Assembly (NCBI RefSeq): GCF_003634275.1
Contig: NZ_RBWY01000004.1
Location: forward strand, 124,001 to 188,000
From: Orbus hercynius
GTDB lineage: Bacteria > Pseudomonadota > Gammaproteobacteria > Enterobacterales > Orbaceae
Length of the DNA stretch: 64,000 bases
Direction: 5' to 3'
Below are positions 1-64,000 of this stretch, in pieces. Made by a program: the position numbers and the translations under genes. Within the stretch, counting starts at the first letter, position 1. Each line of letters begins with the position of its first letter. The notes under the pieces are model-generated. The model worked only from the letters and a program-made list of their open reading frames with translations. It made no database searches and was not told where the DNA came from.

Positions 1-287
1 TTTAAGCTATAAATATGGTCAGATTCAAAGCCATTATGGACTAAATAATGTGCAACATTTAAACTACGAACGCCATGATGACAATAAATAACAATTGATT
101 TATCATCAGGAATGCGATCTAAATAAATTGGTATAAGATTCATCGGTATATGAACAGAACCAGCCAATTGACAGATCTCAACTTCGTGTTGTTCACGCAC
201 ATCGAGTAAAAAAACATCCTTAGAGCGCATGTTCAACATCTCAAGCAATTGCTGACTTGTTATTTCATCTATCGTTATGTTTGTCAT
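1..287 (-). CDS. Rhodanese-like single-domain protein (3' end cut by window)
   Basis: The 95 visible codons encode a single rhodanese domain: an LLDVREQHE motif near residue 30 and an active-site loop YCHHGVRS whose cysteine (about residue 69) would carry the persulfide. There is no signal peptide, so it is probably a cytoplasmic sulfurtransferase, with an unknown sulfur acceptor. It reads toward the left window edge and its last codons are missing. It is the last gene of a minus-strand run behind pepN. A possible 71-codon gene overlaps its start by 23 bases. The ATG at 287 is the first in frame and fits the family's N-terminus. The family is clear, the specific member is not. Confidence 0.8.
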   Translation of the reverse strand, partial: MTNITIDEITSQQLLEMLNMRSKDVFLLDVREQHEVEICQLAGSVHIPMNLIPIYLDRIPDDKSIVIYCHHGVRSLNVAHYLVHNGFESDHIYSL

Positions 288-480
288 TTACGTTTATCTC
301 ATTAAATAATATTTCGCGTTGATATGCTAATAACGCTTTAAGCTGCCTAACATAACGTAACTCAATGCCCCTGTAAAACAATTTTATCAAAAGAAACAAT
401 TTCACAAGAGCATACTTTATTTCATCACCATCATGACATGATGATATTCGAAAGTAAGGCATCACTTTCATATTATGCAT
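265..480 (-). CDS. Possible small protein between pepN and the rhodanese gene
   Basis: This 71-codon reading frame starts 8 bases before the end of pepN and ends 23 bases inside the rhodanese gene, so it would fill an otherwise empty 185-base gap in a same-strand gene run. The product is basic, with a Leu/Ile/Phe-rich middle (ALVKLFLLIKLFYRG) that could be an amphipathic helix. I recognise no family. No good Shine-Dalgarno precedes the first ATG; an internal ATG at codon 4 or 7 is possible. The tight overlaps favour a real gene, but coding character alone does not prove it. Confidence 0.35.
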   Translation of the reverse strand: MHNMKVMPYFRISSCHDGDEIKYALVKLFLLIKLFYRGIELRYVRQLKALLAYQREILFNEINVNDKHNDR

Positions 481-3094
481 TTAATGCTTTAGTAATTTTC
501 TCAAACAGATCACGAGATAAGTTATCCAATTTTAATAATTTTTCCAAAGCTTGATGCATTAAGTTTGCCCGCTTTTCATCATAACGTTGTAAGCGAATCA
601 AGGGATCAATCAGCCGAGATGCAACTTGTGGATTCTTGTGGTTCAGCTCAGTGAGCACCTCAACAAGAAAATCATAACCACTGCCATCTAGTGCATGGAA
701 AGCAACCGGGTTGTTGTTCACAAATGCCCCAATGAGTGAACGAATACGATTAGGGTTGTTAAGCGTAAATGAGCGATGATTGAGTAATGTTCTGACATTA
801 GATAGTGCATCATGCTGTGGGCTAGTTGCCTGTAACATAAACCATTTATCCATGACTAAACCATCTTGATGCCAGCGCTGGTCAAAATCACTGAGTAGTT
901 CATCTTTACAAACTAAGAGTGCTTTAACCGCGGCATTTAACGCCGCTAAGCTATCGGTCATATTATTTGCTTGTTGATATTGCTGTTTGACCAAAGCACT
1001 GACTGTAGTTTTATCATCAGCAAAGGCGAGCAAATATAAGCAACTATTTTTCAATGCACGCTTGGCCATATCGCCATACTCAACACGATAATCTGCGGTT
1101 TTATTGTTCATATACACCGCATATAATTCATCAAACATTTCATTGGCAAAAGTAGTCAGTAAGAACTGACGTATCGCATGGATAGCATCTGGATTAACGA
1201 CTTTAAACTGATTGGCGATTTCGTTTTCAGAAGGTAATGTCAAGATTTGCGCAATCAAGGCTGCATCCAAAGAACTGGATAATAGTACTGCTCTAAAGGC
1301 ATCAATAACTGACTCAGGTAAACTCAAGGTGATTTTGTGCTGGTAATTGCTAACATTTTTAACAATGTATTTTGTTAACAGCATCTGCGCAGCGTCATAG
1401 CGGTTAAACGCATTGGTGGCATGCTGCATCAAGAAAATAAGTTCACTATCTTGATAATCATAATGCAACTTAACTGGCGCCGAAAAATCACGTAGTAATG
1501 CAATCACGGGTTTTTCACTGACACAATCAAAAACAAACATCTCTTGTGCTTGATGTAGATTCAGTACATTATCAATCTTATGACCATTATATTGTAATGG
1601 GATGATTTGACCATTGGCGGCATAAAGTTCAATATCAAGTGGAATATGTAATGGTTTTTTCTCTTGCTGATCCGTTGTCGCTGACGTTTGTTGCTTAACG
1701 GTTAACGTATATTGTTGACGATTAGCGTCATACTGATCAGTAATGGTCAATTCTGGCGTACCAGATTGGCTATACCATAATTTAAAATGGGTTAAGTCAA
1801 TTGCCGATGCATCTTGCATCGCTTGTACAAAATCATCACATGTTGCCGCACTGCCATCATGACGCTCAAAATAGAGCCTCATACCTGCCTGAAACTTATC
1901 TTCACCTAATAATGTGTGCATCATGCGAATGACTTCCGCACCTTTTTCATAAACGGTGACAGTATAGAAATTATTCATCTCGATAACTTGTTCTGGGCGG
2001 ATAGGATGCGCCATCGGACTGGCATCTTCAGCAAATTGAACTGAACGAAGAATTTTGACATCATCAATACGTTTTACTGCACGTGATCCCCTATCAGCAC
2101 TAAACTCTTGATCGCGAAAAACCGTCAATCCTTCTTTTAAGCTGAGTTGAAACCAGTCGCGACAGGTCACGCGATTACCGGTCCAGTTATGAAAATATTC
2201 GTGCCCGATGACCCCTTCTATTCCTAAATAATCATCATCTGTTGCGGTCTGGGGTTTCGCTAATACGTATTTTGAATTAAATACATTTAATCCTTTATTT
2301 TCCATCGCGCCCATATTGAAGAAATCAACGGCCACAATCATAAAAATATCCAGATCATATTCAAGACCAAAACGCGTTTCGTCCCAACGCATCGCATTTT
2401 TTAAACTGGTCATTGCCCATTCACTGCGCGCCAAATTACCTTTATCAACGTAGATTTCTAAAGCGACCTTACGCTGAGAGGCAGTAATAAATTGATCTCG
2501 CAGCACATCAAAATCGCCCGCGACTAGGGCAAAAAGATAACACGGTTTTGGAAACGGATCTTGCCATTGCACCCAATGCCGACCATCATCAAATTCACCT
2601 TGCGCAATACGATTACCGTTAGAAAGTAAATACGGAAACTGGATTTTATTGGCGGTAATACGCGTACTAAAGCGAGCAAGTACATCCGGTCGATCTAAGT
2701 AATAAGTAATGTGCCGAAATCCTTCTGCCTCACACTGCGTACATAACGCATCACCAGAAAGATATAACCCTTCTAACGCTGTATTGTTGATCGGTGCGAT
2801 TTCATTAACGATAGTTAATGTAAATTCGCTAGGCACATGATAGATTTCAATTCCGCGACCAGTCAGCTGGTAATCTTGCCAAGGAATATCATTGATATTA
2901 ATTGCAAGCAGTTTAAGATCTTCACCATCAAGTACTAGCGTCGTCGCAGTGGCATTATGTTGAATGACCTGGCTTCTTGCGGTCACCGTGGTGATTTCGG
3001 GCGACAATTCAAAGTCAAGATCAATATCGGTAATCATAAAATCGGGTTTTGTGTAATCTAAACGATATTTAGTAACGGGTTGATTTGAATTCAT
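473..3094 (-). CDS. pepN: Aminopeptidase N (M1 zinc metallopeptidase)
   Basis: Broad-specificity cytoplasmic aminopeptidase that removes N-terminal residues from peptides late in protein turnover. At 873 residues it is close to the usual 870. It carries the substrate-binding GAMEN motif, the zinc motif HEYFH starting near residue 298, and a downstream Glu in LKEGLTVFRDQEF that supplies the third zinc ligand. The family's long helical C-terminal domain is complete. The ATG at 3094 follows AAAAGG at good spacing. It is divergent from pncB across 136 bases, as in E. coli, where pepN, pncB, asnS and ompF also lie together. No odd features. Confidence 0.97.
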   Translation of the reverse strand: MNSNQPVTKYRLDYTKPDFMITDIDLDFELSPEITTVTARSQVIQHNATATTLVLDGEDLKLLAININDIPWQDYQLTGRGIEIYHVPSEFTLTIVNEIAPINNTALEGLYLSGDALCTQCEAEGFRHITYYLDRPDVLARFSTRITANKIQFPYLLSNGNRIAQGEFDDGRHWVQWQDPFPKPCYLFALVAGDFDVLRDQFITASQRKVALEIYVDKGNLARSEWAMTSLKNAMRWDETRFGLEYDLDIFMIVAVDFFNMGAMENKGLNVFNSKYVLAKPQTATDDDYLGIEGVIGHEYFHNWTGNRVTCRDWFQLSLKEGLTVFRDQEFSADRGSRAVKRIDDVKILRSVQFAEDASPMAHPIRPEQVIEMNNFYTVTVYEKGAEVIRMMHTLLGEDKFQAGMRLYFERHDGSAATCDDFVQAMQDASAIDLTHFKLWYSQSGTPELTITDQYDANRQQYTLTVKQQTSATTDQQEKKPLHIPLDIELYAANGQIIPLQYNGHKIDNVLNLHQAQEMFVFDCVSEKPVIALLRDFSAPVKLHYDYQDSELIFLMQHATNAFNRYDAAQMLLTKYIVKNVSNYQHKITLSLPESVIDAFRAVLLSSSLDAALIAQILTLPSENEIANQFKVVNPDAIHAIRQFLLTTFANEMFDELYAVYMNNKTADYRVEYGDMAKRALKNSCLYLLAFADDKTTVSALVKQQYQQANNMTDSLAALNAAVKALLVCKDELLSDFDQRWHQDGLVMDKWFMLQATSPQHDALSNVRTLLNHRSFTLNNPNRIRSLIGAFVNNNPVAFHALDGSGYDFLVEVLTELNHKNPQVASRLIDPLIRLQRYDEKRANLMHQALEKLLKLDNLSRDLFEKITKALNA

Positions 3095-3183
3095 AACAGG
3101 CCTTTTATCTTGAAAAAATTAACACAATACTATACGAAATAACAATAATCATCATTAAATAATATACTCCTTAATTTTTATTC

Positions 3184-3192
3184 TGCTATAAT
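3184..3192 (+). promoter_or_regulatory. Extended -10 promoter for pncB
   Basis: TGCTATAAT is a perfect -10 hexamer (3187-3192) with the TGn extension, and there is no recognisable -35. Transcription would begin near 3199, giving a leader of about 32 bases before the pncB ATG. This is a sequence call only. Confidence 0.55.
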
Positions 3193-3230
3193 CACCAGAC
3201 TTTTCATGCAAATATAATTAATCAATTTAC

Positions 3231-4430
3231 ATGCAATCACCAATATTAACATCGCTGTTAGATACGGATGCGTATAAATTACATATGCAACAAGCCGTTT
3301 TCCATCATTATGCTGATGTCACTGTTGCAGCGGAATTCCGTTGTCGCAATCAAGAACAATTAGGCCAATATGTTGATGAAATTAAGCATCAAATCCATTT
3401 AATGGAAAAATTGCGTCTCACTGATGACGAATTTCATTATTTACAATCACTACCTTATTTCCATCTTGATTATCTAAACTGGTTGAAAAATTGGCATTAT
3501 GACAGTCGATTAGTCAGCATCGAAAATAAGCAAGGTCAGCTATCGATTCGTATTGAAGGAAAATGGCTTGATGTTATTTTATGGGAAGTGCCACTGTTAG
3601 CTGTTATTAGTGAAGTTGTCCATCGCGATCGTACACCTGAGATTGGGGTAAAAGAAGCAATTGCACATTTACAGCACAAGCTAAGCAAATTTCATCAATA
3701 CAGTGATGAATTCGATATGTCAGGGTTTCACCTGTTAGACTTTGGTACAAGGCGTCGTTACTCTTTTGCGGTACAAAAAGCCATTGTGGGTTATTTAAAA
3801 GATCACTGTTCGTATTTTAATAGCACCAGTAACTATTTATTAGCTTATCAAAATGCGCTTACACCAGTTGGTACGCAAGCCCATGAATGGTTTCAAGCAC
3901 ACCAACGCTTAGTGAAAAATTTAGCTGATTGCCAGTCCAAAGCGCTGCAAGTCTGGTTAGATGAGTACCCACATGATTTAGGTATTGCACTCACCGATTG
4001 TATTACGATGGATGCCTTTTTAAATGATTTTACTTACCACTTTGCAACGCGTTACCAAGGCCTCCGTCATGATTCTGGTGATCCAATCGAGTGGGGTGAA
4101 AAAGCAATTGCCCACTATAAAAATTTAAATATCGATCCTAAAACAAAATTACTGGTGTTTTCCGATAGTTTAAATTTTGATAAAGCAATTAAGATTTATC
4201 GCCATTTCTACAATCGTGTTAAACTGTCTTTTGGTTTAGGTGGGCACCTTGCTTGTGATATCCCTAAAACAGAAACGTCCAATACACAATCACTCAATAT
4301 TGTCATTAAACTCGTTGAATGTAATGGTCAATCTGTTGCAAAATTATCAGATAGTCCGGGGAAAACAATCTCACAAGATATCGAATTTATTAAAGAGTTA
4401 AAAAAAACATTTAATGTCACACCGAGTTAA
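3231..4430 (+). CDS. pncB: Nicotinate phosphoribosyltransferase
   Basis: First step of NAD salvage by the Preiss-Handler route: nicotinate plus PRPP gives nicotinate mononucleotide, driven by ATP. The 399 residues match the usual 400. Family signatures include the N-terminal [19 protein letters not shown], the central FGTRRRYSF, and GLRHDSGDP, which carries the histidine region phosphorylated during catalysis. No clear Shine-Dalgarno precedes the ATG at 3231, but protein alignment requires this start. It is divergent from pepN and followed closely by asnS, probably as one transcript. Confidence 0.96.
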
Positions 4431-4456
4431 ATAACGAATTTATGGAAACGAAAAAA

Positions 4457-5860
4457 ATGAGCGTAATTGCACCCATTACAGATGTATTACAAGGCAAAAT
4501 TGCCGTCGGCAGTATCGTAACTGTTCAAGGTTGGATTCGAACGCGTCGTGATTCAAAGGCGGGAATCTCATTTCTGGCTATTTATGACGGATCATGTTTT
4601 AATCCAATTCAAGCGGTAGTTGAAAATACTTTAGCAAATTATCAAGAAGAAGTATTAAAACTAACAACGGGGTGTTCTGTTGCCGTTACTGGTAAAGTAG
4701 TCGAAAGCCCAGGTCAAGGTCAGCAATTTGAGCTACAAGCAACGGCACTGAAAGTGTTTGGTTTTGTTGAAGACCCAGAGACGTACCCGATGGCGGCTAA
4801 ACGTCATTCAATCGAATATTTGCGCGAAGTTGCTCATTTACGCGCACGTACCAATATTGTTGGCGCCATTACGCGTATTCGTCATACGTTAGCCCAGGCA
4901 ATTCATCAGTTTTTCGATGAACGCGGATTCTTCTGGATTTCAACACCAATTATTACCGCTTCAGATACTGAAGGCGCCGGTGAAATGTTCCGCGTCTCAA
5001 CACTTGATTTAGTCAACCTTCCTAAAACGGAAGCGGGTAATATTGATTTTGATAAAGATTTCTTTGGTAAAGAAGCCTTTTTGACCGTATCTGGTCAGCT
5101 CAATGCCGAAACCTATGCCTGCGCACTCTCTAAAGTGTACACGTTCGGTCCAACATTTAGAGCTGAAAATTCAAATACCACTCGCCATTTGGCCGAGTTT
5201 TGGATGATGGAACCTGAAGTGGCTTTTGCTGATCTTAATGATGTCGCTAAACTTTCTGAAGATTTACTAAAATATGTTTTTAAAACCGTGCTTGAAAAAC
5301 GCTTTGATGATATGCAGTTTTTCGCTGAACATGTTGATAAGGAAGCCATCACTCGTCTTGAGAATTTTGTCAGCTCAGATTTTGCCCAGATCGATTATAC
5401 CGATGCCATTACTATCTTACAAAATTGCGATGCCTCCTTCGAAAACCCAGTGAGCTGGGGCATTGATTTGGCATCTGAGCATGAACGCTACTTAGCTGAA
5501 AAACATTTCAAAGCGCCAGTTGTCGTTAAAAACTATCCTAAAGATATTAAAGCATTTTACATGCGTATGAATGAAGATGGAAAAACGGTTGCTGCGATGG
5601 ACGTACTTGCACCAGGTATTGGTGAAATTATTGGTGGTTCGCAGCGTGAAGAACGTTTAGATATGCTTGATATACGTATGCAAGAGATGGGACTTAATAA
5701 AGAAGACTACTGGTGGTATCGCGATTTACGTCGTTATGGCACAGTGCCTCACGCTGGATTTGGCTTAGGTTTTGAACGTTTGATTGTGTATATTACTGGT
5801 GTACAAAATGTGCGGGATGTTATTCCATTCCCAAGAACACCACGAAATGCAAATTTCTAA
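4457..5860 (+). CDS. asnS: Asparaginyl-tRNA synthetase
   Basis: Class IIb synthetase that charges tRNA-Asn. It has an N-terminal OB-fold anticodon-binding domain ([17 protein letters not shown]) and a C-terminal catalytic domain with motif 2 ([17 protein letters not shown]) and motif 3 (GFGLGFERL). I chose the ATG at 4457: it follows GGAAACG at normal spacing and gives 467 residues starting MSVIAP, like the E. coli protein. An in-frame ATG at 4442 has no ribosome site. It lies 26 bases after pncB, with the porin gene next, as at the E. coli asnS-ompF locus. Confidence 0.97.
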
Positions 5861-6123
5861 TATTAGAATAATATATAGACTATTAAACAGGTGCAAATAC
5901 GCTCATTTTTTAAGCAAACAAGCGTTATTTTAGAGTTAGACAGCTTGTTTTGCTAAAAGTTCACTTGATTTAAAAAAAAAATCAAGTTAGTTTATATGAG
6001 TGAATTAAATCTATGATTACTTATGGTGAGTGGTCATTAATAACAAACGACACCAAATGCTTAATGGCAGCGGCCTAAAAGCAGTGGCAGGTGTCTTGAT
6101 AACAACTCCAATGAGGGTATAAA
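5861..6123 (+). promoter_or_regulatory. Porin upstream region with hairpins
   Basis: This 263-base gap presumably carries the porin promoter and a leader. An imperfect inverted repeat at 5912-5923/5943-5954 may end asnS transcription. A 9-bp perfect inverted repeat around an A-tract lies at 5963-5987. Near the gene, GACACC (6049-6054) can pair with GGTGTC (6090-6095), with a further TGC/GCA pair inside, giving a structured 5' leader just before the ribosome site GAGGG. I could not identify a convincing -35/-10 pair. Porin leaders are common targets of small RNAs in this group, but no such site was shown here. Confidence 0.4.
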
Positions 6124-7230
6124 ATGAAACGTAATCTATTAGCTATCGCTATTCCAGCTCTTTTAGTTGCTGGCGCGGCAAACGCATCTATCGAAGTTTG
6201 GAACAAAGATGGTAACAAACTAAATGTAAATGGCCGTGTATATGCATTAAACTATGTTGGTAAACACGACAACACTGTTGACGGTAACGGCGACAAAACT
6301 ACTGCACGTATCGGTTTCACTGGTGAAACTCAAGTGACTGACTGGTTATCTGGTTATGGTCGTTTTGAGTGGGAAACTGCAACAGGTTCTGATGCAAGCA
6401 ACGAAACTCGTTATGCATTTGCAGGTTTAAACTTTGGTCAATACGGTTCTTTCGACTACGGTCGTAACGACGGTGTGTTAAAAGCATTAACTGCTTACAC
6501 TGACGTATTACCTGAATTTGGTGGTGATGCATCTAACAACTCTTTATACCTATTATCTGCACGTACTAGTGCTGTAGCAACTTACCGTAACAACGGTTTC
6601 TACGGTTTAGTTGATGGCTTAGACTTCGCTGTTCAGTACGGTGATAACAAAGATATTAACTCAGTTGAAACGACTGGTAGCGATGAAAAAGGCTTAAATG
6701 GCGGTAAAGAAGCTTACGGTTTCAACGCACAATACGCTATCCTAGATACTGGTCTATCTGTTGGTGCTGGTTATACACAAACTTCAGGTAGCGATGATAA
6801 TAAAGCTTGGTCAACAGGTCTTAAATATGATGCATATAACTTATACTTAGCAGGTCTTTATATTGAAGGACAACAAAAAACTGCTATGGGTTCTCAAGTT
6901 ATTAGTCAAGCGTTAGCGACTAAAGATAAAGTTAAAGTTAAAGGTTTTGAACTAGTTGCACAGTACGGTATCGACTTTGAAGTAGGTCGTTTAACTCCAT
7001 CTTTAGCTTATGTTCAACACCAAAGTAAAGATGCTGCTGATGCGATTAGCGGTTCAAGCAAATACCTTGCTAAATATGTTGAAGTTGGTATGCAATATGA
7101 CTTTAACAAAAACTTAACTGCAATCGTTGACTACAAAATCAACTTACTTGACAGCGATGATATCGGTGCTCAAGGTAAAAACGGTAATACTAAAGACACC
7201 GTTGCTTTAGGTTTAATCTACCAATTCTAA
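6124..7230 (+). CDS. OmpF/OmpC-type trimeric porin
   Basis: General diffusion porin of the outer membrane. An N-terminal signal peptide ends at AGAANA (cleavage near residue 21), and the mature chain begins IEVWNKDGNKLNVNGR, typical of gram-negative porins. The body alternates short beta strands and loops, has the FAGLNFGQYGSFDYGRNDG segment leading into the pore-constricting loop 3, and ends in the phenylalanine (IYQF) read by the BAM complex. The 368 residues are normal for the family. The position behind asnS equals that of E. coli ompF, but sequence alone does not tell ompF from ompC or phoE. Codon use is strongly biased, suggesting high expression. Confidence 0.92.
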   Translation: MKRNLLAIAIPALLVAGAANASIEVWNKDGNKLNVNGRVYALNYVGKHDNTVDGNGDKTTARIGFTGETQVTDWLSGYGRFEWETATGSDASNETRYAFAGLNFGQYGSFDYGRNDGVLKALTAYTDVLPEFGGDASNNSLYLLSARTSAVATYRNNGFYGLVDGLDFAVQYGDNKDINSVETTGSDEKGLNGGKEAYGFNAQYAILDTGLSVGAGYTQTSGSDDNKAWSTGLKYDAYNLYLAGLYIEGQQKTAMGSQVISQALATKDKVKVKGFELVAQYGIDFEVGRLTPSLAYVQHQSKDAADAISGSSKYLAKYVEVGMQYDFNKNLTAIVDYKINLLDSDDIGAQGKNGNTKDTVALGLIYQF

Positions 7231-7260
7231 TTAAATCGTTACTGGTTTAATCAAAATTGT

Positions 7261-7288
7261 AAAAGGCACTTCGGTGCCTTTTTCTTTA
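7261..7288 (+). terminator. Intrinsic terminator of the porin gene
   Basis: Stem AAAGGCAC/GTGCCTTT closed by a TTCG tetraloop and followed by a T-rich run, about 30 bases after the porin stop. Confidence 0.9.
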
Positions 7289-7382
7289 TCAAAAAAATGA
7301 TGAATTGAGTTTTACAACATCGATAAATTTAAGATTAAACTGACTTAAAATAGTCGATATCGATAAAACGGAGATTATGGAT

Positions 7383-7841
7383 ATGAAATTGACAACACGC
7401 CTACTCAAAGCACGAAAAAATATTGCACTAGTTGCTCATGATCATTTAAAAGATTCGTTATTAAACTGGTGTAAAACCAATAAAACACACCTTGCAAATC
7501 ATGATCTTTGTGGTACGGGAACAACTGGGACACTAATTAAAAATGAAACAGGCCTCAACGTTCAAGCCATGCTAAGCGGTCCAATGGGCGGCGATCAGCA
7601 AATTGGCGCATTAATTGCTGAAGGCAAAATTGATATATTGATCTTTTTTTGGGATCCTCTTAATGCCGTTCCTCATGACCCAGATGTCAAAGCCTTACTA
7701 CGCCTTGCAACCGTGTGGAATATTCCTGTTGCAACCAATCCAGCCACAGCAAATGCCTTAGTTCAATCCTCTTTATTCACTAACGAAGTACTGATTGATA
7801 TTCCCGATTACCAACAGTACCTAGCTGATAGAGTAAAATAG
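7383..7841 (+). CDS. mgsA: Methylglyoxal synthase
   Basis: Converts dihydroxyacetone phosphate to methylglyoxal and phosphate, an overflow route that frees phosphate when glycolysis backs up. It has the signature [10 protein letters not shown] with the catalytic aspartate, [20 protein letters not shown] and the early HDH motif. Starting at the ATG at 7383 gives 152 residues, the E. coli length, with MKLTTR matching E. coli MELTTR. GGAG lies 9 bases upstream. An ATG at 7377 is only 3 bases from it and less likely. It is a single gene convergent with yafJ. Confidence 0.95.
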
Positions 7842-7886
7842 ATGATCCTATTAAGATCATCAATAAAGATCAAAATAATCTTTATT
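7841..7886. terminator. Tandem hairpins at the mgsA/yafJ convergent end
   Basis: Two adjacent inverted repeats, GATGATC/GATCATC (7841-7861) and AATAAAGAT/ATCTTTATT (7862-7886), begin at the last base of the mgsA stop codon. Neither has a long T-run, so termination is inferred from position between converging genes. Confidence 0.4.
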
Positions 7887-7957
7887 AAAGAACGATGATT
7901 AATTTGGGATTTTATGTAATATCTCAGTAGAATATCGGTTCAATATGATTCTTATCT

Positions 7958-8725
7958 TTAAAATATTTGCTCACCAGATTTAAATAAAGATGCAGTACCT
8001 GATTGCATTTTTTGCCAATTTTCATTCGATGTTAAGGGATTAGTTGCAACGACAGTCACTATATCATTCGGCGTGGTGTGCTGCGCAAAATCAATCTCCA
8101 TATCTTCATCAATTAATTTTGCTTTACCAAATGGTGATTGACGTGTTATCCAATGAAGATGTGTCGAACAATAAACAAACAGATAACGCCCATCAGAAAA
8201 TAATAAGTTAACAATGCCGCGCATTCTTAATTCATCTGCGCAGGACTTAACGAAACGGAAAATAGTTGGCCAATTCTTAGGTTTATTAGGATATCGCTGT
8301 TGCAGTTTATTTAAAATATAGCAAAATGCATATTCACTATCCGTTTGCCCTATTGGCTCAAAATTACCCAGATCCAATTTTTTATAGTCACTGAGCTGAC
8401 CATTATGTGCAAATGTCCAGTTTCTACCCCATAATTGTCGCGTAAACGGGTGAGTATTTTCTAATGCAATTTTACCACGATTCGCTTGCCGAATATGGGC
8501 AATGACCAGTTGTGACTTAATTGGATAGTCTTCCAACATGCTAGCGATCGGTGAAAAACTGCAAGGCTTAGGATCTTTAAACGTACGGCAACCTTTTCCT
8601 TCATAAAAAGCCATACCCCAACCATCCACATGTGGCCCAGTAGCACCGCCACGTTTCGCCAGTCCCCTAAAACTAAAGCAAATATCGGTTGGAATATTTG
8701 CACTCATGCCTAATAGTTCACACAT
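7958..8725 (-). CDS. yafJ: YafJ-type class II glutamine amidotransferase
   Basis: An N-terminal nucleophile glutaminase domain standing alone. Cys2 (MCELLGMSANIPTDICFSF) is the expected nucleophile, followed by HIRQANRG, NTHPF and the WTFAHNGQL glutamine-site motif. The 255 residues match E. coli YafJ. The synthase partner and substrate are unknown in this family. It lies 30 bases behind gmhA on the same strand, the arrangement seen in E. coli, so both are probably one transcript. No function beyond amidotransferase is claimed. Confidence 0.9.
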   Translation of the reverse strand: MCELLGMSANIPTDICFSFRGLAKRGGATGPHVDGWGMAFYEGKGCRTFKDPKPCSFSPIASMLEDYPIKSQLVIAHIRQANRGKIALENTHPFTRQLWGRNWTFAHNGQLSDYKKLDLGNFEPIGQTDSEYAFCYILNKLQQRYPNKPKNWPTIFRFVKSCADELRMRGIVNLLFSDGRYLFVYCSTHLHWITRQSPFGKAKLIDEDMEIDFAQHTTPNDIVTVVATNPLTSNENWQKMQSGTASLFKSGEQIF

Positions 8726-8755
8726 ATCGCCTACGCTCTGATTGCGAGAGTAAAA

Positions 8756-9340
8756 TTAAATTGTTTTAGCCATTTCTTGTTCAATTAACAGGATCAAAAT
8801 ATGGATCACTTTAATATGAATTTCTTGTACACGATCAGCATAACCAAAGTGTGGCACGCGAATTTCAACATCAGGTGAACCGCCAATTTTACCACCATCT
8901 TTTCCTGTTAGCGCAATCACTTTCATCCCTTTCGCTTTCGCGGTATTTATAGCTTTAATCACATTAGCAGAATTACCCGATGTAGAGATACCTAGCAACA
9001 CATCACCCTTTTGCCCCACTCCCTCGACATAGCGAGAAAAAATGGCATCATAACCAAAATCATTTCCGACACATGATATATGGCTAACATCAGAAATGGC
9101 AATCGCTGGATAAGATGGACGATTATCACGATAACGTCCGGTTAATTCCTCTGCAAAATGCATTGCATCACAATGAGACCCGCCATTACCACATGATAAT
9201 ACTTTACCACCGTGTTTAAATGAATTTGCAATTAATAATGCTGCAGCTTCAATTGCCTGTATATTTTTATCATCATTGATAAAATTGGCTAATACATCTG
9301 CTGATTGTTGCAACTCTTGACGAATACTATCTAAATACAT
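8756..9340 (-). CDS. gmhA: Sedoheptulose-7-phosphate isomerase
   Basis: First step of ADP-heptose synthesis for the lipopolysaccharide inner core: sedoheptulose 7-phosphate to D-glycero-D-manno-heptose 7-phosphate. It is an SIS-fold protein with phosphosugar motifs [17 protein letters not shown] near residues 50-68 and [11 protein letters not shown] near 115-127. The 194 residues compare with 192 in E. coli, to which it is very similar throughout. It is the first gene of a gmhA-yafJ pair and divergent from chaA. Its presence implies a heptose-containing LPS core. Confidence 0.96.
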
Positions 9341-9548
9341 AATAAAGCCTCATTAACTGATAAAGAAATAAAAAAACCATTGTGAATTATATATTAGTTC
9401 AAACGTAAAAAATTACAATATAATTACAGGTATTTAGTAGCTGTAAAGTATTTATGCTATTAGTATATACGGCGTCAATATTATATTGCCAAAAAATTGA
9501 GTGGTATAATAAAATTCAATATTTAACTTACAAAATGAGCACCTATAT

Positions 9549-10640
9549 ATGACACATAAATTTAAGTCAAGACATAAAGAGTATGCGCTGATATTAGCCC
9601 TCATCACTTTACCTATTTTATATCTTTTACAAAATAATGGTAACTTATCAGTCATCATTATTATTAATCTTTTATCATTAGCAGCTATTTTGTATAGTGC
9701 CTTTAGCGTTGTGCGTCACGCAGATGTGTTAGCTCATCGACTTGGTGAACCTTTTGGATCGCTTATCTTAAGCTTATCGGTGGTGATTTTAGAAGTCAGC
9801 CTTATTTCAGCATTAATGACAACTGGGGATGCAGAACCTACTTTAGTGCGCGATACATTATTCTCGGTTATTATGATTGTTATTGGCGGATTAGTCGGTA
9901 TTGCTTTACTCATTGGTGGCAGGAAGTTTGAAACTCAACATGTTAATCTAGCCGGTATAAAGCAATATTTGATTTCCATTATTCCACTAGCTTTTATTGT
10001 TCTCGTACTACCAATAACACTACCAAATAATACATTCTCACCACTACAAATGGGGATTGTTGCAATATTATCAGCAGCAACCTACGCTGTATTTTTGATA
10101 ATTCAAACTAAAACCCATCAATCGCTCTTCATCTATGAATATGAAGATGAAGAGAGCGATGATACAGGGCATCACGGCAAACCTTCATCTCATAGTAATT
10201 GGTGGCATGCTGTTTGGTTAATTATTCATCTTGTCTCAGTAATTGCAGTAACAAAAATGAATGCAGAGCCACTTGATAAGCTGCTCAATTCACTCAATGC
10301 CCCACCCGCATTTACAGGATTTTTAGTTGCTCTACTGATTTTATCACCCGAAGGATTAGGGGCATTAAAAGCCGTAATCAATAATCATGTACAACGCGCA
10401 ATGAACATCTTTTTTGGATCTGTGATTGCAACTATCTCATTAACCGTGCCAACCGTTTGTTTAATTGCTTACCTAACAGATCAACATCTTGAATTTGGCC
10501 TTTCAATGCCAAACGTGGTTATTTTGGCAACAACTATGTTATTATCAGTGGTATCATTTTTAACGGGTAAAACTAATCAATTAAATGGCACCGCTCATCT
10601 TGTTGTTTTTATCGCTTATGTGATGGTTTTACTATCGTAA
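9549..10640 (+). CDS. chaA: Ca2+/Na+:H+ antiporter ChaA
   Basis: An inner-membrane cation/proton exchanger of the CaCA superfamily, used for Ca2+ and Na+ efflux at alkaline pH in E. coli. About eleven hydrophobic helices occur in two halves, each with an acidic ion-binding helix: GSLILSLSVVILEVSLI in the first and ILSPEGLGALKAV in the second. A short hydrophilic loop rich in D, E and H (EYEDEESDDTGHHGK, about residues 198-212) separates the halves and may be a cation sensor. The 363 residues compare with 366 in E. coli. It is monocistronic, with a strong terminator after it. Confidence 0.9.
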   Translation: MTHKFKSRHKEYALILALITLPILYLLQNNGNLSVIIIINLLSLAAILYSAFSVVRHADVLAHRLGEPFGSLILSLSVVILEVSLISALMTTGDAEPTLVRDTLFSVIMIVIGGLVGIALLIGGRKFETQHVNLAGIKQYLISIIPLAFIVLVLPITLPNNTFSPLQMGIVAILSAATYAVFLIIQTKTHQSLFIYEYEDEESDDTGHHGKPSSHSNWWHAVWLIIHLVSVIAVTKMNAEPLDKLLNSLNAPPAFTGFLVALLILSPEGLGALKAVINNHVQRAMNIFFGSVIATISLTVPTVCLIAYLTDQHLEFGLSMPNVVILATTMLLSVVSFLTGKTNQLNGTAHLVVFIAYVMVLLS

Positions 10641-10653
10641 AATAATTGGAGAT

Positions 10654-10681
10654 AAAAAAGCGCTTAATGCGCTTTTTTTTT
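10654..10681 (+). terminator. Intrinsic terminator of chaA
   Basis: Perfect stem AAAAAAGCGC/GCGCTTTTTT with loop TTAAT followed by a T-run, 14 bases after the chaA stop. Confidence 0.92.
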
Positions 10682-10809
10682 ATTTCAAACCCAATCAAGA
10701 CGCTAAGACAAAATAAGGTTATTTGATGTGCGGGAATGATTAAGAAATTACTTCATTGTGATCATGAATTAAAGCTGTAGGCTTAACCCATCAAAAACAA
10801 TTTGATCAA

Positions 10810-10897
10810 TGGCGGTGAGGAAGGGATTCGAACCCTTGATACGTTGCCGTATACACACTTTCCAGGCGTGCTCCTTCAGCCACTCGGACACCTCACC
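10810..10897 (-). tRNA. tRNA-Ser (anticodon GGA)
   Basis: An 88-base type II tRNA with a long variable arm. The acceptor stem GGTGAGG pairs with CCTCACC, the anticodon loop is CTGGAAA (anticodon GGA, reading UCC/UCU), the T arm contains GGTTCGAATCC, and the 3' CCA is encoded. It is almost identical to the E. coli serine GGA tRNA. It stands alone, with its own promoter just upstream on the minus strand. Confidence 0.97.
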
Positions 10898-10914
10898 TAA
10901 TCTTTAAGGCGCAT

Positions 10915-10943
10915 ACTATAATGGTGATAAACAAATAGGTCAA
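10915..10943 (-). promoter_or_regulatory. Promoter of tRNA-Ser with GC-rich discriminator
   Basis: On the minus strand TTGACC (10943-10938), a 17-base spacer and TATAGT (10920-10915), followed by a GC-rich stretch (ATGCGCC). This is the layout of stable-RNA promoters that are under stringent control in gammaproteobacteria. It places the tRNA start about 10 bases into the primary transcript. Confidence 0.8.
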
Positions 10944-10979
10944 GCCATTATTTAGGATGCTTAAAATATTACAATTAGC

Positions 10980-11069
10980 TTAGTGGCTAACAACAACACT
11001 ACCAAAAATAGTTAGCATAACAAGCACAGCAACGACAACTGTTAAAGATAATTTTAAATTAGTAGACAT
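10980..11069 (-). CDS. cydH: Cytochrome bd small subunit CydH (YnhF-like), 29 residues
   Basis: A very short gene, easily missed, coding for a single transmembrane helix. It matches E. coli YnhF (CydH/CydY) in length (both 29 residues) and in the MST-LK-SL start, hydrophobic core, central Gly and C-terminal His. In E. coli this peptide is the fourth subunit of cytochrome bd-I oxidase and sits against CydA. The ATG at 11069 follows GGAG at 8 bases; an ATG two codons upstream is too close to it. It starts 11 bases after the prc stop, so it is probably cotranscribed with proQ-prc. The cydAB genes are not in the window. Confidence 0.8.
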   Translation of the reverse strand: MSTNLKLSLTVVVAVLVMLTIFGSVVVSH

Positions 11070-11080
11070 GATCATAACTC

Positions 11081-13186
11081 CTATTTTATTTCAACATCTT
11101 GTAAAATGTATAACATATCAGTATCTGACGGAGATAGAGATGATTTAGCTGGTATATAATATTGAGAGAAATCTAATAATATTTCTACCGCTTCATCCAA
11201 ATAAGCATCAGGCATTTTGAAATCTTTTGGCATCTCATCTAACGTTTTAATTTCAGCTAAATTAGCCCGTTTTAAACGTTCATTCATTCTTAGCAGTGTT
11301 TTACTATCATTTTGTTTTTGTTCGGCTTCTCGTACCGCTTTATTTAACGAAACGACATATAAATGATCTTTTTTCGCATTATAATCAACAATATTTTCTT
11401 CGATATAATTAAATTCAGGGGAAAGTTTAGCTCTAGCTAAATGTGATTTAATCAACTGAGGTAAGACTGAATTAACATCGAAAAATATTGGATATTTAGC
11501 CGCAACAACGCTATCCCAAGGTAAAGCATTATCTAAAAAGCGCTCACCGGTTTCATCAACATATTGTAGTGTGCTCATTTCCAAATCAGGTTTAACACCT
11601 TTAAGCTGAGTACTCCCACCATTAATACGGTAAAATTTTTGAATAGTATATTGCACGCCACCTAATTCTGGCCAATCAGGATGAATCATGGCATCAATTG
11701 GATAAGCAATATTTCTCGACGTTTGCACCGTACCTTTACCATATGAGTTTTCACCAACAATAATAGCGCGGCCATAGTCTTGTAATGCAGCTGAAAAAAT
11801 CTCTGAAGCTGATGCACTGTGACGATTGATCATTACCAAAATTGGCCCCTGATATTCAATATTAGAATCTTTATCGTCATAAACTGCCAATTTTTGCATG
11901 TTATCTTTTACCTGAACAACGGGACCCTTTTCAATAAATAGCCCGGTCAATGAGATAACTTCAGCTAATGATCCGCCACCGTTATTACGTAAGTCGATAA
12001 CAATACCTTTCAAGTTTTTTTGATTGGCCTCAGCAAGTAACTGAGCAACTTTTGCTGTTAATCCAATGTAAAAACTTGGAATATCAATCACACCAACATC
12101 ACCACGTGATGTACTGATAATTGACAATTTTGCTTCTCGGTCTTCAAAATGAATTTTATCCCGAGCAAGTTCAATCACTTTTGGCTGACTATTATTACCT
12201 GCAGGTAATATTTCTAACTGAACTATGCTACCTTTAGGACCTCGAATTTTCTCAACAATATCATCCAATCGCCAACCGATCACATCTTCGACTGGTTTAC
12301 CTTTCTGACCAACACCAATAATACGATCACCAACCGCTAATTGCTTACTTCGTTCAGCTGGGCCACCGGTTACAAAAGACACAATCCGAGTATAATCATC
12401 ATCTTGAGTTAAAGTGGCACCAATACCTTCAAAAGATAAGCTCATCTCTGAATCAAAATCACGTTTAATGCGAGGGGCTAAATAGCTGGTATGGGGGTCA
12501 ATTTCTCTGGCAAACGCATTCATAAATACTTGAAATGCATCCTCAGGTTTAGTTTGGATTAACGTTCGTAATATACGATTATATCGTTTTGATAAGATTG
12601 TTCGAATTTCATCCTCATTCTTACCACTTAAAGCTAAACTGAGTTCATCATATTTGACTTTCTTACGCCAGAACTCATTGAGTTCCTCTTCTGAAGTTGG
12701 CCAAGCCATGTCTTCTCGCTTAAAATCAATTGACTCATCAACGGTAAAATCCATCGGTTGAGCTAAAAGCGAAAGCGCATATTGATAACGTGCAAAGCGT
12801 TTCTTTAATGACAAATTATAGATATCAAAAGCAGTACTTAGATCGCCATTACGAAGATTTTGGCCAATTTGCGTCTGTTTTACACGAAATGAATCAATAT
12901 CACTCTGAATAAAAGTCGCTTTACTGCTATCTAACAATTTGAAATAACGATCAAAAATTTTAGATGAAAAAACACCATCTAAATTAAAATCACGAAAATG
13001 AGATTGCGTAAAATAATTAGTCACACGACGTGCAACAACACTATGGGTTGACTCTGGCTCTAATGTCGGTAGCTCATTAATGTTGTAATCTTTAGCTTGC
13101 GCAAAGTTATTTATTAATAATATGGCGACAAAAATTATCCCGAATAATCGGGATTTATCAGATAAACAGCGCATGATATTCTTCAT
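11081..13186 (-). CDS. prc: Tail-specific (C-terminal processing) protease Prc
   Basis: Periplasmic serine protease that degrades SsrA-tagged and misfolded proteins and trims cell-wall hydrolases and penicillin-binding protein 3. It has a signal peptide (residues 1-32, ending AQA), an N-terminal helical region, a PDZ domain near residues 245-320, and an S41 domain with the catalytic serine in NRHSASASEIFSAAL and lysine in GENSYGKGTVQ. The 701 residues compare with 682 in E. coli. It lies 24 bases behind proQ on the same strand, as in E. coli, and is followed at 11 bases by cydH. Confidence 0.96.
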   Translation of the reverse strand: MKNIMRCLSDKSRLFGIIFVAILLINNFAQAKDYNINELPTLEPESTHSVVARRVTNYFTQSHFRDFNLDGVFSSKIFDRYFKLLDSSKATFIQSDIDSFRVKQTQIGQNLRNGDLSTAFDIYNLSLKKRFARYQYALSLLAQPMDFTVDESIDFKREDMAWPTSEEELNEFWRKKVKYDELSLALSGKNEDEIRTILSKRYNRILRTLIQTKPEDAFQVFMNAFAREIDPHTSYLAPRIKRDFDSEMSLSFEGIGATLTQDDDYTRIVSFVTGGPAERSKQLAVGDRIIGVGQKGKPVEDVIGWRLDDIVEKIRGPKGSIVQLEILPAGNNSQPKVIELARDKIHFEDREAKLSIISTSRGDVGVIDIPSFYIGLTAKVAQLLAEANQKNLKGIVIDLRNNGGGSLAEVISLTGLFIEKGPVVQVKDNMQKLAVYDDKDSNIEYQGPILVMINRHSASASEIFSAALQDYGRAIIVGENSYGKGTVQTSRNIAYPIDAMIHPDWPELGGVQYTIQKFYRINGGSTQLKGVKPDLEMSTLQYVDETGERFLDNALPWDSVVAAKYPIFFDVNSVLPQLIKSHLARAKLSPEFNYIEENIVDYNAKKDHLYVVSLNKAVREAEQKQNDSKTLLRMNERLKRANLAEIKTLDEMPKDFKMPDAYLDEAVEILLDFSQYYIPAKSSLSPSDTDMLYILQDVEIK

Positions 13187-13210
13187 TCAAAATCTCATTT
13201 TATCGAATCA

Positions 13211-13834
13211 CTAAAGTACAATGTGGTCTGATGTTACTGACAATTCCATACCAGATGACACTTTGACTTTAATGCGTTCTTTATCAATACTCGAAATAAC
13301 CGCTAAGACCGCTTTGCTACCAAGCATAACTTTAACCGCACAACCGGTTTGCAAAGCCGTGATATCTACAGGCTGTGAAATTTTACTGGAATTCTTTTTT
13401 ATTACAGCTTTGGGTGAAGTATTCACTCGCTCACGTTCATGTTTTAATTTAGGCATATTCACACGAGAGGGCTTATCTTTCTCAACAGTTTTACGATTCG
13501 CTTTTGCTTTTTCTTTACTTTCTTTTAACTGGGCTTGGGCATGCTCGGCTTGCTCTGGCGTAATGACTTCGCAAGGCTGACCATCTAAATCAACTCGATT
13601 TGCACCAGTTTTAAGGCAATACAGATACCGCCAACTAGCCGTATACGAACGTAATACTGAACGCAACTTTGTTTTACTTAATTGCTCATCATCCGCTAAG
13701 CGCTCAGCTAAATCTTGAAAAATGCCAACTTTGAGTGGCTTAGCCTCACCCTCAATACTAAAACACTGAGGAAAACGATTAGAAAGATATACGATAACTT
13801 CTTTACTACTTTTTAATTCTGGCTGCTTATCCAT
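13211..13834 (-). CDS. proQ: RNA chaperone ProQ
   Basis: FinO-domain RNA-binding protein that stabilises and pairs many small RNAs and 3' ends. The FinO domain covers about residues 5-115, with SSKEVIVYLSNRFPQCF and LRSYTASWRYLYCLKTGA. A basic, disordered linker follows, then a small C-terminal Tudor-like domain ending in HIVL. I chose the ATG at 13834, which follows GGAA and aligns with the E. coli start, giving 207 residues against 232; the linker is shorter. Longer in-frame starts exist up to 13858. It leads the proQ-prc unit. Confidence 0.94.
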   Translation of the reverse strand: MDKQPELKSSKEVIVYLSNRFPQCFSIEGEAKPLKVGIFQDLAERLADDEQLSKTKLRSVLRSYTASWRYLYCLKTGANRVDLDGQPCEVITPEQAEHAQAQLKESKEKAKANRKTVEKDKPSRVNMPKLKHERERVNTSPKAVIKKNSSKISQPVDITALQTGCAVKVMLGSKAVLAVISSIDKERIKVKVSSGMELSVTSDHIVL

Positions 13835-13954
13835 TGATAATTCCATTACAAATAACAACTAGTATTTAATATAACTCGAAACCATGGCTTAAAGTATATC
13901 CTAGCTTAAGCCTTTAGCAAATAAATATTAATCAAGAAAATGTTTTTCAATAAA

Positions 13955-14323
13955 TTATTCATTCTCAGTGTCAGCTTGTTCTTTAACAAAACTGACTAAT
14001 TCTTTGACGCCATTTCTCATTAACCAAACCATCACAGCCTCTTGTTCATCACTTTTTAATCTTAAAAATGCTGATGTCCAAAGTTGCAGTGGTTCAACTG
14101 GCGTGATGGTATAAGCCGCAGGAAACTCCTGAGCATGGATCAAGTGTGATTTAACAAAATCAGGTAAACTATCAAAATGATATTCAATTGCTTTACCTTG
14201 TACACCACTACGTTTTCGACTTTTCCAACCTTCTACCCGTGCTTTGCGATTAATGCCTTGAATTGTTGATGGCAATCCGTCTATCTCTGTTAATTCTTTT
14301 GATGAATACCATATTTTTGCCAT
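13955..14323 (-). CDS. Mu c-repressor-like DNA-binding protein
   Basis: A 122-residue protein with an N-terminal winged-helix domain of the kind found in the phage Mu repressor c and in the MuA transposase N-terminus: KIWYSSKELTEIDGLPST, then VEGWKSRKRSGVQGKAIEY, ending near residue 60. The rest is short and helical (WTSAFLRLKSDEQEAVMVWL) and recalls the Mu repressor C-terminal region more than a transposase. No catalytic domain is present, so it cannot transpose. It faces away from a Ner-like gene across 168 bases holding repeats, the same polarity as c and ner in Mu. The cellular role is unknown; I infer a transcriptional switch. Confidence 0.75.
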   Translation of the reverse strand: MAKIWYSSKELTEIDGLPSTIQGINRKARVEGWKSRKRSGVQGKAIEYHFDSLPDFVKSHLIHAQEFPAAYTITPVEPLQLWTSAFLRLKSDEQEAVMVWLMRNGVKELVSFVKEQADTENE

Positions 14324-14337
14324 TTTTCACCCACATT

Positions 14338-14375
14338 AAGAAAATAAAGAAAATATATTAAAAATTAAGAAAATA
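14338..14375. repeat. Three AAGAAAATA repeats before the c-like gene
   Basis: Perfect 9-base copies at 14338-14346, 14347-14355 and 14367-14375, and an 8/9 copy (TAGAAAATA) at 14471-14479 just before the ner-like start. The 20-base offset of the third copy is about two helical turns. Position suggests operator sites for one of the flanking regulators; AT-richness makes chance harder to exclude. Confidence 0.5.
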
Positions 14376-14430
14376 TGTTACAATAAAAAGATAACGTATT
14401 TATTTTACTCACTTTACTTAATCTATGTAC

Positions 14431-14446
14431 TTACTAAGTTTAGTAA
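14431..14446. promoter_or_regulatory. Palindrome, possible Ner operator
   Basis: TTACTAAGTTTAGTAA is a perfect 7-2-7 palindrome midway between the divergent regulators. Its left half with flank, TACTTACTAAGT, resembles the Mu Ner recognition sequence as I recall it (ANYTARCTAAGT). This is a sequence resemblance only. Confidence 0.5.
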
Positions 14447-14491
14447 CTACACAAAGAGCATATCATAAGTTAGAAAATAAGGAAAAAAATA

Positions 14492-14749
14492 ATGGGGAAT
14501 TCATCTATAGACTGGCATGCAGCAGATATTATCGCCGCATTAAAGAAACAAGGTTTAACACTATCAGGATTATCTCGTCAATCAGGCCTTAGTTCTTCGA
14601 CATTAAGTAATGCCTTAGTAAGGCCCTGGACAAAAGGGGAGCGGATCATTGCTCATGCACTCGGCCTAAAACCTGAGCAAATATGGCCTAGCCGTTACAT
14701 CAACCGTATCAATAATAAACCCATAATAAGAAACTTACGAAAAAAATAA
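14492..14749 (+). CDS. Ner-like / SfsB (Nlp) winged-helix regulator
   Basis: An 85-residue DNA-binding protein of the Ner family: DWHAADIIAALKKQGLTLSG, then LSRQSGLSSSTLSNAL as the helix-turn-helix, then KGERIIAHALGLKPEQIWPSRY. In phage Mu, Ner represses early and repressor transcription. The E. coli chromosomal homologue SfsB (Nlp) affects maltose-gene expression. The ATG at 14492 follows AAGGAAA at 7 bases. It is divergent from a Mu c-like gene and followed by hdeD on the same strand after about 155 bases. Family assignment is firm; function in this organism is open. Confidence 0.85.
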   Translation: MGNSSIDWHAADIIAALKKQGLTLSGLSRQSGLSSSTLSNALVRPWTKGERIIAHALGLKPEQIWPSRYINRINNKPIIRNLRKK

Positions 14750-14775
14750 AGCGTTATTCACAAACAAGACTAACT

Positions 14776-14822
14776 GTGCGTTAAGCCACTTAAGATACAT
14801 TTTACCAAGTGAAATAACGCAC
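14776..14822 (+). other. Hairpin downstream of the ner-like gene
   Basis: GTGCGTTA (14776-14783) pairs with TAACGCAC (14815-14822) and, inside a 3x3 internal loop, CACTT with AAGTG. It begins 27 bases after the ner-like stop. There is no T-run, so it is a structured 3' region rather than a clear terminator. Confidence 0.4.
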
Positions 14823-14904
14823 ATACAAACCAAAAAGCCATACCATTATCGCTTCTTTTGGCGTAGTATATTGTTATATTCAATAACTTGAGCGAGGTAT
14901 GACA

Positions 14905-15468
14905 ATGAATACTTTAACACCTGACTTAAATAATCTTCCCCAACAACTAAAAAAGCATTGGGGGTGGTTTGTAACCATTGGCGCTATATTCATTATATTA
15001 GGCCTACTAGCCTTATCGTATGAATTTTTTGCTACAGTTTTTTCAATCTACTTTATTGGCGCTTTATTACTACTTGCCGGTATTGCTCAAGCTGTTCACT
15101 CCTTTAGAACCAAAGAATTTGGTCAAAGCGCATTATGGGCGGTGATGGGAGTGCTCTATATGATAGCGGGAATTGTGTCTTTTACCCAGCCGATTGCAGC
15201 ATCGACAGCATTAACACTAATATTATCTTTCTTGCTAATTGTCAGTGGCGTTACTCAAATAATTAATACCTTAAATAATAAAGGATTCCCTAAATGGGGC
15301 TGGTGGTTATTTTCGGGTATTATTACGTTAATGTTAGGCGTTATGATTCTTGCTGGTTGGCCATCAAATAGTTTATGGGTATTGGGGATGTTTTTGGGCA
15401 TTGATTTAATTTTTCAAGGCTGGGCTTATCTTGCCATTGGCTTAGCATTAAAAACAGTCAAAAACTAA
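14905..15468 (+). CDS. hdeD: HdeD-family inner-membrane protein
   Basis: Six hydrophobic helices in about 187 residues, arranged as three repeated hairpins with the W-G-W-x-x-x-G-x-I pattern (HWGWFVTIGAIFIILGL, LWAVMGVLYMIAGI, GWWLFSGIITLMLGV) of HdeD/DUF308 proteins. E. coli HdeD contributes to acid resistance at high cell density by an unknown mechanism. GAGG lies 7 bases before the ATG at 14905 and only 1 base before an ATG at 14899, so 14905 is preferred. No hdeA or hdeB is nearby. It ends at a terminator shared with rsgA. Confidence 0.85.
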   Translation: MNTLTPDLNNLPQQLKKHWGWFVTIGAIFIILGLLALSYEFFATVFSIYFIGALLLLAGIAQAVHSFRTKEFGQSALWAVMGVLYMIAGIVSFTQPIAASTALTLILSFLLIVSGVTQIINTLNNKGFPKWGWWLFSGIITLMLGVMILAGWPSNSLWVLGMFLGIDLIFQGWAYLAIGLALKTVKN

Positions 15469-15485
15469 TCACCAATCTAGCTAAT

Positions 15486-15519
15486 AAAAAAAAACCGTTA
15501 TATCAACGGTTTTTTTTTA
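15486..15519. terminator. Bidirectional terminator between hdeD and rsgA
   Basis: A-run, stem ACCGTT/AACGGT around TATATC, then T-run. It works in either direction for two converging genes. Confidence 0.88.
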
Positions 15520-15525
15520 TCTTTA

Positions 15526-16557
15526 TTATTTAAAGGTTTTATTGGTTTTTGCTTTCACTTCTCGCATAGTTTGCAAAATGCGGTGATAACTATCAAGACG
15601 CCATTTTGCAATTTTATTTTGTTCTGCTGCTTTTTGTAAACCACAATTACGATCTGTTAAGTGATTACAATCGCGGAATTGGCAATCAGAGAGGAAATCA
15701 TAAAATTCAGGAAATCCCTGCATAACTTGTCCAGGTTCTAAATGCCAAAGACCAAATTCACGAATACCCGGTGAATCAATAATGTCACCGCCGCTAGGTA
15801 GGTGATATAAACAGGTTGATGTTGTTGTGTGTTGACCGAGTCCGGAAACCTCAGAGATATCACCAACAATCACCTGATCCGATAGTTGCGGTAATAGTTG
15901 ATGGATAATACTCGATTTACCAACCCCTGATTGGCCAACGAGTATCGACGTTTTGGCCTGTAGAGTATGTTTAAATTCATCTAATCCCTGTTCATTTTTA
16001 CATGACAACAACAAAATCCGATACCCTAACTGCTCATAATAATCTAATATACCGACTGTTTCTTGATATTGAACAGTATCTAGCAAGTCGATTTTATTCA
16101 AGACGATAATAGGTTCAATCTCAGTCACTTCGCAAGCGACTAAATAACGATCAATAATATTAAGAGACAACTCAGGCAATACCGCTGAAATAATCATAAT
16201 TTGATCAATATTAGCGGCGACAGCTTTAATACCATCATAAAAATCAGGCCTAACAAGCTCTGATGTCCGCGGATAAACAGCTTCTATCACACCATTGATC
16301 TGTGGGTCACTATTTGGACGCCAAATAACCCTATCACCGGTCACTATTGAAACCAGAGTCCGTCGAATATTACAGCGAAACACGTCACCTTGTTGGCTTT
16401 CAACTTTAGCAATTTTACCAAAGCGGCTTATGACAACACCATCTTGAGGCGAGAGAAAGTTGTCCAAATCGGACGATTCTTCAGCTTGGTTAAGCCGCTT
16501 ACTATGTTTTTCTTCAACGCGTCGCTGTTGAACCTTCGATAATCGATTTTTAACCAC
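15526..16557 (-). CDS. rsgA: Ribosome small-subunit assembly GTPase RsgA
   Basis: Circularly permuted GTPase that acts late in 30S maturation and clears the decoding centre. It has a basic N-terminal tail, an OB domain near residues 40-110, then G motifs in permuted order: NKIDLLD (G4), GQSGVGKSSI (G1), G-H-T-T-T (G3 side) and DSPGIREF. A C-terminal zinc-binding segment DCQFRDCNHLTDRNCGLQ follows. The 343 residues compare with 350 in E. coli. In E. coli it is divergent from orn; orn is not adjacent here. Confidence 0.96.
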   Translation of the reverse strand: MVKNRLSKVQQRRVEEKHSKRLNQAEESSDLDNFLSPQDGVVISRFGKIAKVESQQGDVFRCNIRRTLVSIVTGDRVIWRPNSDPQINGVIEAVYPRTSELVRPDFYDGIKAVAANIDQIMIISAVLPELSLNIIDRYLVACEVTEIEPIIVLNKIDLLDTVQYQETVGILDYYEQLGYRILLLSCKNEQGLDEFKHTLQAKTSILVGQSGVGKSSIIHQLLPQLSDQVIVGDISEVSGLGQHTTTSTCLYHLPSGGDIIDSPGIREFGLWHLEPGQVMQGFPEFYDFLSDCQFRDCNHLTDRNCGLQKAAEQNKIAKWRLDSYHRILQTMREVKAKTNKTFK

Positions 16558-16776
16558 ATATCCTCGATAAACAATTTATGCTATATGTATGCTAATATTA
16601 TACCTTAAATCAGCAACGGATTCTCTCGCTTTTTACTACTCACACGTTAAGTGTGATCCTTTCTTCTTTAAGATAAAGCCACAATAATATACAAATAAGA
16701 TATTGAAAGTAAGACTTCGCCTGAAATTTATAGTACATTAATAATAGCAATTATTAATCAGATAGCCCTAATAACA
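16558..16776. other. rsgA/dciA divergent intergenic region
   Basis: 219 bases between divergent genes. The only structure seen is a hairpin TCACAC-GTTAA-GTGTGA (16640-16656) followed by a pyrimidine-rich run, and an AT-rich inverted repeat shortly before dciA. No convincing promoter pair or small gene was found. Confidence 0.4.
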
Positions 16777-17253
16777 ATGCGTAAAAGTGTACCTCAAGCA
16801 GTCAATAACCTATTTAATGGCTCCACTTTTTTGACCATTCAAGAGAGAAGTGTTGCATTGTCACGCCTAAATCATCTACTTGCCCAGCATATACCCCATG
16901 CTCTTTATAAACAGTGTCGAATAGCAAATTATCGACAAGGTGTTTTAATTATTGAGGTTTCATCAGCAAGTTGGCTAACACGTTTACGCTATGAGCAAGA
17001 AAAACTACGCTCACTGTTACGCCAAAATGGTCTAAGCGGGCTCTCATCGATTCAATTTAAAATAAACCCCGAGCTTAATGCCAATAAATTACTATTAAAT
17101 AGCGGTAGCAACTCTATACCAAGTAGAGTTATCTCACCTGAGAGTGCGAAACATTTACTCATTTTAGCTGACAGTTGCCCACCTAAATTAAAAAATAACC
17201 TGATTAAGCTTGCCAATCACGTCACAAAAATGGACAATAAAAAGTCAAAGTAA
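16777..17253 (+). CDS. dciA: DciA-type helicase-loading protein (DUF721)
   Basis: DciA is the ancestral bacterial factor that recruits the replicative helicase DnaB; in E. coli it has been displaced by the phage-derived DnaC. The 158-residue protein has the DUF721 KH-like core at about residues 20-100, including LNHLLAQHIPHALYKQCRIA and the conserved SASWLTRLRYEQEKL. A variable tail follows, as usual. The start at 16777 has no strong ribosome site but matches the family. It precedes zapG by 50 bases. The family call is confident; the role is carried over from other bacteria. Confidence 0.85.
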   Translation: MRKSVPQAVNNLFNGSTFLTIQERSVALSRLNHLLAQHIPHALYKQCRIANYRQGVLIIEVSSASWLTRLRYEQEKLRSLLRQNGLSGLSSIQFKINPELNANKLLLNSGSNSIPSRVISPESAKHLLILADSCPPKLKNNLIKLANHVTKMDNKKSK

Positions 17254-17303
17254 GGCGTATAAGGCAAAATAATCATTAAAATTGTTTATGCAAAGGAGGT
17301 TAT

Positions 17304-17714
17304 ATGGATTCAGAAATGGTAACGTATCTTATTATTGGCTTGATTTTAGGTACCATCGTTGGGATTATTCTATCCACAGTTCTTAGCCCTAAATCACGAA
17401 AATATAATCAAGCAAAACGCGAACTTGATGAAACAAAGCAAGAGCTTGCAGCACAAAAACAGATGATCGTAAAACACTTTTCGCATAGCGCTGAAATTTT
17501 AGACAATATGGCCAAGGAATTTCGCCGTCTTTATCAACATATGGCAGAAAACTCAAATAGTCTTATTTCGCCAAACGATCTTAACGCGTTAAATATTCCA
17601 CTAGACATCAACACGGCAACTGAAGAAAACAGTTCAACAGAAAACCACACCCCACCAAAAGACTACTCTGGTAATCCATCTGGTTTACTAAAAACAGATG
17701 AAACCAAGCTCTAA
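17304..17714 (+). CDS. zapG: Z-ring associated / envelope protein ZapG (YhcB)
   Basis: Single-pass inner-membrane protein (helix at about residues 7-27) followed by a coiled coil (KRELDETKQELAAQKQMIVKHF, then HSAEILDNMAKEFRRLYQHMAENS) and a disordered polar tail. This is the DUF1043/YhcB layout, 136 residues here. In E. coli it links cell division, peptidoglycan and lipid synthesis. An AAAGGAGG ribosome site precedes the ATG. It sits before degQ-degS as in E. coli. Confidence 0.9.
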   Translation: MDSEMVTYLIIGLILGTIVGIILSTVLSPKSRKYNQAKRELDETKQELAAQKQMIVKHFSHSAEILDNMAKEFRRLYQHMAENSNSLISPNDLNALNIPLDINTATEENSSTENHTPPKDYSGNPSGLLKTDETKL

Positions 17715-17833
17715 ATTCAATTATTATTTTAGCTAGTATTCGCACTAGCTAAAATAATTTGAAAAATACCAAACAGCCCCAATGTTACATAATAGCATTG
17801 CAATATATGTGTATTTTTTGAAGGAAATAAAAA

Positions 17834-19222
17834 GTGAGAACGCGCAAAATGAAGTCAAAATTTAACTCTCCTAAACAATGTTTAACGCTCTTAGCATTAA
17901 CAATCGGACTAAGCATTGGTACAGTTGCACAAGCCGACCTAAAACTCCCATTTTTTAATCCCACACCGGAGGAGAAGGTACAACAGTTACCTAGTCTTGC
18001 TCCCATGTTAGAACAGGTCTTACCTTCGGTTGTGAGTATCAGTGTTGAAGGAACGGCTGAAGTCAAAAATAATATACCAGAAGAGTTTAGACGCTTTTTT
18101 GGCTATCCTGAAAATCAATCGCGAACATTTACAGGACAAGGATCTGGCGTTATTATCGATTCCAATAAAGGCTATGTTGTGACGAATAATCACGTTATTG
18201 ATAATGCCAATAAAATTACAATACAGCTCAATGATGGGCGAGAATTAAACGCAAAGTTGATTGGTAAAGATCCACAAACTGATATTGCATTATTACAAAT
18301 TGAAAATGCCAAAAACCTCACGGCCATTCCTCTTGCAGATTCAGATAAATTACGAGTGGGAGATTATGCGATCGCAATTGGCAATCCATTTGGTATTGGG
18401 CAAACAGTCACATCGGGAATCATTTCCGCTTTGGGGCGCAGTGGCTTAACTATGAATGGGTTTGAGAATTTTATTCAGACTGACGCTTCCATTAATCGCG
18501 GGAACTCTGGTGGTGCTTTAGTCAACTTGAATGGCGAATTAGTCGGTATCAATACCGCCATTATTGCCCCAGGTGGTGGAAACATCGGTATTGGCTTTGC
18601 CATTCCAAGTAATATGGTAAAAAGTTTAACCGATCAGCTCACCGAATTTGGTCAAGTCAAACGCGGCGTACTCGGTATTAAAGGTAACGAACTCACCTCA
18701 GATATTGCGAAAGCCTTTGATCTCAATATCCAAAAAGGGGCATTTGTTAGCGAAGTACTCGATGATTCAGCCGCAAAAGATGCCGGCATTAAAGCCGGTG
18801 ATGTGATTATTTCGATGAATAATAAACCAATAGAAAGTTTTGCAGAGTTAAGAGCTAAAATTGCAACAGCCGGCGCAGGACGTGAAGTCAAACTGGGTTT
18901 AATTCGTGATGGAAAACAAACTACAGCCAATGTCAAATTGAAAGCTAGCGAAGAGTCTGTGACAGAAGCGAAAATATTACACCCAAGCCTAAATGGCGCA
19001 AATTTAGTCAACGCGGAATCTAAAGGTGTATTAGTTGACAAGATTGTCGCTAACTCAGCCGCAGCGCGCTTAGGTTTACAAGAAGGTGACTTAATCACGG
19101 GGATCAACAAACAAAATATCAATAATGTTGCTGAATTACGCAAAGTTATTGATAGCAAACCTTCCGTTATTGCATTAAATATCATCCGTGGTAATAGCCA
19201 TATTTACTTAATACTACAATAA
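17834..19222 (+). CDS. degQ: Periplasmic serine protease DegQ (HtrA family)
   Basis: Oligomeric protease-chaperone of the periplasm. It has a signal peptide (cleavage after AQA near residue 34), a trypsin-like domain with triad His in VTNNHVIDNA, Asp in DIALLQIE and Ser in RGNSGGAL, and two PDZ domains (about residues 270-360 and 375-460). At 462 residues it matches DegQ better than DegP; the location before degS also says DegQ. The start appears to be GTG at 17834 behind AAGGAAA; an ATG at 17849 lacks a ribosome site. A terminator separates it from degS. Confidence 0.92.
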   Translation: MRTRKMKSKFNSPKQCLTLLALTIGLSIGTVAQADLKLPFFNPTPEEKVQQLPSLAPMLEQVLPSVVSISVEGTAEVKNNIPEEFRRFFGYPENQSRTFTGQGSGVIIDSNKGYVVTNNHVIDNANKITIQLNDGRELNAKLIGKDPQTDIALLQIENAKNLTAIPLADSDKLRVGDYAIAIGNPFGIGQTVTSGIISALGRSGLTMNGFENFIQTDASINRGNSGGALVNLNGELVGINTAIIAPGGGNIGIGFAIPSNMVKSLTDQLTEFGQVKRGVLGIKGNELTSDIAKAFDLNIQKGAFVSEVLDDSAAKDAGIKAGDVIISMNNKPIESFAELRAKIATAGAGREVKLGLIRDGKQTTANVKLKASEESVTEAKILHPSLNGANLVNAESKGVLVDKIVANSAAARLGLQEGDLITGINKQNINNVAELRKVIDSKPSVIALNIIRGNSHIYLILQ

Positions 19223-19240
19223 TTACTGTTTTATAAATAC

Positions 19241-19270
19241 AAGGAGCATTGTTTGCTCCTTTGTTGTTTT
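19241..19270 (+). terminator. Intrinsic terminator of degQ
   Basis: Stem AAGGAGCA/TGCTCCTT with a 5-base loop and a following T-rich tail, 18 bases after the degQ stop. Confidence 0.75.
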
Positions 19271-19349
19271 ATATCGTAAATTAGTGATTAGCTGACAAGT
19301 AATTGTAAAAAATAAACGCCTAAGCATTGGACTAGATTTTTTATTTCTG

Positions 19350-19358
19350 TGCTATTAT
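19350..19358 (+). promoter_or_regulatory. Extended -10 promoter candidate for degS
   Basis: TGCTATTAT (TGn plus a 5/6 -10 hexamer) lies 40 bases before the degS ATG, downstream of the degQ terminator. The nearest -35-like hexamer is too far away to count. Confidence 0.45.
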
Positions 19359-19398
19359 CGAACCATTCTCAACTCAACGTCATATCACGGGATTGCTT

Positions 19399-20445
19399 AT
19401 GCTAAAAAAAATATTCTGGCCACTATTGATTGGCGCCGTTTTAGCCATCGTATTGCTCATTATTTTTCCATCACTTCGCAATAATAATCAATTTTTATTA
19501 CCCCAAAACTTATTTGATAAAGAGCCGCTTAGCTATAATCAGGCGGTAAAAGCAGCCGCGCCTGCAGTGGTAAATATTTATAGCCGTCCAAGTAATCCCG
19601 ATCGACAAAAAAATAACGGCATTACACCACTAGGTTCAGGCGTAATTATGAGTAAAGATGGTTATATTATTACTAACTTTCATGTGATTGAAAACGCGGA
19701 TAAAATCCTTGTTGCTCTACAAGATGGTCGTATCTTTACCCCCATCACCGTTGGTTACGATAAACTAGTTGACATCGCTGTATTAAAAATCGATGCCTCG
19801 AATATCCCGACAATTCCAATGAATCCCTCTCATGCCCCGAAAATTGGCGATATCGTATTAGCCATTGGTAACCCCTATAATATTGGTCAAACCATTACTC
19901 AAGGTATTATCAGTGCAACTGGTCGAGACGGCTTAAGCCCATTTAGACGGCAAAATTTTCTGCAGACTGATGCATCGATTAATCATGGTAATTCAGGAGG
20001 TGCACTCGTTAATTCGCTAGGTGAACTTGTTGGTATCAATACGCTTTCATTTGCTAAAAGCAGCGCCGATGATATTCCTGAAGGTATTAGTTTCGCAATT
20101 CCATCAACATTAGCAACAAAAATTATGAATAAACTAATTAAAGATGGCAAAATTATTCGTGGTTATATTGGTATTGATGGATTAGAGTTTGCGCCAACGC
20201 AAAATCCAAGTGATCATCCACTTGTACTTGGTATTTTAGTTACTCATGCAGAAGGTCCGGCAAGTGAAGCGGGCATCGAAGAGAATGATATTTTAGTTGC
20301 AGTGAACAATCAGCCAGTGAAATCTATCATTGAAACGATGGATCAAATCGCTGAAATAAAACCGGGAGAAATCATCCCCATTGTGGTGCTAAGACAAGGT
20401 AAAAAACTCACATTGAAAGTCACCATCGAACAACTGGCAGTTTAA
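19399..20445 (+). CDS. degS: Membrane-anchored protease DegS (sigma-E pathway)
   Basis: Site-1 protease of the envelope stress relay: its PDZ domain senses C-termini of unfolded porins and the protease then cuts the anti-sigma factor RseA. An N-terminal transmembrane anchor (about residues 5-25), triad residues in ITNFHVIENA, DIAVLKID and HGNSGGAL, and a single PDZ domain give the 348-residue DegS layout. The ATG at 19399 lies behind CGGGA; a TTG two codons upstream is possible but unlikely. Site-2 protease RseP is also in this window (50461-51783). rpoE and rseA are not. Confidence 0.94.
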   Translation: MLKKIFWPLLIGAVLAIVLLIIFPSLRNNNQFLLPQNLFDKEPLSYNQAVKAAAPAVVNIYSRPSNPDRQKNNGITPLGSGVIMSKDGYIITNFHVIENADKILVALQDGRIFTPITVGYDKLVDIAVLKIDASNIPTIPMNPSHAPKIGDIVLAIGNPYNIGQTITQGIISATGRDGLSPFRRQNFLQTDASINHGNSGGALVNSLGELVGINTLSFAKSSADDIPEGISFAIPSTLATKIMNKLIKDGKIIRGYIGIDGLEFAPTQNPSDHPLVLGILVTHAEGPASEAGIEENDILVAVNNQPVKSIIETMDQIAEIKPGEIIPIVVLRQGKKLTLKVTIEQLAV

Positions 20446-20455
20446 AATCTGCGCC

Positions 20456-20484
20456 TTGACGGCGTAAAAAGATAAGTATATAAT
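20456..20484 (+). promoter_or_regulatory. Strong sigma-70 promoter of rpmE
   Basis: TTGACG (20456-20461), exactly 17 bases, then a perfect TATAAT (20479-20484). It begins just after the degS stop and gives a leader of about 90 bases. Confidence 0.88.
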
Positions 20485-20532
20485 CCGCCACCTTATTCGT
20501 GTTATTTAACATTTGTATGGTGTATAGATTTT

Positions 20533-20545
20533 GTTGCAATGCAAC
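20533..20545 (+). promoter_or_regulatory. Hairpin in the rpmE leader
   Basis: GTTGCAATGCAAC is an inverted repeat (GTTGC/GCAAC) inside the leader, 35 bases before the start codon. Autogenous control of bL31 through its leader has been reported in E. coli, so this could be an operator element; that is inference. Confidence 0.4.
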
Positions 20546-20580
20546 CATTTATATAGCGATACGAAACAAGAGAGGCTAAA

Positions 20581-20796
20581 ATGAAAAAAGGTATTCATCC
20601 TGAATATAAAGAAATTACAGCAACATGTTCTTGCGGTAATGTAATTAAAACTCACTCAACCGTTGGTCACGATATCCATCTTGACGTCTGTGGTGAATGT
20701 CACCCATTCTATACTGGTAAACAACGTGATGTTGCAACTGGTGGACGAGTTGACAAATTTAACCAACGTTTTTCTATGGTTGGCGGTAAAAAATAA
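20581..20796 (+). CDS. rpmE: 50S ribosomal protein bL31 (zinc type)
   Basis: bL31 forms the intersubunit bridge B1b at the central protuberance. The 71-residue chain carries the four zinc cysteines (C16, C18, C37, C40) that define the C+ form made under zinc sufficiency. AGAGAGG lies before the ATG. It has its own strong promoter and a terminator shared with metJ. In E. coli rpmE is also near metJ. Confidence 0.97.
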
Positions 20797-20812
20797 TTAC
20801 CGAATAAAAAAC

Positions 20813-20838
20813 AAAAAAGCGCTATTAAGCGCTTTTTT
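20813..20838. terminator. Bidirectional terminator between rpmE and metJ
   Basis: Stem AAAAAAGCGCT/AGCGCTTTTTT with loop ATTA between converging genes; A-run and T-run on both sides. Confidence 0.92.
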
Positions 20839-20852
20839 TATATTCTAAATGA

Positions 20853-21170
20853 TTAGTATTCTAATTCATCAGGATCGATTCCAAATTCTCTCATCAACGC
20901 TTTAGCTTGTTGTGGAATACCATCATTATAATCTTTACTCAAATCGTCATCACTCGGTAACGGCTGACCTGTAAACGCATGTAAAAATGCTTCACATAGC
21001 AGCTCGCTATTCGTTGCATGCCGAAGATTATTAACTTGCCTGCGAGTACGTTCATCGGTCAAAATTTTCAAAACTTTCAATGGAATTGAAACTGTAATTT
21101 TTTTAACTTGCTCACTTTTTTTGCCATGCTCGGCATAGGGACTAATATAGTCGCCATTCCATTCCATCAT
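20853..21170 (-). CDS. metJ: Methionine repressor MetJ
   Basis: Ribbon-helix-helix repressor that uses S-adenosylmethionine as corepressor and binds tandem met boxes. The 105 residues are nearly identical to E. coli MetJ through the DNA-binding strand [15 protein letters not shown] and the helices [20 protein letters not shown]. Only the C-terminal 25 residues differ clearly. It is divergent from metB across 170 bases that hold a five-box met operator, so it very probably controls both metB and itself. Confidence 0.98.
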
Positions 21171-21249
21171 AGGACTGCACCGTTTTTCTACTCATAAAAA
21201 TCATTATTATTACGCTAATTTTAGCTTTTTTTTTAATGACTCGCAATCT

Positions 21250-21289
21250 ATACATCAAGATATTTAGACATCCAGACATATTGACGTCT
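21250..21289. promoter_or_regulatory. MetJ operator: five tandem met boxes
   Basis: Contiguous 8-base units ATACATCA, AGATATTT, AGACATCC, AGACATAT and TGACGTCT match the consensus AGACGTCT at 5, 5, 6, 6 and 7 positions. MetJ dimers bind such arrays cooperatively. The last box overlaps the -35 of the metB promoter. Confidence 0.88.
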
Positions 21290-21308
21290 TAATTGTTTAT
21301 GCTATGCT
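21281..21308 (+). promoter_or_regulatory. metB promoter overlapping the operator
   Basis: TTGACG (21281-21286), 16 bases, TATGCT (21303-21308). The -35 lies inside the last two met boxes, so bound MetJ would block RNA polymerase. Confidence 0.7.
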
Positions 21309-21340
21309 TAATTAATTCCCTCAATCAAAGGTGAAATATT

Positions 21341-22513
21341 ATGTCTAATAATCCGAAAATAATCCAACTCTCGCAGCGTACACTTGCCGTGAGAAGTGGA
21401 TTAAATAGTGATGAACAACACGGTGCGGTAATTCCAAAAATCTCTCTCTCGACCTGCTATCGTTTCGCTGAATTTGCAAAACCAAGAGAATTTGACTATG
21501 GCCGAAAATCAACGCCAAATCGTCATTCAGTCGAAAAAACCATTGCAGATCTTGAAGGCGGAGCCGACGCTATCTTAACAAACAGCGGCATGTCAGCTAT
21601 TCATTTACTCTCAGTTGCATTATTATCGCCTGGTGATCTCGTTGTTGCTCCGCATGATTGCTATGGTGGTAGCTATCGGTTATTTAATAGCTTAAGTGAA
21701 AAAGGCTATTTTAATGTACAATTTATTGATCAATCCAATGAACAAGCACTTACTCAGGTATTAGCGTTAAAACCTAAGTTAGTCCTGATTGAAACACCAA
21801 GTAACCCTTTACTACGCATTGTTGATATTGAGCATATTGCATCATTAGCCCATAATGCTGGTGCGCTCGTATTAGTAGATAATACATTCATGACACCGAT
21901 TCTACAAAGCCCGTTTACCTTAGGTGCTGATGTGATCATTCACTCATGCACTAAATTCCTTAACGGTCACTCAGACTTACTCGCTGGTGTGTTAGTATTT
22001 AAAGAACAAACGCTAGCTGACGACGTACTTTGGTGGTCGAATAATATTGGAACGGCTAATTCTTCTTTTGATACTTATTTATTGCAACGCGGGCTACGCA
22101 CGCTCGCTGTTAGAGTATTAGCACAGCAGCAAAGCGCACTTAAAATTGTGGATTTTCTTGCTAATCATCCAAAAATTGCTGCAGTTCATCACCCTTCTTT
22201 AGCCTCGACACCAGGACACGATATTGCCAAAAAGCAGCAAAAAGGATTTGGTTCGTTACTCAGTTTCGAACTAAAAGCAGCCGCAGATAAAACACCAGCC
22301 TTTATTGAACGTCTCAATATTTTCACCTTAGCACAATCGCTCGGCGGAACTGAAAGCCTGATTTCTCATCCGACCACCATGACGCATTCCGGCATTAGTG
22401 CGCAAGCACGTAAAGCAGCAGGCATATCGGATCAGTTATTAAGAATTTCCGTTGGACTTGAAGATGTTCAAGATCTAATCAACGATCTACAGCAAGCTTT
22501 AGACGTGATTTAA
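21341..22513 (+). CDS. metB: Cystathionine gamma-synthase
   Basis: PLP enzyme that joins cysteine to O-succinylhomoserine in methionine synthesis. Family marks: YGGSYRLF, ETPSNPLLRIVDI, DNTF and the PLP lysine in SCTKFLNGHSD. The 390 residues compare with 386 in E. coli MetB and align end to end, including SLGGTESLISHP and the C-terminal ISVGLEDVQDLI. Cys/Met PLP enzymes have broad specificity, but neighbouring metJ supports MetB. E. coli has metL directly after metB; here it is absent and a long hairpin follows. Confidence 0.93.
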   Translation: MSNNPKIIQLSQRTLAVRSGLNSDEQHGAVIPKISLSTCYRFAEFAKPREFDYGRKSTPNRHSVEKTIADLEGGADAILTNSGMSAIHLLSVALLSPGDLVVAPHDCYGGSYRLFNSLSEKGYFNVQFIDQSNEQALTQVLALKPKLVLIETPSNPLLRIVDIEHIASLAHNAGALVLVDNTFMTPILQSPFTLGADVIIHSCTKFLNGHSDLLAGVLVFKEQTLADDVLWWSNNIGTANSSFDTYLLQRGLRTLAVRVLAQQQSALKIVDFLANHPKIAAVHHPSLASTPGHDIAKKQQKGFGSLLSFELKAAADKTPAFIERLNIFTLAQSLGGTESLISHPTTMTHSGISAQARKAAGISDQLLRISVGLEDVQDLINDLQQALDVI

Positions 22514-22533
22514 TGGATATGGCAATGATATTA

Positions 22534-22577
22534 TGCGATATCGTGAATAGGTAAAATGAAGTATTCACGATATCGCA
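22534..22577 (+). other. 16-bp perfect inverted repeat after metB
   Basis: TGCGATATCGTGAATA (22534-22549) and its exact complement (22562-22577) are separated by 12 bases. There is no T-run, so it is not a standard terminator. It begins 20 bases after the metB stop in a 219-base gap. It may protect the mRNA 3' end or be a palindromic repeat family. Confidence 0.6.
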
Positions 22578-22732
22578 CTCAGAATAATAGTCGAATTAAG
22601 TTATCAGCATGATTAAATCGTTAAAAAAATTTTTTTACTAACGATATATCTGACCTCTTTCGTATTGTTGAGATTAGTTAAAGCCTTGTAAAAGACACAT
22701 AACACTTTTTATTATAGACAAGCATATCGCTA

Positions 22733-23476
22733 TTAAATCGTTTTAGATTTTTGTCTAACTACCTCAAATAAGCAGATTCCTGTTGCAACTGATACGTTTA
22801 ATGAAGAGACAAAACCTGACATTGGAATACTCACTAATTCATCACAGTGCTCTTTAGTCAATCGTCTCATGCCCTCGCCTTCAGCGCCCATAATGATCGC
22901 TAATTTGCCGCTTAAACGACTTTGATATATTGAATGATCCGCTTCACCTGCCGTACCAACCAGCCAGATTTGATATTCCTCTTTTAGCATGCGTAGCGTT
23001 CGCGCCAAATTGGTGACGCGAATAACCGGTACGCTTTCAGCCGCGCCACATGCCACTTTTTTAGCAGTCGCATTAAGTGGTGCTGATTTATCTTTAGGCA
23101 CTATGATAAAATTAACGCCAGCCGCATCAGCGGTGCGAATACAAGCACCTAGATTATGTGGATCTGTCACCCCATCTAAAATTAAAATTAATGGCTCTAG
23201 ATGCTGGGATAGCAGATCAGGCAAATCATTTTCATGATAATTACGTCCTTCTTTTATCCGGGCGACAATACCTTGATGAACCCCATTTGATGTTTGCTCA
23301 TCAAGCCATTTTTTATCAACCAATTTAACCGGTAATCCCAACGATTCAATATCGCTGACTAATGAATTAAGGCGTTTATCATCACGGTTTTTTAATAAAT
23401 AGACATCTAAAATCCGCTCGGGCGAACGGGCTAACATACCTTGCATGGCATGCATACCATATATTATTTCACTCAT
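22733..23476 (-). CDS. rlmB: 23S rRNA Gm2251 2'-O-methyltransferase
   Basis: SPOUT-class (SpoU) methyltransferase that modifies G2251 in the peptidyl-transferase P loop. It has an N-terminal L30e-like RNA-binding domain ([12 protein letters not shown]) and a C-terminal knot with [29 protein letters not shown] and [15 protein letters not shown]. The 247 residues compare with 243 in E. coli. Its start overlaps the rnr stop by 4 bases (ATGA), indicating translational coupling. Confidence 0.96.
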
Positions 23477-25833
23477 TTAGCTGGCTTCTTCTTTTTCTTT
23501 ATTGATGTGCGGGTTGTCGTGCGTTTGGCGTCCGTGCTTGGTACTTCAGAGCGCTTACGACTTTTTTTACGCTTGGTGCTTTTATCGTCAGCTAACACTG
23601 TCTCGGTTTTTTTCGCTCTCTCTTTACTAGTTTTACCCTGACGACGTGGCTTATTATTACTACCTTCGAGGCTAAAATCAATCTTTCGTTCCTCTGGGTT
23701 TACCGCTTGAACTTTAATTTTCACTTTATCACCTAGGCGATAAGAATAACCCGAATTTTCACCAATTAAACGACTTTTTCCTGCATCAAAAATATAATAA
23801 TCATTCTCAAGCGTTGAAACGTGCACTAAACCATCTATAAACAGATCATCAAGGCGAACAAAAAAACCAAAATTAGTCACGCCAGAGATCACACCATCGA
23901 ACAATTCGCCGACATGATCTTGCATAAAGTCACATTTTAGCCAATCAACTACATCGCGAACCGCTTCATCTGCTCGTCGTTCGGTTAATGAACAGTGTTC
24001 ACCAAAATAGAGCATTTCATTGATATTATAGCAATAACCACCGGTTTTACTCTCAGTATGATTTTGATTGGCTAAAATCCATTTAATCGTACGGTGTAAT
24101 AACAAGTCGGGATATCGACGAATTGGTGAGGTGAAATGCGCGTATGATTTTAGAGCGAGACCAAAGTGGCCACGATTTTCAGGATCATAAACCGCTTGTT
24201 TCATCGATCGCAAAATTAGCGTTTGAATCATATCATGATCGGGGCGATCAACAATACGCTCCATTAAACTGGCAACATCTTTCGGTTGTGGTTTATCTTT
24301 TCCTTCAAGTATTAAACCAAGTTCGGCAAGCACACTGCGTAAATTAGTCAGTCTATCATCATCGGGTTTATCATGAATACGATACAAAGAAGGAATATTA
24401 AGGCCTTCAACTAATTGTGCCGCAGCAACATTAGCTAGAATCATGCACTCTTCAATAATTTTATGCGCATCATTACGCTGTGCCATTTCAATGCGCTCGA
24501 TGCGCTTATCAGCATTAAACACAAATTTCGGTTCAGCCGATTCAAAACTGATTGCACCGCGATCCAAGCGCGCTTTATCTAGTACCTTGTACAAACTGTA
24601 TAAATTTTCCAAATCTTTTACCAAAGGCTGATAATGATCGCGAAGCTCTTCATCACCGGTAAGTATTTTTTGTACTTTGGTATAAGTCAATCTTGCATGA
24701 GAATTCATAACCGCTTCATAAAACTGATACGATGTCAGGCGACCTTTGGCTGAAATAGTCATTTCACAAACTAAACATAATCTATCAACTTGTGGATTAA
24801 GTGAACATAAACCATTCGATAAGACTTCTGGTAACATAGGAATCACTCGGGATGGAAAATACACCGAAGTGCCGCGGTGACTGGCCTCATTGTCAAGTGC
24901 AGTTTTTGGACGGACGTAATAACTGACATCCGCAATCGCGACCCATAACCGATATCCCCCTCCTCTGTTTTTTTGACAATATACCGCATCATCAAAATCA
25001 CGGGCATCTTCACCGTCAATTGTCACTAAAGGTAATGCAGTTAAGTCTTTGCGGCCTTTTTTAGCTTGTGCCGATACAGTTTCGGATAATTTACTCACTG
25101 CATTTTCCACTTCTACAGGGAATTCATGCGGGATTTCATGATTACGTACTGCAATTTCAATAGCTAAATTGGTACCCATGTTATCACCTAAAATTTCGGT
25201 GATTTTACCTACTGCTTTTTGCCGGCGCTCAGGTCTTTTTAACAATTCAACAACGACAACGGCTCCCATGCGCACTGTTTGGTGATGATCTTTATCACTA
25301 ATTAATATATCAAAATTAAGCCGACTATCATCAGGCACAACAAAACCAATACCTTCTTCAATAAAATAGCGACCAACAATCTGATTATTACGAGGCTCAA
25401 GTACGCGTACAATACGCGCTTCATTTTTACCTTTATATTGGCTAGCCATTGGTTGGGCGAGTACAATATCACCTTGTAAGGCTTTTTTCATCTGCTCTGG
25501 AGATAAAAAATAATCGTCTTTTTGTCCCTCAACCCGTAAAAAACCAAAACCATCTCGATGTGCTATCACATTACCTTTTACCATGAGCAATTTTTCAGGT
25601 AAAGCATAGCATTTACGACGAGTAAATATCAGCTGCCCATCGCGCTCCATTGCGCGTAAACGACGATGCAGGGCTTCTTTTTGTTCTTCACTTGTCAGCA
25701 ACATCGCTTGAGCAATATTATCTAAATTTGCTGGTTTAGCAATCGTCTCTAAATAGCTGATAATTAGTTCACGACTTGCAATTGGAGAAGCGTATTTTTC
25801 AGCTTCACGTTGGTAAAATGGATCTTTAACCAT
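23473..25833 (-). CDS. rnr: Ribonuclease R
   Basis: Processive 3'-5' exoribonuclease able to digest structured RNA. Domains in order: N-terminal helix-turn-helix (residues 20-80), two cold-shock domains (80-230), the RNB catalytic domain with the acidic cluster [14 protein letters not shown] near residue 275, an S1 domain near 640-720, and a lysine/arginine-rich tail. The 786 residues compare with 813 in E. coli. It leads the rnr-rlmB operon; nsrR, which precedes rnr in E. coli, is not here. Confidence 0.96.
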
Positions 25834-25927
25834 AATCAGTTATCCTGTTTGATAAGATTCTGATAAGCATAACATAATTTCGCTTTAGCTATAGCAATTA
25901 ACCCTGCTATTTTATAAAAATTTTTTT

Positions 25928-25958
25928 TATAAAAAAAAACCACTCCGAAGAGTGGTTT
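25928..25958 (-). terminator. Intrinsic terminator of the SinI-like gene
   Basis: On the minus strand AACCACTC-TTCG-GAGTGGTT followed by a long T-run, 20 bases after the stop. The stem arms are the same as in the rpoC terminator. Confidence 0.92.
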
Positions 25959-25978
25959 GTGTAAATAGCGTAGAGTAA

Positions 25979-27082
25979 TTAGTGAACCCATACACCAAGT
26001 TTGAAGCCTTGGATACCCGCTTCTGGTTGAGTTGCGCTAAGCGCTGTTGCTGCACCAGCAGTTGTATTGCCCTGGATACCTTGGTTTTGAGCTGCAGAAG
26101 CCGCCGCCAATGTTGCTTTCGCTGCATCGTTTGTAGCTGGTAATGTGTATTGAACATTAGCACCAGTTTGTACAAAGTATACATTGTCAGTAGTAGCTGC
26201 AACTGTACCATTAGCAGCACTGTTTCCACCAGTTACATACCAGTCATAGTTTTTAAATCCAGCATCAGATGTTACATCAGCTGAATCATCCCAAACTTGT
26301 GCTTCGAATGCATTAGTTAATTTAATCTCAGTACCTTCACCAGCAGTTACAGGACCATTAGCATTTTGGAACTCGTTAGCTGCACCAGATGCACCTACGC
26401 GAACAATTTTAACACCTAAAGAGTCACCTGGTTGAACTGGTTGTTCTGGATCAGTTGGAGTCTCACCACCACCTGTACCACCATTGTCTGGCGGAGTTAC
26501 TGGATTTGATGGATCAGTTGGGTTAGTTGGGTCAGTACCACCTTCACCACCATCACCTGGAACACCTCCAGAGGTAATATCAGCAACAGTTAACCAGTTG
26601 TTACGATCTGGCGCACCATAGATAGTAAATGGACGTGCAGTGAAACCAATTTTGGTTGCACCAACAGCAGCAGTAGGAATAACCCATTTAATTGTTTGAG
26701 TACCATTGTTTTCAGCAGCTGCAGTCACGCTTACATTAGTATTGGTATAAGTTGCCCATGCACCATCTTTGTAATAAGTGAAGTAGAATGTTTTACCTGT
26801 TAATTCTTTATCGTAATCGCCATCAGCATCATTAACTTTATAAGTTACTTGAACGGTATCACCAACAGACCATGCACCCGTTACAGCTGTAGTTGTACCT
26901 TTAGAAAGTACCGAGATATCCATTGAGTTAGTACTTGTTGATACACCTTTAGCAGAGTTAATTACAGGTGCATTACCAGTAATAGTCACTGACGTTGATG
27001 CGTTTAATGCAAAAGCACTGCTTGCTGCATAACCGGCTAATAATAGACCGAATGCAACCTGTTTAATAGCTAAATTTTTCAT
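25979..27082 (-). CDS. SinI-like secreted autotransporter-associated protein
   Basis: Secreted protein of 367 residues: signal peptide (MKNLAIKQVAFGLLLAGYAA, cleavage after AFA), an N-terminal Ig-like domain to about residue 175, a Pro/Gly/Thr/Asp-rich flexible linker (about 180-228), and a C-terminal domain ending QGFKLGVWVH. Layout and position behind an inverse autotransporter fit the SinI family of autotransporter-associated proteins. I chose the ATG at 27082, which follows AGGAA; an ATG at 27103 has no ribosome site. The C-terminal region resembles that of the adhesin upstream. The molecular role is unknown; I infer a surface or periplasmic partner of the adhesin. Confidence 0.7.
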   Translation of the reverse strand: MKNLAIKQVAFGLLLAGYAASSAFALNASTSVTITGNAPVINSAKGVSTSTNSMDISVLSKGTTTAVTGAWSVGDTVQVTYKVNDADGDYDKELTGKTFYFTYYKDGAWATYTNTNVSVTAAAENNGTQTIKWVIPTAAVGATKIGFTARPFTIYGAPDRNNWLTVADITSGGVPGDGGEGGTDPTNPTDPSNPVTPPDNGGTGGGETPTDPEQPVQPGDSLGVKIVRVGASGAANEFQNANGPVTAGEGTEIKLTNAFEAQVWDDSADVTSDAGFKNYDWYVTGGNSAANGTVAATTDNVYFVQTGANVQYTLPATNDAAKATLAAASAAQNQGIQGNTTAGAATALSATQPEAGIQGFKLGVWVH

Positions 27083-27103
27083 ATTTATAATTTCCTGTTT
27101 CAT

Positions 27104-27205
27104 ATTTCAACATATTATGTTGTATTTATATAAATACACCATTTTGTGGTGTTTTTTTGTAACAATAAATCAGATATTTATCGTTACAAAACCGTCTAAG
27201 AACGA
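27104..27205 (-). other. Adhesin-to-SinI intergenic hairpin region
   Basis: About 100 bases between two same-strand genes. ACACCA (27136-27141) pairs with TGGTGT (27147-27152), and a T-run follows on the plus strand only. On the transcribed strand the hairpin has no T-run, so it may lower or process read-through rather than end it. No separate promoter was seen. Confidence 0.4.
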
Positions 27206-30043
27206 TTAATTAACATCTATTCTTAGTTTAAATCCTTGATCGCCAGCACATGCACTTGATGTTTTTAATCCACCTAATGCAATTGCTGCAACTGTATTAT
27301 TGTTTATGCTTGTCGCTGTGCCGCCAGTAGTTGCACCTGCAACAAGACCTGCATAACTAGCATTTGATACCGTTAATCCTTTGATTTGATACACTGACGT
27401 ATTTGAGATATTAAATAATTTACTCACTGCCAATGCACCACTTTGATCATCGCCATTTGGGTTCGTATTGCCAGGTAAAATCACATTAGCGCCCGCACAT
27501 GCACTAATATTATCACCCACTAAGGACCAAACAATATTTGATGAAGAAGTCACATCATTATCCAATGAATCTTCAACTTTAACCGTATAAGTATCGCCGA
27601 CAACTAATTTACCCGTCATAGTGATTGTTCTGTCATCATTGACCACCCCAACAACCGTATTACCATTAGAAATGGTGATCTTAGATGGAACGCCGCCATT
27701 AAAATAGATCGTTGTTGGTGCCGAGCCACTTCCATAAACAGGTGAAGATGCCGAATAGGTCGAGAATTTCAAACTCACATCTACACTTGACAATGTCGCA
27801 TTAGTTGATAACTCTAATAAATAGTCATCAGATATTGATGCACTACCTACCACTTTCTTAATACTTTTTACTAATAAACATTTTGGCGTTTCAGTTGGGC
27901 ATTGATTTGCCGCATTAGTCGCAACAAATGTAACTTTGTTACCGCCGCTCGTTGCCGTGTACAAACTATTAATTTTTGCAATTTCTTCTGCTGTCGGTGG
28001 TTCTGCTTCATACACGCTGCCAACAGTTAGCGGTGCAGCCGGAACTGGCACTGGATATTCTGCAAAAGTGAAATAATCACTAAAGCCAGCAACTTGACCA
28101 GTCGGAATTGGTAGGCCTGTTGCAGGACTTACCGTAACTGGGCTTGAGACTAAATTAGCTTGTAAAAATACTGATGTTCGCCCATTGGCAGCTGCAGGAG
28201 CAGAGGCTGAACCTAACGCATCGCCTCCCGCTGGATTTGGCGTCACATTCGTTAGTAACACTTGACGAGTAGACGATGGTTTGATGGCTAACCAAGATTG
28301 GTTAGAAACAGCAGTTCGACCTTTACCATCAGTTAACGTTACATCCAATGTATAACGACCTGGAACAGCAACACCGCTACTTGCAGTTGGGTTACGTTCA
28401 CCTGTTATTGAATTAATATAACTTGGAACTAAGATTGACCAATTATTGGTATCTGATGTTTGAGCAACATTCCAAACATTGTTAGCAGAACATGTTAAGC
28501 CAACTCGGTTATAACATAAATTACCGTCCGCACCCGCTGCCGATAAAGCCATCAAATCCGCAGTACCTGTCACATTATTCCATGACGAAGGAGAAATTGT
28601 GATGCCGTCTTTCGCATTATGAACGGCAATCCCTAAATCAATTACGGAGTGCTCTTCAACAAAACCTAATGATGCGAGATCAACACTGAATTTTTTCTCT
28701 TTATACTCAAGTACAATATAGTTATTACGATCCACTAAATCATATCGACTACCTTTCAACGAACGTGCAACATCAACCATATTAGGGTCTAACTGATCTT
28801 TCAGTGGAACACCTAAGCGGTAATTCATTGTTAGCTCGACTTTAGCCATTTTATTGGAGCTTTCGCCTTGCTTATGCTCACCTTTAATTGTGAATAATGG
28901 CACTGGCGTATAATCGATACCTAACGTCAACGCATAAGGATCTTTTTGTAGATTATCTTTACCAAATAATGCAACTTTATCACCAAAATACTGTTCGAAC
29001 ATTAAAGAAGCACCAAGATGAGGATATGAAGGCAAATAACCTTGGAAACGAAGATCGTAGCCTCTTGCGGCTCTTTCTAAATAGTCATCAAAATCTTTTG
29101 AATCTTTCCAATCAGATAATGGCGTATAGTAGTTAGCCGCAAATTTCATATAATCAGTCCAAGCTTCAAGGCCCAAACCTAAACGATTATGATTACGGCT
29201 AAAATCATGGTCAAAAAAGACGTTATAGCCCACTAACCAATTTTTATCAGCAAGATCCCAGCGTTGGCCAATACCAAAGTTACCAATTCTGCGATCTTTT
29301 TCATATTCTTGATAAGTTAATTGTGAGAAAATCAACGTGCTATCTGAGTCATACCACGGGCTGAAAAGTTTAACGTTTACATTATTTAATTTCGCCTGAT
29401 CACTAACATCAAATTGTAACTGAGCAGTACCAAAACGGCCTAAAAAATCCTGCGCAGCACTACGAATCGGATCGATAACTTGATTGTTAACTTGATTACG
29501 AACATAGCTTTCAGCATAATTTTGAGTTTTAGTATTCAAGTCATCTTTTAATTGTTGAGACGACATGTGATCCCAATCTTGCTGACCTAATGTTTGCAAA
29601 ACTGAGGCAACTTGAGTATCCAATGCATTATCATTTTTTTCTGCACTAGCTTTATCTGACGAACCTAAACTTGGAAGATAGCTATATTTACTATTTTCTT
29701 TTGTTTTTTTTGATTCTGCTGGTAACAACGGGGAATCGGCAGGCAGATTAATACTGTCCCCAACTTTGACAATGTCAGTATCATCATAACTTCCTTTATT
29801 TAGATCGCGAAGTTCTGATACCGAAATATTACTTAATAAAGCAATTTGATAAAGTGAGCGTTGCTGGTTATTGATAAAAACCTTAAGATTATCAGCTTGG
29901 CTAAGCTTAGCATTTTCATTCTTTACAGGTAAGGATCGACTCACTTGTGCTTTGGCCACATGACAACTTAATGCGACTAAAACAAGTGTTGCAACCATCG
30001 ATAAATTAAGACTCTTTTTCACCTTAATCATTCCTTTCTTCAT
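27206..30043 (-). CDS. Inverse autotransporter adhesin (intimin/invasin/SinH type)
   Basis: Outer-membrane adhesin of 945 residues whose N-terminal barrel exports a C-terminal passenger. Order: signal peptide (to about residue 32, AKA), a LysM-like domain near 58-101 (YQIALLSNISVSELRDLN), a helical linker, and the inverse-autotransporter barrel at about 195-450 with FLGRFGTAQ, RNHNRLGLGLEAWTDY, PLSDWKDS and SRYDLVDRNNYIVLEY. Ig-like passenger domains follow, with paired cysteines, and the protein ends QGFKLRIDVN. The start is uncertain: ATG at 30043, ATG at 30031, or GTG at 30022, the last 9 bases behind AAGGA. It leads an operon with the SinI-like gene. Confidence 0.9.
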   Translation of the reverse strand: MKKGMIKVKKSLNLSMVATLVLVALSCHVAKAQVSRSLPVKNENAKLSQADNLKVFINNQQRSLYQIALLSNISVSELRDLNKGSYDDTDIVKVGDSINLPADSPLLPAESKKTKENSKYSYLPSLGSSDKASAEKNDNALDTQVASVLQTLGQQDWDHMSSQQLKDDLNTKTQNYAESYVRNQVNNQVIDPIRSAAQDFLGRFGTAQLQFDVSDQAKLNNVNVKLFSPWYDSDSTLIFSQLTYQEYEKDRRIGNFGIGQRWDLADKNWLVGYNVFFDHDFSRNHNRLGLGLEAWTDYMKFAANYYTPLSDWKDSKDFDDYLERAARGYDLRFQGYLPSYPHLGASLMFEQYFGDKVALFGKDNLQKDPYALTLGIDYTPVPLFTIKGEHKQGESSNKMAKVELTMNYRLGVPLKDQLDPNMVDVARSLKGSRYDLVDRNNYIVLEYKEKKFSVDLASLGFVEEHSVIDLGIAVHNAKDGITISPSSWNNVTGTADLMALSAAGADGNLCYNRVGLTCSANNVWNVAQTSDTNNWSILVPSYINSITGERNPTASSGVAVPGRYTLDVTLTDGKGRTAVSNQSWLAIKPSSTRQVLLTNVTPNPAGGDALGSASAPAAANGRTSVFLQANLVSSPVTVSPATGLPIPTGQVAGFSDYFTFAEYPVPVPAAPLTVGSVYEAEPPTAEEIAKINSLYTATSGGNKVTFVATNAANQCPTETPKCLLVKSIKKVVGSASISDDYLLELSTNATLSSVDVSLKFSTYSASSPVYGSGSAPTTIYFNGGVPSKITISNGNTVVGVVNDDRTITMTGKLVVGDTYTVKVEDSLDNDVTSSSNIVWSLVGDNISACAGANVILPGNTNPNGDDQSGALAVSKLFNISNTSVYQIKGLTVSNASYAGLVAGATTGGTATSINNNTVAAIALGGLKTSSACAGDQGFKLRIDVN

Positions 30044-30079
30044 TAATGTATTTTTTAATATTTATTATTAAATTTAAGT

Positions 30080-30148
30080 TTCTTTACAAAACGCAGTGCA
30101 AATTTACTGAAGTTTCATTCAATGGTCAATCATTTTTTTGTCAAGATT
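30080..30148 (-). repeat. 69-base direct repeat, copy 1 (adhesin-proximal)
   Basis: Aligns without gaps to copy 2 at 53 of 69 positions. Conserved blocks on the minus strand: CTTGACAAAAA, TTGACC (30129-30124), a 17-base spacer, TAAATT (30106-30101), and TTGTAAAGAA. The two TTGAC elements are 15 bases apart in both copies. Confidence 0.75.
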
Positions 30149-30200
30149 AGTTCATTTTATGAGCATTTTATTGTGTTCGTTATCGCTATGATATAAACAA

Positions 30201-30269
30201 TTCTTTACAAAGAACGCGACAAATTTACTCAAATTTTCACCTATGGTCAATGATCTTTTTGTCAAGATT
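30201..30269 (-). repeat. 69-base direct repeat, copy 2 (adhesin-distal)
   Basis: Second copy, offset by 121 bases. It keeps TTGACA (30265-30260), TTGACC (30250-30245), the 17-base spacer and TAAATT (30227-30222). Divergence is concentrated outside these elements. Confidence 0.75.
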
Positions 30270-30391
30270 GCATGTTTTTTTAACTTTTGCTATTTTTTTT
30301 GAAATAAATCAATAATTAGTGTAAAAAATAAAAATGACATTTTTGTTAGAATTTATCGATCAAACCACGTTTTCTTTACAAAATTAGCTAA

Positions 30392-31000
30392 TTAATCGTG
30401 TCGCCAGCCATAGTTAAAATGGTTGGCGATATTAAACTGATCCAATACTCTAGTCAATGATTGATCAACAAGCTGTTCAACACTATTTGGTTTATGATAA
30501 AAAGCAGGTACTAATGGCATAATAGTTGCACCAATTTGGCAAGCTGTTTGCATTAATTGAATATGACCTAAATGTAAAGGTGTTTCACGTACACATAAAA
30601 CAAGTCGACGCTGCTCTTTTAGTACCACATCAGCTGCTCGGATTAATAAATTATCACTATAGCTATTTGCAATCCCAGATAAAGTTTTAATTGAGCAAGG
30701 AACAATAATCATGCCATCGGTTCTAAATGACCCTGATGAAATATTCGCAGCAATATCACCGATATCATAATAATGATCAGCCATTGCAATAACGTTGTCA
30801 TACTCATAATCCGTTTCTAAATCAATCGTTCGTTTCGCTGAATGAGATATCACAAGATGTGTTTCAATATTTGGCTGCTGGGCTAATAGCTCTAACAATC
30901 GAATACCATACAATGCACCACTCGCTCCCGATATACCGACAATTAGCCTCCGCTTGGCTATTGATTGACGATTATCGGCAGAAATATTACTGTCCAACAT
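30392..31000 (-). CDS. ubiX: Flavin prenyltransferase UbiX
   Basis: Makes prenylated FMN, the cofactor of the decarboxylase UbiD in ubiquinone synthesis. It has the flavoprotein core [19 protein letters not shown] near residue 20, [20 protein letters not shown] and the [13 protein letters not shown] region. I chose the ATG at 31000, 7 bases behind GGAAA and overlapping the purF end by 14 bases; it gives 202 residues. Translation open further upstream would run inside purF. It is the last gene of the cvpA-purF-ubiX run, as in E. coli. Confidence 0.93.
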
Positions 31001-32507
31001 TATAAATTTCCAAATTTTCTGCTTCTTTATTGTTTTGCAAATGCTTATTGGTGTCTCCACGAGCATGTTTTAAATGAGTTAAATAAGAATCACTCACATC
31101 ATGAGTGATATATTTACCATCGAAGACTGAACATTCAAATTGCACCAACTGAGGATTCCCCTCTTTAACGGCATCGATTAAATCATTTAAATCTTGAAAT
31201 ATTAATCTATCTGCGCCAATCGCTTGAGCGATTTCTGTAACACTACGATTATAAGCAATAAGCTCATGGGCGACGGGCATATCAATACCATAAACGTTAG
31301 GATAACGAATCTCAGGCGCAGCTGATGCTAAATAAATTTTTTTTGCTCCCACCAAACGCACCATCTCTAATATCTGCTGAGAGGTCGTACCTCTTACAAT
31401 AGAATCATCGACTAATAAAACATTTTTACCTTCAAATTCTATTCGATTCGCATTGAGCTTACGTCTGACTGACAGTTGGCGGTCACGTTGTCCCGGCATG
31501 ATAAACGTACGACCAACGTAACGGTTCTTAACAAATCCTTGTCTGTATGGCTTATTTAATATACGTGCAATTTCCAATGCGGCATCACAAGACGTTTCAG
31601 GAATCGGAATAACAACATCAATATCGAGATCCTGCCACTCTCTGGCGATTTTTTGACCGAGCTTTTGCCCCATCAAAATTCGCGATTGATAAACTGAAAT
31701 ACCATTCATTAAAGAATCCGGTCGAGCAAAATAGACATATTCAAAAATACAAGGACAAAAAGATAACTTGCGCTTACTCTGCTTTGAATGGAACTGGCCA
31801 TTTTGCGAAATATAGATTGTTTCGCCAGGCTCAACGTCACGCACAAATTCAAAATCAAGCGTGTCTAGTGCCACACTTTCAGATGCCACCATATATTCGG
31901 TCTGTTGATCGTTAATTACGCGCTTACCAATCACTAAAGGGCGAATACCATGTGGATCTCTAAAGGCAATCAAACCATGTCCTATCACCATTGCAACACA
32001 AGCATATGCCCCACTAATAGTCTTATGGACTTGATCAATTGCCGCAAAAATATTATCTGGCGTCAAAGGATAATAAGTAAATTTATCCAATTCACTCGCT
32101 AAAATATTTAATAATACTTCCGAGTCTGAACGAGTGTTAACGTGCCGCCGTGCTTGTTTTAAGATATTGTTACGTAGTTCATCAGTATTAATCAAATTAC
32201 CATTATGAGCCAGTGTAATACCATAAGGCGAATTGACATAAAAAGGCTGAGCTTCAGAAACACTGGAACTCCCCGCGGTTGGATAACGAACATGACCAAT
32301 ACCAATATTACCGACTAATCGCTGCATATGTTGTGCTTGGAATACATCTTTCACTAAACCATTAGCCTTGCGCAAACGAAAATAATCATTTTCATCAATC
32401 GTCACAATCCCGGCTGCATCTTGTCCCCGATGTTGTAATACTGTCAGAGCATCATAAATTGATTGATTTACCGGACTAAAACCAACGACACCTACTACTC
32501 CACACAT
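30987..32507 (-). CDS. purF: Amidophosphoribosyltransferase
   Basis: Committed step of purine synthesis: PRPP plus glutamine gives phosphoribosylamine. The N-terminal glutaminase has the nucleophile Cys2 (MCGVVGVVG), [11 protein letters not shown] and LAHNGNL. The C-terminal phosphoribosyltransferase domain has the PRPP loop [14 protein letters not shown]. The 506 residues compare with 505 in E. coli. It lies between cvpA and ubiX in the conserved order. No purine-repressor site was recognised next to it. Confidence 0.97.
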
Positions 32508-32542
32508 AATATCACCTCTAATAATCGCTGAACTATTATTTG

Positions 32543-33031
32543 CTAATTTGCTAAAAACGAAGAGGAACTTTGTAATGCGTCAAAAAACCATCGAACAATA
32601 AAATGAAAATGAGGAATCAAAGTGGATTCTTGCCATGCGCTGCTTTTGGCAAGCGGAGTAAACGTATCAATAAAAAATAACACCGCTGCGGTCAGCAAAA
32701 TTCCGCGCAATATACCGAAAAAAATACCCAATACCCGATCAGTGCCAGATAAGCCTGTTTTCTGCACTAATTCACTGATAATATAATTAATCACAGCACA
32801 AACAAGTAGCGTGGCAATAAATAATATTGCAATTGCAACAGCATTTCTGACAAACTCATCTTGAAAGTAAGTAAAATAATCACTGATATAAAAATAAAAT
32901 TGGCTAGCAATAAAAAATGCGATGATCCAACTTAATAAGGATAATGCCTCTTTAACAAATCCCCTAACTAGACTGACGACAGCGGAAAATATAATGATCC
33001 CAATAATCGTAAAATCAACCCAATTCATCAT
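32543..33031 (-). CDS. cvpA: CvpA family inner-membrane protein
   Basis: Four-helix inner-membrane protein, 162 residues as in E. coli, where it was found through colicin V production and is needed for envelope integrity. Signature: ISLVRGF-like [34 protein letters not shown] and the C-terminal [13 protein letters not shown]. Two adjacent ATGs start the frame; the second (33028) aligns better with E. coli. It precedes purF by 35 bases. Confidence 0.94.
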
Positions 33032-33095
33032 AATCTTTTTCTCTTTTGATATTGTGATTACTCAATAAGCAAATATTGCAATCATTATTTGCAAG

Positions 33096-33614
33096 TTATT
33101 TTGTTGTAACAAAGCCCTTCAGTTTACTTAAATGCTCCAAATCGATAATCACCATCTCTGCCTGAGCTTTTGTAAGATATTGTCCAACAAATAATCGTGT
33201 CAATTGACCTTCTTGTGGCACAGCGGGTAGAGTATAAACGTCATAATTATTTAATCTTAATAAAGCAATCAGTTCTTCTATTTTTTGCTTATTTTTTAAT
33301 GCGACCAATTGCACAACATAATTTTTTTCTGTCTGTGCACTACTGCTATCTTGTATGCTGTTATTAGCGGGTATTTGTTGTTGAACCACACTATTGACTT
33401 CATTGGCAAGTTCATTTAACGAGGAAGATGTTTCAATATCTAAATCATCATTATCCTCGACTAGTGCACTCTCAATTTGATGATTAGAGGGTAATATTGG
33501 AATTGTAGCCTCTATTTGCTTAGATTTATCAACCAGTACATAAGGGCTAACAAGCAATGCAAGTAATATCAAAGTGATAAAGCCGATTAATCGATTACGC
33601 TTTTGATTATCCAT
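33096..33614 (-). CDS. dedD: SPOR-domain cell-division protein DedD
   Basis: Short cytoplasmic N-terminus, one transmembrane helix (about residues 10-28), a low-complexity periplasmic linker, and a C-terminal SPOR domain (about 95-172, YVVQLVALKNKQKIEELIALL) that binds denuded septal peptidoglycan. At 172 residues it is shorter than E. coli DedD (220), the loss being in the linker. Its start overlaps the folC end by 8 bases. Confidence 0.9.
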   Translation of the reverse strand: MDNQKRNRLIGFITLILLALLVSPYVLVDKSKQIEATIPILPSNHQIESALVEDNDDLDIETSSSLNELANEVNSVVQQQIPANNSIQDSSSAQTEKNYVVQLVALKNKQKIEELIALLRLNNYDVYTLPAVPQEGQLTRLFVGQYLTKAQAEMVIIDLEHLSKLKGFVTTK

Positions 33615-34902
33615 TTACCACCAAACTTAACACATCAGAAACAGTGTGAAATGATCCACAAACAACAATGATATCATCTATGTCGGCATCTTGTTTCGAT
33701 TGTGCAAATGCAGCAGAAACTGATTCAAAACAAGTCACTATCGTATGACTATTTTTAGTCACATGTTTAGCAATATCTGCAGCTTTACTTCCTCGCTCAC
33801 CATATAAAGAAGCGCAGTACCAAATATCTGCTTGTAAAATATTCACCGTTGAAGCGATATCTTTATCTTTTAGCATTCCAATAACAACACGTAATTTACC
33901 GACCCGAGATCGCTGTTTAAGTAATACTTGCAATTGCGAGTTCAAATACGTTGCCGCATGTGGATTATGAGCCACATCAATAATCACTAGCGGCTCTTGG
34001 CTTATAATTTGAAAACGAGCCGTCAGTTCCGTCTTTAAAAGACCTTGGCAAATCATTTCGTCGCTAATTGTCAGTGACGAATACGTCAGTGCAGCGAGAG
34101 CCGTTGCTGCATTAGCCAATGGAATTTTAGCTATTGGCAAGTTACCATAACAACGTATACGCGATGAAAATTGCCACGTTTTCCCATCTAATTGTCGATA
34201 TTGCCAATCATAATCAGGATTAGGCTTGCAGCCGTGTAATTTAATCTGCATACTATTAGCAACGTCATAAATCGAACAAGGAATATCTGGCTCGCCAACT
34301 ACCACAACTTGATTTGACTTAAATATCCCCGCTTTCTCACGGCCAATACTTTCTCGGGTATTACCGAGATAATCCATATGATCAAGTGCAATTGAGGTAA
34401 TCACAGCTACATCAGCATCAACAAGATTGGTTGCATCAAGTCGCCCGCCTAAACCAACCTCAAGAATCACCACATCTAAATTAGCTTGTTTAAATAAACA
34501 TAGTGCCGATAAAGTAGAATATTCAAAATAGGTTAACGACGTCTCTGCTCTAGCAGACTCAATCTGAGCAAAAGCTCGTATATGATCACTATCTGCTAGC
34601 TCTTGATTATTAATACGCACACGCTCCGTGTAACGCAATAAATGGGGAGAACTATAAACACCGACACGAAATCCCGCTTCGAGCAAAATCATTTCAAGCG
34701 CACGGCAAGTGGTACCTTTACCATTAGTTCCAGCAACAGTAAAAATATACGGTGCGGGTTTAATAACATTTAAACTCCGAGCAACTTTTGTTACTCGATC
34801 TAATCCTAGCTCAATCGTCTTTGGATGTATCAGCTCTAGATAATGCAGCCAATCATCCAAAGAAGCACTTTCAGCAGGTTTTTCCAATGTTGTTATGTGC
34901 AT
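33607..34902 (-). CDS. folC: Dihydrofolate synthase / folylpolyglutamate synthase
   Basis: Mur-ligase-like enzyme that adds glutamate to dihydropteroate and then to folates. It has the ATP loop VAGTNGKGTTCRALE near residue 55, the GLGGRLDATNLVD motif, ALDHMDYLG and DVAHNPHA. The 431 residues compare with 422 in E. coli. It sits between accD and dedD as in E. coli. Confidence 0.96.
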   Translation of the reverse strand: MHITTLEKPAESASLDDWLHYLELIHPKTIELGLDRVTKVARSLNVIKPAPYIFTVAGTNGKGTTCRALEMILLEAGFRVGVYSSPHLLRYTERVRINNQELADSDHIRAFAQIESARAETSLTYFEYSTLSALCLFKQANLDVVILEVGLGGRLDATNLVDADVAVITSIALDHMDYLGNTRESIGREKAGIFKSNQVVVVGEPDIPCSIYDVANSMQIKLHGCKPNPDYDWQYRQLDGKTWQFSSRIRCYGNLPIAKIPLANAATALAALTYSSLTISDEMICQGLLKTELTARFQIISQEPLVIIDVAHNPHAATYLNSQLQVLLKQRSRVGKLRVVIGMLKDKDIASTVNILQADIWYCASLYGERGSKAADIAKHVTKNSHTIVTCFESVSAAFAQSKQDADIDDIIVVCGSFHTVSDVLSLVVNG

Positions 34903-34936
34903 ATTTAGTATATAGAAAAGTAAGTAGACAATTACA

Positions 34937-35824
34937 TCATTGCACGTCAGGTGAAACGTCAGTAAATGGATCTGGCATTTTCATCATTTTAGCAACCAGA
35001 CTTGCGATTTTAGTACGCATGTCTTTTCGATGAACAATCATATCTAATGCCCCTTTTTCTAATAAAAACTCACTACGCTGAAAACCTTCAGGTAATGTCT
35101 CTCGAACCGTTTGCTCGATAACCCTTGGGCCGGCAAAGCCAATTAACGCTTTTGGTTCTGCAATATTAACATCACCAAGCATAGCTAGACTTGCAGACAC
35201 TCCTCCCATTGTCGGATCGGTCATGACCGAAATATAAGGTAATCCTTCATCTTGCATTTTGGCCAATATTGCACTAGTTTTTGCCATTTGCATTAATGAA
35301 AAAAGTGCCTCTTGCATCCGAGCACCACCACTCGTTGAAAAACACACTAATGGGCATTTATTTTCAATTGCTTGTTCAGCAGCACGCACAAACATCGCTC
35401 CGACAACCGATGACATTGAACCGCCGATAAATGAAAACTCAAATGCAGCAGCAACAACAGGAATACCAAACAGCGTTCCTTTCATTGCAATCATAGCATC
35501 TTTTTCATTGGTCTCTTTTTGTGCTGCAGCTAAACGATCTTTATATTTTTTTGAATCTTTAAATTTCAAAATATCTTTTGGCTCTAGCTCCGTACCAATT
35601 TCAATATTAGAACCCTCATCCAAAAATCGAGTTAGCCGTGTTCTCGCTGTAATACGCATGTGATGATCACATTTTGGACAAACTTCCAAATTACGCTCAA
35701 GTTCAGCTTGATATATCACTTGTTCACAGCTCGTGCATTTCGTCCAAACACCACCAGGAATGTTTGCCTTTTTATGATCTGATGAGATATTGCTTTTATT
35801 AAGAATTTTTTCAATCCAACTCAT
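34937..35824 (-). CDS. accD: Acetyl-CoA carboxylase carboxyltransferase, beta subunit
   Basis: Beta half of the carboxyltransferase that makes malonyl-CoA for fatty acid synthesis. It has an N-terminal zinc ribbon (CTSC...CPKC) and the crotonase-like core with [20 protein letters not shown] and [15 protein letters not shown]. The ATG at 35824 follows GGAAGG and aligns with E. coli MSWIE, giving 295 residues; a longer frame to 35857 is unlikely. It is followed by folC. The gene expected upstream in E. coli order, dedA, is missing. Confidence 0.96.
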
Positions 35825-36027
35825 TATTAACCTTCCGTTTGTCTTGCTGAGTATCAAACTTAGAAACTAGCATTATTGTATATTATTTTATGCTGTTACT
35901 TAATAGCTATTTTTATGTTTTATCTAAATCTATAATTAATTGAGAGTACAAAATACCATTTCTGCTATTTATATTATATGGCAATACCCACTTTTCATAT
36001 TACAATTAATCTTTTACTGAATAAAAA

Positions 36028-36810
36028 TTAGTTTAAAAATATAGGGCCTAATGGTGTTCTAGGCAGCTCAAATTGCGCTGGATAAATGACATCAACTAGA
36101 TACAGTCCATCTGGTTTAGCCGTAGCAGCAGCTTGTGTTCTATCTTGAGATAGCAATAAATCCCTTATCCATGCTTCCGTTTGATGGCCATTTCCAACTT
36201 CAATTAAGCTACCCACAATATTGCGCACCATATGATGTACAAAAGCATTAGCTTGGATATCAATAACAAGATAACGGTCAAATCGAGTCACACTAATATG
36301 ATGAATATTGCGCCATGGTGATAGGGATTGACATTGTGCAGCTCTAAAGGCACTAAAATCATTCTCACCCAGTAAATACTGAGCAGCTTGGTGCATTTTT
36401 ACTTCATTTAGTGGTATATAATAATGGGTGATTCCTTGATTTAATATTGCATGTCGATAATGGTGATTATAAATGATATATCGATATCGCCTTGCTTGAG
36501 CACTGAATCTAGCATGAAATGACTCATCAACAGTTTGAGCCCATTTAATAGCAATATTACTAGGTAAATGGGTATTTGTTCCCATTGCCCAAGCATTAAT
36601 CGGCCGATTAGCCTCAGTTTCAAAATGAATTACCTGACCTGTAGCATGAACACCTGCATCTGTTCTGCCCGCGCAAAATACGGTTATTGTTTCATCAGCA
36701 ATCCGACTTAACGCTTCTTCTATTTTTTGTTGAACAGATGAAACATGTTGTTGCCGTTGCCAGCCACTATACTTGCTACCATCATACTCAATACCTAACG
36801 CAATTTTCAT
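36028..36810 (-). CDS. truA: tRNA pseudouridine(38-40) synthase
   Basis: Makes pseudouridine at positions 38-40 of the tRNA anticodon stem-loop. It has the catalytic aspartate at residue 51 in [14 protein letters not shown] and the conserved [13 protein letters not shown]. The 260 residues compare with 270 in E. coli. It follows the usg gene by 13 bases, so both are probably one unit. Confidence 0.96.
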
Positions 36811-36823
36811 TCAATAAGCTCAG

Positions 36824-37825
36824 TTATTCAATATAGTTAGTCAATAAGCTTTCAGCTGTCTCTAATAACATTTTTGCCCCCAAATAGCGGATATTATCGC
36901 TGACGCTCATCAATTGTATTTGCTCTTGATTACCATAACTATGATGAACATTAGCAATCATAATCGCTAATGAATCAGCTTGTTCACTATTAATTACTGT
37001 CACCGGTGTTGGATAATCATGAGATATTACGCGGATACCATATTTATCGAATAACGCCTCATTTTGTTCGATACCTTGCGTAGTGGCTGACATAAATGAG
37101 ATCGATTGAGTTAAACCATAAAAAACAGGAACTAAAACTGAATCAATTGTGATCGATAACTGATAGTTGCCCGTAATACGCTTAATTTGTTCGACGATAA
37201 AACTGTCATCAACCAACATACTTGGTAATACATTGAAAGCTAACTGTTTAGCAAAAAAATCATGCTCGGCCGGTAGTCCATTAAGCAATCTTGCGCTTTG
37301 ACCTGCTAACTCATTGACACCTTGCTTTCCATAAAATGAGGCCGGAATCATGTTAGTTATATGGAGCTGCGTTAGTAGCTCGACATCTGTCAATGCAGCT
37401 AAGCAACGCAATGCTTGACTAACAATAGGATTGGCAATCGATACAATGTTTTCATTACGATAATCACCGAGTATTGAATCATTTAACTGTGGCACTATCA
37501 AGGGAATGGCTTCATCTAATGAAAAAGTGCCAGTTGCATCGAGTACAATGCAACCCGCTTGTGCTGCCGATCGAGCATATTGTTCTGATACAGATTGATT
37601 CGCTACAAAAAAAGCCAAATGGCAATTAGACCAATCCATATTTTTTATATGCTTAATAACAAGATTTTTACCATCAAATCGAACCGCTTCACCTTCACTA
37701 TTATCACTGCCAAGCAAATCAAGCTGCGCAATTGTCAGCGCACTATTAGCTAATAACTCAATAATACTACGCCCAACTTGCCCATTTGCACCAACCACGG
37801 CAATATTCCATGATGCCATATTCAT
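36824..37825 (-). CDS. usg: Usg, catalytically dead aspartate-semialdehyde dehydrogenase homologue
   Basis: Aligns end to end with E. coli Usg: NIAVVGANGQVGRSIIELL (Rossmann loop), GCIVLDATGTFSL, LAGQSARLLNG and VSDNIRYLGAKM. It has the fold of aspartate-semialdehyde dehydrogenase, but the segment where the catalytic cysteine should be reads IANPIVSQAL with no cysteine; E. coli Usg lacks it too. It therefore should not carry out that reaction, and its role is unknown. It precedes truA in the conserved order; pdxB, next to it in E. coli, is absent. Confidence 0.85.
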   Translation of the reverse strand: MNMASWNIAVVGANGQVGRSIIELLANSALTIAQLDLLGSDNSEGEAVRFDGKNLVIKHIKNMDWSNCHLAFFVANQSVSEQYARSAAQAGCIVLDATGTFSLDEAIPLIVPQLNDSILGDYRNENIVSIANPIVSQALRCLAALTDVELLTQLHITNMIPASFYGKQGVNELAGQSARLLNGLPAEHDFFAKQLAFNVLPSMLVDDSFIVEQIKRITGNYQLSITIDSVLVPVFYGLTQSISFMSATTQGIEQNEALFDKYGIRVISHDYPTPVTVINSEQADSLAIMIANVHHSYGNQEQIQLMSVSDNIRYLGAKMLLETAESLLTNYIE

Positions 37826-37972
37826 AACCTATTAAATGAATTAAATTGGTCACGATTATACTGACAATTTAGAACAAGATACAGCAATAATAAAATGGAT
37901 ATGCATTGATTATATCAAGTACGATAAGCTTGATTAGAGACAAGCAATATCTCTAATCAGAAGTATTATCAT

Positions 37973-38293
37973 TTATAACACCAGTTTGCCCGCATTTTGA
38001 TTCATGATCGATGCTCCAATACCTGATACCTCTTTTAATTGCTCGATAGAAATAAAGGGGCCGAATTTTTCTCTGTATTCGACAATCTTTTTTGCTTTGT
38101 TTAAGCCAATTCCTTGTAAATGTTTAGCCATCTCCTCTGCAGAAGCTTGATTAATATTAACCTGTTGTATTACATGGTCTTGCTTATTAACTAATGGCTC
38201 AGGCATACGAGACTCAGCATAAATTGACACTGAGCTCAATAACGAGAAAAAGAATAGCAGGGTAATCATTAAATATTGTTGACGGTTGTTCAT
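37973..38293 (-). CDS. ybaV: ComEA/YbaV helix-hairpin-helix protein
   Basis: Small secreted protein of 106 residues: signal peptide (cleavage after IYA near residue 26) and a C-terminal pair of helix-hairpin-helix motifs (VNINQASAEEMAKHLQGIG, IEQLKEVSGIG) that bind DNA non-specifically. This matches E. coli YbaV and the ComEA family, periplasmic DNA receptors in natural transformation. The position after ppiD equals that of ybaV. Whether it takes part in DNA uptake here cannot be judged from this window. Confidence 0.88.
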   Translation of the reverse strand: MNNRQQYLMITLLFFFSLLSSVSIYAESRMPEPLVNKQDHVIQQVNINQASAEEMAKHLQGIGLNKAKKIVEYREKFGPFISIEQLKEVSGIGASIMNQNAGKLVL

Positions 38294-38376
38294 AGTTTTC
38301 TCCTTAAATATTAAAAAATTTCAATATAACTATGACAGAAAAACCCAATAAACTTTTTTTAATGACACAAATATGT

Positions 38377-38400
38377 TAAAAGCCACGTATGTGGCTTTTA
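38377..38400 (-). terminator. Hairpin after ppiD
   Basis: Perfect stem TAAAAGCCAC/GTGGCTTTTA with loop GTAT, about 37 bases after the ppiD stop on the minus strand. The T-run is only four bases, so termination is probable but not strong. Confidence 0.6.
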
Positions 38401-38436
38401 GATTTTAATTGATAACACAATTTACTGCGATTTTCA

Positions 38437-40260
38437 TCACATATTGACATCAGGCATAATTTCGATTTTAGCATTTGAACGCAGATCCTGAGCTAAATAG
38501 TTGCTGAATAATTGCAATAGCTCTGGTTGTAACTTTTCAGATAAATCTTCAACCTGTTTTGGATACTGCACATCAGTGATAATGAAAAATTGTGCTTGTT
38601 CATCACTAATAATACTTGCACCAAAGGTAGTATCATTAACAGATGGCACGACTGCAAAGACCTCTTGAACCGTTTTAGGATCAATACGCTCATCGGTTAT
38701 ATCTTGAGTTAATGCTATACGCTGAGAAAAAGAGATACCTTTTACAGATCCGGTTTCTTTTAACTGAGCTAATTTTGCTTCCACATCCTTAGCAAATACA
38801 GCTTTTTTCTTTTCTGCTAATAGTTTAGCTTTAATGGTATCTTTTACATCTTCAAATGATGAGATTCCCTCATCTTGATAATCAGTAACCTGAATAATGT
38901 ATGAAGCTTGATATTTTTGTATCGGTATAATAGCTGATATTTTCCCAGTCGGTTTTCCATCTACAATCATTTCATCACTGAACGCCTCATCATGGATTTC
39001 GGGGAAACGACCGATTGAGAAACTCTCTTTTTCATATGTCCAATTAGACGTATATAGCTCTAAACCTGATGCCTCAGCAATGGCTTCCATTGTCGGTAGA
39101 TCGGCAGATTGCTCAAGTTTTTCTTGCTGTGTTTGAAACTGTTTATCTACTTTATCTTTATAAATAATAGATTTAATATCTGCAGCAGCATAATCAAATG
39201 GTAACTTTTTAGCGTTTATAACTTGATCTAAACGGACAATATAGTAAATACCATCTTGTTCAACAGGCTTGGATATCTCGCCGGCTTTTGCTAACTTGGT
39301 ATTGTGTAGCAATTCAGGTAACTTATCATCCATATTCAACCAACCGATTTTATCCATTGGTATAGCTAAACGGTCTTTAGTGCTCTGTTGTTTAAGTGTG
39401 TTATATTCTTGCTGAGCTGATGGCAAAGAGTCAAATGATAAAAAGCTATAGAAACGTTTTTCAGGAGAAAAACTACCTGGTTTATTTTGATCGTAATGTT
39501 GCTGAATTTCTTCTCGTGTCACTTGAGTATCAGTTTCTATTGCCGGCAAGAAATTAGTAATATATTTCATTTTAAGCCGTTTTTTATGAAAAAACTCTTG
39601 CTGATTCTTGTCATAATAATTTTTCATTTCATCATCACTGACAGTGAACTCATCATTATCAATATTGGCTATCGAATAATTAGTCAAATAAACATTTCTG
39701 ACTTGATTCTCCAAAATAGAGATATCTGAATCGGTTGGTAAAACGAAATTAGACAATAATAGTGCATCCATTACTTGTTTTTGCAAAATTGAAGAACGCA
39801 AACTATTTGCATAAGCATCAGGGGTGTAATGGTTGGCAGCTAATAGCTCTAAATATAGTTGGTTATTAAAACGACCATTTTTAAAGAAAACAGGTTGCTG
39901 GCGAATAATATTTTTTACTTGTTGATCACTAATTTTAGTGCCTAAAGACTCAGCCAATTGATAAGACAAAAAATTATCGATTTGACCCGCTAACACCGAG
40001 CTTCGCAGCATTTTAATAAATGCATCATCGCCCATGACCGTTCCTGCATTTCTTTCTGCAGCTTGGGCCTCGGCTTCAAAAGCACTACGACTTAGCCCTT
40101 CACCATTTACTTTAGCAATATAGATTCTAGCATCATCCGCATGACTTGAACCTAATCCTAAAAAACCACTAAATCCTGTGAAAATAAATGCTAAAATAAT
40201 GATACTAAAAATTATTTTTACAATAACACTATTAGCTGCGGTCCGAATTTTTTCCATCAT
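38437..40260 (-). CDS. ppiD: Periplasmic chaperone PpiD
   Basis: Membrane-anchored chaperone at the SecYEG exit. N-terminal transmembrane helix (MMEKIRTAANSVIVKIIFSI onward), SurA-like helical domain, parvulin-like domain and long C-terminal region; 607 residues from the ATG at 40260, which lies behind GGAG and aligns with E. coli MMDSLRTAANS. A longer frame to 40308 is unlikely. The parvulin domain is shortened by about ten residues around KDRLAIPMDKIGWL, so isomerase activity is doubtful, as also reported for E. coli PpiD. Confidence 0.92.
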   Translation of the reverse strand: MMEKIRTAANSVIVKIIFSIIILAFIFTGFSGFLGLGSSHADDARIYIAKVNGEGLSRSAFEAEAQAAERNAGTVMGDDAFIKMLRSSVLAGQIDNFLSYQLAESLGTKISDQQVKNIIRQQPVFFKNGRFNNQLYLELLAANHYTPDAYANSLRSSILQKQVMDALLLSNFVLPTDSDISILENQVRNVYLTNYSIANIDNDEFTVSDDEMKNYYDKNQQEFFHKKRLKMKYITNFLPAIETDTQVTREEIQQHYDQNKPGSFSPEKRFYSFLSFDSLPSAQQEYNTLKQQSTKDRLAIPMDKIGWLNMDDKLPELLHNTKLAKAGEISKPVEQDGIYYIVRLDQVINAKKLPFDYAAADIKSIIYKDKVDKQFQTQQEKLEQSADLPTMEAIAEASGLELYTSNWTYEKESFSIGRFPEIHDEAFSDEMIVDGKPTGKISAIIPIQKYQASYIIQVTDYQDEGISSFEDVKDTIKAKLLAEKKKAVFAKDVEAKLAQLKETGSVKGISFSQRIALTQDITDERIDPKTVQEVFAVVPSVNDTTFGASIISDEQAQFFIITDVQYPKQVEDLSEKLQPELLQLFSNYLAQDLRSNAKIEIMPDVNM

Positions 40261-40308
40261 ATTGTATTTTTCTCCATTGAATAACCTATCTTGGTAAAGT
40301 TTATTCAC

Positions 40309-40442
40309 TGAAATAAGTATTAATTTTCATCCAATTTTAATTGGCGCAAGTATACCATATTTGTCAATATTCGCTATGGTATAAATGTTAATAAAAAAGC
40401 TGGCATAATGCCAGCTGTATAATCCCATATGTTAAATATCGC
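40309..40442. other. lon-ppiD intergenic region without hupB
   Basis: In E. coli hupB lies between lon and ppiD; here there are only 182 bases to the PpiD start. The gap holds the lon terminator and an inverted repeat TATACCATA/TATGGTATA (40351-40359/40375-40383) that may be a regulator site for ppiD. No HU-like reading frame is present. Confidence 0.6.
40393..40416 (-). terminator. Intrinsic terminator of lon
   Basis: On the minus strand AGCTGGCA-TTA-TGCCAGCT followed by TTTTTT, about 27 bases after the lon stop. Confidence 0.92.
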
Positions 40443-42863
40443 TTAGTTCATTGAGCCAGGTACAGCCTCGATATTTTTACTTTTCTTTATTGCTCGTTTT
40501 ATTGGATTTTTCGCCAATTTTATCGGTTCCATCCCAAACGGATTATTGGCTAATGCCAGAGTTAACACATCATCGATCCATTTTACTGGGTGAATATCAA
40601 GCTCAGCTTTGACATTGTCAGGAATTTCTTCAAGATCTTTCGCGTTTTCAATCGGAATGATCACTGTCTTAATCCCACCGCGATGAGCTGCTAACAATTT
40701 TTCTTTTAATCCACCAATTGGTAATACTTCTCCACGCAGTGTAATCTCACCCGTCATTGCGACATCAGCTTTAACAGGATTACCCGTCAATGTTGAAATC
40801 AAGGATGTGCACATAGCAATACCCGCACTAGGGCCATCTTTAGGTGTCGCTCCATCTGGCACATGAACATGGATATCTCGTTTTTCATAAAAATCAGTAT
40901 TTATACCCAATTTTTCGGCTCTTGAACGAACAACAGTTAGCGCAGTTTGAATAGATTCTTGCATAACTTCACCTAATGAGCCGGTATCGGTTAGTTTGCC
41001 TTTACCAGGCACACTAACCGACTCAATAGTTAATAAATCACCACCGACTTCAGTCCACGCAAGGCCATTAACTTGACCAATTCTATTTTCATCCTCAATT
41101 TTACCGTAATCAAAGCGCTGTACACCTAAGAATTCATGCAAGTTCTGTTGAGTGACCGTCATATGTTTCATTTTTTTATTTAGCGCAAGTTGCTTAACAA
41201 CTTTACGACAAATTTTGGCAATCTCTCTCTCTAAGCTACGAACACCAGCTTCACGGGTATAGTAACGAATGATCCCCATGATGGCTGAATCATCGATCTC
41301 AATCTCATTAGCTTTAAGTCCACTATTATTGATTTGCTTTTGTAATAAATGTTGTTTAGCAATATTGAGTTTTTCATCTTCGGTATAACCCGATAAACGA
41401 ATAACCTCCATCCTATCTAATAATGGTGCTGGAATATTCATTGAGTTTGCTGTTGCAACAAACATGACATCAGATAAATCATAGTCAACTTCTAAATAAT
41501 GATCATTAAATGCGCCATTTTGCTCTGGATCAAGCACCTCTAACAGCGCAGATGCAGGATCACCACGCATATCTGCGGACATTTTATCAATTTCATCGAG
41601 TAGAAAGAGCGGATTTTTTACACCCACTTTAGCCATACGCTGAATTAATTTACCTGGCATTGATCCAATATAAGTACGGCGATGTCCCCGGATCTCAGCT
41701 TCATCACGTACCCCCCCTAAGGCCATTCGAACATATTCTCGACCAGTCGCTTTTGCAATCGATTGACCTAATGAGGTTTTACCAACACCTGGTGGACCGA
41801 CTAAACAAAGGATAGGCCCTTTAATCTTATTGACTCTGCCTTGCACAGCTAAATATTCCAAAATACGATCTTTAACTCTTTCAAGTCCATAATGATCATG
41901 ATCTAATACTTTTTGTGCTTCTTTAATGCCTTTTTTGACTTTACTTTTTTTCGCCCATGGCACTTGAAGCATCCAATCAATATAACCCCTCACCACGGTT
42001 GCTTCTGCTGACATTGCGGGCATCATTTTGAGTTTATTAAGCTCTGACATCACTTTATCTGCCACGTCTTTTGGCATTTTCGATTTTTCAATCTTATCTT
42101 TTAACTCTTCATACTCATCCGGCTTATTCTCAATATCACCTAATTCCTTATGAATCGCTTTAATCTGTTCATTGAGGTAATATTCTTTTTGCGCTTTTTC
42201 CATCTGTTGTTTTACACGTTGACGAATGTTCTTTTCAACTTGTAATAAATCAATTTCTGACTCCATCATGGCAATCAAAGCTTCAAAACGTTTTTCCAAA
42301 TCTAAGCAGGCAAGAATGTCCTGTTTTTGTTCGACTTTAATAAATAAGGTTGCAACAATTGAATCGGCTAATTGCGCAGGTTCTTTAATTAGTCTGATCG
42401 AATCGACGACTTCTTGTGTAATTTTTTTATTTAATTTGGCATATTCTTCAAAATTAGACAAAGTAACTCGAAGAAGTGCTTCATTTGCTAAATCGGTATT
42501 AGATTCATTAGCTAACTGAATATTACCGGTAAAAAAGTTTTCAGTCTCTTGTTCAAGCAAATTCACCAATTTTGCCCGAGCAACACCTTCAACTAAAACT
42601 TTAATTGTTCCATCGGGTAATTTTAGCAACTGTAGGATATTCGCAATTGTCCCAACGGCAAAGAGATCTTTCTCTTGCGGATCATCTAAGCTCGCATCTT
42701 TTTGCGTCACTAAAAAAACCTGTTTATTCATTTCCATTGCTTTTTCTAAACAACGAATAGACTTATCTCGTCCAACAAATAACGGAATAACCATGTGAGG
42801 AAAAACCACCACATCACGTAGAGGTAAAACTGGCATCACCTGTTTTAATTGTTTTGTTCTCAT
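40443..42863 (-). CDS. lon: ATP-dependent protease Lon
   Basis: Cytoplasmic AAA+ protease for damaged and regulatory proteins. It has an N-terminal substrate domain (PVLPLRDVVVFPHMVIPLFVGR), a Walker A GPPGVGKTSLGQSIA near residue 355, Walker B LFLLDEIDKM, and the Ser-Lys dyad in KDGPSAGIAMC and LKEKLLAAHRGG. The 806 residues are slightly longer than E. coli (784) because of a basic C-terminal tail. It follows clpX with its own upstream region that holds a heat-shock-like promoter. Confidence 0.97.
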   Translation of the reverse strand: MRTKQLKQVMPVLPLRDVVVFPHMVIPLFVGRDKSIRCLEKAMEMNKQVFLVTQKDASLDDPQEKDLFAVGTIANILQLLKLPDGTIKVLVEGVARAKLVNLLEQETENFFTGNIQLANESNTDLANEALLRVTLSNFEEYAKLNKKITQEVVDSIRLIKEPAQLADSIVATLFIKVEQKQDILACLDLEKRFEALIAMMESEIDLLQVEKNIRQRVKQQMEKAQKEYYLNEQIKAIHKELGDIENKPDEYEELKDKIEKSKMPKDVADKVMSELNKLKMMPAMSAEATVVRGYIDWMLQVPWAKKSKVKKGIKEAQKVLDHDHYGLERVKDRILEYLAVQGRVNKIKGPILCLVGPPGVGKTSLGQSIAKATGREYVRMALGGVRDEAEIRGHRRTYIGSMPGKLIQRMAKVGVKNPLFLLDEIDKMSADMRGDPASALLEVLDPEQNGAFNDHYLEVDYDLSDVMFVATANSMNIPAPLLDRMEVIRLSGYTEDEKLNIAKQHLLQKQINNSGLKANEIEIDDSAIMGIIRYYTREAGVRSLEREIAKICRKVVKQLALNKKMKHMTVTQQNLHEFLGVQRFDYGKIEDENRIGQVNGLAWTEVGGDLLTIESVSVPGKGKLTDTGSLGEVMQESIQTALTVVRSRAEKLGINTDFYEKRDIHVHVPDGATPKDGPSAGIAMCTSLISTLTGNPVKADVAMTGEITLRGEVLPIGGLKEKLLAAHRGGIKTVIIPIENAKDLEEIPDNVKAELDIHPVKWIDDVLTLALANNPFGMEPIKLAKNPIKRAIKKSKNIEAVPGSMN

Positions 42864-42900
42864 ATAACTCTCTCTAACAGTATCAATTCCATATTAGGAC

Positions 42901-42929
42901 TATATAAGGGCAAATAATCAATATTCAAG
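42901..42929 (-). promoter_or_regulatory. Heat-shock (sigma-32) promoter candidate for lon
   Basis: On the minus strand CTTGAAT (42929-42923), then about 12 bases, then GCCCTTATATA, close to the sigma-32 pattern CTTGAA and CCCCATATA and to the E. coli lon promoter. It ends about 38 bases before the lon ATG. Spacing is slightly short. Confidence 0.5.
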
Positions 42930-42994
42930 CCTAGTAATTGCGATACTATATTAATATATTTGAAATTGAGACAAAATTATTTTGCCGATTGATA

Positions 42995-43025
42995 ACCTGC
43001 ATTTTGTAACAACCAAAATGCAGGT
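42995..43025 (-). other. 12-bp hairpin between clpX and lon
   Basis: ACCTGCATTTTG and its exact complement around a 7-base loop, 7 bases after the clpX stop. No T-run follows on the minus strand, so it is likely to stabilise the clpX 3' end or weaken read-through rather than terminate fully. Confidence 0.6.
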
Positions 43026-43031
43026 ATAGAA

Positions 43032-44279
43032 CTATTTCTGATAGATAATTTGAGGCGGGATTTGTTGGTCAATAGTTTCGCCACTGACAATAACTTTATT
43101 AACGTTGGACAATGATGGTAAATCATACATCACATCTAATAAAATACCTTCAACAATTGAACGTAAGCCTCTTGCTCCCGTTTTACGTTTCATCGCTTTA
43201 GCCGCAATTGCCTCTAATGCATCAACAGTAAATTCCAACTCAACGTTTTCTAACTCAAACAGTGCTTTATACTGCTTAGTTAATGCATTTTTAGGCTCAG
43301 TTAAAATTTGGATCAAAGCCGTTTTATCCAGCTCAGTCAGTGATGCAATAACCGGTAGTCGGCCGATAAACTCAGGAATTAAACCAAACTTAATGAGATC
43401 TTCAGGCTCAATTTGAGCTAATAACTGTGATTCTGTCGCTTTGTGCTTATCCGCTTTAACTTCAGCACCAAAACCAATGCCTGTATTGACGGATAGACGA
43501 TTAGCGACCACTTTATCAAGTCCAGCAAATGCACCACCACAAATAAATAAAATTTTAGACGTATCAACTTGCAAGAATTCTTGCTGTGGATGCTTACGTC
43601 CCCCTTTAGGTGGCACAGAAGCAACCGTCCCTTCGATAATTTTAAGCAAAGCTTGTTGCACACCTTCACCCGATACATCTCGTGTGATTGAAGGATTATC
43701 AGACTTGCGTGAAATTTTATCGATCTCATCAACATAAATAATACCGCGTTGAGCTTTTTCAACATTATATTCGCAGCTTTGTAATAATTTTTGAATAATA
43801 TTTTCAACATCTTCGCCGACGTAACCGGCTTCGGTTAAGGTCGTCGCATCAGCCATCGCAAACGGCACATCAAGAAAACGAGCCAATGTTTCAGCGAGCA
43901 ATGTTTTACCACTACCCGTTGGGCCTATCAGTAAAATATTACTTTTACCCAACTCAACACCGTCTTTATCTTTTGGCACACGCAGCCGTTTATAATGATT
44001 ATAAACCGCAACCGATAGGACTTTTTTTGCTTGCTCTTGACCAATCACATACTCATCTAAATGTGCTCTAATTTCATGCGGAGTCGGTAGCGGTTTTAAT
44101 GAATCTTCATCTTGGTGAGCAAAATCCGAACTATCACTTTTTAACATTTCATTTAAAGAATGAATACACTCATCACAAATATAAATTGATGATGAACATT
44201 CAATTAGTCTTTTGGTCTCATGCTGACTTCTACCGCAAAATGTGCAGTACAGTAACTTACCTGATGTCTCTTTATTCAC
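43032..44279 (-). CDS. clpX: ClpX, unfoldase subunit of ClpXP
   Basis: AAA+ unfoldase that recognises SsrA and other tags and feeds ClpP. It has an N-terminal zinc domain (CTFCGRSQ...CDEC), Walker [16 protein letters not shown], Walker [11 protein letters not shown], and a loop for ClpP binding in the IGFGAEV segment. The start looks like GTG at 44279, 7 bases behind AGGT, giving 415 residues; a GTG three codons upstream is also in frame. It follows clpP by 73 bases. Confidence 0.96.
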
Positions 44280-44352
44280 TAAAATCACCTGCTATTACAA
44301 TATACTTTGACAGGGCAGCTATCAAATACACTACCCAATACGTAATGATAAT

Positions 44353-44958
44353 TTATGCTCTTTTATCAAAGATCGCATCCACCAAACCATAATCAACAGC
44401 TTGCTGGGCTGACATAAAGTTATCACGATCAGTATCTTTTTCAATCACATCTAAGGTTTGACCTGTATGCAACGCCATTAATTCATTCATTCTATTTTTA
44501 ACTTTTAACACTTCTTTGGCATGAATTTGAATATCTGATGCTTGACCTTGAAAACCACCTAATGGTTGGTGGATCATAACTCTAGCATTAGGTAAACAGT
44601 AACGTTTACCTTTTGCGCCAGCGGTCAATAAAAATGCGCCCATTGAACATGCTTGCCCTAAACAAATCGTACTCACATCAGGTTTAATAAACTGCATAGT
44701 ATCGTAAATAGACATCCCTGATGTAATAACTCCACCAGGAGAATTAATATAAAGATAAATATCTTTTTCTGGATTTTCAGCTTCTAAAAATAACAGTTGG
44801 GCAACAATCAAATTAGCCATATGATCTTCAACTTGCCCAGTCATAAAAATAATACGTTCTTTTAATAATCTTGAGTAAATGTCATATGCCCGTTCGCCAC
44901 GAGAGCTTTGCTCAACAACCATTGGGACAACATTCATACTTTCACTTTTATAAGACAT
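44353..44958 (-). CDS. clpP: ClpP protease subunit
   Basis: Serine peptidase that forms the tetradecameric chamber. The triad lies in [11 protein letters not shown] (Ser), [10 protein letters not shown] (His) and DTDRDNF (Asp). The 201 residues compare with 207 in E. coli, and a short N-terminal propeptide is likely. It is preceded by tig and followed by clpX, the standard order. Confidence 0.97.
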
Positions 44959-44982
44959 TGTCTCTCCTAACTAAATAAAACA

Positions 44983-45013
44983 GCCCAAAAAAGAGTACTC
45001 TTATTTTGGGCTA
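44983..45013 (-). terminator. Long hairpin between tig and clpP
   Basis: AGCCCAAAA pairs with TTTTGGGCT, with an inner AGAGTACTCT palindrome extending the stem almost to its tip. It lies 28 bases after the tig stop. It may partly terminate tig transcription before clpP; the tail after it is not a clean T-run. Confidence 0.5.
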
Positions 45014-45040
45014 TAACTTGATTGAAAAATCAACTCACAC

Positions 45041-46342
45041 TTATGCTGGTTGTTGATTCATTAATTCCGAGAATGAGTATGATTTATCAGTCACTTTCGC
45101 TTTTTCAAGTAAAAGATCGACGATTTGATCTTCTAGTGCAACAGATTTTAAATTGTCTAATGCTTTTTTATCTTGACTATAATAAGCGATGACTTCTTTT
45201 GGATCTTCATATGCTGTTGCAATTTCATCAATTAATGATTTTACGCGGGCTTCATCGGCAGTCAATTTATTGCTTTCAATCATTTCACCAAATAAAAGGC
45301 CAATTGTAACACGTCTTTTCGCTTCTTCTTCAAATAACTCTTTTGGCAATTCGATTGGCTGTTTGCTATTATTACCGAAACGAGACATAGCTTGTTGACG
45401 TAACACATCAATTTCACGTTCTATAAGGGAAGATGGCACATCAATTTCATTATATTTCACTAATCCATCAATAATTTGTGCTTTAGTTTTATTACGAACG
45501 GTTGCTTTTAGCTCTCTTTGCATATTTTTGCGCACTTCAGCTTTTAAACCGTCAAGCGTACCATCTGCAATACCGAAACGTTTAATAACATCACTTGTTA
45601 ATTCTGGAAGCTCAAGCTCTTCTACTTTTTTCAAAGTTGAAACAAATTTAGCCGCTTTGCCTTTTAAATTTTCAGCATGATAATCTTCTGGGAATGTCAC
45701 ATCGATATCAAAATTATCACCTGCTTTATGACCTAAGATAGCCGTTTCAAAACCAGGAATCATTCTACCTTGACCAAGTACTAAGGCAAAATCCGTCGCT
45801 TTTCCACCTTCAAACTCTTCACCGTCAACAGTGCCGACAAAATCAAGAACAACGCGCATTTGATCTTGTGCATCTTTAGTTACTTCTTTCCAAACGCCTT
45901 GTTGCTTACGTAATGTTTCAATCATCACGTCAATATCCTCGTCGTTAACATCTGCAACCGGCTTTTCAACTTCGATTTTATCAAGATCTTTAATTTCGAT
46001 TTGAGGATACACTTCGAATTCAACAGTGAATGGATAATCTTCACCTTGCTTATATTCAGACGGAATATAAGTTGGTGCACCAGCTGGATTAATTTTTTCT
46101 TGAATAATCGCTTCAATAAAATTACGTTGCATTAATTCGCTTAATGCATCTTGTAAAATTGTTGCACCATAACGTTGTTCAACCACTTTTAATGGTACTT
46201 TTCCTTTACGAAATCCATCAATACGGACTTTTTTTGCTGTACTAAACAGTTCTTTATCAAACGCTTTTTTTATATCTTCTGATGGAATAGTGATCGTTAA
46301 ACGGCGCCCTAGTCCTTGTGTTGTTTCTAGCGAAACTTGCAT
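45041..46342 (-). CDS. tig: Trigger factor
   Basis: Ribosome-bound chaperone and prolyl isomerase for nascent chains. It has the ribosome-binding signature [12 protein letters not shown] near residue 45, an FKBP-type domain at about 150-250 ([30 protein letters not shown]), and a C-terminal arm domain. The ATG at 46342 follows GAGG and gives 433 residues against 432 in E. coli; the frame open to 46363 is unlikely. It heads the tig-clpP-clpX cluster. Confidence 0.97.
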
Positions 46343-46441
46343 CTTTAAATACCTCAGAATCATGAATTAACTTGTACTTGTGTGAAATTTTAAGTTATTT
46401 TCCGATCATCAAGCACAATAAAGTTTATAAAATAGCCGTGT

Positions 46442-46470
46442 ATTATACAGGCCGATATATCTTACGTCGA
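46442..46470 (-). promoter_or_regulatory. tig promoter overlapping the lpxD 3' end
   Basis: On the minus strand TCGACG (46470-46465), 17 bases and a perfect TATAAT (46447-46442). The -35 lies in the last codons of lpxD. Confidence 0.65.
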
Positions 46471-47490
46471 GAATTTTAATAGTTTCTTCTCTAATGATTT
46501 TAATCGTTTACTCATATCATCAATATGCAATACTAGCGAGGCGGTTTTACGCCATACTTTATTCTCTTGCAATGGAATTCCTGATGAATAAACACCCGGT
46601 TCAGAAATTGGCCGCATGACCATACCCATCCCCGTTACCGTCACTTTATCACAAATTTCCATATGACCATTGATGACACTTGCACCGCCAATCAAACAGT
46701 ACTTACCAATTTTTAGACTGCCGGCCATAATAACACCGCCCGCAACAGCCGTATGCTCACCAATATAATCATTATGTGCAATTTGGCACTGATTATCAAT
46801 AACAACACCATCACGAATTATCGTATCATCGAGTGCACCACGATCAATCGTCGTTGACGCGCCAATCTCAACATTATTACCAATAATCACCCGACCTAAT
46901 TGCGGAATTTTAACCCAATTACCGCGATCATTAGCATAACCAAACCCATCTGAACCAATCACTGCACCAGACTGAATTAAACAATTATCACCAATTTGAA
47001 TATTATGATACACCGACACATTAGCCCACAATTTGCTATTGTGACCAATTTGACTATTTTTACCAATAAAGCAACCCGCACCGATGATCGTGTTATCTCC
47101 CAGTACTACGCCACTTTCAATAACCGCATTGGCACCAATTGATACATGCTGCCCCAAAATAACATCAGCACCAATAACAGCAGATGGCGCAATACCCTCT
47201 GCCGGTTTTGGTGTGGTATCAAGTAACTGCGCAAGTTTTGCATAAGTTAAATAAGGGTTAGCAACAATTAACGCAGCACCATTCCAATGAGATAAGCTTT
47301 CTTCAGTCAATACCACTACACTTGCCTTGCAAGTTTGCAGTTGGTCTTGATATTTTTTATCAGCTAAAAATGTAATCTGACCTTGTTTAGCACTTGCCAT
47401 TGAAGCAATACTATTAATAACCAGATTCTCATCGCCAACTAAAATAGCATTTAATTTTTCAGCCAGTTCTTTAAGCTTATATGAATACAT
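46462..47490 (-). CDS. lpxD: UDP-3-O-(3-hydroxyacyl)glucosamine N-acyltransferase
   Basis: Third step of lipid A synthesis. It has an N-terminal uridine-binding domain (to about residue 100), then left-handed beta-helix hexapeptide repeats ([19 protein letters not shown] and similar) with the catalytic histidine in QIAHND, and a C-terminal helix. The 342 residues compare with 341 in E. coli. Its start codon overlaps the skp stop (TAATG). In E. coli fabZ-lpxA-lpxB follow; here the cluster ends and tig comes next. Confidence 0.96.
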
Positions 47491-47978
47491 TATTTTTTAA
47501 CCTGTTCCAAAACCTTGCTTGTAATATCAACAGTATCAGTAGCATAGAAAGCGGCTTCGGCTTTTAACACTAAATCATATTTTTCGTTAGCTGCAACGAC
47601 TTTTACCGCTTCTTGAATTTTCACGAGTAATTTATTAGCTTCTTCATTTTCTCGTTTACGATAATCCATCGAAAATTCTTTTGCCTTATCTTCAAACGCT
47701 TTTACAATTTTCGTTAGTTTTGTTTTATCTGAAGTAGATAATGTCATCCCATCTTTTTGTAATTTCTGAGCGGCATCGTTAGCTTTCTTCTCTTCTTCTT
47801 GTAATACTTTTGCTCGTGGTTCAAATTCAGAATCAAGTGCTTTACTCACAGCTTCTCTTTGTGGCATTTGCTGTAAAATAGAGACAACATCAATAACTCC
47901 AACTTTTGTGTCAGCATAAACAAACCCACTCAACAACAATGCTAAACTCAATCCCATAACTGAAATAATTTTTTTCAC
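47490..47978 (-). CDS. skp: Periplasmic chaperone Skp (OmpH)
   Basis: Trimeric jellyfish-shaped holdase for outer-membrane proteins. It has a signal peptide (cleavage after VYA near residue 22), a short beta domain ([15 protein letters not shown]) and a long charged coiled coil. I chose the GTG at 47978, 8 bases behind AAAAGG, giving 162 residues against 161 in E. coli; a frame open further upstream would enter bamA. It sits between bamA and lpxD in the conserved order. Confidence 0.92.
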
Positions 47979-48004
47979 ACTAATCACCTTTTTATTAAAT
48001 TTTA

Positions 48005-50419
48005 CTACCATGTAGACCCTATATTAAACTGAAATTGCTGTGATGAATCGCCACTATATTTCTTGATCGGCTGAGCGTACGAAAACACTAGCGGACCAAG
48101 TGGTGACATCCATTGCACAGCAAGACCTGCTGAAACACGTATATCAGACGCTGTGCCATAATCAGGAATATTATTACCTTTGAAATCCCAGTCCGTATCC
48201 CATACGGTACCCGCATCGACAAATAAAGAGGTTCGAATACTACTTGCGTATTTTTCACTAGCAAACGGCGTTGGAACAATTAACTCACCACTGACAAACG
48301 CTAAAGCATTACCACCGACAGAATCTGATGATGAGGTACAACTTTGTGTTTCAGATAAATTACATTTATCACTATTGAAATAGATTGCTTTAGGACCAAC
48401 AGTATTGGCTTTAAAGCCTCGTAGTACCGATGAACCACCCGCATAGAAGTTCTCATAAAATGGTAACTCTTTACCACCAAATCCCGTTCCATAGCCTAAA
48501 CGCCCACGCGCAAGTGCCACCCAATTGTGTTCATAATCTAATGGATAATAATAAGATCCATCTAAAATGAATTTGGCAAAACGATTATCAAATACCGGCA
48601 CAGTAACTTTACCGTTAGCAGAAATTTTAGTCCCAGCAGTTGGGAAAAAACCACGATCAAGCGAGTTATAGCTCCAGTTAGCATTTAACAGTAAATCATT
48701 AGTACTAAAAGAGATGCTATTTTTCCCTTTTACATCTTCACCCATCGACTGAAAGTATCGCCACATGCCATACTGCGCATTCATATCACTCAAACGGTGG
48801 TTAGCAAATTCAGTACCAAAGCGAACAAAATTTTTCTCACTAATTGGGAAACCTAGGCTAGCATTCGCACCCCAAGTCTTACTAGAGTATTCAGACTGAT
48901 CACCATCTTTGTCTGCTTGGTAAGTATTATAATAAATATTCCCCCCTAAGCTAACGCCATCAATCGTAAAATAAGGGTTAGTGGCTGATATCGATGCAGT
49001 TTTATCTGAATCAGTCGTATTGACATCAAACGATACACTATTACCTGTACCTAACCAGTTTTCTTGTGAGATGCCAGCATTGAAGCTAAGGCCACTATCT
49101 GATCCAATACCAATACCAAATTTAATACTACCAGTATTTCGCTCTACAACTTTGTAAGTAATATCCACCTGGTCATCAACGCCAGAAACGCGTTCTGTTT
49201 CTGTTTCAACTGTATCAAAAAAACCTAATCGATTTAGTCGAGTTTTACCTAACTCGACTAAATTATTACTTAACCAAGCCCCTTCCATCTGACGTAGCTC
49301 ACGACGAATTACACGTTCACTCGTTACCGTATTACCCACAATTTTGATGTTTCTGACATAATAACGTGGGCCAACATCGACATAGACGATCAATTTAACA
49401 GTATGATCCGTATCATTGAGTTCTGGATGTGTAATCACCCGTGGGAAGGCGTAGCCATAATCAGCTAACATTTTTTTAATTTGATCTTCAATCTGAGTAA
49501 TCTTTTTACCATTGTAAAGCTCACCCAGTTTTAGTTGAGGAGCTGTAATAGCCTCGACTTTATCTTTGTGCCCTGCGTAGTTACCTTTAAGCTCAATCTC
49601 CGACAAATTATACTTATCACCTTCTTCAATATTAATTGTCACATAAATCCCTTTTTTATCGGGTGTTAAACTAACTTGTGTTGAATCAATATTAAATCGA
49701 GCATAACCTCGATCAAGATAAAAGCCTTGTAGCTCATCTAAATCGGCTGCTAATTTTTGTTTCTGATATTTTCGATCACCTAACATATTCCACCACGGCA
49801 CTTCATCTCGCAGAGAAAAGCGTGAAATCAGCTCATCAGACGAGTAAGCTTTAGCGCCAACGATATTAATTTGCTCAATCAGCGCCGATACTCCTTCAGC
49901 AATATCAAGCTTGAGATCAACTCGGTTACGCGACAAGGGCGTTACAACCGCCTTCACTTTCGCGTTATATTTACCAATACTGTAATAGAAATCTTCAAGA
50001 CCCTTCTCAATTGCGGATAAGGTGGTGCGATCTAAAGATTCACCAACACGTACGCCAGAACCATCAAGATTGGCTGTCAACATATCATCTTTAACTGACT
50101 TATTACCAGAAAAGGTGATACTTGCAATCGTTGGACGTTCTTCAACATTAATAATTAATGTATTCCCATCACGAGCAATAGAGATATTTTCAAAATTACC
50201 GCTGGTATATAATGACTTAATAATGTCACCCAAATCGGCTTCATTAACGTAATCGCCGACTTGTATAGGCATTTTCAATAATGCTGCACCAAGAGTTACC
50301 CGTTGTAATCCTTCAAACTTAATATCTTTAACCTCAAAACTATCCGCACTAAATACGGCAGGGCTATAAGTAAAAGTGCTAAAAAGCAAAGACGCTATGA
50401 GCAATTTATTAATTCTCAT
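48005..50419 (-). CDS. bamA: Outer-membrane protein assembly factor BamA
   Basis: Core of the BAM complex. Signal peptide (cleavage after FSA near residue 24), five POTRA domains to about residue 420, then a 16-strand Omp85 barrel with the conserved loop motif VLRGF and an aromatic last residue (NIGSTW). The 804 residues compare with 810 in E. coli. It follows rseP by 41 bases and precedes skp. It works with the chaperones Skp and PpiD encoded in this window. Confidence 0.97.
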
Positions 50420-50460
50420 TGTTGAGACTCACATTCATTATATATTACTCCATTCAATCA

Positions 50461-51783
50461 TCATGATAACCGTATAAAATCATTAAATAATGCGATACTC
50501 ATTATCACTAACAATAACAAAAAACCTAAGCGGTAAAAAACACCTTGTATTGCACTCGATACTGGCGATCCTTTTATTTTTTCGATTAATAAAAAAACAA
50601 GATGCCCACCATCTAGCATTGGTAATGGCACCAGATTAATCACACCTAAACTAATGCTAATAAATGCTAAAAAAAACAAATAAGGCACAACACCATAACT
50701 TGCTGTTTGCCCTGCTCCCTGCGCAATTGACACCGGACCAGATAAATTTTTAAGTCCAATCACACCTGTAAGTAATTGGTAAAATGAACGCGCAACAAGT
50801 TTGATTGTTAATCCCGTTTGCTCAATCCCCTTAGAAAAGGCATTTACTATATCATACTGTTTTATAATTGTGTTATTACTCGGGTAAATTCCTGCTACCC
50901 CGATTTTCTCACCTTTACTGTTCACCTCAATATTAGGCAGCAAATCGAACGATACTCTTGCTCCGCCTCGATTAACAGCCAACATTATTGGTTGCCCTGC
51001 TTTGATTAACGTCGAAAAATTATTCCAATTATCATAAGGCTGACCATTATAGGCAATAATCGTATCACCAGCTTGTAAGCCAATTTTATCCGCAGCAGAA
51101 TCAGGCACTACTTGACTAATAATGGGATAAATCGCTATAGGCGCTGGAACAAAGCCAAAGGCAGTGATAGATGACTCTTTTTCAATATCAAAGCGCCATC
51201 CTTTAATGCTAACCGATTGCTCATGTAATTTATGATCAGCTGTTTCATAGGAAATAGTGATGTTATCTTTTCCCATTTCACCCACCAATGCAACATTAAC
51301 ATCAGCCCAACTATCTACTTTGATACCTGCAATTGATTTTAGTTCCGCTTCTTGTACAATATTTATATTTGCAGCTGGCGTATTGGCCGTCACACTAGCG
51401 AATTTAACAGGATAAGAGACCACTCCAATTTGGAAAATGGCCCAATAAACAAAGAAAGCAAACAGAAAATTTGCAACAGGTCCTGCACACACAATCGCCA
51501 CGCGTTTAAAGATAGTTTGATGATTAAATGCAAATCGCAGCTCATCAGCTTGTAATACTTTATTTGTTCCATCAAGCATCTTTACATAACCGCCCAATGG
51601 AATGATAGACAGTTTAAATTCAGTTCCCTTTTTTGTAGTATAAGAACACAGCTTTTTACCAAAACCAACTGAAAAACACTCAACTCTCACACCACATAAT
51701 CTAGCAATAATAAAGTGACCAAACTCGTGCACAGTTACTAGTATACTAATTGTCACTAAAAATATTATTGTTGCCCAAATCAC
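50461..51783 (-). CDS. rseP: Site-2 intramembrane protease RseP
   Basis: Zinc metalloprotease that cuts RseA within the membrane after DegS, releasing sigma-E. The zinc motif HEFGH lies at residues 19-23 in the first transmembrane helix and the third ligand in MLDGGHL near the C-terminus; two PDZ domains lie between. The 440 residues compare with 450 in E. coli. It belongs to the uppS-cdsA-rseP-bamA-skp-lpxD run. Confidence 0.96.
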   Translation of the reverse strand: MIWATIIFLVTISILVTVHEFGHFIIARLCGVRVECFSVGFGKKLCSYTTKKGTEFKLSIIPLGGYVKMLDGTNKVLQADELRFAFNHQTIFKRVAIVCAGPVANFLFAFFVYWAIFQIGVVSYPVKFASVTANTPAANINIVQEAELKSIAGIKVDSWADVNVALVGEMGKDNITISYETADHKLHEQSVSIKGWRFDIEKESSITAFGFVPAPIAIYPIISQVVPDSAADKIGLQAGDTIIAYNGQPYDNWNNFSTLIKAGQPIMLAVNRGGARVSFDLLPNIEVNSKGEKIGVAGIYPSNNTIIKQYDIVNAFSKGIEQTGLTIKLVARSFYQLLTGVIGLKNLSGPVSIAQGAGQTASYGVVPYLFFLAFISISLGVINLVPLPMLDGGHLVFLLIEKIKGSPVSSAIQGVFYRLGFLLLLVIMSIALFNDFIRLS

Positions 51784-51792
51784 ACTGGTTCC

Positions 51793-52623
51793 CTATAGTA
51801 CATATAGAATAAGCGCAGCAAAAACAGGAATCGCAGCAGTTAAGCTATCGATACGATCTAAAATTCCGCCATGTCCCGGAATTAAGTGACCACTATCTTT
51901 AATATTCGCTTCACGCTTAAACATGCTTTCAGTTAAATCCCCTAACACCGATACTAAAATTGCACAGATTGAACTCAGCATTAAGGTATCAAATGAAATG
52001 AAAAAGTAACCACTCACATACACTAGCAAACTAATAAGCAGCGCAGCAATAACCCCTCCAATCAAGCCTTCAATAGTTTTTCCTGGAGAAACCCGTGGCG
52101 CTAATTTATGCTTACCCAGTGCACGACCAGCGAAATAAGCCCCGGAATCAGTAGCCCAAACCAGCACTAACACGTAAAGCAGCCAAAAAGCCCCTTGAAA
52201 CGAGTTATCACTATAATTAACTTGTCTTAATGCAATCATACCAAGAACAAAAGGTAGTAACGTAACACAAGCAAATAAAGTTTTTACGACATTATGCCGC
52301 CAAAAACGTACTGAGTTTGGATAACTGACCACGAGCAATAACGCCAACAGCCACCATGCTAAAGATAATAATAGTACGACTTTAACAACCCCTATTTGCT
52401 GCGTTGAGACATAATAGATTGCAATGATAAATAGCGTAAAAATAAGCGTAAATACTGATTTATGCTGACGCGAATGAAGGTGTAAAAATTGTGACCATTC
52501 CCATGTGGCTAAGCCAGAAATAGCAATCATCACCGCAATAAATCCCGGTAATGGTAAAAAGAATAGACAGATAATAACCAAAGGGATTAACACTATCGCA
52601 GCTAAAAGACGTTGAATTAACAT
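51793..52623 (-). CDS. cdsA: Phosphatidate cytidylyltransferase
   Basis: Makes CDP-diacylglycerol, precursor of all phospholipids. About eight transmembrane helices and the family signature KREANIKDSGHLIPGHGG followed by LDRIDSL near the C-terminus. The 276 residues compare with 285 in E. coli. It lies 15 bases behind uppS and 9 before rseP, a tight operon. Confidence 0.95.
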   Translation of the reverse strand: MLIQRLLAAIVLIPLVIICLFFLPLPGFIAVMIAISGLATWEWSQFLHLHSRQHKSVFTLIFTLFIIAIYYVSTQQIGVVKVVLLLSLAWWLLALLLVVSYPNSVRFWRHNVVKTLFACVTLLPFVLGMIALRQVNYSDNSFQGAFWLLYVLVLVWATDSGAYFAGRALGKHKLAPRVSPGKTIEGLIGGVIAALLISLLVYVSGYFFISFDTLMLSSICAILVSVLGDLTESMFKREANIKDSGHLIPGHGGILDRIDSLTAAIPVFAALILYVL

Positions 52624-52638
52624 TACTTATCCTAATTA

Positions 52639-53358
52639 TTAAGAATCAATAACCTGACCAAAACGACGTTCTCGTTTGTTAAACGCCAAAATAGCCTTAT
52701 CTAATGAATCACGATCAAAATCAGGCCACAGTATATCAGTAAAATAGAGCTCAGAATAAGCAATTTGCCATAGCAGAAAATTACTGATCCGATGCTCACC
52801 GCCCGTTCTAATGACAAGATCAATTGCGGGTTGTTCATACAAGGAAATTTCATTATTGATAATGTCCTCATTAATTTCATCAATCGTCAGATCGTTACTT
52901 TCAACTTTTGCAATAATATTTTTAATCGCATGAGTGATATCCCATCGTCCACCATAATTAGCCGCAATATTAAGTATTAAGCCAGAATTACGACAAGTCA
53001 TCGTTTGAATTTTATCAATCATGGCTTGTAATTGGATAGGGAAACGAGATGTATCACCAATAATATTCAGACGAATATTATGTTTATGTAAATCCTTCGC
53101 CTCTCGATTTAAAGCATAAACAAATAATGACATCAGTGAAGAGACTTCTTGTTCTGGTCTTTTCCAGTTTTCACTACTAAAAGCATACAGCGTTAGTGCC
53201 TTGACACCTATCATTCGTGCATGCTGTACCGTTTTTCTAACTGCCTTTAGTCCTGCGCGATGACCGACAGCGCGCAGTTGATTTCGATTTTTAGCCCATC
53301 GCCCATTTCCGTCCATAATAATTGCAATATGATGTGGAATGAGTGTTTGCTGTATCAT
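52639..53358 (-). CDS. uppS: Undecaprenyl diphosphate synthase (cis-prenyltransferase)
   Basis: Builds the C55 lipid carrier for peptidoglycan and O-antigen. It has the catalytic aspartate at residue 16 in AIIMDGNGRWAKNR, TLYAFSSENWKRP, and the RTGGEHRISNFLLWQ motif. The 239 residues compare with 253 in E. coli. It is the first gene of the run; dxr, which precedes it in E. coli, is absent here. Confidence 0.96.
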   Translation of the reverse strand: MIQQTLIPHHIAIIMDGNGRWAKNRNQLRAVGHRAGLKAVRKTVQHARMIGVKALTLYAFSSENWKRPEQEVSSLMSLFVYALNREAKDLHKHNIRLNIIGDTSRFPIQLQAMIDKIQTMTCRNSGLILNIAANYGGRWDITHAIKNIIAKVESNDLTIDEINEDIINNEISLYEQPAIDLVIRTGGEHRISNFLLWQIAYSELYFTDILWPDFDRDSLDKAILAFNKRERRFGQVIDS

Positions 53359-53477
53359 TCTTTTTCCGTAACAAGTGAGTAGAGAATTGTTGTCATATTA
53401 GCATATTAAGCACAAGTAAAACATTTATTTTAGCGACCTTCCTAAACGAATATGATAAAAAACAACCACTATATAAC

Positions 53478-54110
53478 CTATCGGGTACCGTACACAACAA
53501 TCGTTTTACCATGTGCCGAAATTAAATGCTGCTCTTCTAACATTTTAAGAATACGGCCAACGGTTTCCCTTGAACACCCAACAATTTGCCCTATTTCCTG
53601 ACGGGTTATCTTGATTTGCATACCATCTGGATGGGTCATCGCATCTGGCTGCTTAGCCAAGTTGAGTAGCGTCTGGGCAATTCTTCCTGCGACATCAAGG
53701 AAAGCTAGATTACTTACTTTTTCAGATGTAATTTGTAAACGACTTGCCATTTGAGCGGCTAACTTCATTAAGATATCGGGATTAACTTGAATTAATTGCT
53801 TAAATTTTTTATATGAGATTTCAGCTACTTCACAGCTCGTTCTTGCTTTAACCCAAGCGCTTCGTTCCATATTATCTTCGAATAAACCCAACTCTCCGAT
53901 AAACTCCCCTTGGCTCAGATAAGAGAGAATCATCTCTTTACCTTCATCATCTTTAATTAAGACGGCCGCCGCACCTTTGACAATATAATAGAGTGTTTCG
54001 GCTTTTTCGCCTTGGTGAATCAAAGTGCTTTTAGCGGGGTATTTATGAATATGGCAATGGGACAAAAACCATTCTAACGTTGTATCGGATTGTTGTTTAC
54101 TAATAATCAT
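53478..54110 (-). CDS. crp: cAMP receptor protein
   Basis: Global carbon regulator. The cAMP-binding jelly roll covers about residues 20-120 ([29 protein letters not shown]), then the dimer helix and the DNA-reading helix-turn-helix [20 protein letters not shown]. The length of 210 and the ending VVYGTR are as in E. coli. The recognition helix is unchanged, so it should bind the same TGTGA-type sites. I found no clear site of this kind next to its own gene. Confidence 0.98.
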
Positions 54111-54220
54111 TAGGCCTTGCTCCCGTTATACAATATCAAGTCATGATATAACACTATATCAAACTTATCAGCTGAATAACATATCAAAAATAAATTTCTA
54201 GCGGCTTTGTATTACTTGAA

Positions 54221-54436
54221 CTAAACATACTCATCAAGCATTTTCAGATCAACTGTTTCATGCAGTTCTGACCAGACAAGAACTATTTTTTTTTGTTGTA
54301 ATTGTAAACGAACATCCGCTACTTTTTCAGCTAATGTTTTCTCTGTCGCACCATAGTCAGTGCCTTCACGCAAGACAAACATCTCTAAAATATTTGTTAA
54401 CGTCTCAGGTTCAAGATTTTGCCAAGGGATAATCAT
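54221..54436 (-). CDS. yheU: YheU family protein (UPF0270)
   Basis: A 71-residue acidic protein, [20 protein letters not shown] onward with REGTDYG and [10 protein letters not shown], matching E. coli YheU almost throughout. Its function is unknown. In E. coli it is also near crp, so this neighbourhood is conserved. It is followed by crp 110 bases later on the same strand. Confidence 0.92.
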
Positions 54437-54622
54437 AATATATATTCAGCTGTTGCGATAAGTAGTAGCTATTATAGGAATATAAATACAAATTGCACGC
54501 ATAACGATTAAATGTTGCTTAAAAAATAAACGACTTGGTTCAATATTAATAATTCGCACCGTTTATAAACTTTTGTCGATTTGATTATTAATCGTTTATT
54601 CAATGTATTAATGATGCGTTAT

Positions 54623-54652
54623 CAAAAAAAAACCACTCTTACGAGTGGTTTT
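54623..54652 (-). terminator. Intrinsic terminator of rpoC
   Basis: On the minus strand AAAACCACTC-GTAA-GAGTGGTTTT followed by a T-run, 19 bases after the rpoC stop. Confidence 0.93.
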
Positions 54653-54670
54653 TGATTATCGAATAACAAC

Positions 54671-57600
54671 TTATGCATCATCCGCTGAATTGAGTAACTC
54701 GGCTAAATTAGCTGTTGCTTCCTCAGCAGTGATTATTGACTCAGTCGGTTCAATCGTATCAGTAATCGTTACACGTTTACGTTGACGCTCTTTATGATAA
54801 GCATAACCCGTACCCGCAGGAATTAATCGACCCACAATAACGTTCTCTTTCAAGCCGCGAAGCTCATCATTTTTACCTGCCACCGCTGCTTCTGTTAACA
54901 CACGAGTGGTTTCTTGGAATGATGCCGCAGAAATAAACGATTCCGTTGTTAATGATGCTTTTGTAATTCCTAGCAAGTCATGCATATACGTTGCAATTTC
55001 TTTACCTTGCGCTTCAAGTTCACGATTAATAATCTTAATACGAGATACTTCTAACTGTTCACCCTCTAATAAACGCGAGTTACCATTATTCATAATGGTT
55101 GCCTTACGCAACATTTGACGGACAATAACTTCGATATGTTTATCGTTTATTTTTACGCCTTGCAAGCGATAAACTTCCTGAACTTCATTGACGATATAAC
55201 GGGTTACCGCATTTACACCACGTAAACGTAAAATATCATGTGGAGACTCAGGCCCATCAGAAATCACATCACCACGTTCGACATGCTCACCTTCAAATAC
55301 GTTAAGCTGACGCCATTTAGGAATCATCTCTTCGTAAGGCTCACTACCATCAGCAGGTGAAATAACTAAACGACGCTTACCTTTTGTTTCCTTACCAAAC
55401 GACACAATACCATCAACTTCGGCAAGAATTGCGGGTTCTTTTGGTTTGCGAGCTTCAAATAGATCAGCAACACGCGGTAAACCACCGGTAATATCTTTGG
55501 TACCAACAGAAGCTTGTGGAATACGCGCTAACACATCACCAACATTAATCTCAGCGCCATCTTCTAATTGAACTAATGCTTTACCGGGTAAGAAATATTG
55601 TGCTGGCATTTCAGAACCCGTTACAAAAACATCTTTACCTTTAGCATTAACAATTTTAATTGCTGGTCGTAAATCTTTACCGACTGACGTTCTTTCAGCG
55701 ACATCGAGCACAACAATCGAGGATAAGCCAGTAAGTTCATCGGTCTGACGGGTAATCGATTGGCCATCAACCATATCAACAAATTTAACAAAGCCTTTCA
55801 CCTCAGAGACAACAGGCATTGTATGTGGATCCCAGTTAGCAACCGTTTCACCCGATTTAACCGCACTGCCGGTACCTTTGGTTAAGATCGCACCATAAGG
55901 AACTTTATAAGTCTCTTTCATGCGGCCTAATTCATCAACAACCGTTAATGCAGTATTACGTGAAGTAATAACTAATTTTTTATCTGGATTAATAACAAAC
56001 TTCGCATTAGTGAGTTTAATGTTACCATTATTTTTAACTTGTACGCTTGATTCAGCCGCAGCTCGTGATGCCGCACCACCAATGTGGAATGTACGCATCG
56101 TTAACTGTGTACCTGGCTCACCGATTGATTGAGCTGCGATAACACCAATTGCCTCACCTTTGTTCACTAAGTGACCACGTGCTAAATCTCGACCATAACA
56201 TTTCGCACACACACCAAAATCAGTATCACACGAAACCACAGAACGAACTTTTACGCTATCAATTGACTCTGCTTCTAATAAATCACAGAAGCTTTCATCC
56301 AATAAAGTATTACGAGGAATCAGAATATCTGCACTACCGGGTTTTAATACATCTTCGGCTGTCACACGACCGAGTACTCGCTCACGAAGCGGCTCTTTCA
56401 CATCACCACCTTCAATAACCGGCGTCATTACAACACCTTCAAGCGTACCGCAATCGTCTTGAATAACAACCAAATCCTGCGCTACATCAACTAAACGTCG
56501 AGTCAAATAACCTGAGTTAGCTGTTTTCAATGCCGTATCGGCTAAACCTTTACGTGCACCATGGGTTGAAATAAAGTACTGAAGTACGTTCAAGCCTTCA
56601 CGGAAGTTTGCCGTAATTGGTGTTTCAATAATTGAACCATCTGGTTTAGCCATCAAACCACGCATACCTGCAAGCTGACGGATCTGAGCGGCAGAACCAC
56701 GAGCACCAGAGTCAGCCATCATATAGATACTATTAAAAGAGGCTTGTGTCTCTTCGACGCCATCTTTATTAAGTACTTTTTCGGTCGATAAATTATCCAT
56801 CATCGCTTTGGCAACACGTTCATTAGCTGCCGCCCAAATATCGATAACTTTATTATATCGTTCACCTGCTGTTACCAAACCAGATTGAAATTGCTCTTGA
56901 ATCTCAGCAACTTCACTTTCAGCTTCACTAATAATTTCGTATTTCTTAGCTGGAATAACCATATCGTCAATACCAACTGATACACCTGAACGCGCAGCAT
57001 ATGCGAAACCAGTATACATCACTTGGTCAGCCAATATTACCGTCTCTTTCATGCCCAATTGGCGATAACAAACATTCAAAATTTTAGAAATAGCTTTTTT
57101 ACCTAATGGTTGATTGACCACAGAGTAAGGTAAGCCTTTAGGCATAATTAACCATAAAATAGCACGACCAACGGTTGTATCGACCAATGAGATCGATGAC
57201 TCCCATTCATCGGCACTATTACGATGATATTCAGTAATACGGACTTTAACGCGCGCGTGAAGATCAGCTAAACCTAAACGATAAACTTTCTCCGCTTCCT
57301 TAGGTCCAGTTAACACCATGCCTTCACCTTTCGCGTTAACACAATCACGCGTCATATAGTAAAGACCTAAAACAACGTCTTGAGATGGAACAATAATCGG
57401 CTCACCACTTGCTGGTGATAAGATATTATTTGTTGACATCATCAATGCACGTGCTTCAATTTGCGCTTCAATAGTTAACGGAACATGAACCGCCATTTGG
57501 TCACCATCGAAGTCGGCATTAAATGCCGCACACACCAATGGGTGCAATTGAATTGCCTTACCTTCAATAAGAAGTGGTTCAAATGCCTGAATCCCTAATC

Positions 57601-58891
57601 TATGAAGTGTTGGTGCACGGTTTAGTAATACTGGATGTTCACGAATAACTTCGTCTAAAATATCCCAAACGATCGCATCTTCGCGCTCAACCATTTTCTT
57701 CGCTGCTTTAATGGTTGTTGCATAACCACGACGTTCTAATTTACCGTAAATAAATGGTTTAAATAATTCTAATGCCATTTTTTTCGGTAAACCACATTGA
57801 TGAAGCCGTAAGTATGGACCTACTGTAATTACAGAGCGGCCTGAATAGTCAACTCGTTTACCAAGTAGGTTCTGACGGAAACGACCTTGTTTACCTTTAA
57901 TCATATCAGCTAAAGATTTTAATGGGCGTTTATTCGAACCGGTAATGGCGCGGCCACGACGACCATTATCTAATAATGCATCAACAGATTCTTGTAACAT
58001 TCGTTTTTCATTACGCACAATAATATCAGGTGCAGCCAAATCTAATAGGCGTTTTAAACGGTTGTTTCGGTTAATAACACGACGATATAAGTCATTTAGA
58101 TCAGATGTCGCAAAACGACCTCCATCTAATGGCACTAATGGACGCAAATCAGGTGGAAGTACCGGTAATACATTGAGAATCATCCATTCTGGTTTATTTT
58201 CTGACAGAATAAATGCTTCTAAAATTTTAATACGCTTAGTTAATTTTTTACGTTTAGTTTCAGAATTCGTGGTCAGCAATTCATCACGTAGCGATTCACA
58301 TTCACCATTTAAATCTAGATTACGTAATAATTCCTGAATCGCTTCCGCACCCATACGCGCGTCAAATTCGTCACCAAACTCTTCAAGCGCATCTAAGTAC
58401 TGCTCTTCAGTTAAAACTTGACCACGATCTAAATTGGTCATTCCGCCATCAAGAACCATAAATGATTCAAAATAAAGTACGCGCTCGATATCACGCAATG
58501 GCATATCAAGTAATAAACCGATACGGGATGGTAATGATTTTAAAAACCAAATATGTGCAGTTGGCGATGCAAGCTCAATATGACCCATACGCTCACGACG
58601 TACTTTAGCCTGAGTGACTTCAACACCACATTTTTCACAGATCACACCTCGGTGTTTTAAACGTTTATATTTACCACATAAACATTCATAATCTTTTACT
58701 GGACCAAAAATTCTAGCGCAGAATAAACCATCACGTTCCGGTTTAAAGGTGCGGTAGTTGATGGTTTCTGGTTTTTTAACCTCACCAAATGACCATGAAC
58801 GGATCATGTCTGGGGATGCTAACCCAATTTTAATAGCATCAAACTCTTCAGTTTTCGTTTGTGCTTTTAGAAACTTTAATAAGTCTTTCAC
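54671..58891 (-). CDS. rpoC: RNA polymerase beta' subunit
   Basis: Largest polymerase subunit, 1406 residues against 1407 in E. coli. The N-terminal zinc ribbon has [20 protein letters not shown]; the catalytic magnesium loop [12 protein letters not shown] lies near residue 460; the second zinc site includes [15 protein letters not shown] near 815-825. Bridge-helix and trigger-loop regions are intact. It follows rpoB by 89 bases and ends at a strong terminator. Confidence 0.99.
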
Positions 58892-58980
58892 GAATTGGCT
58901 CCTATGGAGTTAAACCAACTGGGTAATAGCCAAAATACTGACTATTACCCGTATAAATAGCAATCTTTTAATGAAACAAA

Positions 58981-61900
58981 TTACTCTTCATCTAATTCAA
59001 TATTGATACCAAGCGAGCGAATCTCTTTTAACAATACGTTAAATGATTCAGGGATCGCAGGTTCCATACTATGATCACCATCTACAATATTTTTATACAT
59101 CTTCGTACGACCATTCACGTCATCCGATTTTACAGTCAACATTTCTTGTAACGTATATGCAGCACCATAAGCTTCAAGTGCCCACACTTCCATCTCACCA
59201 AAACGTTGCCCACCAAACTGAGCTTTACCGCCCAACGGTTGCTGAGTAACAAGGCTATATGAACCGGTTGAACGAGCATGCATCTTGTCATCAACAAGGT
59301 GATTTAGTTTCAACATATACATATAACCCACAGTTACTGGTCGTTCAAATTTCTCACCCGTACGGCCATCAAATAAGGTAATTTGTCCTGATGTTGGTAA
59401 ATCACCTAATTGTAGTAATGATTTAATTTCCGCTTCTTTTGCACCATCAAATACTGGCGTTGCAAGCGGCATACCATTACGCAGATTTTGCGCCAGTGTC
59501 ATCACTTCTTGATCGGTAAAATCAGCAACGTTAACTTCTTGTGCAGCACCAAGCCCAAGATCATACGCTTTTTGAATGAATTCACGTAATTTAGCAAGTT
59601 CTTGTTGCTCTTTTAACATAGTATCAATTTTAATACCAATACCTTTCGCTGCCATACCTAAATGCGTTTCTAAAATCTGACCAATATTCATACGCGATGG
59701 AACACCTAGTGGATTTAGCACTAAGTCAACAGGGCGGCCTTGTTCATCATATGGCATATCTTCAATTGGGTTAATTTTTGAAATTACCCCTTTATTACCA
59801 TGACGACCAGCCATTTTATCACCTGGTTGAATTTGACGTTTAACCGCTAAATAAACTTTAACGATTTTTAAGACACCCGGTTGTAAGTCATCACCTTGAG
59901 TGATTTTCATACGTTTAGCTTCAAGTTTCTTATCAAAATCAACTTTGATTTCAGCGTACTGTGCTGCTAACTCTTCAATTTGACCTTGTTTATCTTCGTC
60001 AGTTAAACCAAGCGTTAACCATCTTTCACGAGATAAGGCATCTAATTTACTACCTTCAATACCACCGCTAATTAACACATCTTTAACTCGAGCAAATAAA
60101 GCAGCTTCTAAAATCTTAAACTCTTCAGTTAAATCTTTTTTCGCTTGTTTTAATTGCATGTCTTCAATTTCAAGTGCACGTTTGTCTTTAACAACACCAT
60201 CACGAATGAAAACTTGAACATCAATAACGGTACCAGAAACACCATTTGGTACACGCAATGAAGTATCTTTAACATCAGAAGCTTTTTCACCAAAGATCGC
60301 ACGAAGTAATTTTTCTTCAGGCGTTAGTTGCGTTTCACCTTTTGGTGTCACTTTACCAACTAAAATATCACCGCCTTTCACTTCTGCACCGATATAAACG
60401 ATACCAGATTCATCAAGTTTAGATAATGCAGCTTCACCAACGTTTGGAATATCAGCCGTAATCTCTTCTGCACCCAATTTGGTGTCACGAGAGACACACG
60501 ATAATTCTTGAATGTGAATCGAGGTAAAACGGTCATCTTGAACTACTTTTTCAGACACTAAAATGGAGTCTTCGAAGTTATAACCATTCCATGGCATAAA
60601 TGCCACACGCATATTTTGACCAAGTGCTAATTCACCTAAGTCCGTTGACGGTCCGTCAGCCAATACATCACCAAGCTCAACTTTTTCACCTAAATCAACA
60701 CAAGGAATTTGGTTGATACAAGTGTTTTGGTTAGAACGGGTATATTTAGTCAAGTTATAGATATCAATACCCGCTTCGCCAGAGTACATCTCATCTGGGT
60801 TAACATTGATAACGATACGTGACGCATCGACGTATTGAACCGTACCACCACGCTTAGCGACAACAGTTACACCTGAGTCAACCGCAACCGCACGTTCCAT
60901 ACCGGTACCAACAAATGGTTTTTCAGCCTTAAGGGTCGGCACTGCTTGACGTTGCATGTTTGCACCCATCAAAGCACGGTTCGCATCGTCGTGTTCAAGG
61001 AATGGAATTAACGACGCACCTACCGAAACGATCTGCTGCGTTGACACATCCATATAGTGAACTTGTTCTGGATTATATAAACCAGACTCACCATTTAAAC
61101 GACAAGTTACTAAATCTTCAGCGAAACGGCCTGTTTCATCTAAGTTCGAGTTAGCCTGCGCGATAACAAATGTACTTTCATCAATCGCGGACAAATAATT
61201 AATTTCATCCGTCACAATACCATCAACAACTTTACGGTAAGGCGTTTCTAAGAAACCGTATTCATTGGTTCTTGCATAAACCGCTAAAGAGTTAATTAGA
61301 CCGATATTTGGACCTTCCGGCGTTTCAATCGGACAAACACGTCCGTAATGCGTTGGATGCACGTCTCGCACTTCAAAGCCTGCACGCTCACGAGTTAACC
61401 CACCCGGCCCTAATGCAGAAATACGACGTTTATGCGTAATTTCAGATAATGGATTATTTTGATCCATAAATTGAGATAATTGACTTGAACCAAAGAACTC
61501 ACGAATTGCTGCTGAAATCGGTTTCGCATTAATCATATCTTGTGGCATAAGCGCATCAAGATCACCTAAAGATAAACGCTCTTTAACTGCCCGCTCTACG
61601 CGCACTAAACCAATACGGAATTGGTTTTCAGCCATTTCGCCAACACTTCGAATACGGCGGTTACCTAAATGATCGATATCATCAACTTCACCATGACCAT
61701 TTCGTATTGCGATGAGTTTCTTCATCACTTCAATGATGTCTTCGCTAGAGAGAACGCCACTACCTTCAATTTCATCACGATTTAATGAGCGGTTAAACTT
61801 CATTCGGCCAACGGCAGATAAATCATAGCGTTCTTCAGAAAAGAATAAGTTAGCAAACAATGATTCCGCAGCTTCTTTTGTTGGAGGCTCACCAGGACGC

Positions 61901-63009
61901 ATCATCCGATAGATTTCAACCAATGCATCTAACTGATTATGTGATGGGTCAACATTTAATGTTTCTGATATAAATGCACCATGATCTAAATCATTAGTAA
62001 ATAATGTTTCAATTTTCTTATGGCCGGCATTAGTTAATTCAGCAAGTAACTCAAGCGAAATTGGCGTATTAGCAGGCGCAATAATATTGCCTGTAACATC
62101 ATGCACATAGTTTTTGGCCAACACTTTACCAATAATATACTCGACAGGTACATCTATTTTTGTAATGTTGTCTTTTTCGAGTTGTCGAATATGTTTGGCA
62201 GTGATTCGTCGACCTTTTTCTACATAAATTTGACCTTTTGATTCGATATCAAAAATCGCGGTGTCACCACGCAAACGCTCAGGTACAAGATCCATTTTCA
62301 ATTTAGATTTTGCAACTTCAAACACAGTTTTCTCAAAGAAAAGATCTAAAATTTGCTCAGTTTCAAAACCTAAAGCTCTTAAAATAATCGTTGCAGGTAA
62401 TTTACGACGTCGGTCAATACGAGCAAATAAATTATCTTTAGGATCAAACTCAAAATCTAGCCAAGAACCACGGTATGGAATAATTCTTGCGTTATATAAA
62501 ACTTTACCTGACGAGTGAGTTTTACCTTTATCACTATCAAAGAACACACCCGGACTACGATGCAACTGAGAAACAATTACACGTTCAGTACCATTAATAA
62601 CAAACGTTCCATTATCAGTCATTAATGGAATTTCACCCATATAGACATCTTGTTCTTTAATATCCTTTACTGTTCCTTCTGGAGCATCTTTGTCATATAT
62701 GACTAAACGTAATTTAACACGGAGCGGAGCAGAATAAGTAATTCCTCGAATCTGACACTCTTTCACATCAAAAACAGGCTCACCCATTTTAAATGAGACA
62801 TATTGGAGTTCTGCGCTACCGCTATAACTCTTTATAGGAAAGATTGAACGAAAAGCGGCTTCTAAACCATATTGACCTTCAGGATCTTGGTCAATAAACT
62901 TTTGGAACGAATCAAGTTGAATAGAAAGAAGATAGGGTATATCCAACACTTGTGGACGTTTACCAAAATTCTTACGAATTCGTTTTTTCTCGGTATAAGA
63001 GTAAACCAT
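58981..63009 (-). CDS. rpoB: RNA polymerase beta subunit
   Basis: The ATG at 63009 lies behind GAGGAAC and gives 1342 residues, exactly the E. coli length, starting [20 protein letters not shown] longer frame to 63051 is not supported. The rifampicin-pocket segment ([29 protein letters not shown] read in parts) is wild-type in appearance, so no resistance change is evident by eye. The C-terminal [16 protein letters not shown] is intact. It is preceded by rplL and an attenuator. Confidence 0.99.
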
Positions 63010-63212
63010 TAGTTCCTCAACTTGCTGATCAGCCATGATACATAATGTCATATCACATTGGCTTTATTAAATATTCATCAGATCCTTATCACTTGATAAT
63101 TAAATCTGACACCTGCTCGAAATATTTATAAATATCAATTGATTAGGTTTTTAATTATAGACTATTTCATTTATAATTACAGATAACATCTTTTTCGCAT
63201 CTATACAGACGC

Positions 63213-63242
63213 AAAAAGGCTGGAGGTATAAAACCTCCAGCC
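63213..63242 (-). terminator. rplL-rpoB attenuator terminator
   Basis: On the minus strand GGCTGGAGGT-TTTAT-ACCTCCAGCC followed by TTTTTGCG, between rplL and rpoB. In E. coli a partial terminator in this gap sets the lower output of rpoBC relative to ribosomal proteins; this 10-bp stem with a short T-run fits that role. Confidence 0.85.
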
Positions 63243-63244
63243 AT

Positions 63245-63260
63245 CAGCCTTTTCAGGCTG
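63245..63260 (-). other. GNRA-loop hairpin before the attenuator
   Basis: On the minus strand CAGCCT-GAAA-AGGCTG, just after the rplL stop and 2 bases before the attenuator stem. It shares the AGGCTG arm with that stem, so the two could exchange pairing. It could protect the rplJL mRNA end. Confidence 0.55.
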
Positions 63261-63277
63261 CACATAATAAATCAAAC

Positions 63278-63646
63278 TTACTTAAGTTCGACCACAGCAC
63301 CAGACTCTTCAAGCGCTTTCTTAAGAGCATCTGCATCAGCTTTACTTGCTGCTTCTTTAACTGTTGCTGGAGCTGATTCAACAAGATCTTTAGCTTCTTT
63401 TAAGCCTAAACCAGTTGCACCACGAACGGCTTTGATAACAGCTACTTTATTAGCACCAACGTCTTTTAATACAACGTCAAATTCAGTTTTTTCTTCAACG
63501 GCTTCAGCTGGACCAGCTGCTGCCACAGCTACTGCTGCTGCCGCTGACACACCAAATTTTTCTTCCATCATTGATACTAGTTCAACAACGTCCATTACAG
63601 ACATTTCAGCAACTGCATCTAAAATTTGTTCTTTAGTGATAGACAT
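63278..63646 (-). CDS. rplL: 50S ribosomal protein bL12 (L7/L12)
   Basis: Stalk protein that recruits translation factors. It has an N-terminal dimerisation domain ([21 protein letters not shown]), an alanine-rich hinge, and a C-terminal factor-binding domain with [24 protein letters not shown]. The 122 residues compare with 121 in E. coli. It is followed by the attenuator and rpoB and preceded by rplJ. Confidence 0.98.
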
Positions 63647-63712
63647 AATATAGTTTCCTAAATAAATAATTTTTTAAATTAGTAAAAATTCGCCAATAAA
63701 TACAAGTCAGAA

Positions 63713-64000
63713 TTAAGCTGCTTCTTGTTTTTGATCGCGAACCGCTGCAAGTGTACGAGCCAATTTGCCAGCCGCGGCTTCTTTCATGGTCGACATCAAG
63801 CGAGCTAATGCTTCTTCATAAGTTGGTAATGTTGCTAAGCGATCAATATTTGCCGCTGTAATTAACTCACCTTCAAAGGCTGCTGCTTTAATCTCAAATT
63901 TATCATTTTCTTTTGCAAACGCTTTAAAAATTCGCGCTGCTGCACCTGGGTGCTCGTTAGAAAATGCAATAAGAGTTGGACCAACAAACGTATCTTTCAA
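63713..64000 (-). CDS. rplJ: 50S ribosomal protein uL10 (5' end beyond window)
   Basis: The C-terminal 95 or more residues of uL10, the base of the bL12 stalk: [22 protein letters not shown], then the C-terminal helix that holds bL12 dimers ([24 protein letters not shown]). The start lies outside the window. In E. coli the rplJ leader is the site of autoregulation, which is not visible here. Confidence 0.96.

Follow-up and report, generated by a model that had tools for sequence, protein, structure and literature searches.

A probable cydH gene follows proQ-prc in Orbus hercynius, an arrangement kept across the Orbaceae

The 64,000 nt stretch of Orbus hercynius DNA examined here (positions 124,001 to 188,000 of contig NZ_RBWY01000004.1; hereafter, the window) carries on its minus strand genes proQ and prc, in the same order as in E. 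coli, followed by a very short frame and by a gene for tRNA-Ser (Table 1). The short frame is intact from 11069 to 10980, with 29 codons plus the stop, and its deduced product is MSTNLKLSLTVVVAVLVMLTIFGSVVVSH. The start codon, ATG, occupies 11069-11067, 11 nt 3′ of the prc stop codon, and the stop codon, TAA, occupies 10982-10980. We prefer this start because it is 8 nt away from a suitable AGGAG and because relatives also give 29 codons; the same two features disfavor an alternative in-frame ATG at 11075, which would lead to a product of 31 residues. The plus-strand reading of 10980-11069 was rejected because it contains stops. The first-pass annotation of this DNA had proposed a gene here, behind proQ-prc, without indicating its strand: its coordinates were right, the strand is minus, and the position is borne out by the two neighbors, which are encoded on the same strand and score over the curated cut-offs of their models. 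The start of proQ at 13846 is our choice, and the longest frame opens at 13858 with a TTG. The promoter-like site between the short frame and the tRNA gene is likely the promoter of tRNA-Ser.

Table 1. Positions, in the window, of genes and sites in the proQ-prc-cydH region.
Feature	Position	Strand	Basis
proQ, RNA chaperone, upstream of prc	13211..13846	(-)	NF003434, 251.6 bits (cut-off 127)
prc, tail-specific periplasmic protease, directly upstream of cydH	11081..13186	(-)	NF008388, 920 bits (cut-off 825); 53% to E. coli Prc
Ribosome-binding site of cydH, AGGAG	11078..11082	(-)	Sequence; overlaps prc stop codon (11083-11081)
cydH (ynhF, cydY), probable 29-residue single-helix subunit of cytochrome bd-I	10980..11069 (stop codon included)	(-)	NF033411, family conservation, hydropathy
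Promoter-like site, TTGACC-17-TATAGT, between cydH and tRNA gene	10915..10943	(-)	Consensus scan
tRNA-Ser (GGA), next gene downstream of cydH	10810..10897	(-)	ARAGORN on the window

The product of the short frame matches the NCBIfam model for CydH (NF033411) along positions 1-29 of 29, with 37.1 bits against a cut-off of 30, and no other match of this model appeared in the genome at E ≤ 10. It aligns without gaps to E. coli CydH (also CydY or YnhF; sequence from NC_000913.3), to which it is 38% identical; both have 29 residues, start with MST and end with His, as the first-pass annotation had noticed. Its hydropathy profile corresponds to one membrane helix after a short polar start, as in the E. 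coli protein, with a maximum mean over 19 residues of 2.81 (2.53 in E. coli CydH). Additionally, the window contains 18 frames that open with ATG and have exactly 29 codons, and only this one begins M..[DNE]L[KR], a pattern that we derived from the family. Judging from sequence comparison, we consider that this frame is very probably cydH of O. hercynius (probability around 0.93), in agreement with the identity first proposed for it. The first-pass annotation added that such genes usually escape annotation, a remark that goes beyond our data; NCBI provides a curated model of the family, over whose cut-off this protein scores. The peptide did not pass any Pfam model, and, when used alone as a phmmer query on PDB chains, it failed to retrieve E. 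coli CydH, the hits being limited to chains of histamine receptors with E ≥ 0.13; we rejected these and the PsbI look-alikes as helix noise, since they were below cut-offs or at E 0.13 and worse.

The frame could alternatively be a chance or non-coding open reading frame, or an extension of prc, given that it is so short and hydrophobic and that look-alikes such as PsbI appear at E 0.11 and 0.035, under their cut-offs. We find this scarcely credible, because the peptide scores over the curated cut-off of NF033411, its length is fixed in 43 genomes of the family and all 43 copies are preceded by a ribosome-binding site (AGGA, GGAG, GAGG or AAGG); as for an extension of prc, Prc ends before the frame in 42 of these 43 genomes, and in the remaining one it shares a single base with the start codon of the frame.

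The family set comprised 44 genomes from five genera, including Gilliamella, Frischella and Orbaceae records. Rather than being broken in close relatives, the frame is intact in all the genomes with a readable prc end: exactly 29 codons follow prc in 43 of the 44, and in the other one, G043, the contig ends inside prc. Model NF033411 retrieved 42 of the 44 genomes at E ≤ 0.01; the curated cut-off was exceeded in 33, and the copies under it were assigned by their place, length and alignment. Our own CydH model of 15 rows matched 43 genomes, and G022, missed in the NCBIfam search, was found with it. Residues M1, K6, F22 and V26 are invariant in the 43 copies, L9 is conserved in 42 and G23 in 40. 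Pairs of the 42 distinct cydH copies accumulate 9166, 5813 and 11238 differences by codon position; dN/dS, usable for 394 out of 903 pairs, has a median of 0.44; sequence constraint is thus moderate, and length constraint is complete in this set. The downstream region is also shared, with a TTGA...TATAGT site behind cydH in all 43 copies and the tRNA-Ser motif TGTCCGAG, located by motif search only, 64-109 nt behind it. Hence CydH itself is a known protein family, and its gene lying behind prc is a family-wide arrangement. The literature searched, which contained few subscription papers, yielded no description of cydH behind prc across the family and no paper dealing with CydH and prc together.

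Outside the family, the position of cydH is different. In E. coli (NC_000913.3) the gene sits between ydhP and purR, as opposed to the place behind proQ-prc and before tRNA-Ser that it occupies in Orbus. From a draw of 149 genomes of relatives, searched with NF033411 at E ≤ 0.01, matches came from 12 genomes that are not members of the family, 10 over the cut-off and two, G073 (with two places) and G115, below it. We fetched 13 CydH-like places from these 12 genomes, each with 1.5 to 2.5 kb of flanking sequence; a second, weak place in G088 was not included. Gene prc was near none of the 13 places within these flanks, and purR was near four of them, as in E. coli; with the kinds of genes assigned by eye, cydH is flanked by one outer-membrane-type and one patatin-like gene in the four loci of family f22, and beside a sensor-kinase-like gene in the two loci of family f26. 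Among the loci seen, cydH is thus apart from cydAB, in a place that varies between families. With our 15-row model at E ≤ 0.1, matches were obtained in 24 genomes that do not belong to the family. In 11 of these the match reached E 1.4e-4 or better; in the remaining 13 (E 0.001 to 0.09) it was partial and short, in some cases containing stops, and we did not count these as CydH. In a class-wide draw of 369 genomes, at E ≤ 0.001, CydH was found only in the Orbus genome itself, so that it is either rare beyond a few families or too short for detection there. The two CydH-like frames of G073 (C1:1448956-1449042 and C1:1537922-1537993, loci L054 and L064) are around 89 kb apart and score 29.1 and 23.1 bits, below the cut-off; they could possibly derive from a duplication.

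In the window, cydH lies close to prc, its ribosome-binding site overlaps the stop codon of prc, and no terminator-like site separates both genes on the coding strand. These features suggest that a single transcript carries proQ, prc and, at its end, cydH, which we consider likely. In the 43 copies of the family, prc and cydH are separated by -1 to 184 nt (median 29 nt), so that most of these gaps could hardly accommodate a promoter; in this respect, and differently from E. coli, the Orbus gene probably lacks a promoter of its own. Conversely, cydH could be transcribed from a promoter of its own located within prc, toward the 3′ end, with the present place of cydH being an inherited accident and its neighbors being unrelated to it in expression or function. 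The different neighbors of cydH in separate families (purR, or those in f22 and f26) fit this alternative, and there is a weak promoter-like site in the end of prc (11112-11083); nevertheless, such sites in the region number 14, close to the 12.0 expected from shuffles, and the gene order is maintained in 43 of 44 genomes from all five genera. An accidental place has an appreciable chance of being right, even if we do not favor it.

Still another explanation for the conserved order is a functional linkage, with Prc and CydH participating in the same step of assembly or quality control of cytochrome bd. Its one argument is the family-wide gene order, against which it must be weighed that prc and cydH are far apart in E. 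coli, that prc was absent from every flank fetched outside the family and that the two do not coincide in any paper of the literature searched; we deem it very improbable. The first-pass annotation had suggested that the location ties a respiratory subunit to a periplasmic protease: this stands with respect to gene order and, as argued above, a common transcript is likely, but we found no functional tie.

A search for FNR boxes with one mismatch found 10 in the window, where 7.2 were expected; the nearest to cydH is inside prc (11826-11839), and there is none in the window within 1.7 kb upstream of proQ. These counts are near chance and, therefore, we draw no conclusion from them. There is also an FNR-type box with one mismatch, TTGATTATTGTCAA, in the gap that precedes cydA (L062:6650-6663).

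The genome does contain the cytochrome bd-I genes on which the assignment depended. Genes cydA (525 aa) and cydB (380 aa), whose products pass their Pfam models, are on contig C1 (G000:C1), behind what by eye are sucC-sucD-like genes, whereas cydH is on contig C4 of this draft assembly (2.36 Mb); it is thus outside of the cydABX operon, as occurs in E. coli, where cydX is within the cyd operon and cydH is not. A second candidate CydA in the same genome was rejected, with 18.2 bits against a cut-off of 26.2. The Orbus CydA is E. coli-like: it aligns with E. coli CydA through the long Q-loop and is closer to it than AppC in helix 1 (43 vs 34 of 45 residues identical to E. coli CydA) and helix 9 (34 vs 27 of 45), but this advantage extends to the whole alignment (358 of 521 vs 313 of 514 aligned residues identical). 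Residues His19, Glu107, His186 and Met393, which we take to be positions of note in the E. coli protein, are all kept in Orbus. The alignment likewise places the same residues at E. coli positions Glu74, Glu99, Leu101, Ile144 and Glu445, which are named in three works on these oxidases (PMC6853902, PMC8951039, PMC8585947).

Behind cydB there is a 34-residue CydX-like frame, MHYFFWVAITAAASLLSVVIGLWIDRKIDEKKVD (L062:9520-9624, G000:C1), without matches in Pfam (E 0.01) or NCBIfam (E 0.001); CydX seems to be too divergent here for the models, and a pattern of our own found CydX-like frames behind cydB in two of six further genomes of the family. CydX, AppX and CydS are, like CydH, small single-helix subunits of bd oxidases, but they differ from it in sequence and, according to PMC8951039, in their location on the opposite side of CydA.

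CydA was matched in the 44 genomes of the family (partially in G043) and in all the 54 genomes with a CydH match in the draw of 149. This co-occurrence has little weight and does not imply that CydA requires CydH, because 129 of the 149 genomes contain CydA and 75 of these are without a CydH match. A haem-copper oxidase (PF00115) was not found over the cut-off in any of the 44 family genomes, and two weak matches contained stops. These data agree with CydH serving the only oxidase of the family, as does a survey of 95 genomes of Gilliamella, which are bee-gut members of the family, where no quinol-using, oxygen-reducing complex other than bd is reported (PMC11325843).

According to published work, CydH sits in a cleft between helices 1 and 9 of CydA (PMC8951039) and blocks a channel to haem b595 (PMC6853902), while no such subunit was detected in bd-II, where haem b595 is left accessible (PMC8585947). 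We compared CydA between families with and without detected CydH, using 38 sequences grouped under 21 family labels, CydH being present under 6 of these, and five segments with boundaries set by eye. The strongest difference was in helix 9 (461-505, E. coli numbering), with 0.339 vs 0.268 in shuffled sets, a value that was reached by 15 of 1000 label shuffles, which are uncorrected and involve families related by descent. The difference in helix 1 was reached by 104 of 1000 shuffles (89 to 267 over diverse choices of rows), and those of the remaining three segments by 572 of 1000 or more. The main set left out AppC and the second CydA copies from genomes with CydH (L121, L124, L127, L129 and L032), a decision taken after the result of an earlier comparison and which favors the helix 9 reading, because, of the left-out copies compared, L121, L124 and L127 resemble E. 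coli CydA less than do those retained; it also left out L101, L102, L117 and L118, with borderline CydH, and gave G073 and G124 labels separate from those of f6 and f22, respectively. The helix 9 value was reached by 11 of 1000 shuffles when repeating the analysis with the same rows, by 10 without the two split labels, by 28 after including the second copies and AppC, and by 55 after adding the borderline rows as well. In families with CydH, positions 478-480 of helix 9 are mostly I-C-G. These comparisons are suggestive of a link between CydH and helix 9 of CydA, and this helix might be of use in predicting the fourth subunit, although the signal is weaker with other choices of rows.

By analogy with E. 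coli bd-I, and as a consequence of its membership of the CydH family, the Orbus peptide probably binds CydA and acts as a cap for haem b595. The single-helix membrane peptide would dock on CydA of the sole cytochrome bd oxidase detected, covering the cleft that would otherwise open haem b595 to the membrane, and oxygen would then reach haem d by another channel. With its gene at the end of a putative proQ-prc-cydH unit, the supply of CydH would follow that unit and not the separate cydA-cydB operon.

E. coli CydH is made under low oxygen and keeps its formyl-methionine, as described in PMC6853902, which also proposes gene cydH as a marker of an E. coli-like mechanism of bd oxidases. It is conceivable, although we consider it unlikely, that in the Orbaceae, where bd was the only oxidase in our searches, cydH left oxygen control for that of proQ-prc, with the cap always supplied, and that CydH and helix 9 of CydA coevolved to the point that the CydA sequence reveals the fourth subunit. 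The occurrence of CydH in a fixed place across the family offers a simple natural system for testing the function of the fourth subunit, and the pattern in helix 9, if it holds, would predict which oxidases bind CydH.

Beside proQ, at the other end of the cluster, a minus-strand gene of the window (13955-14323) codes for a protein of 122 residues that contains a Mu transposase-type DNA-binding domain (PF02316) and is also YfeC-like. A plus-strand gene (14492-14749) codes for an HTH_35 regulator (PF13693), presumably Ner-like; this pair could possibly represent remnant or domesticated regulators of a Mu-like phage.
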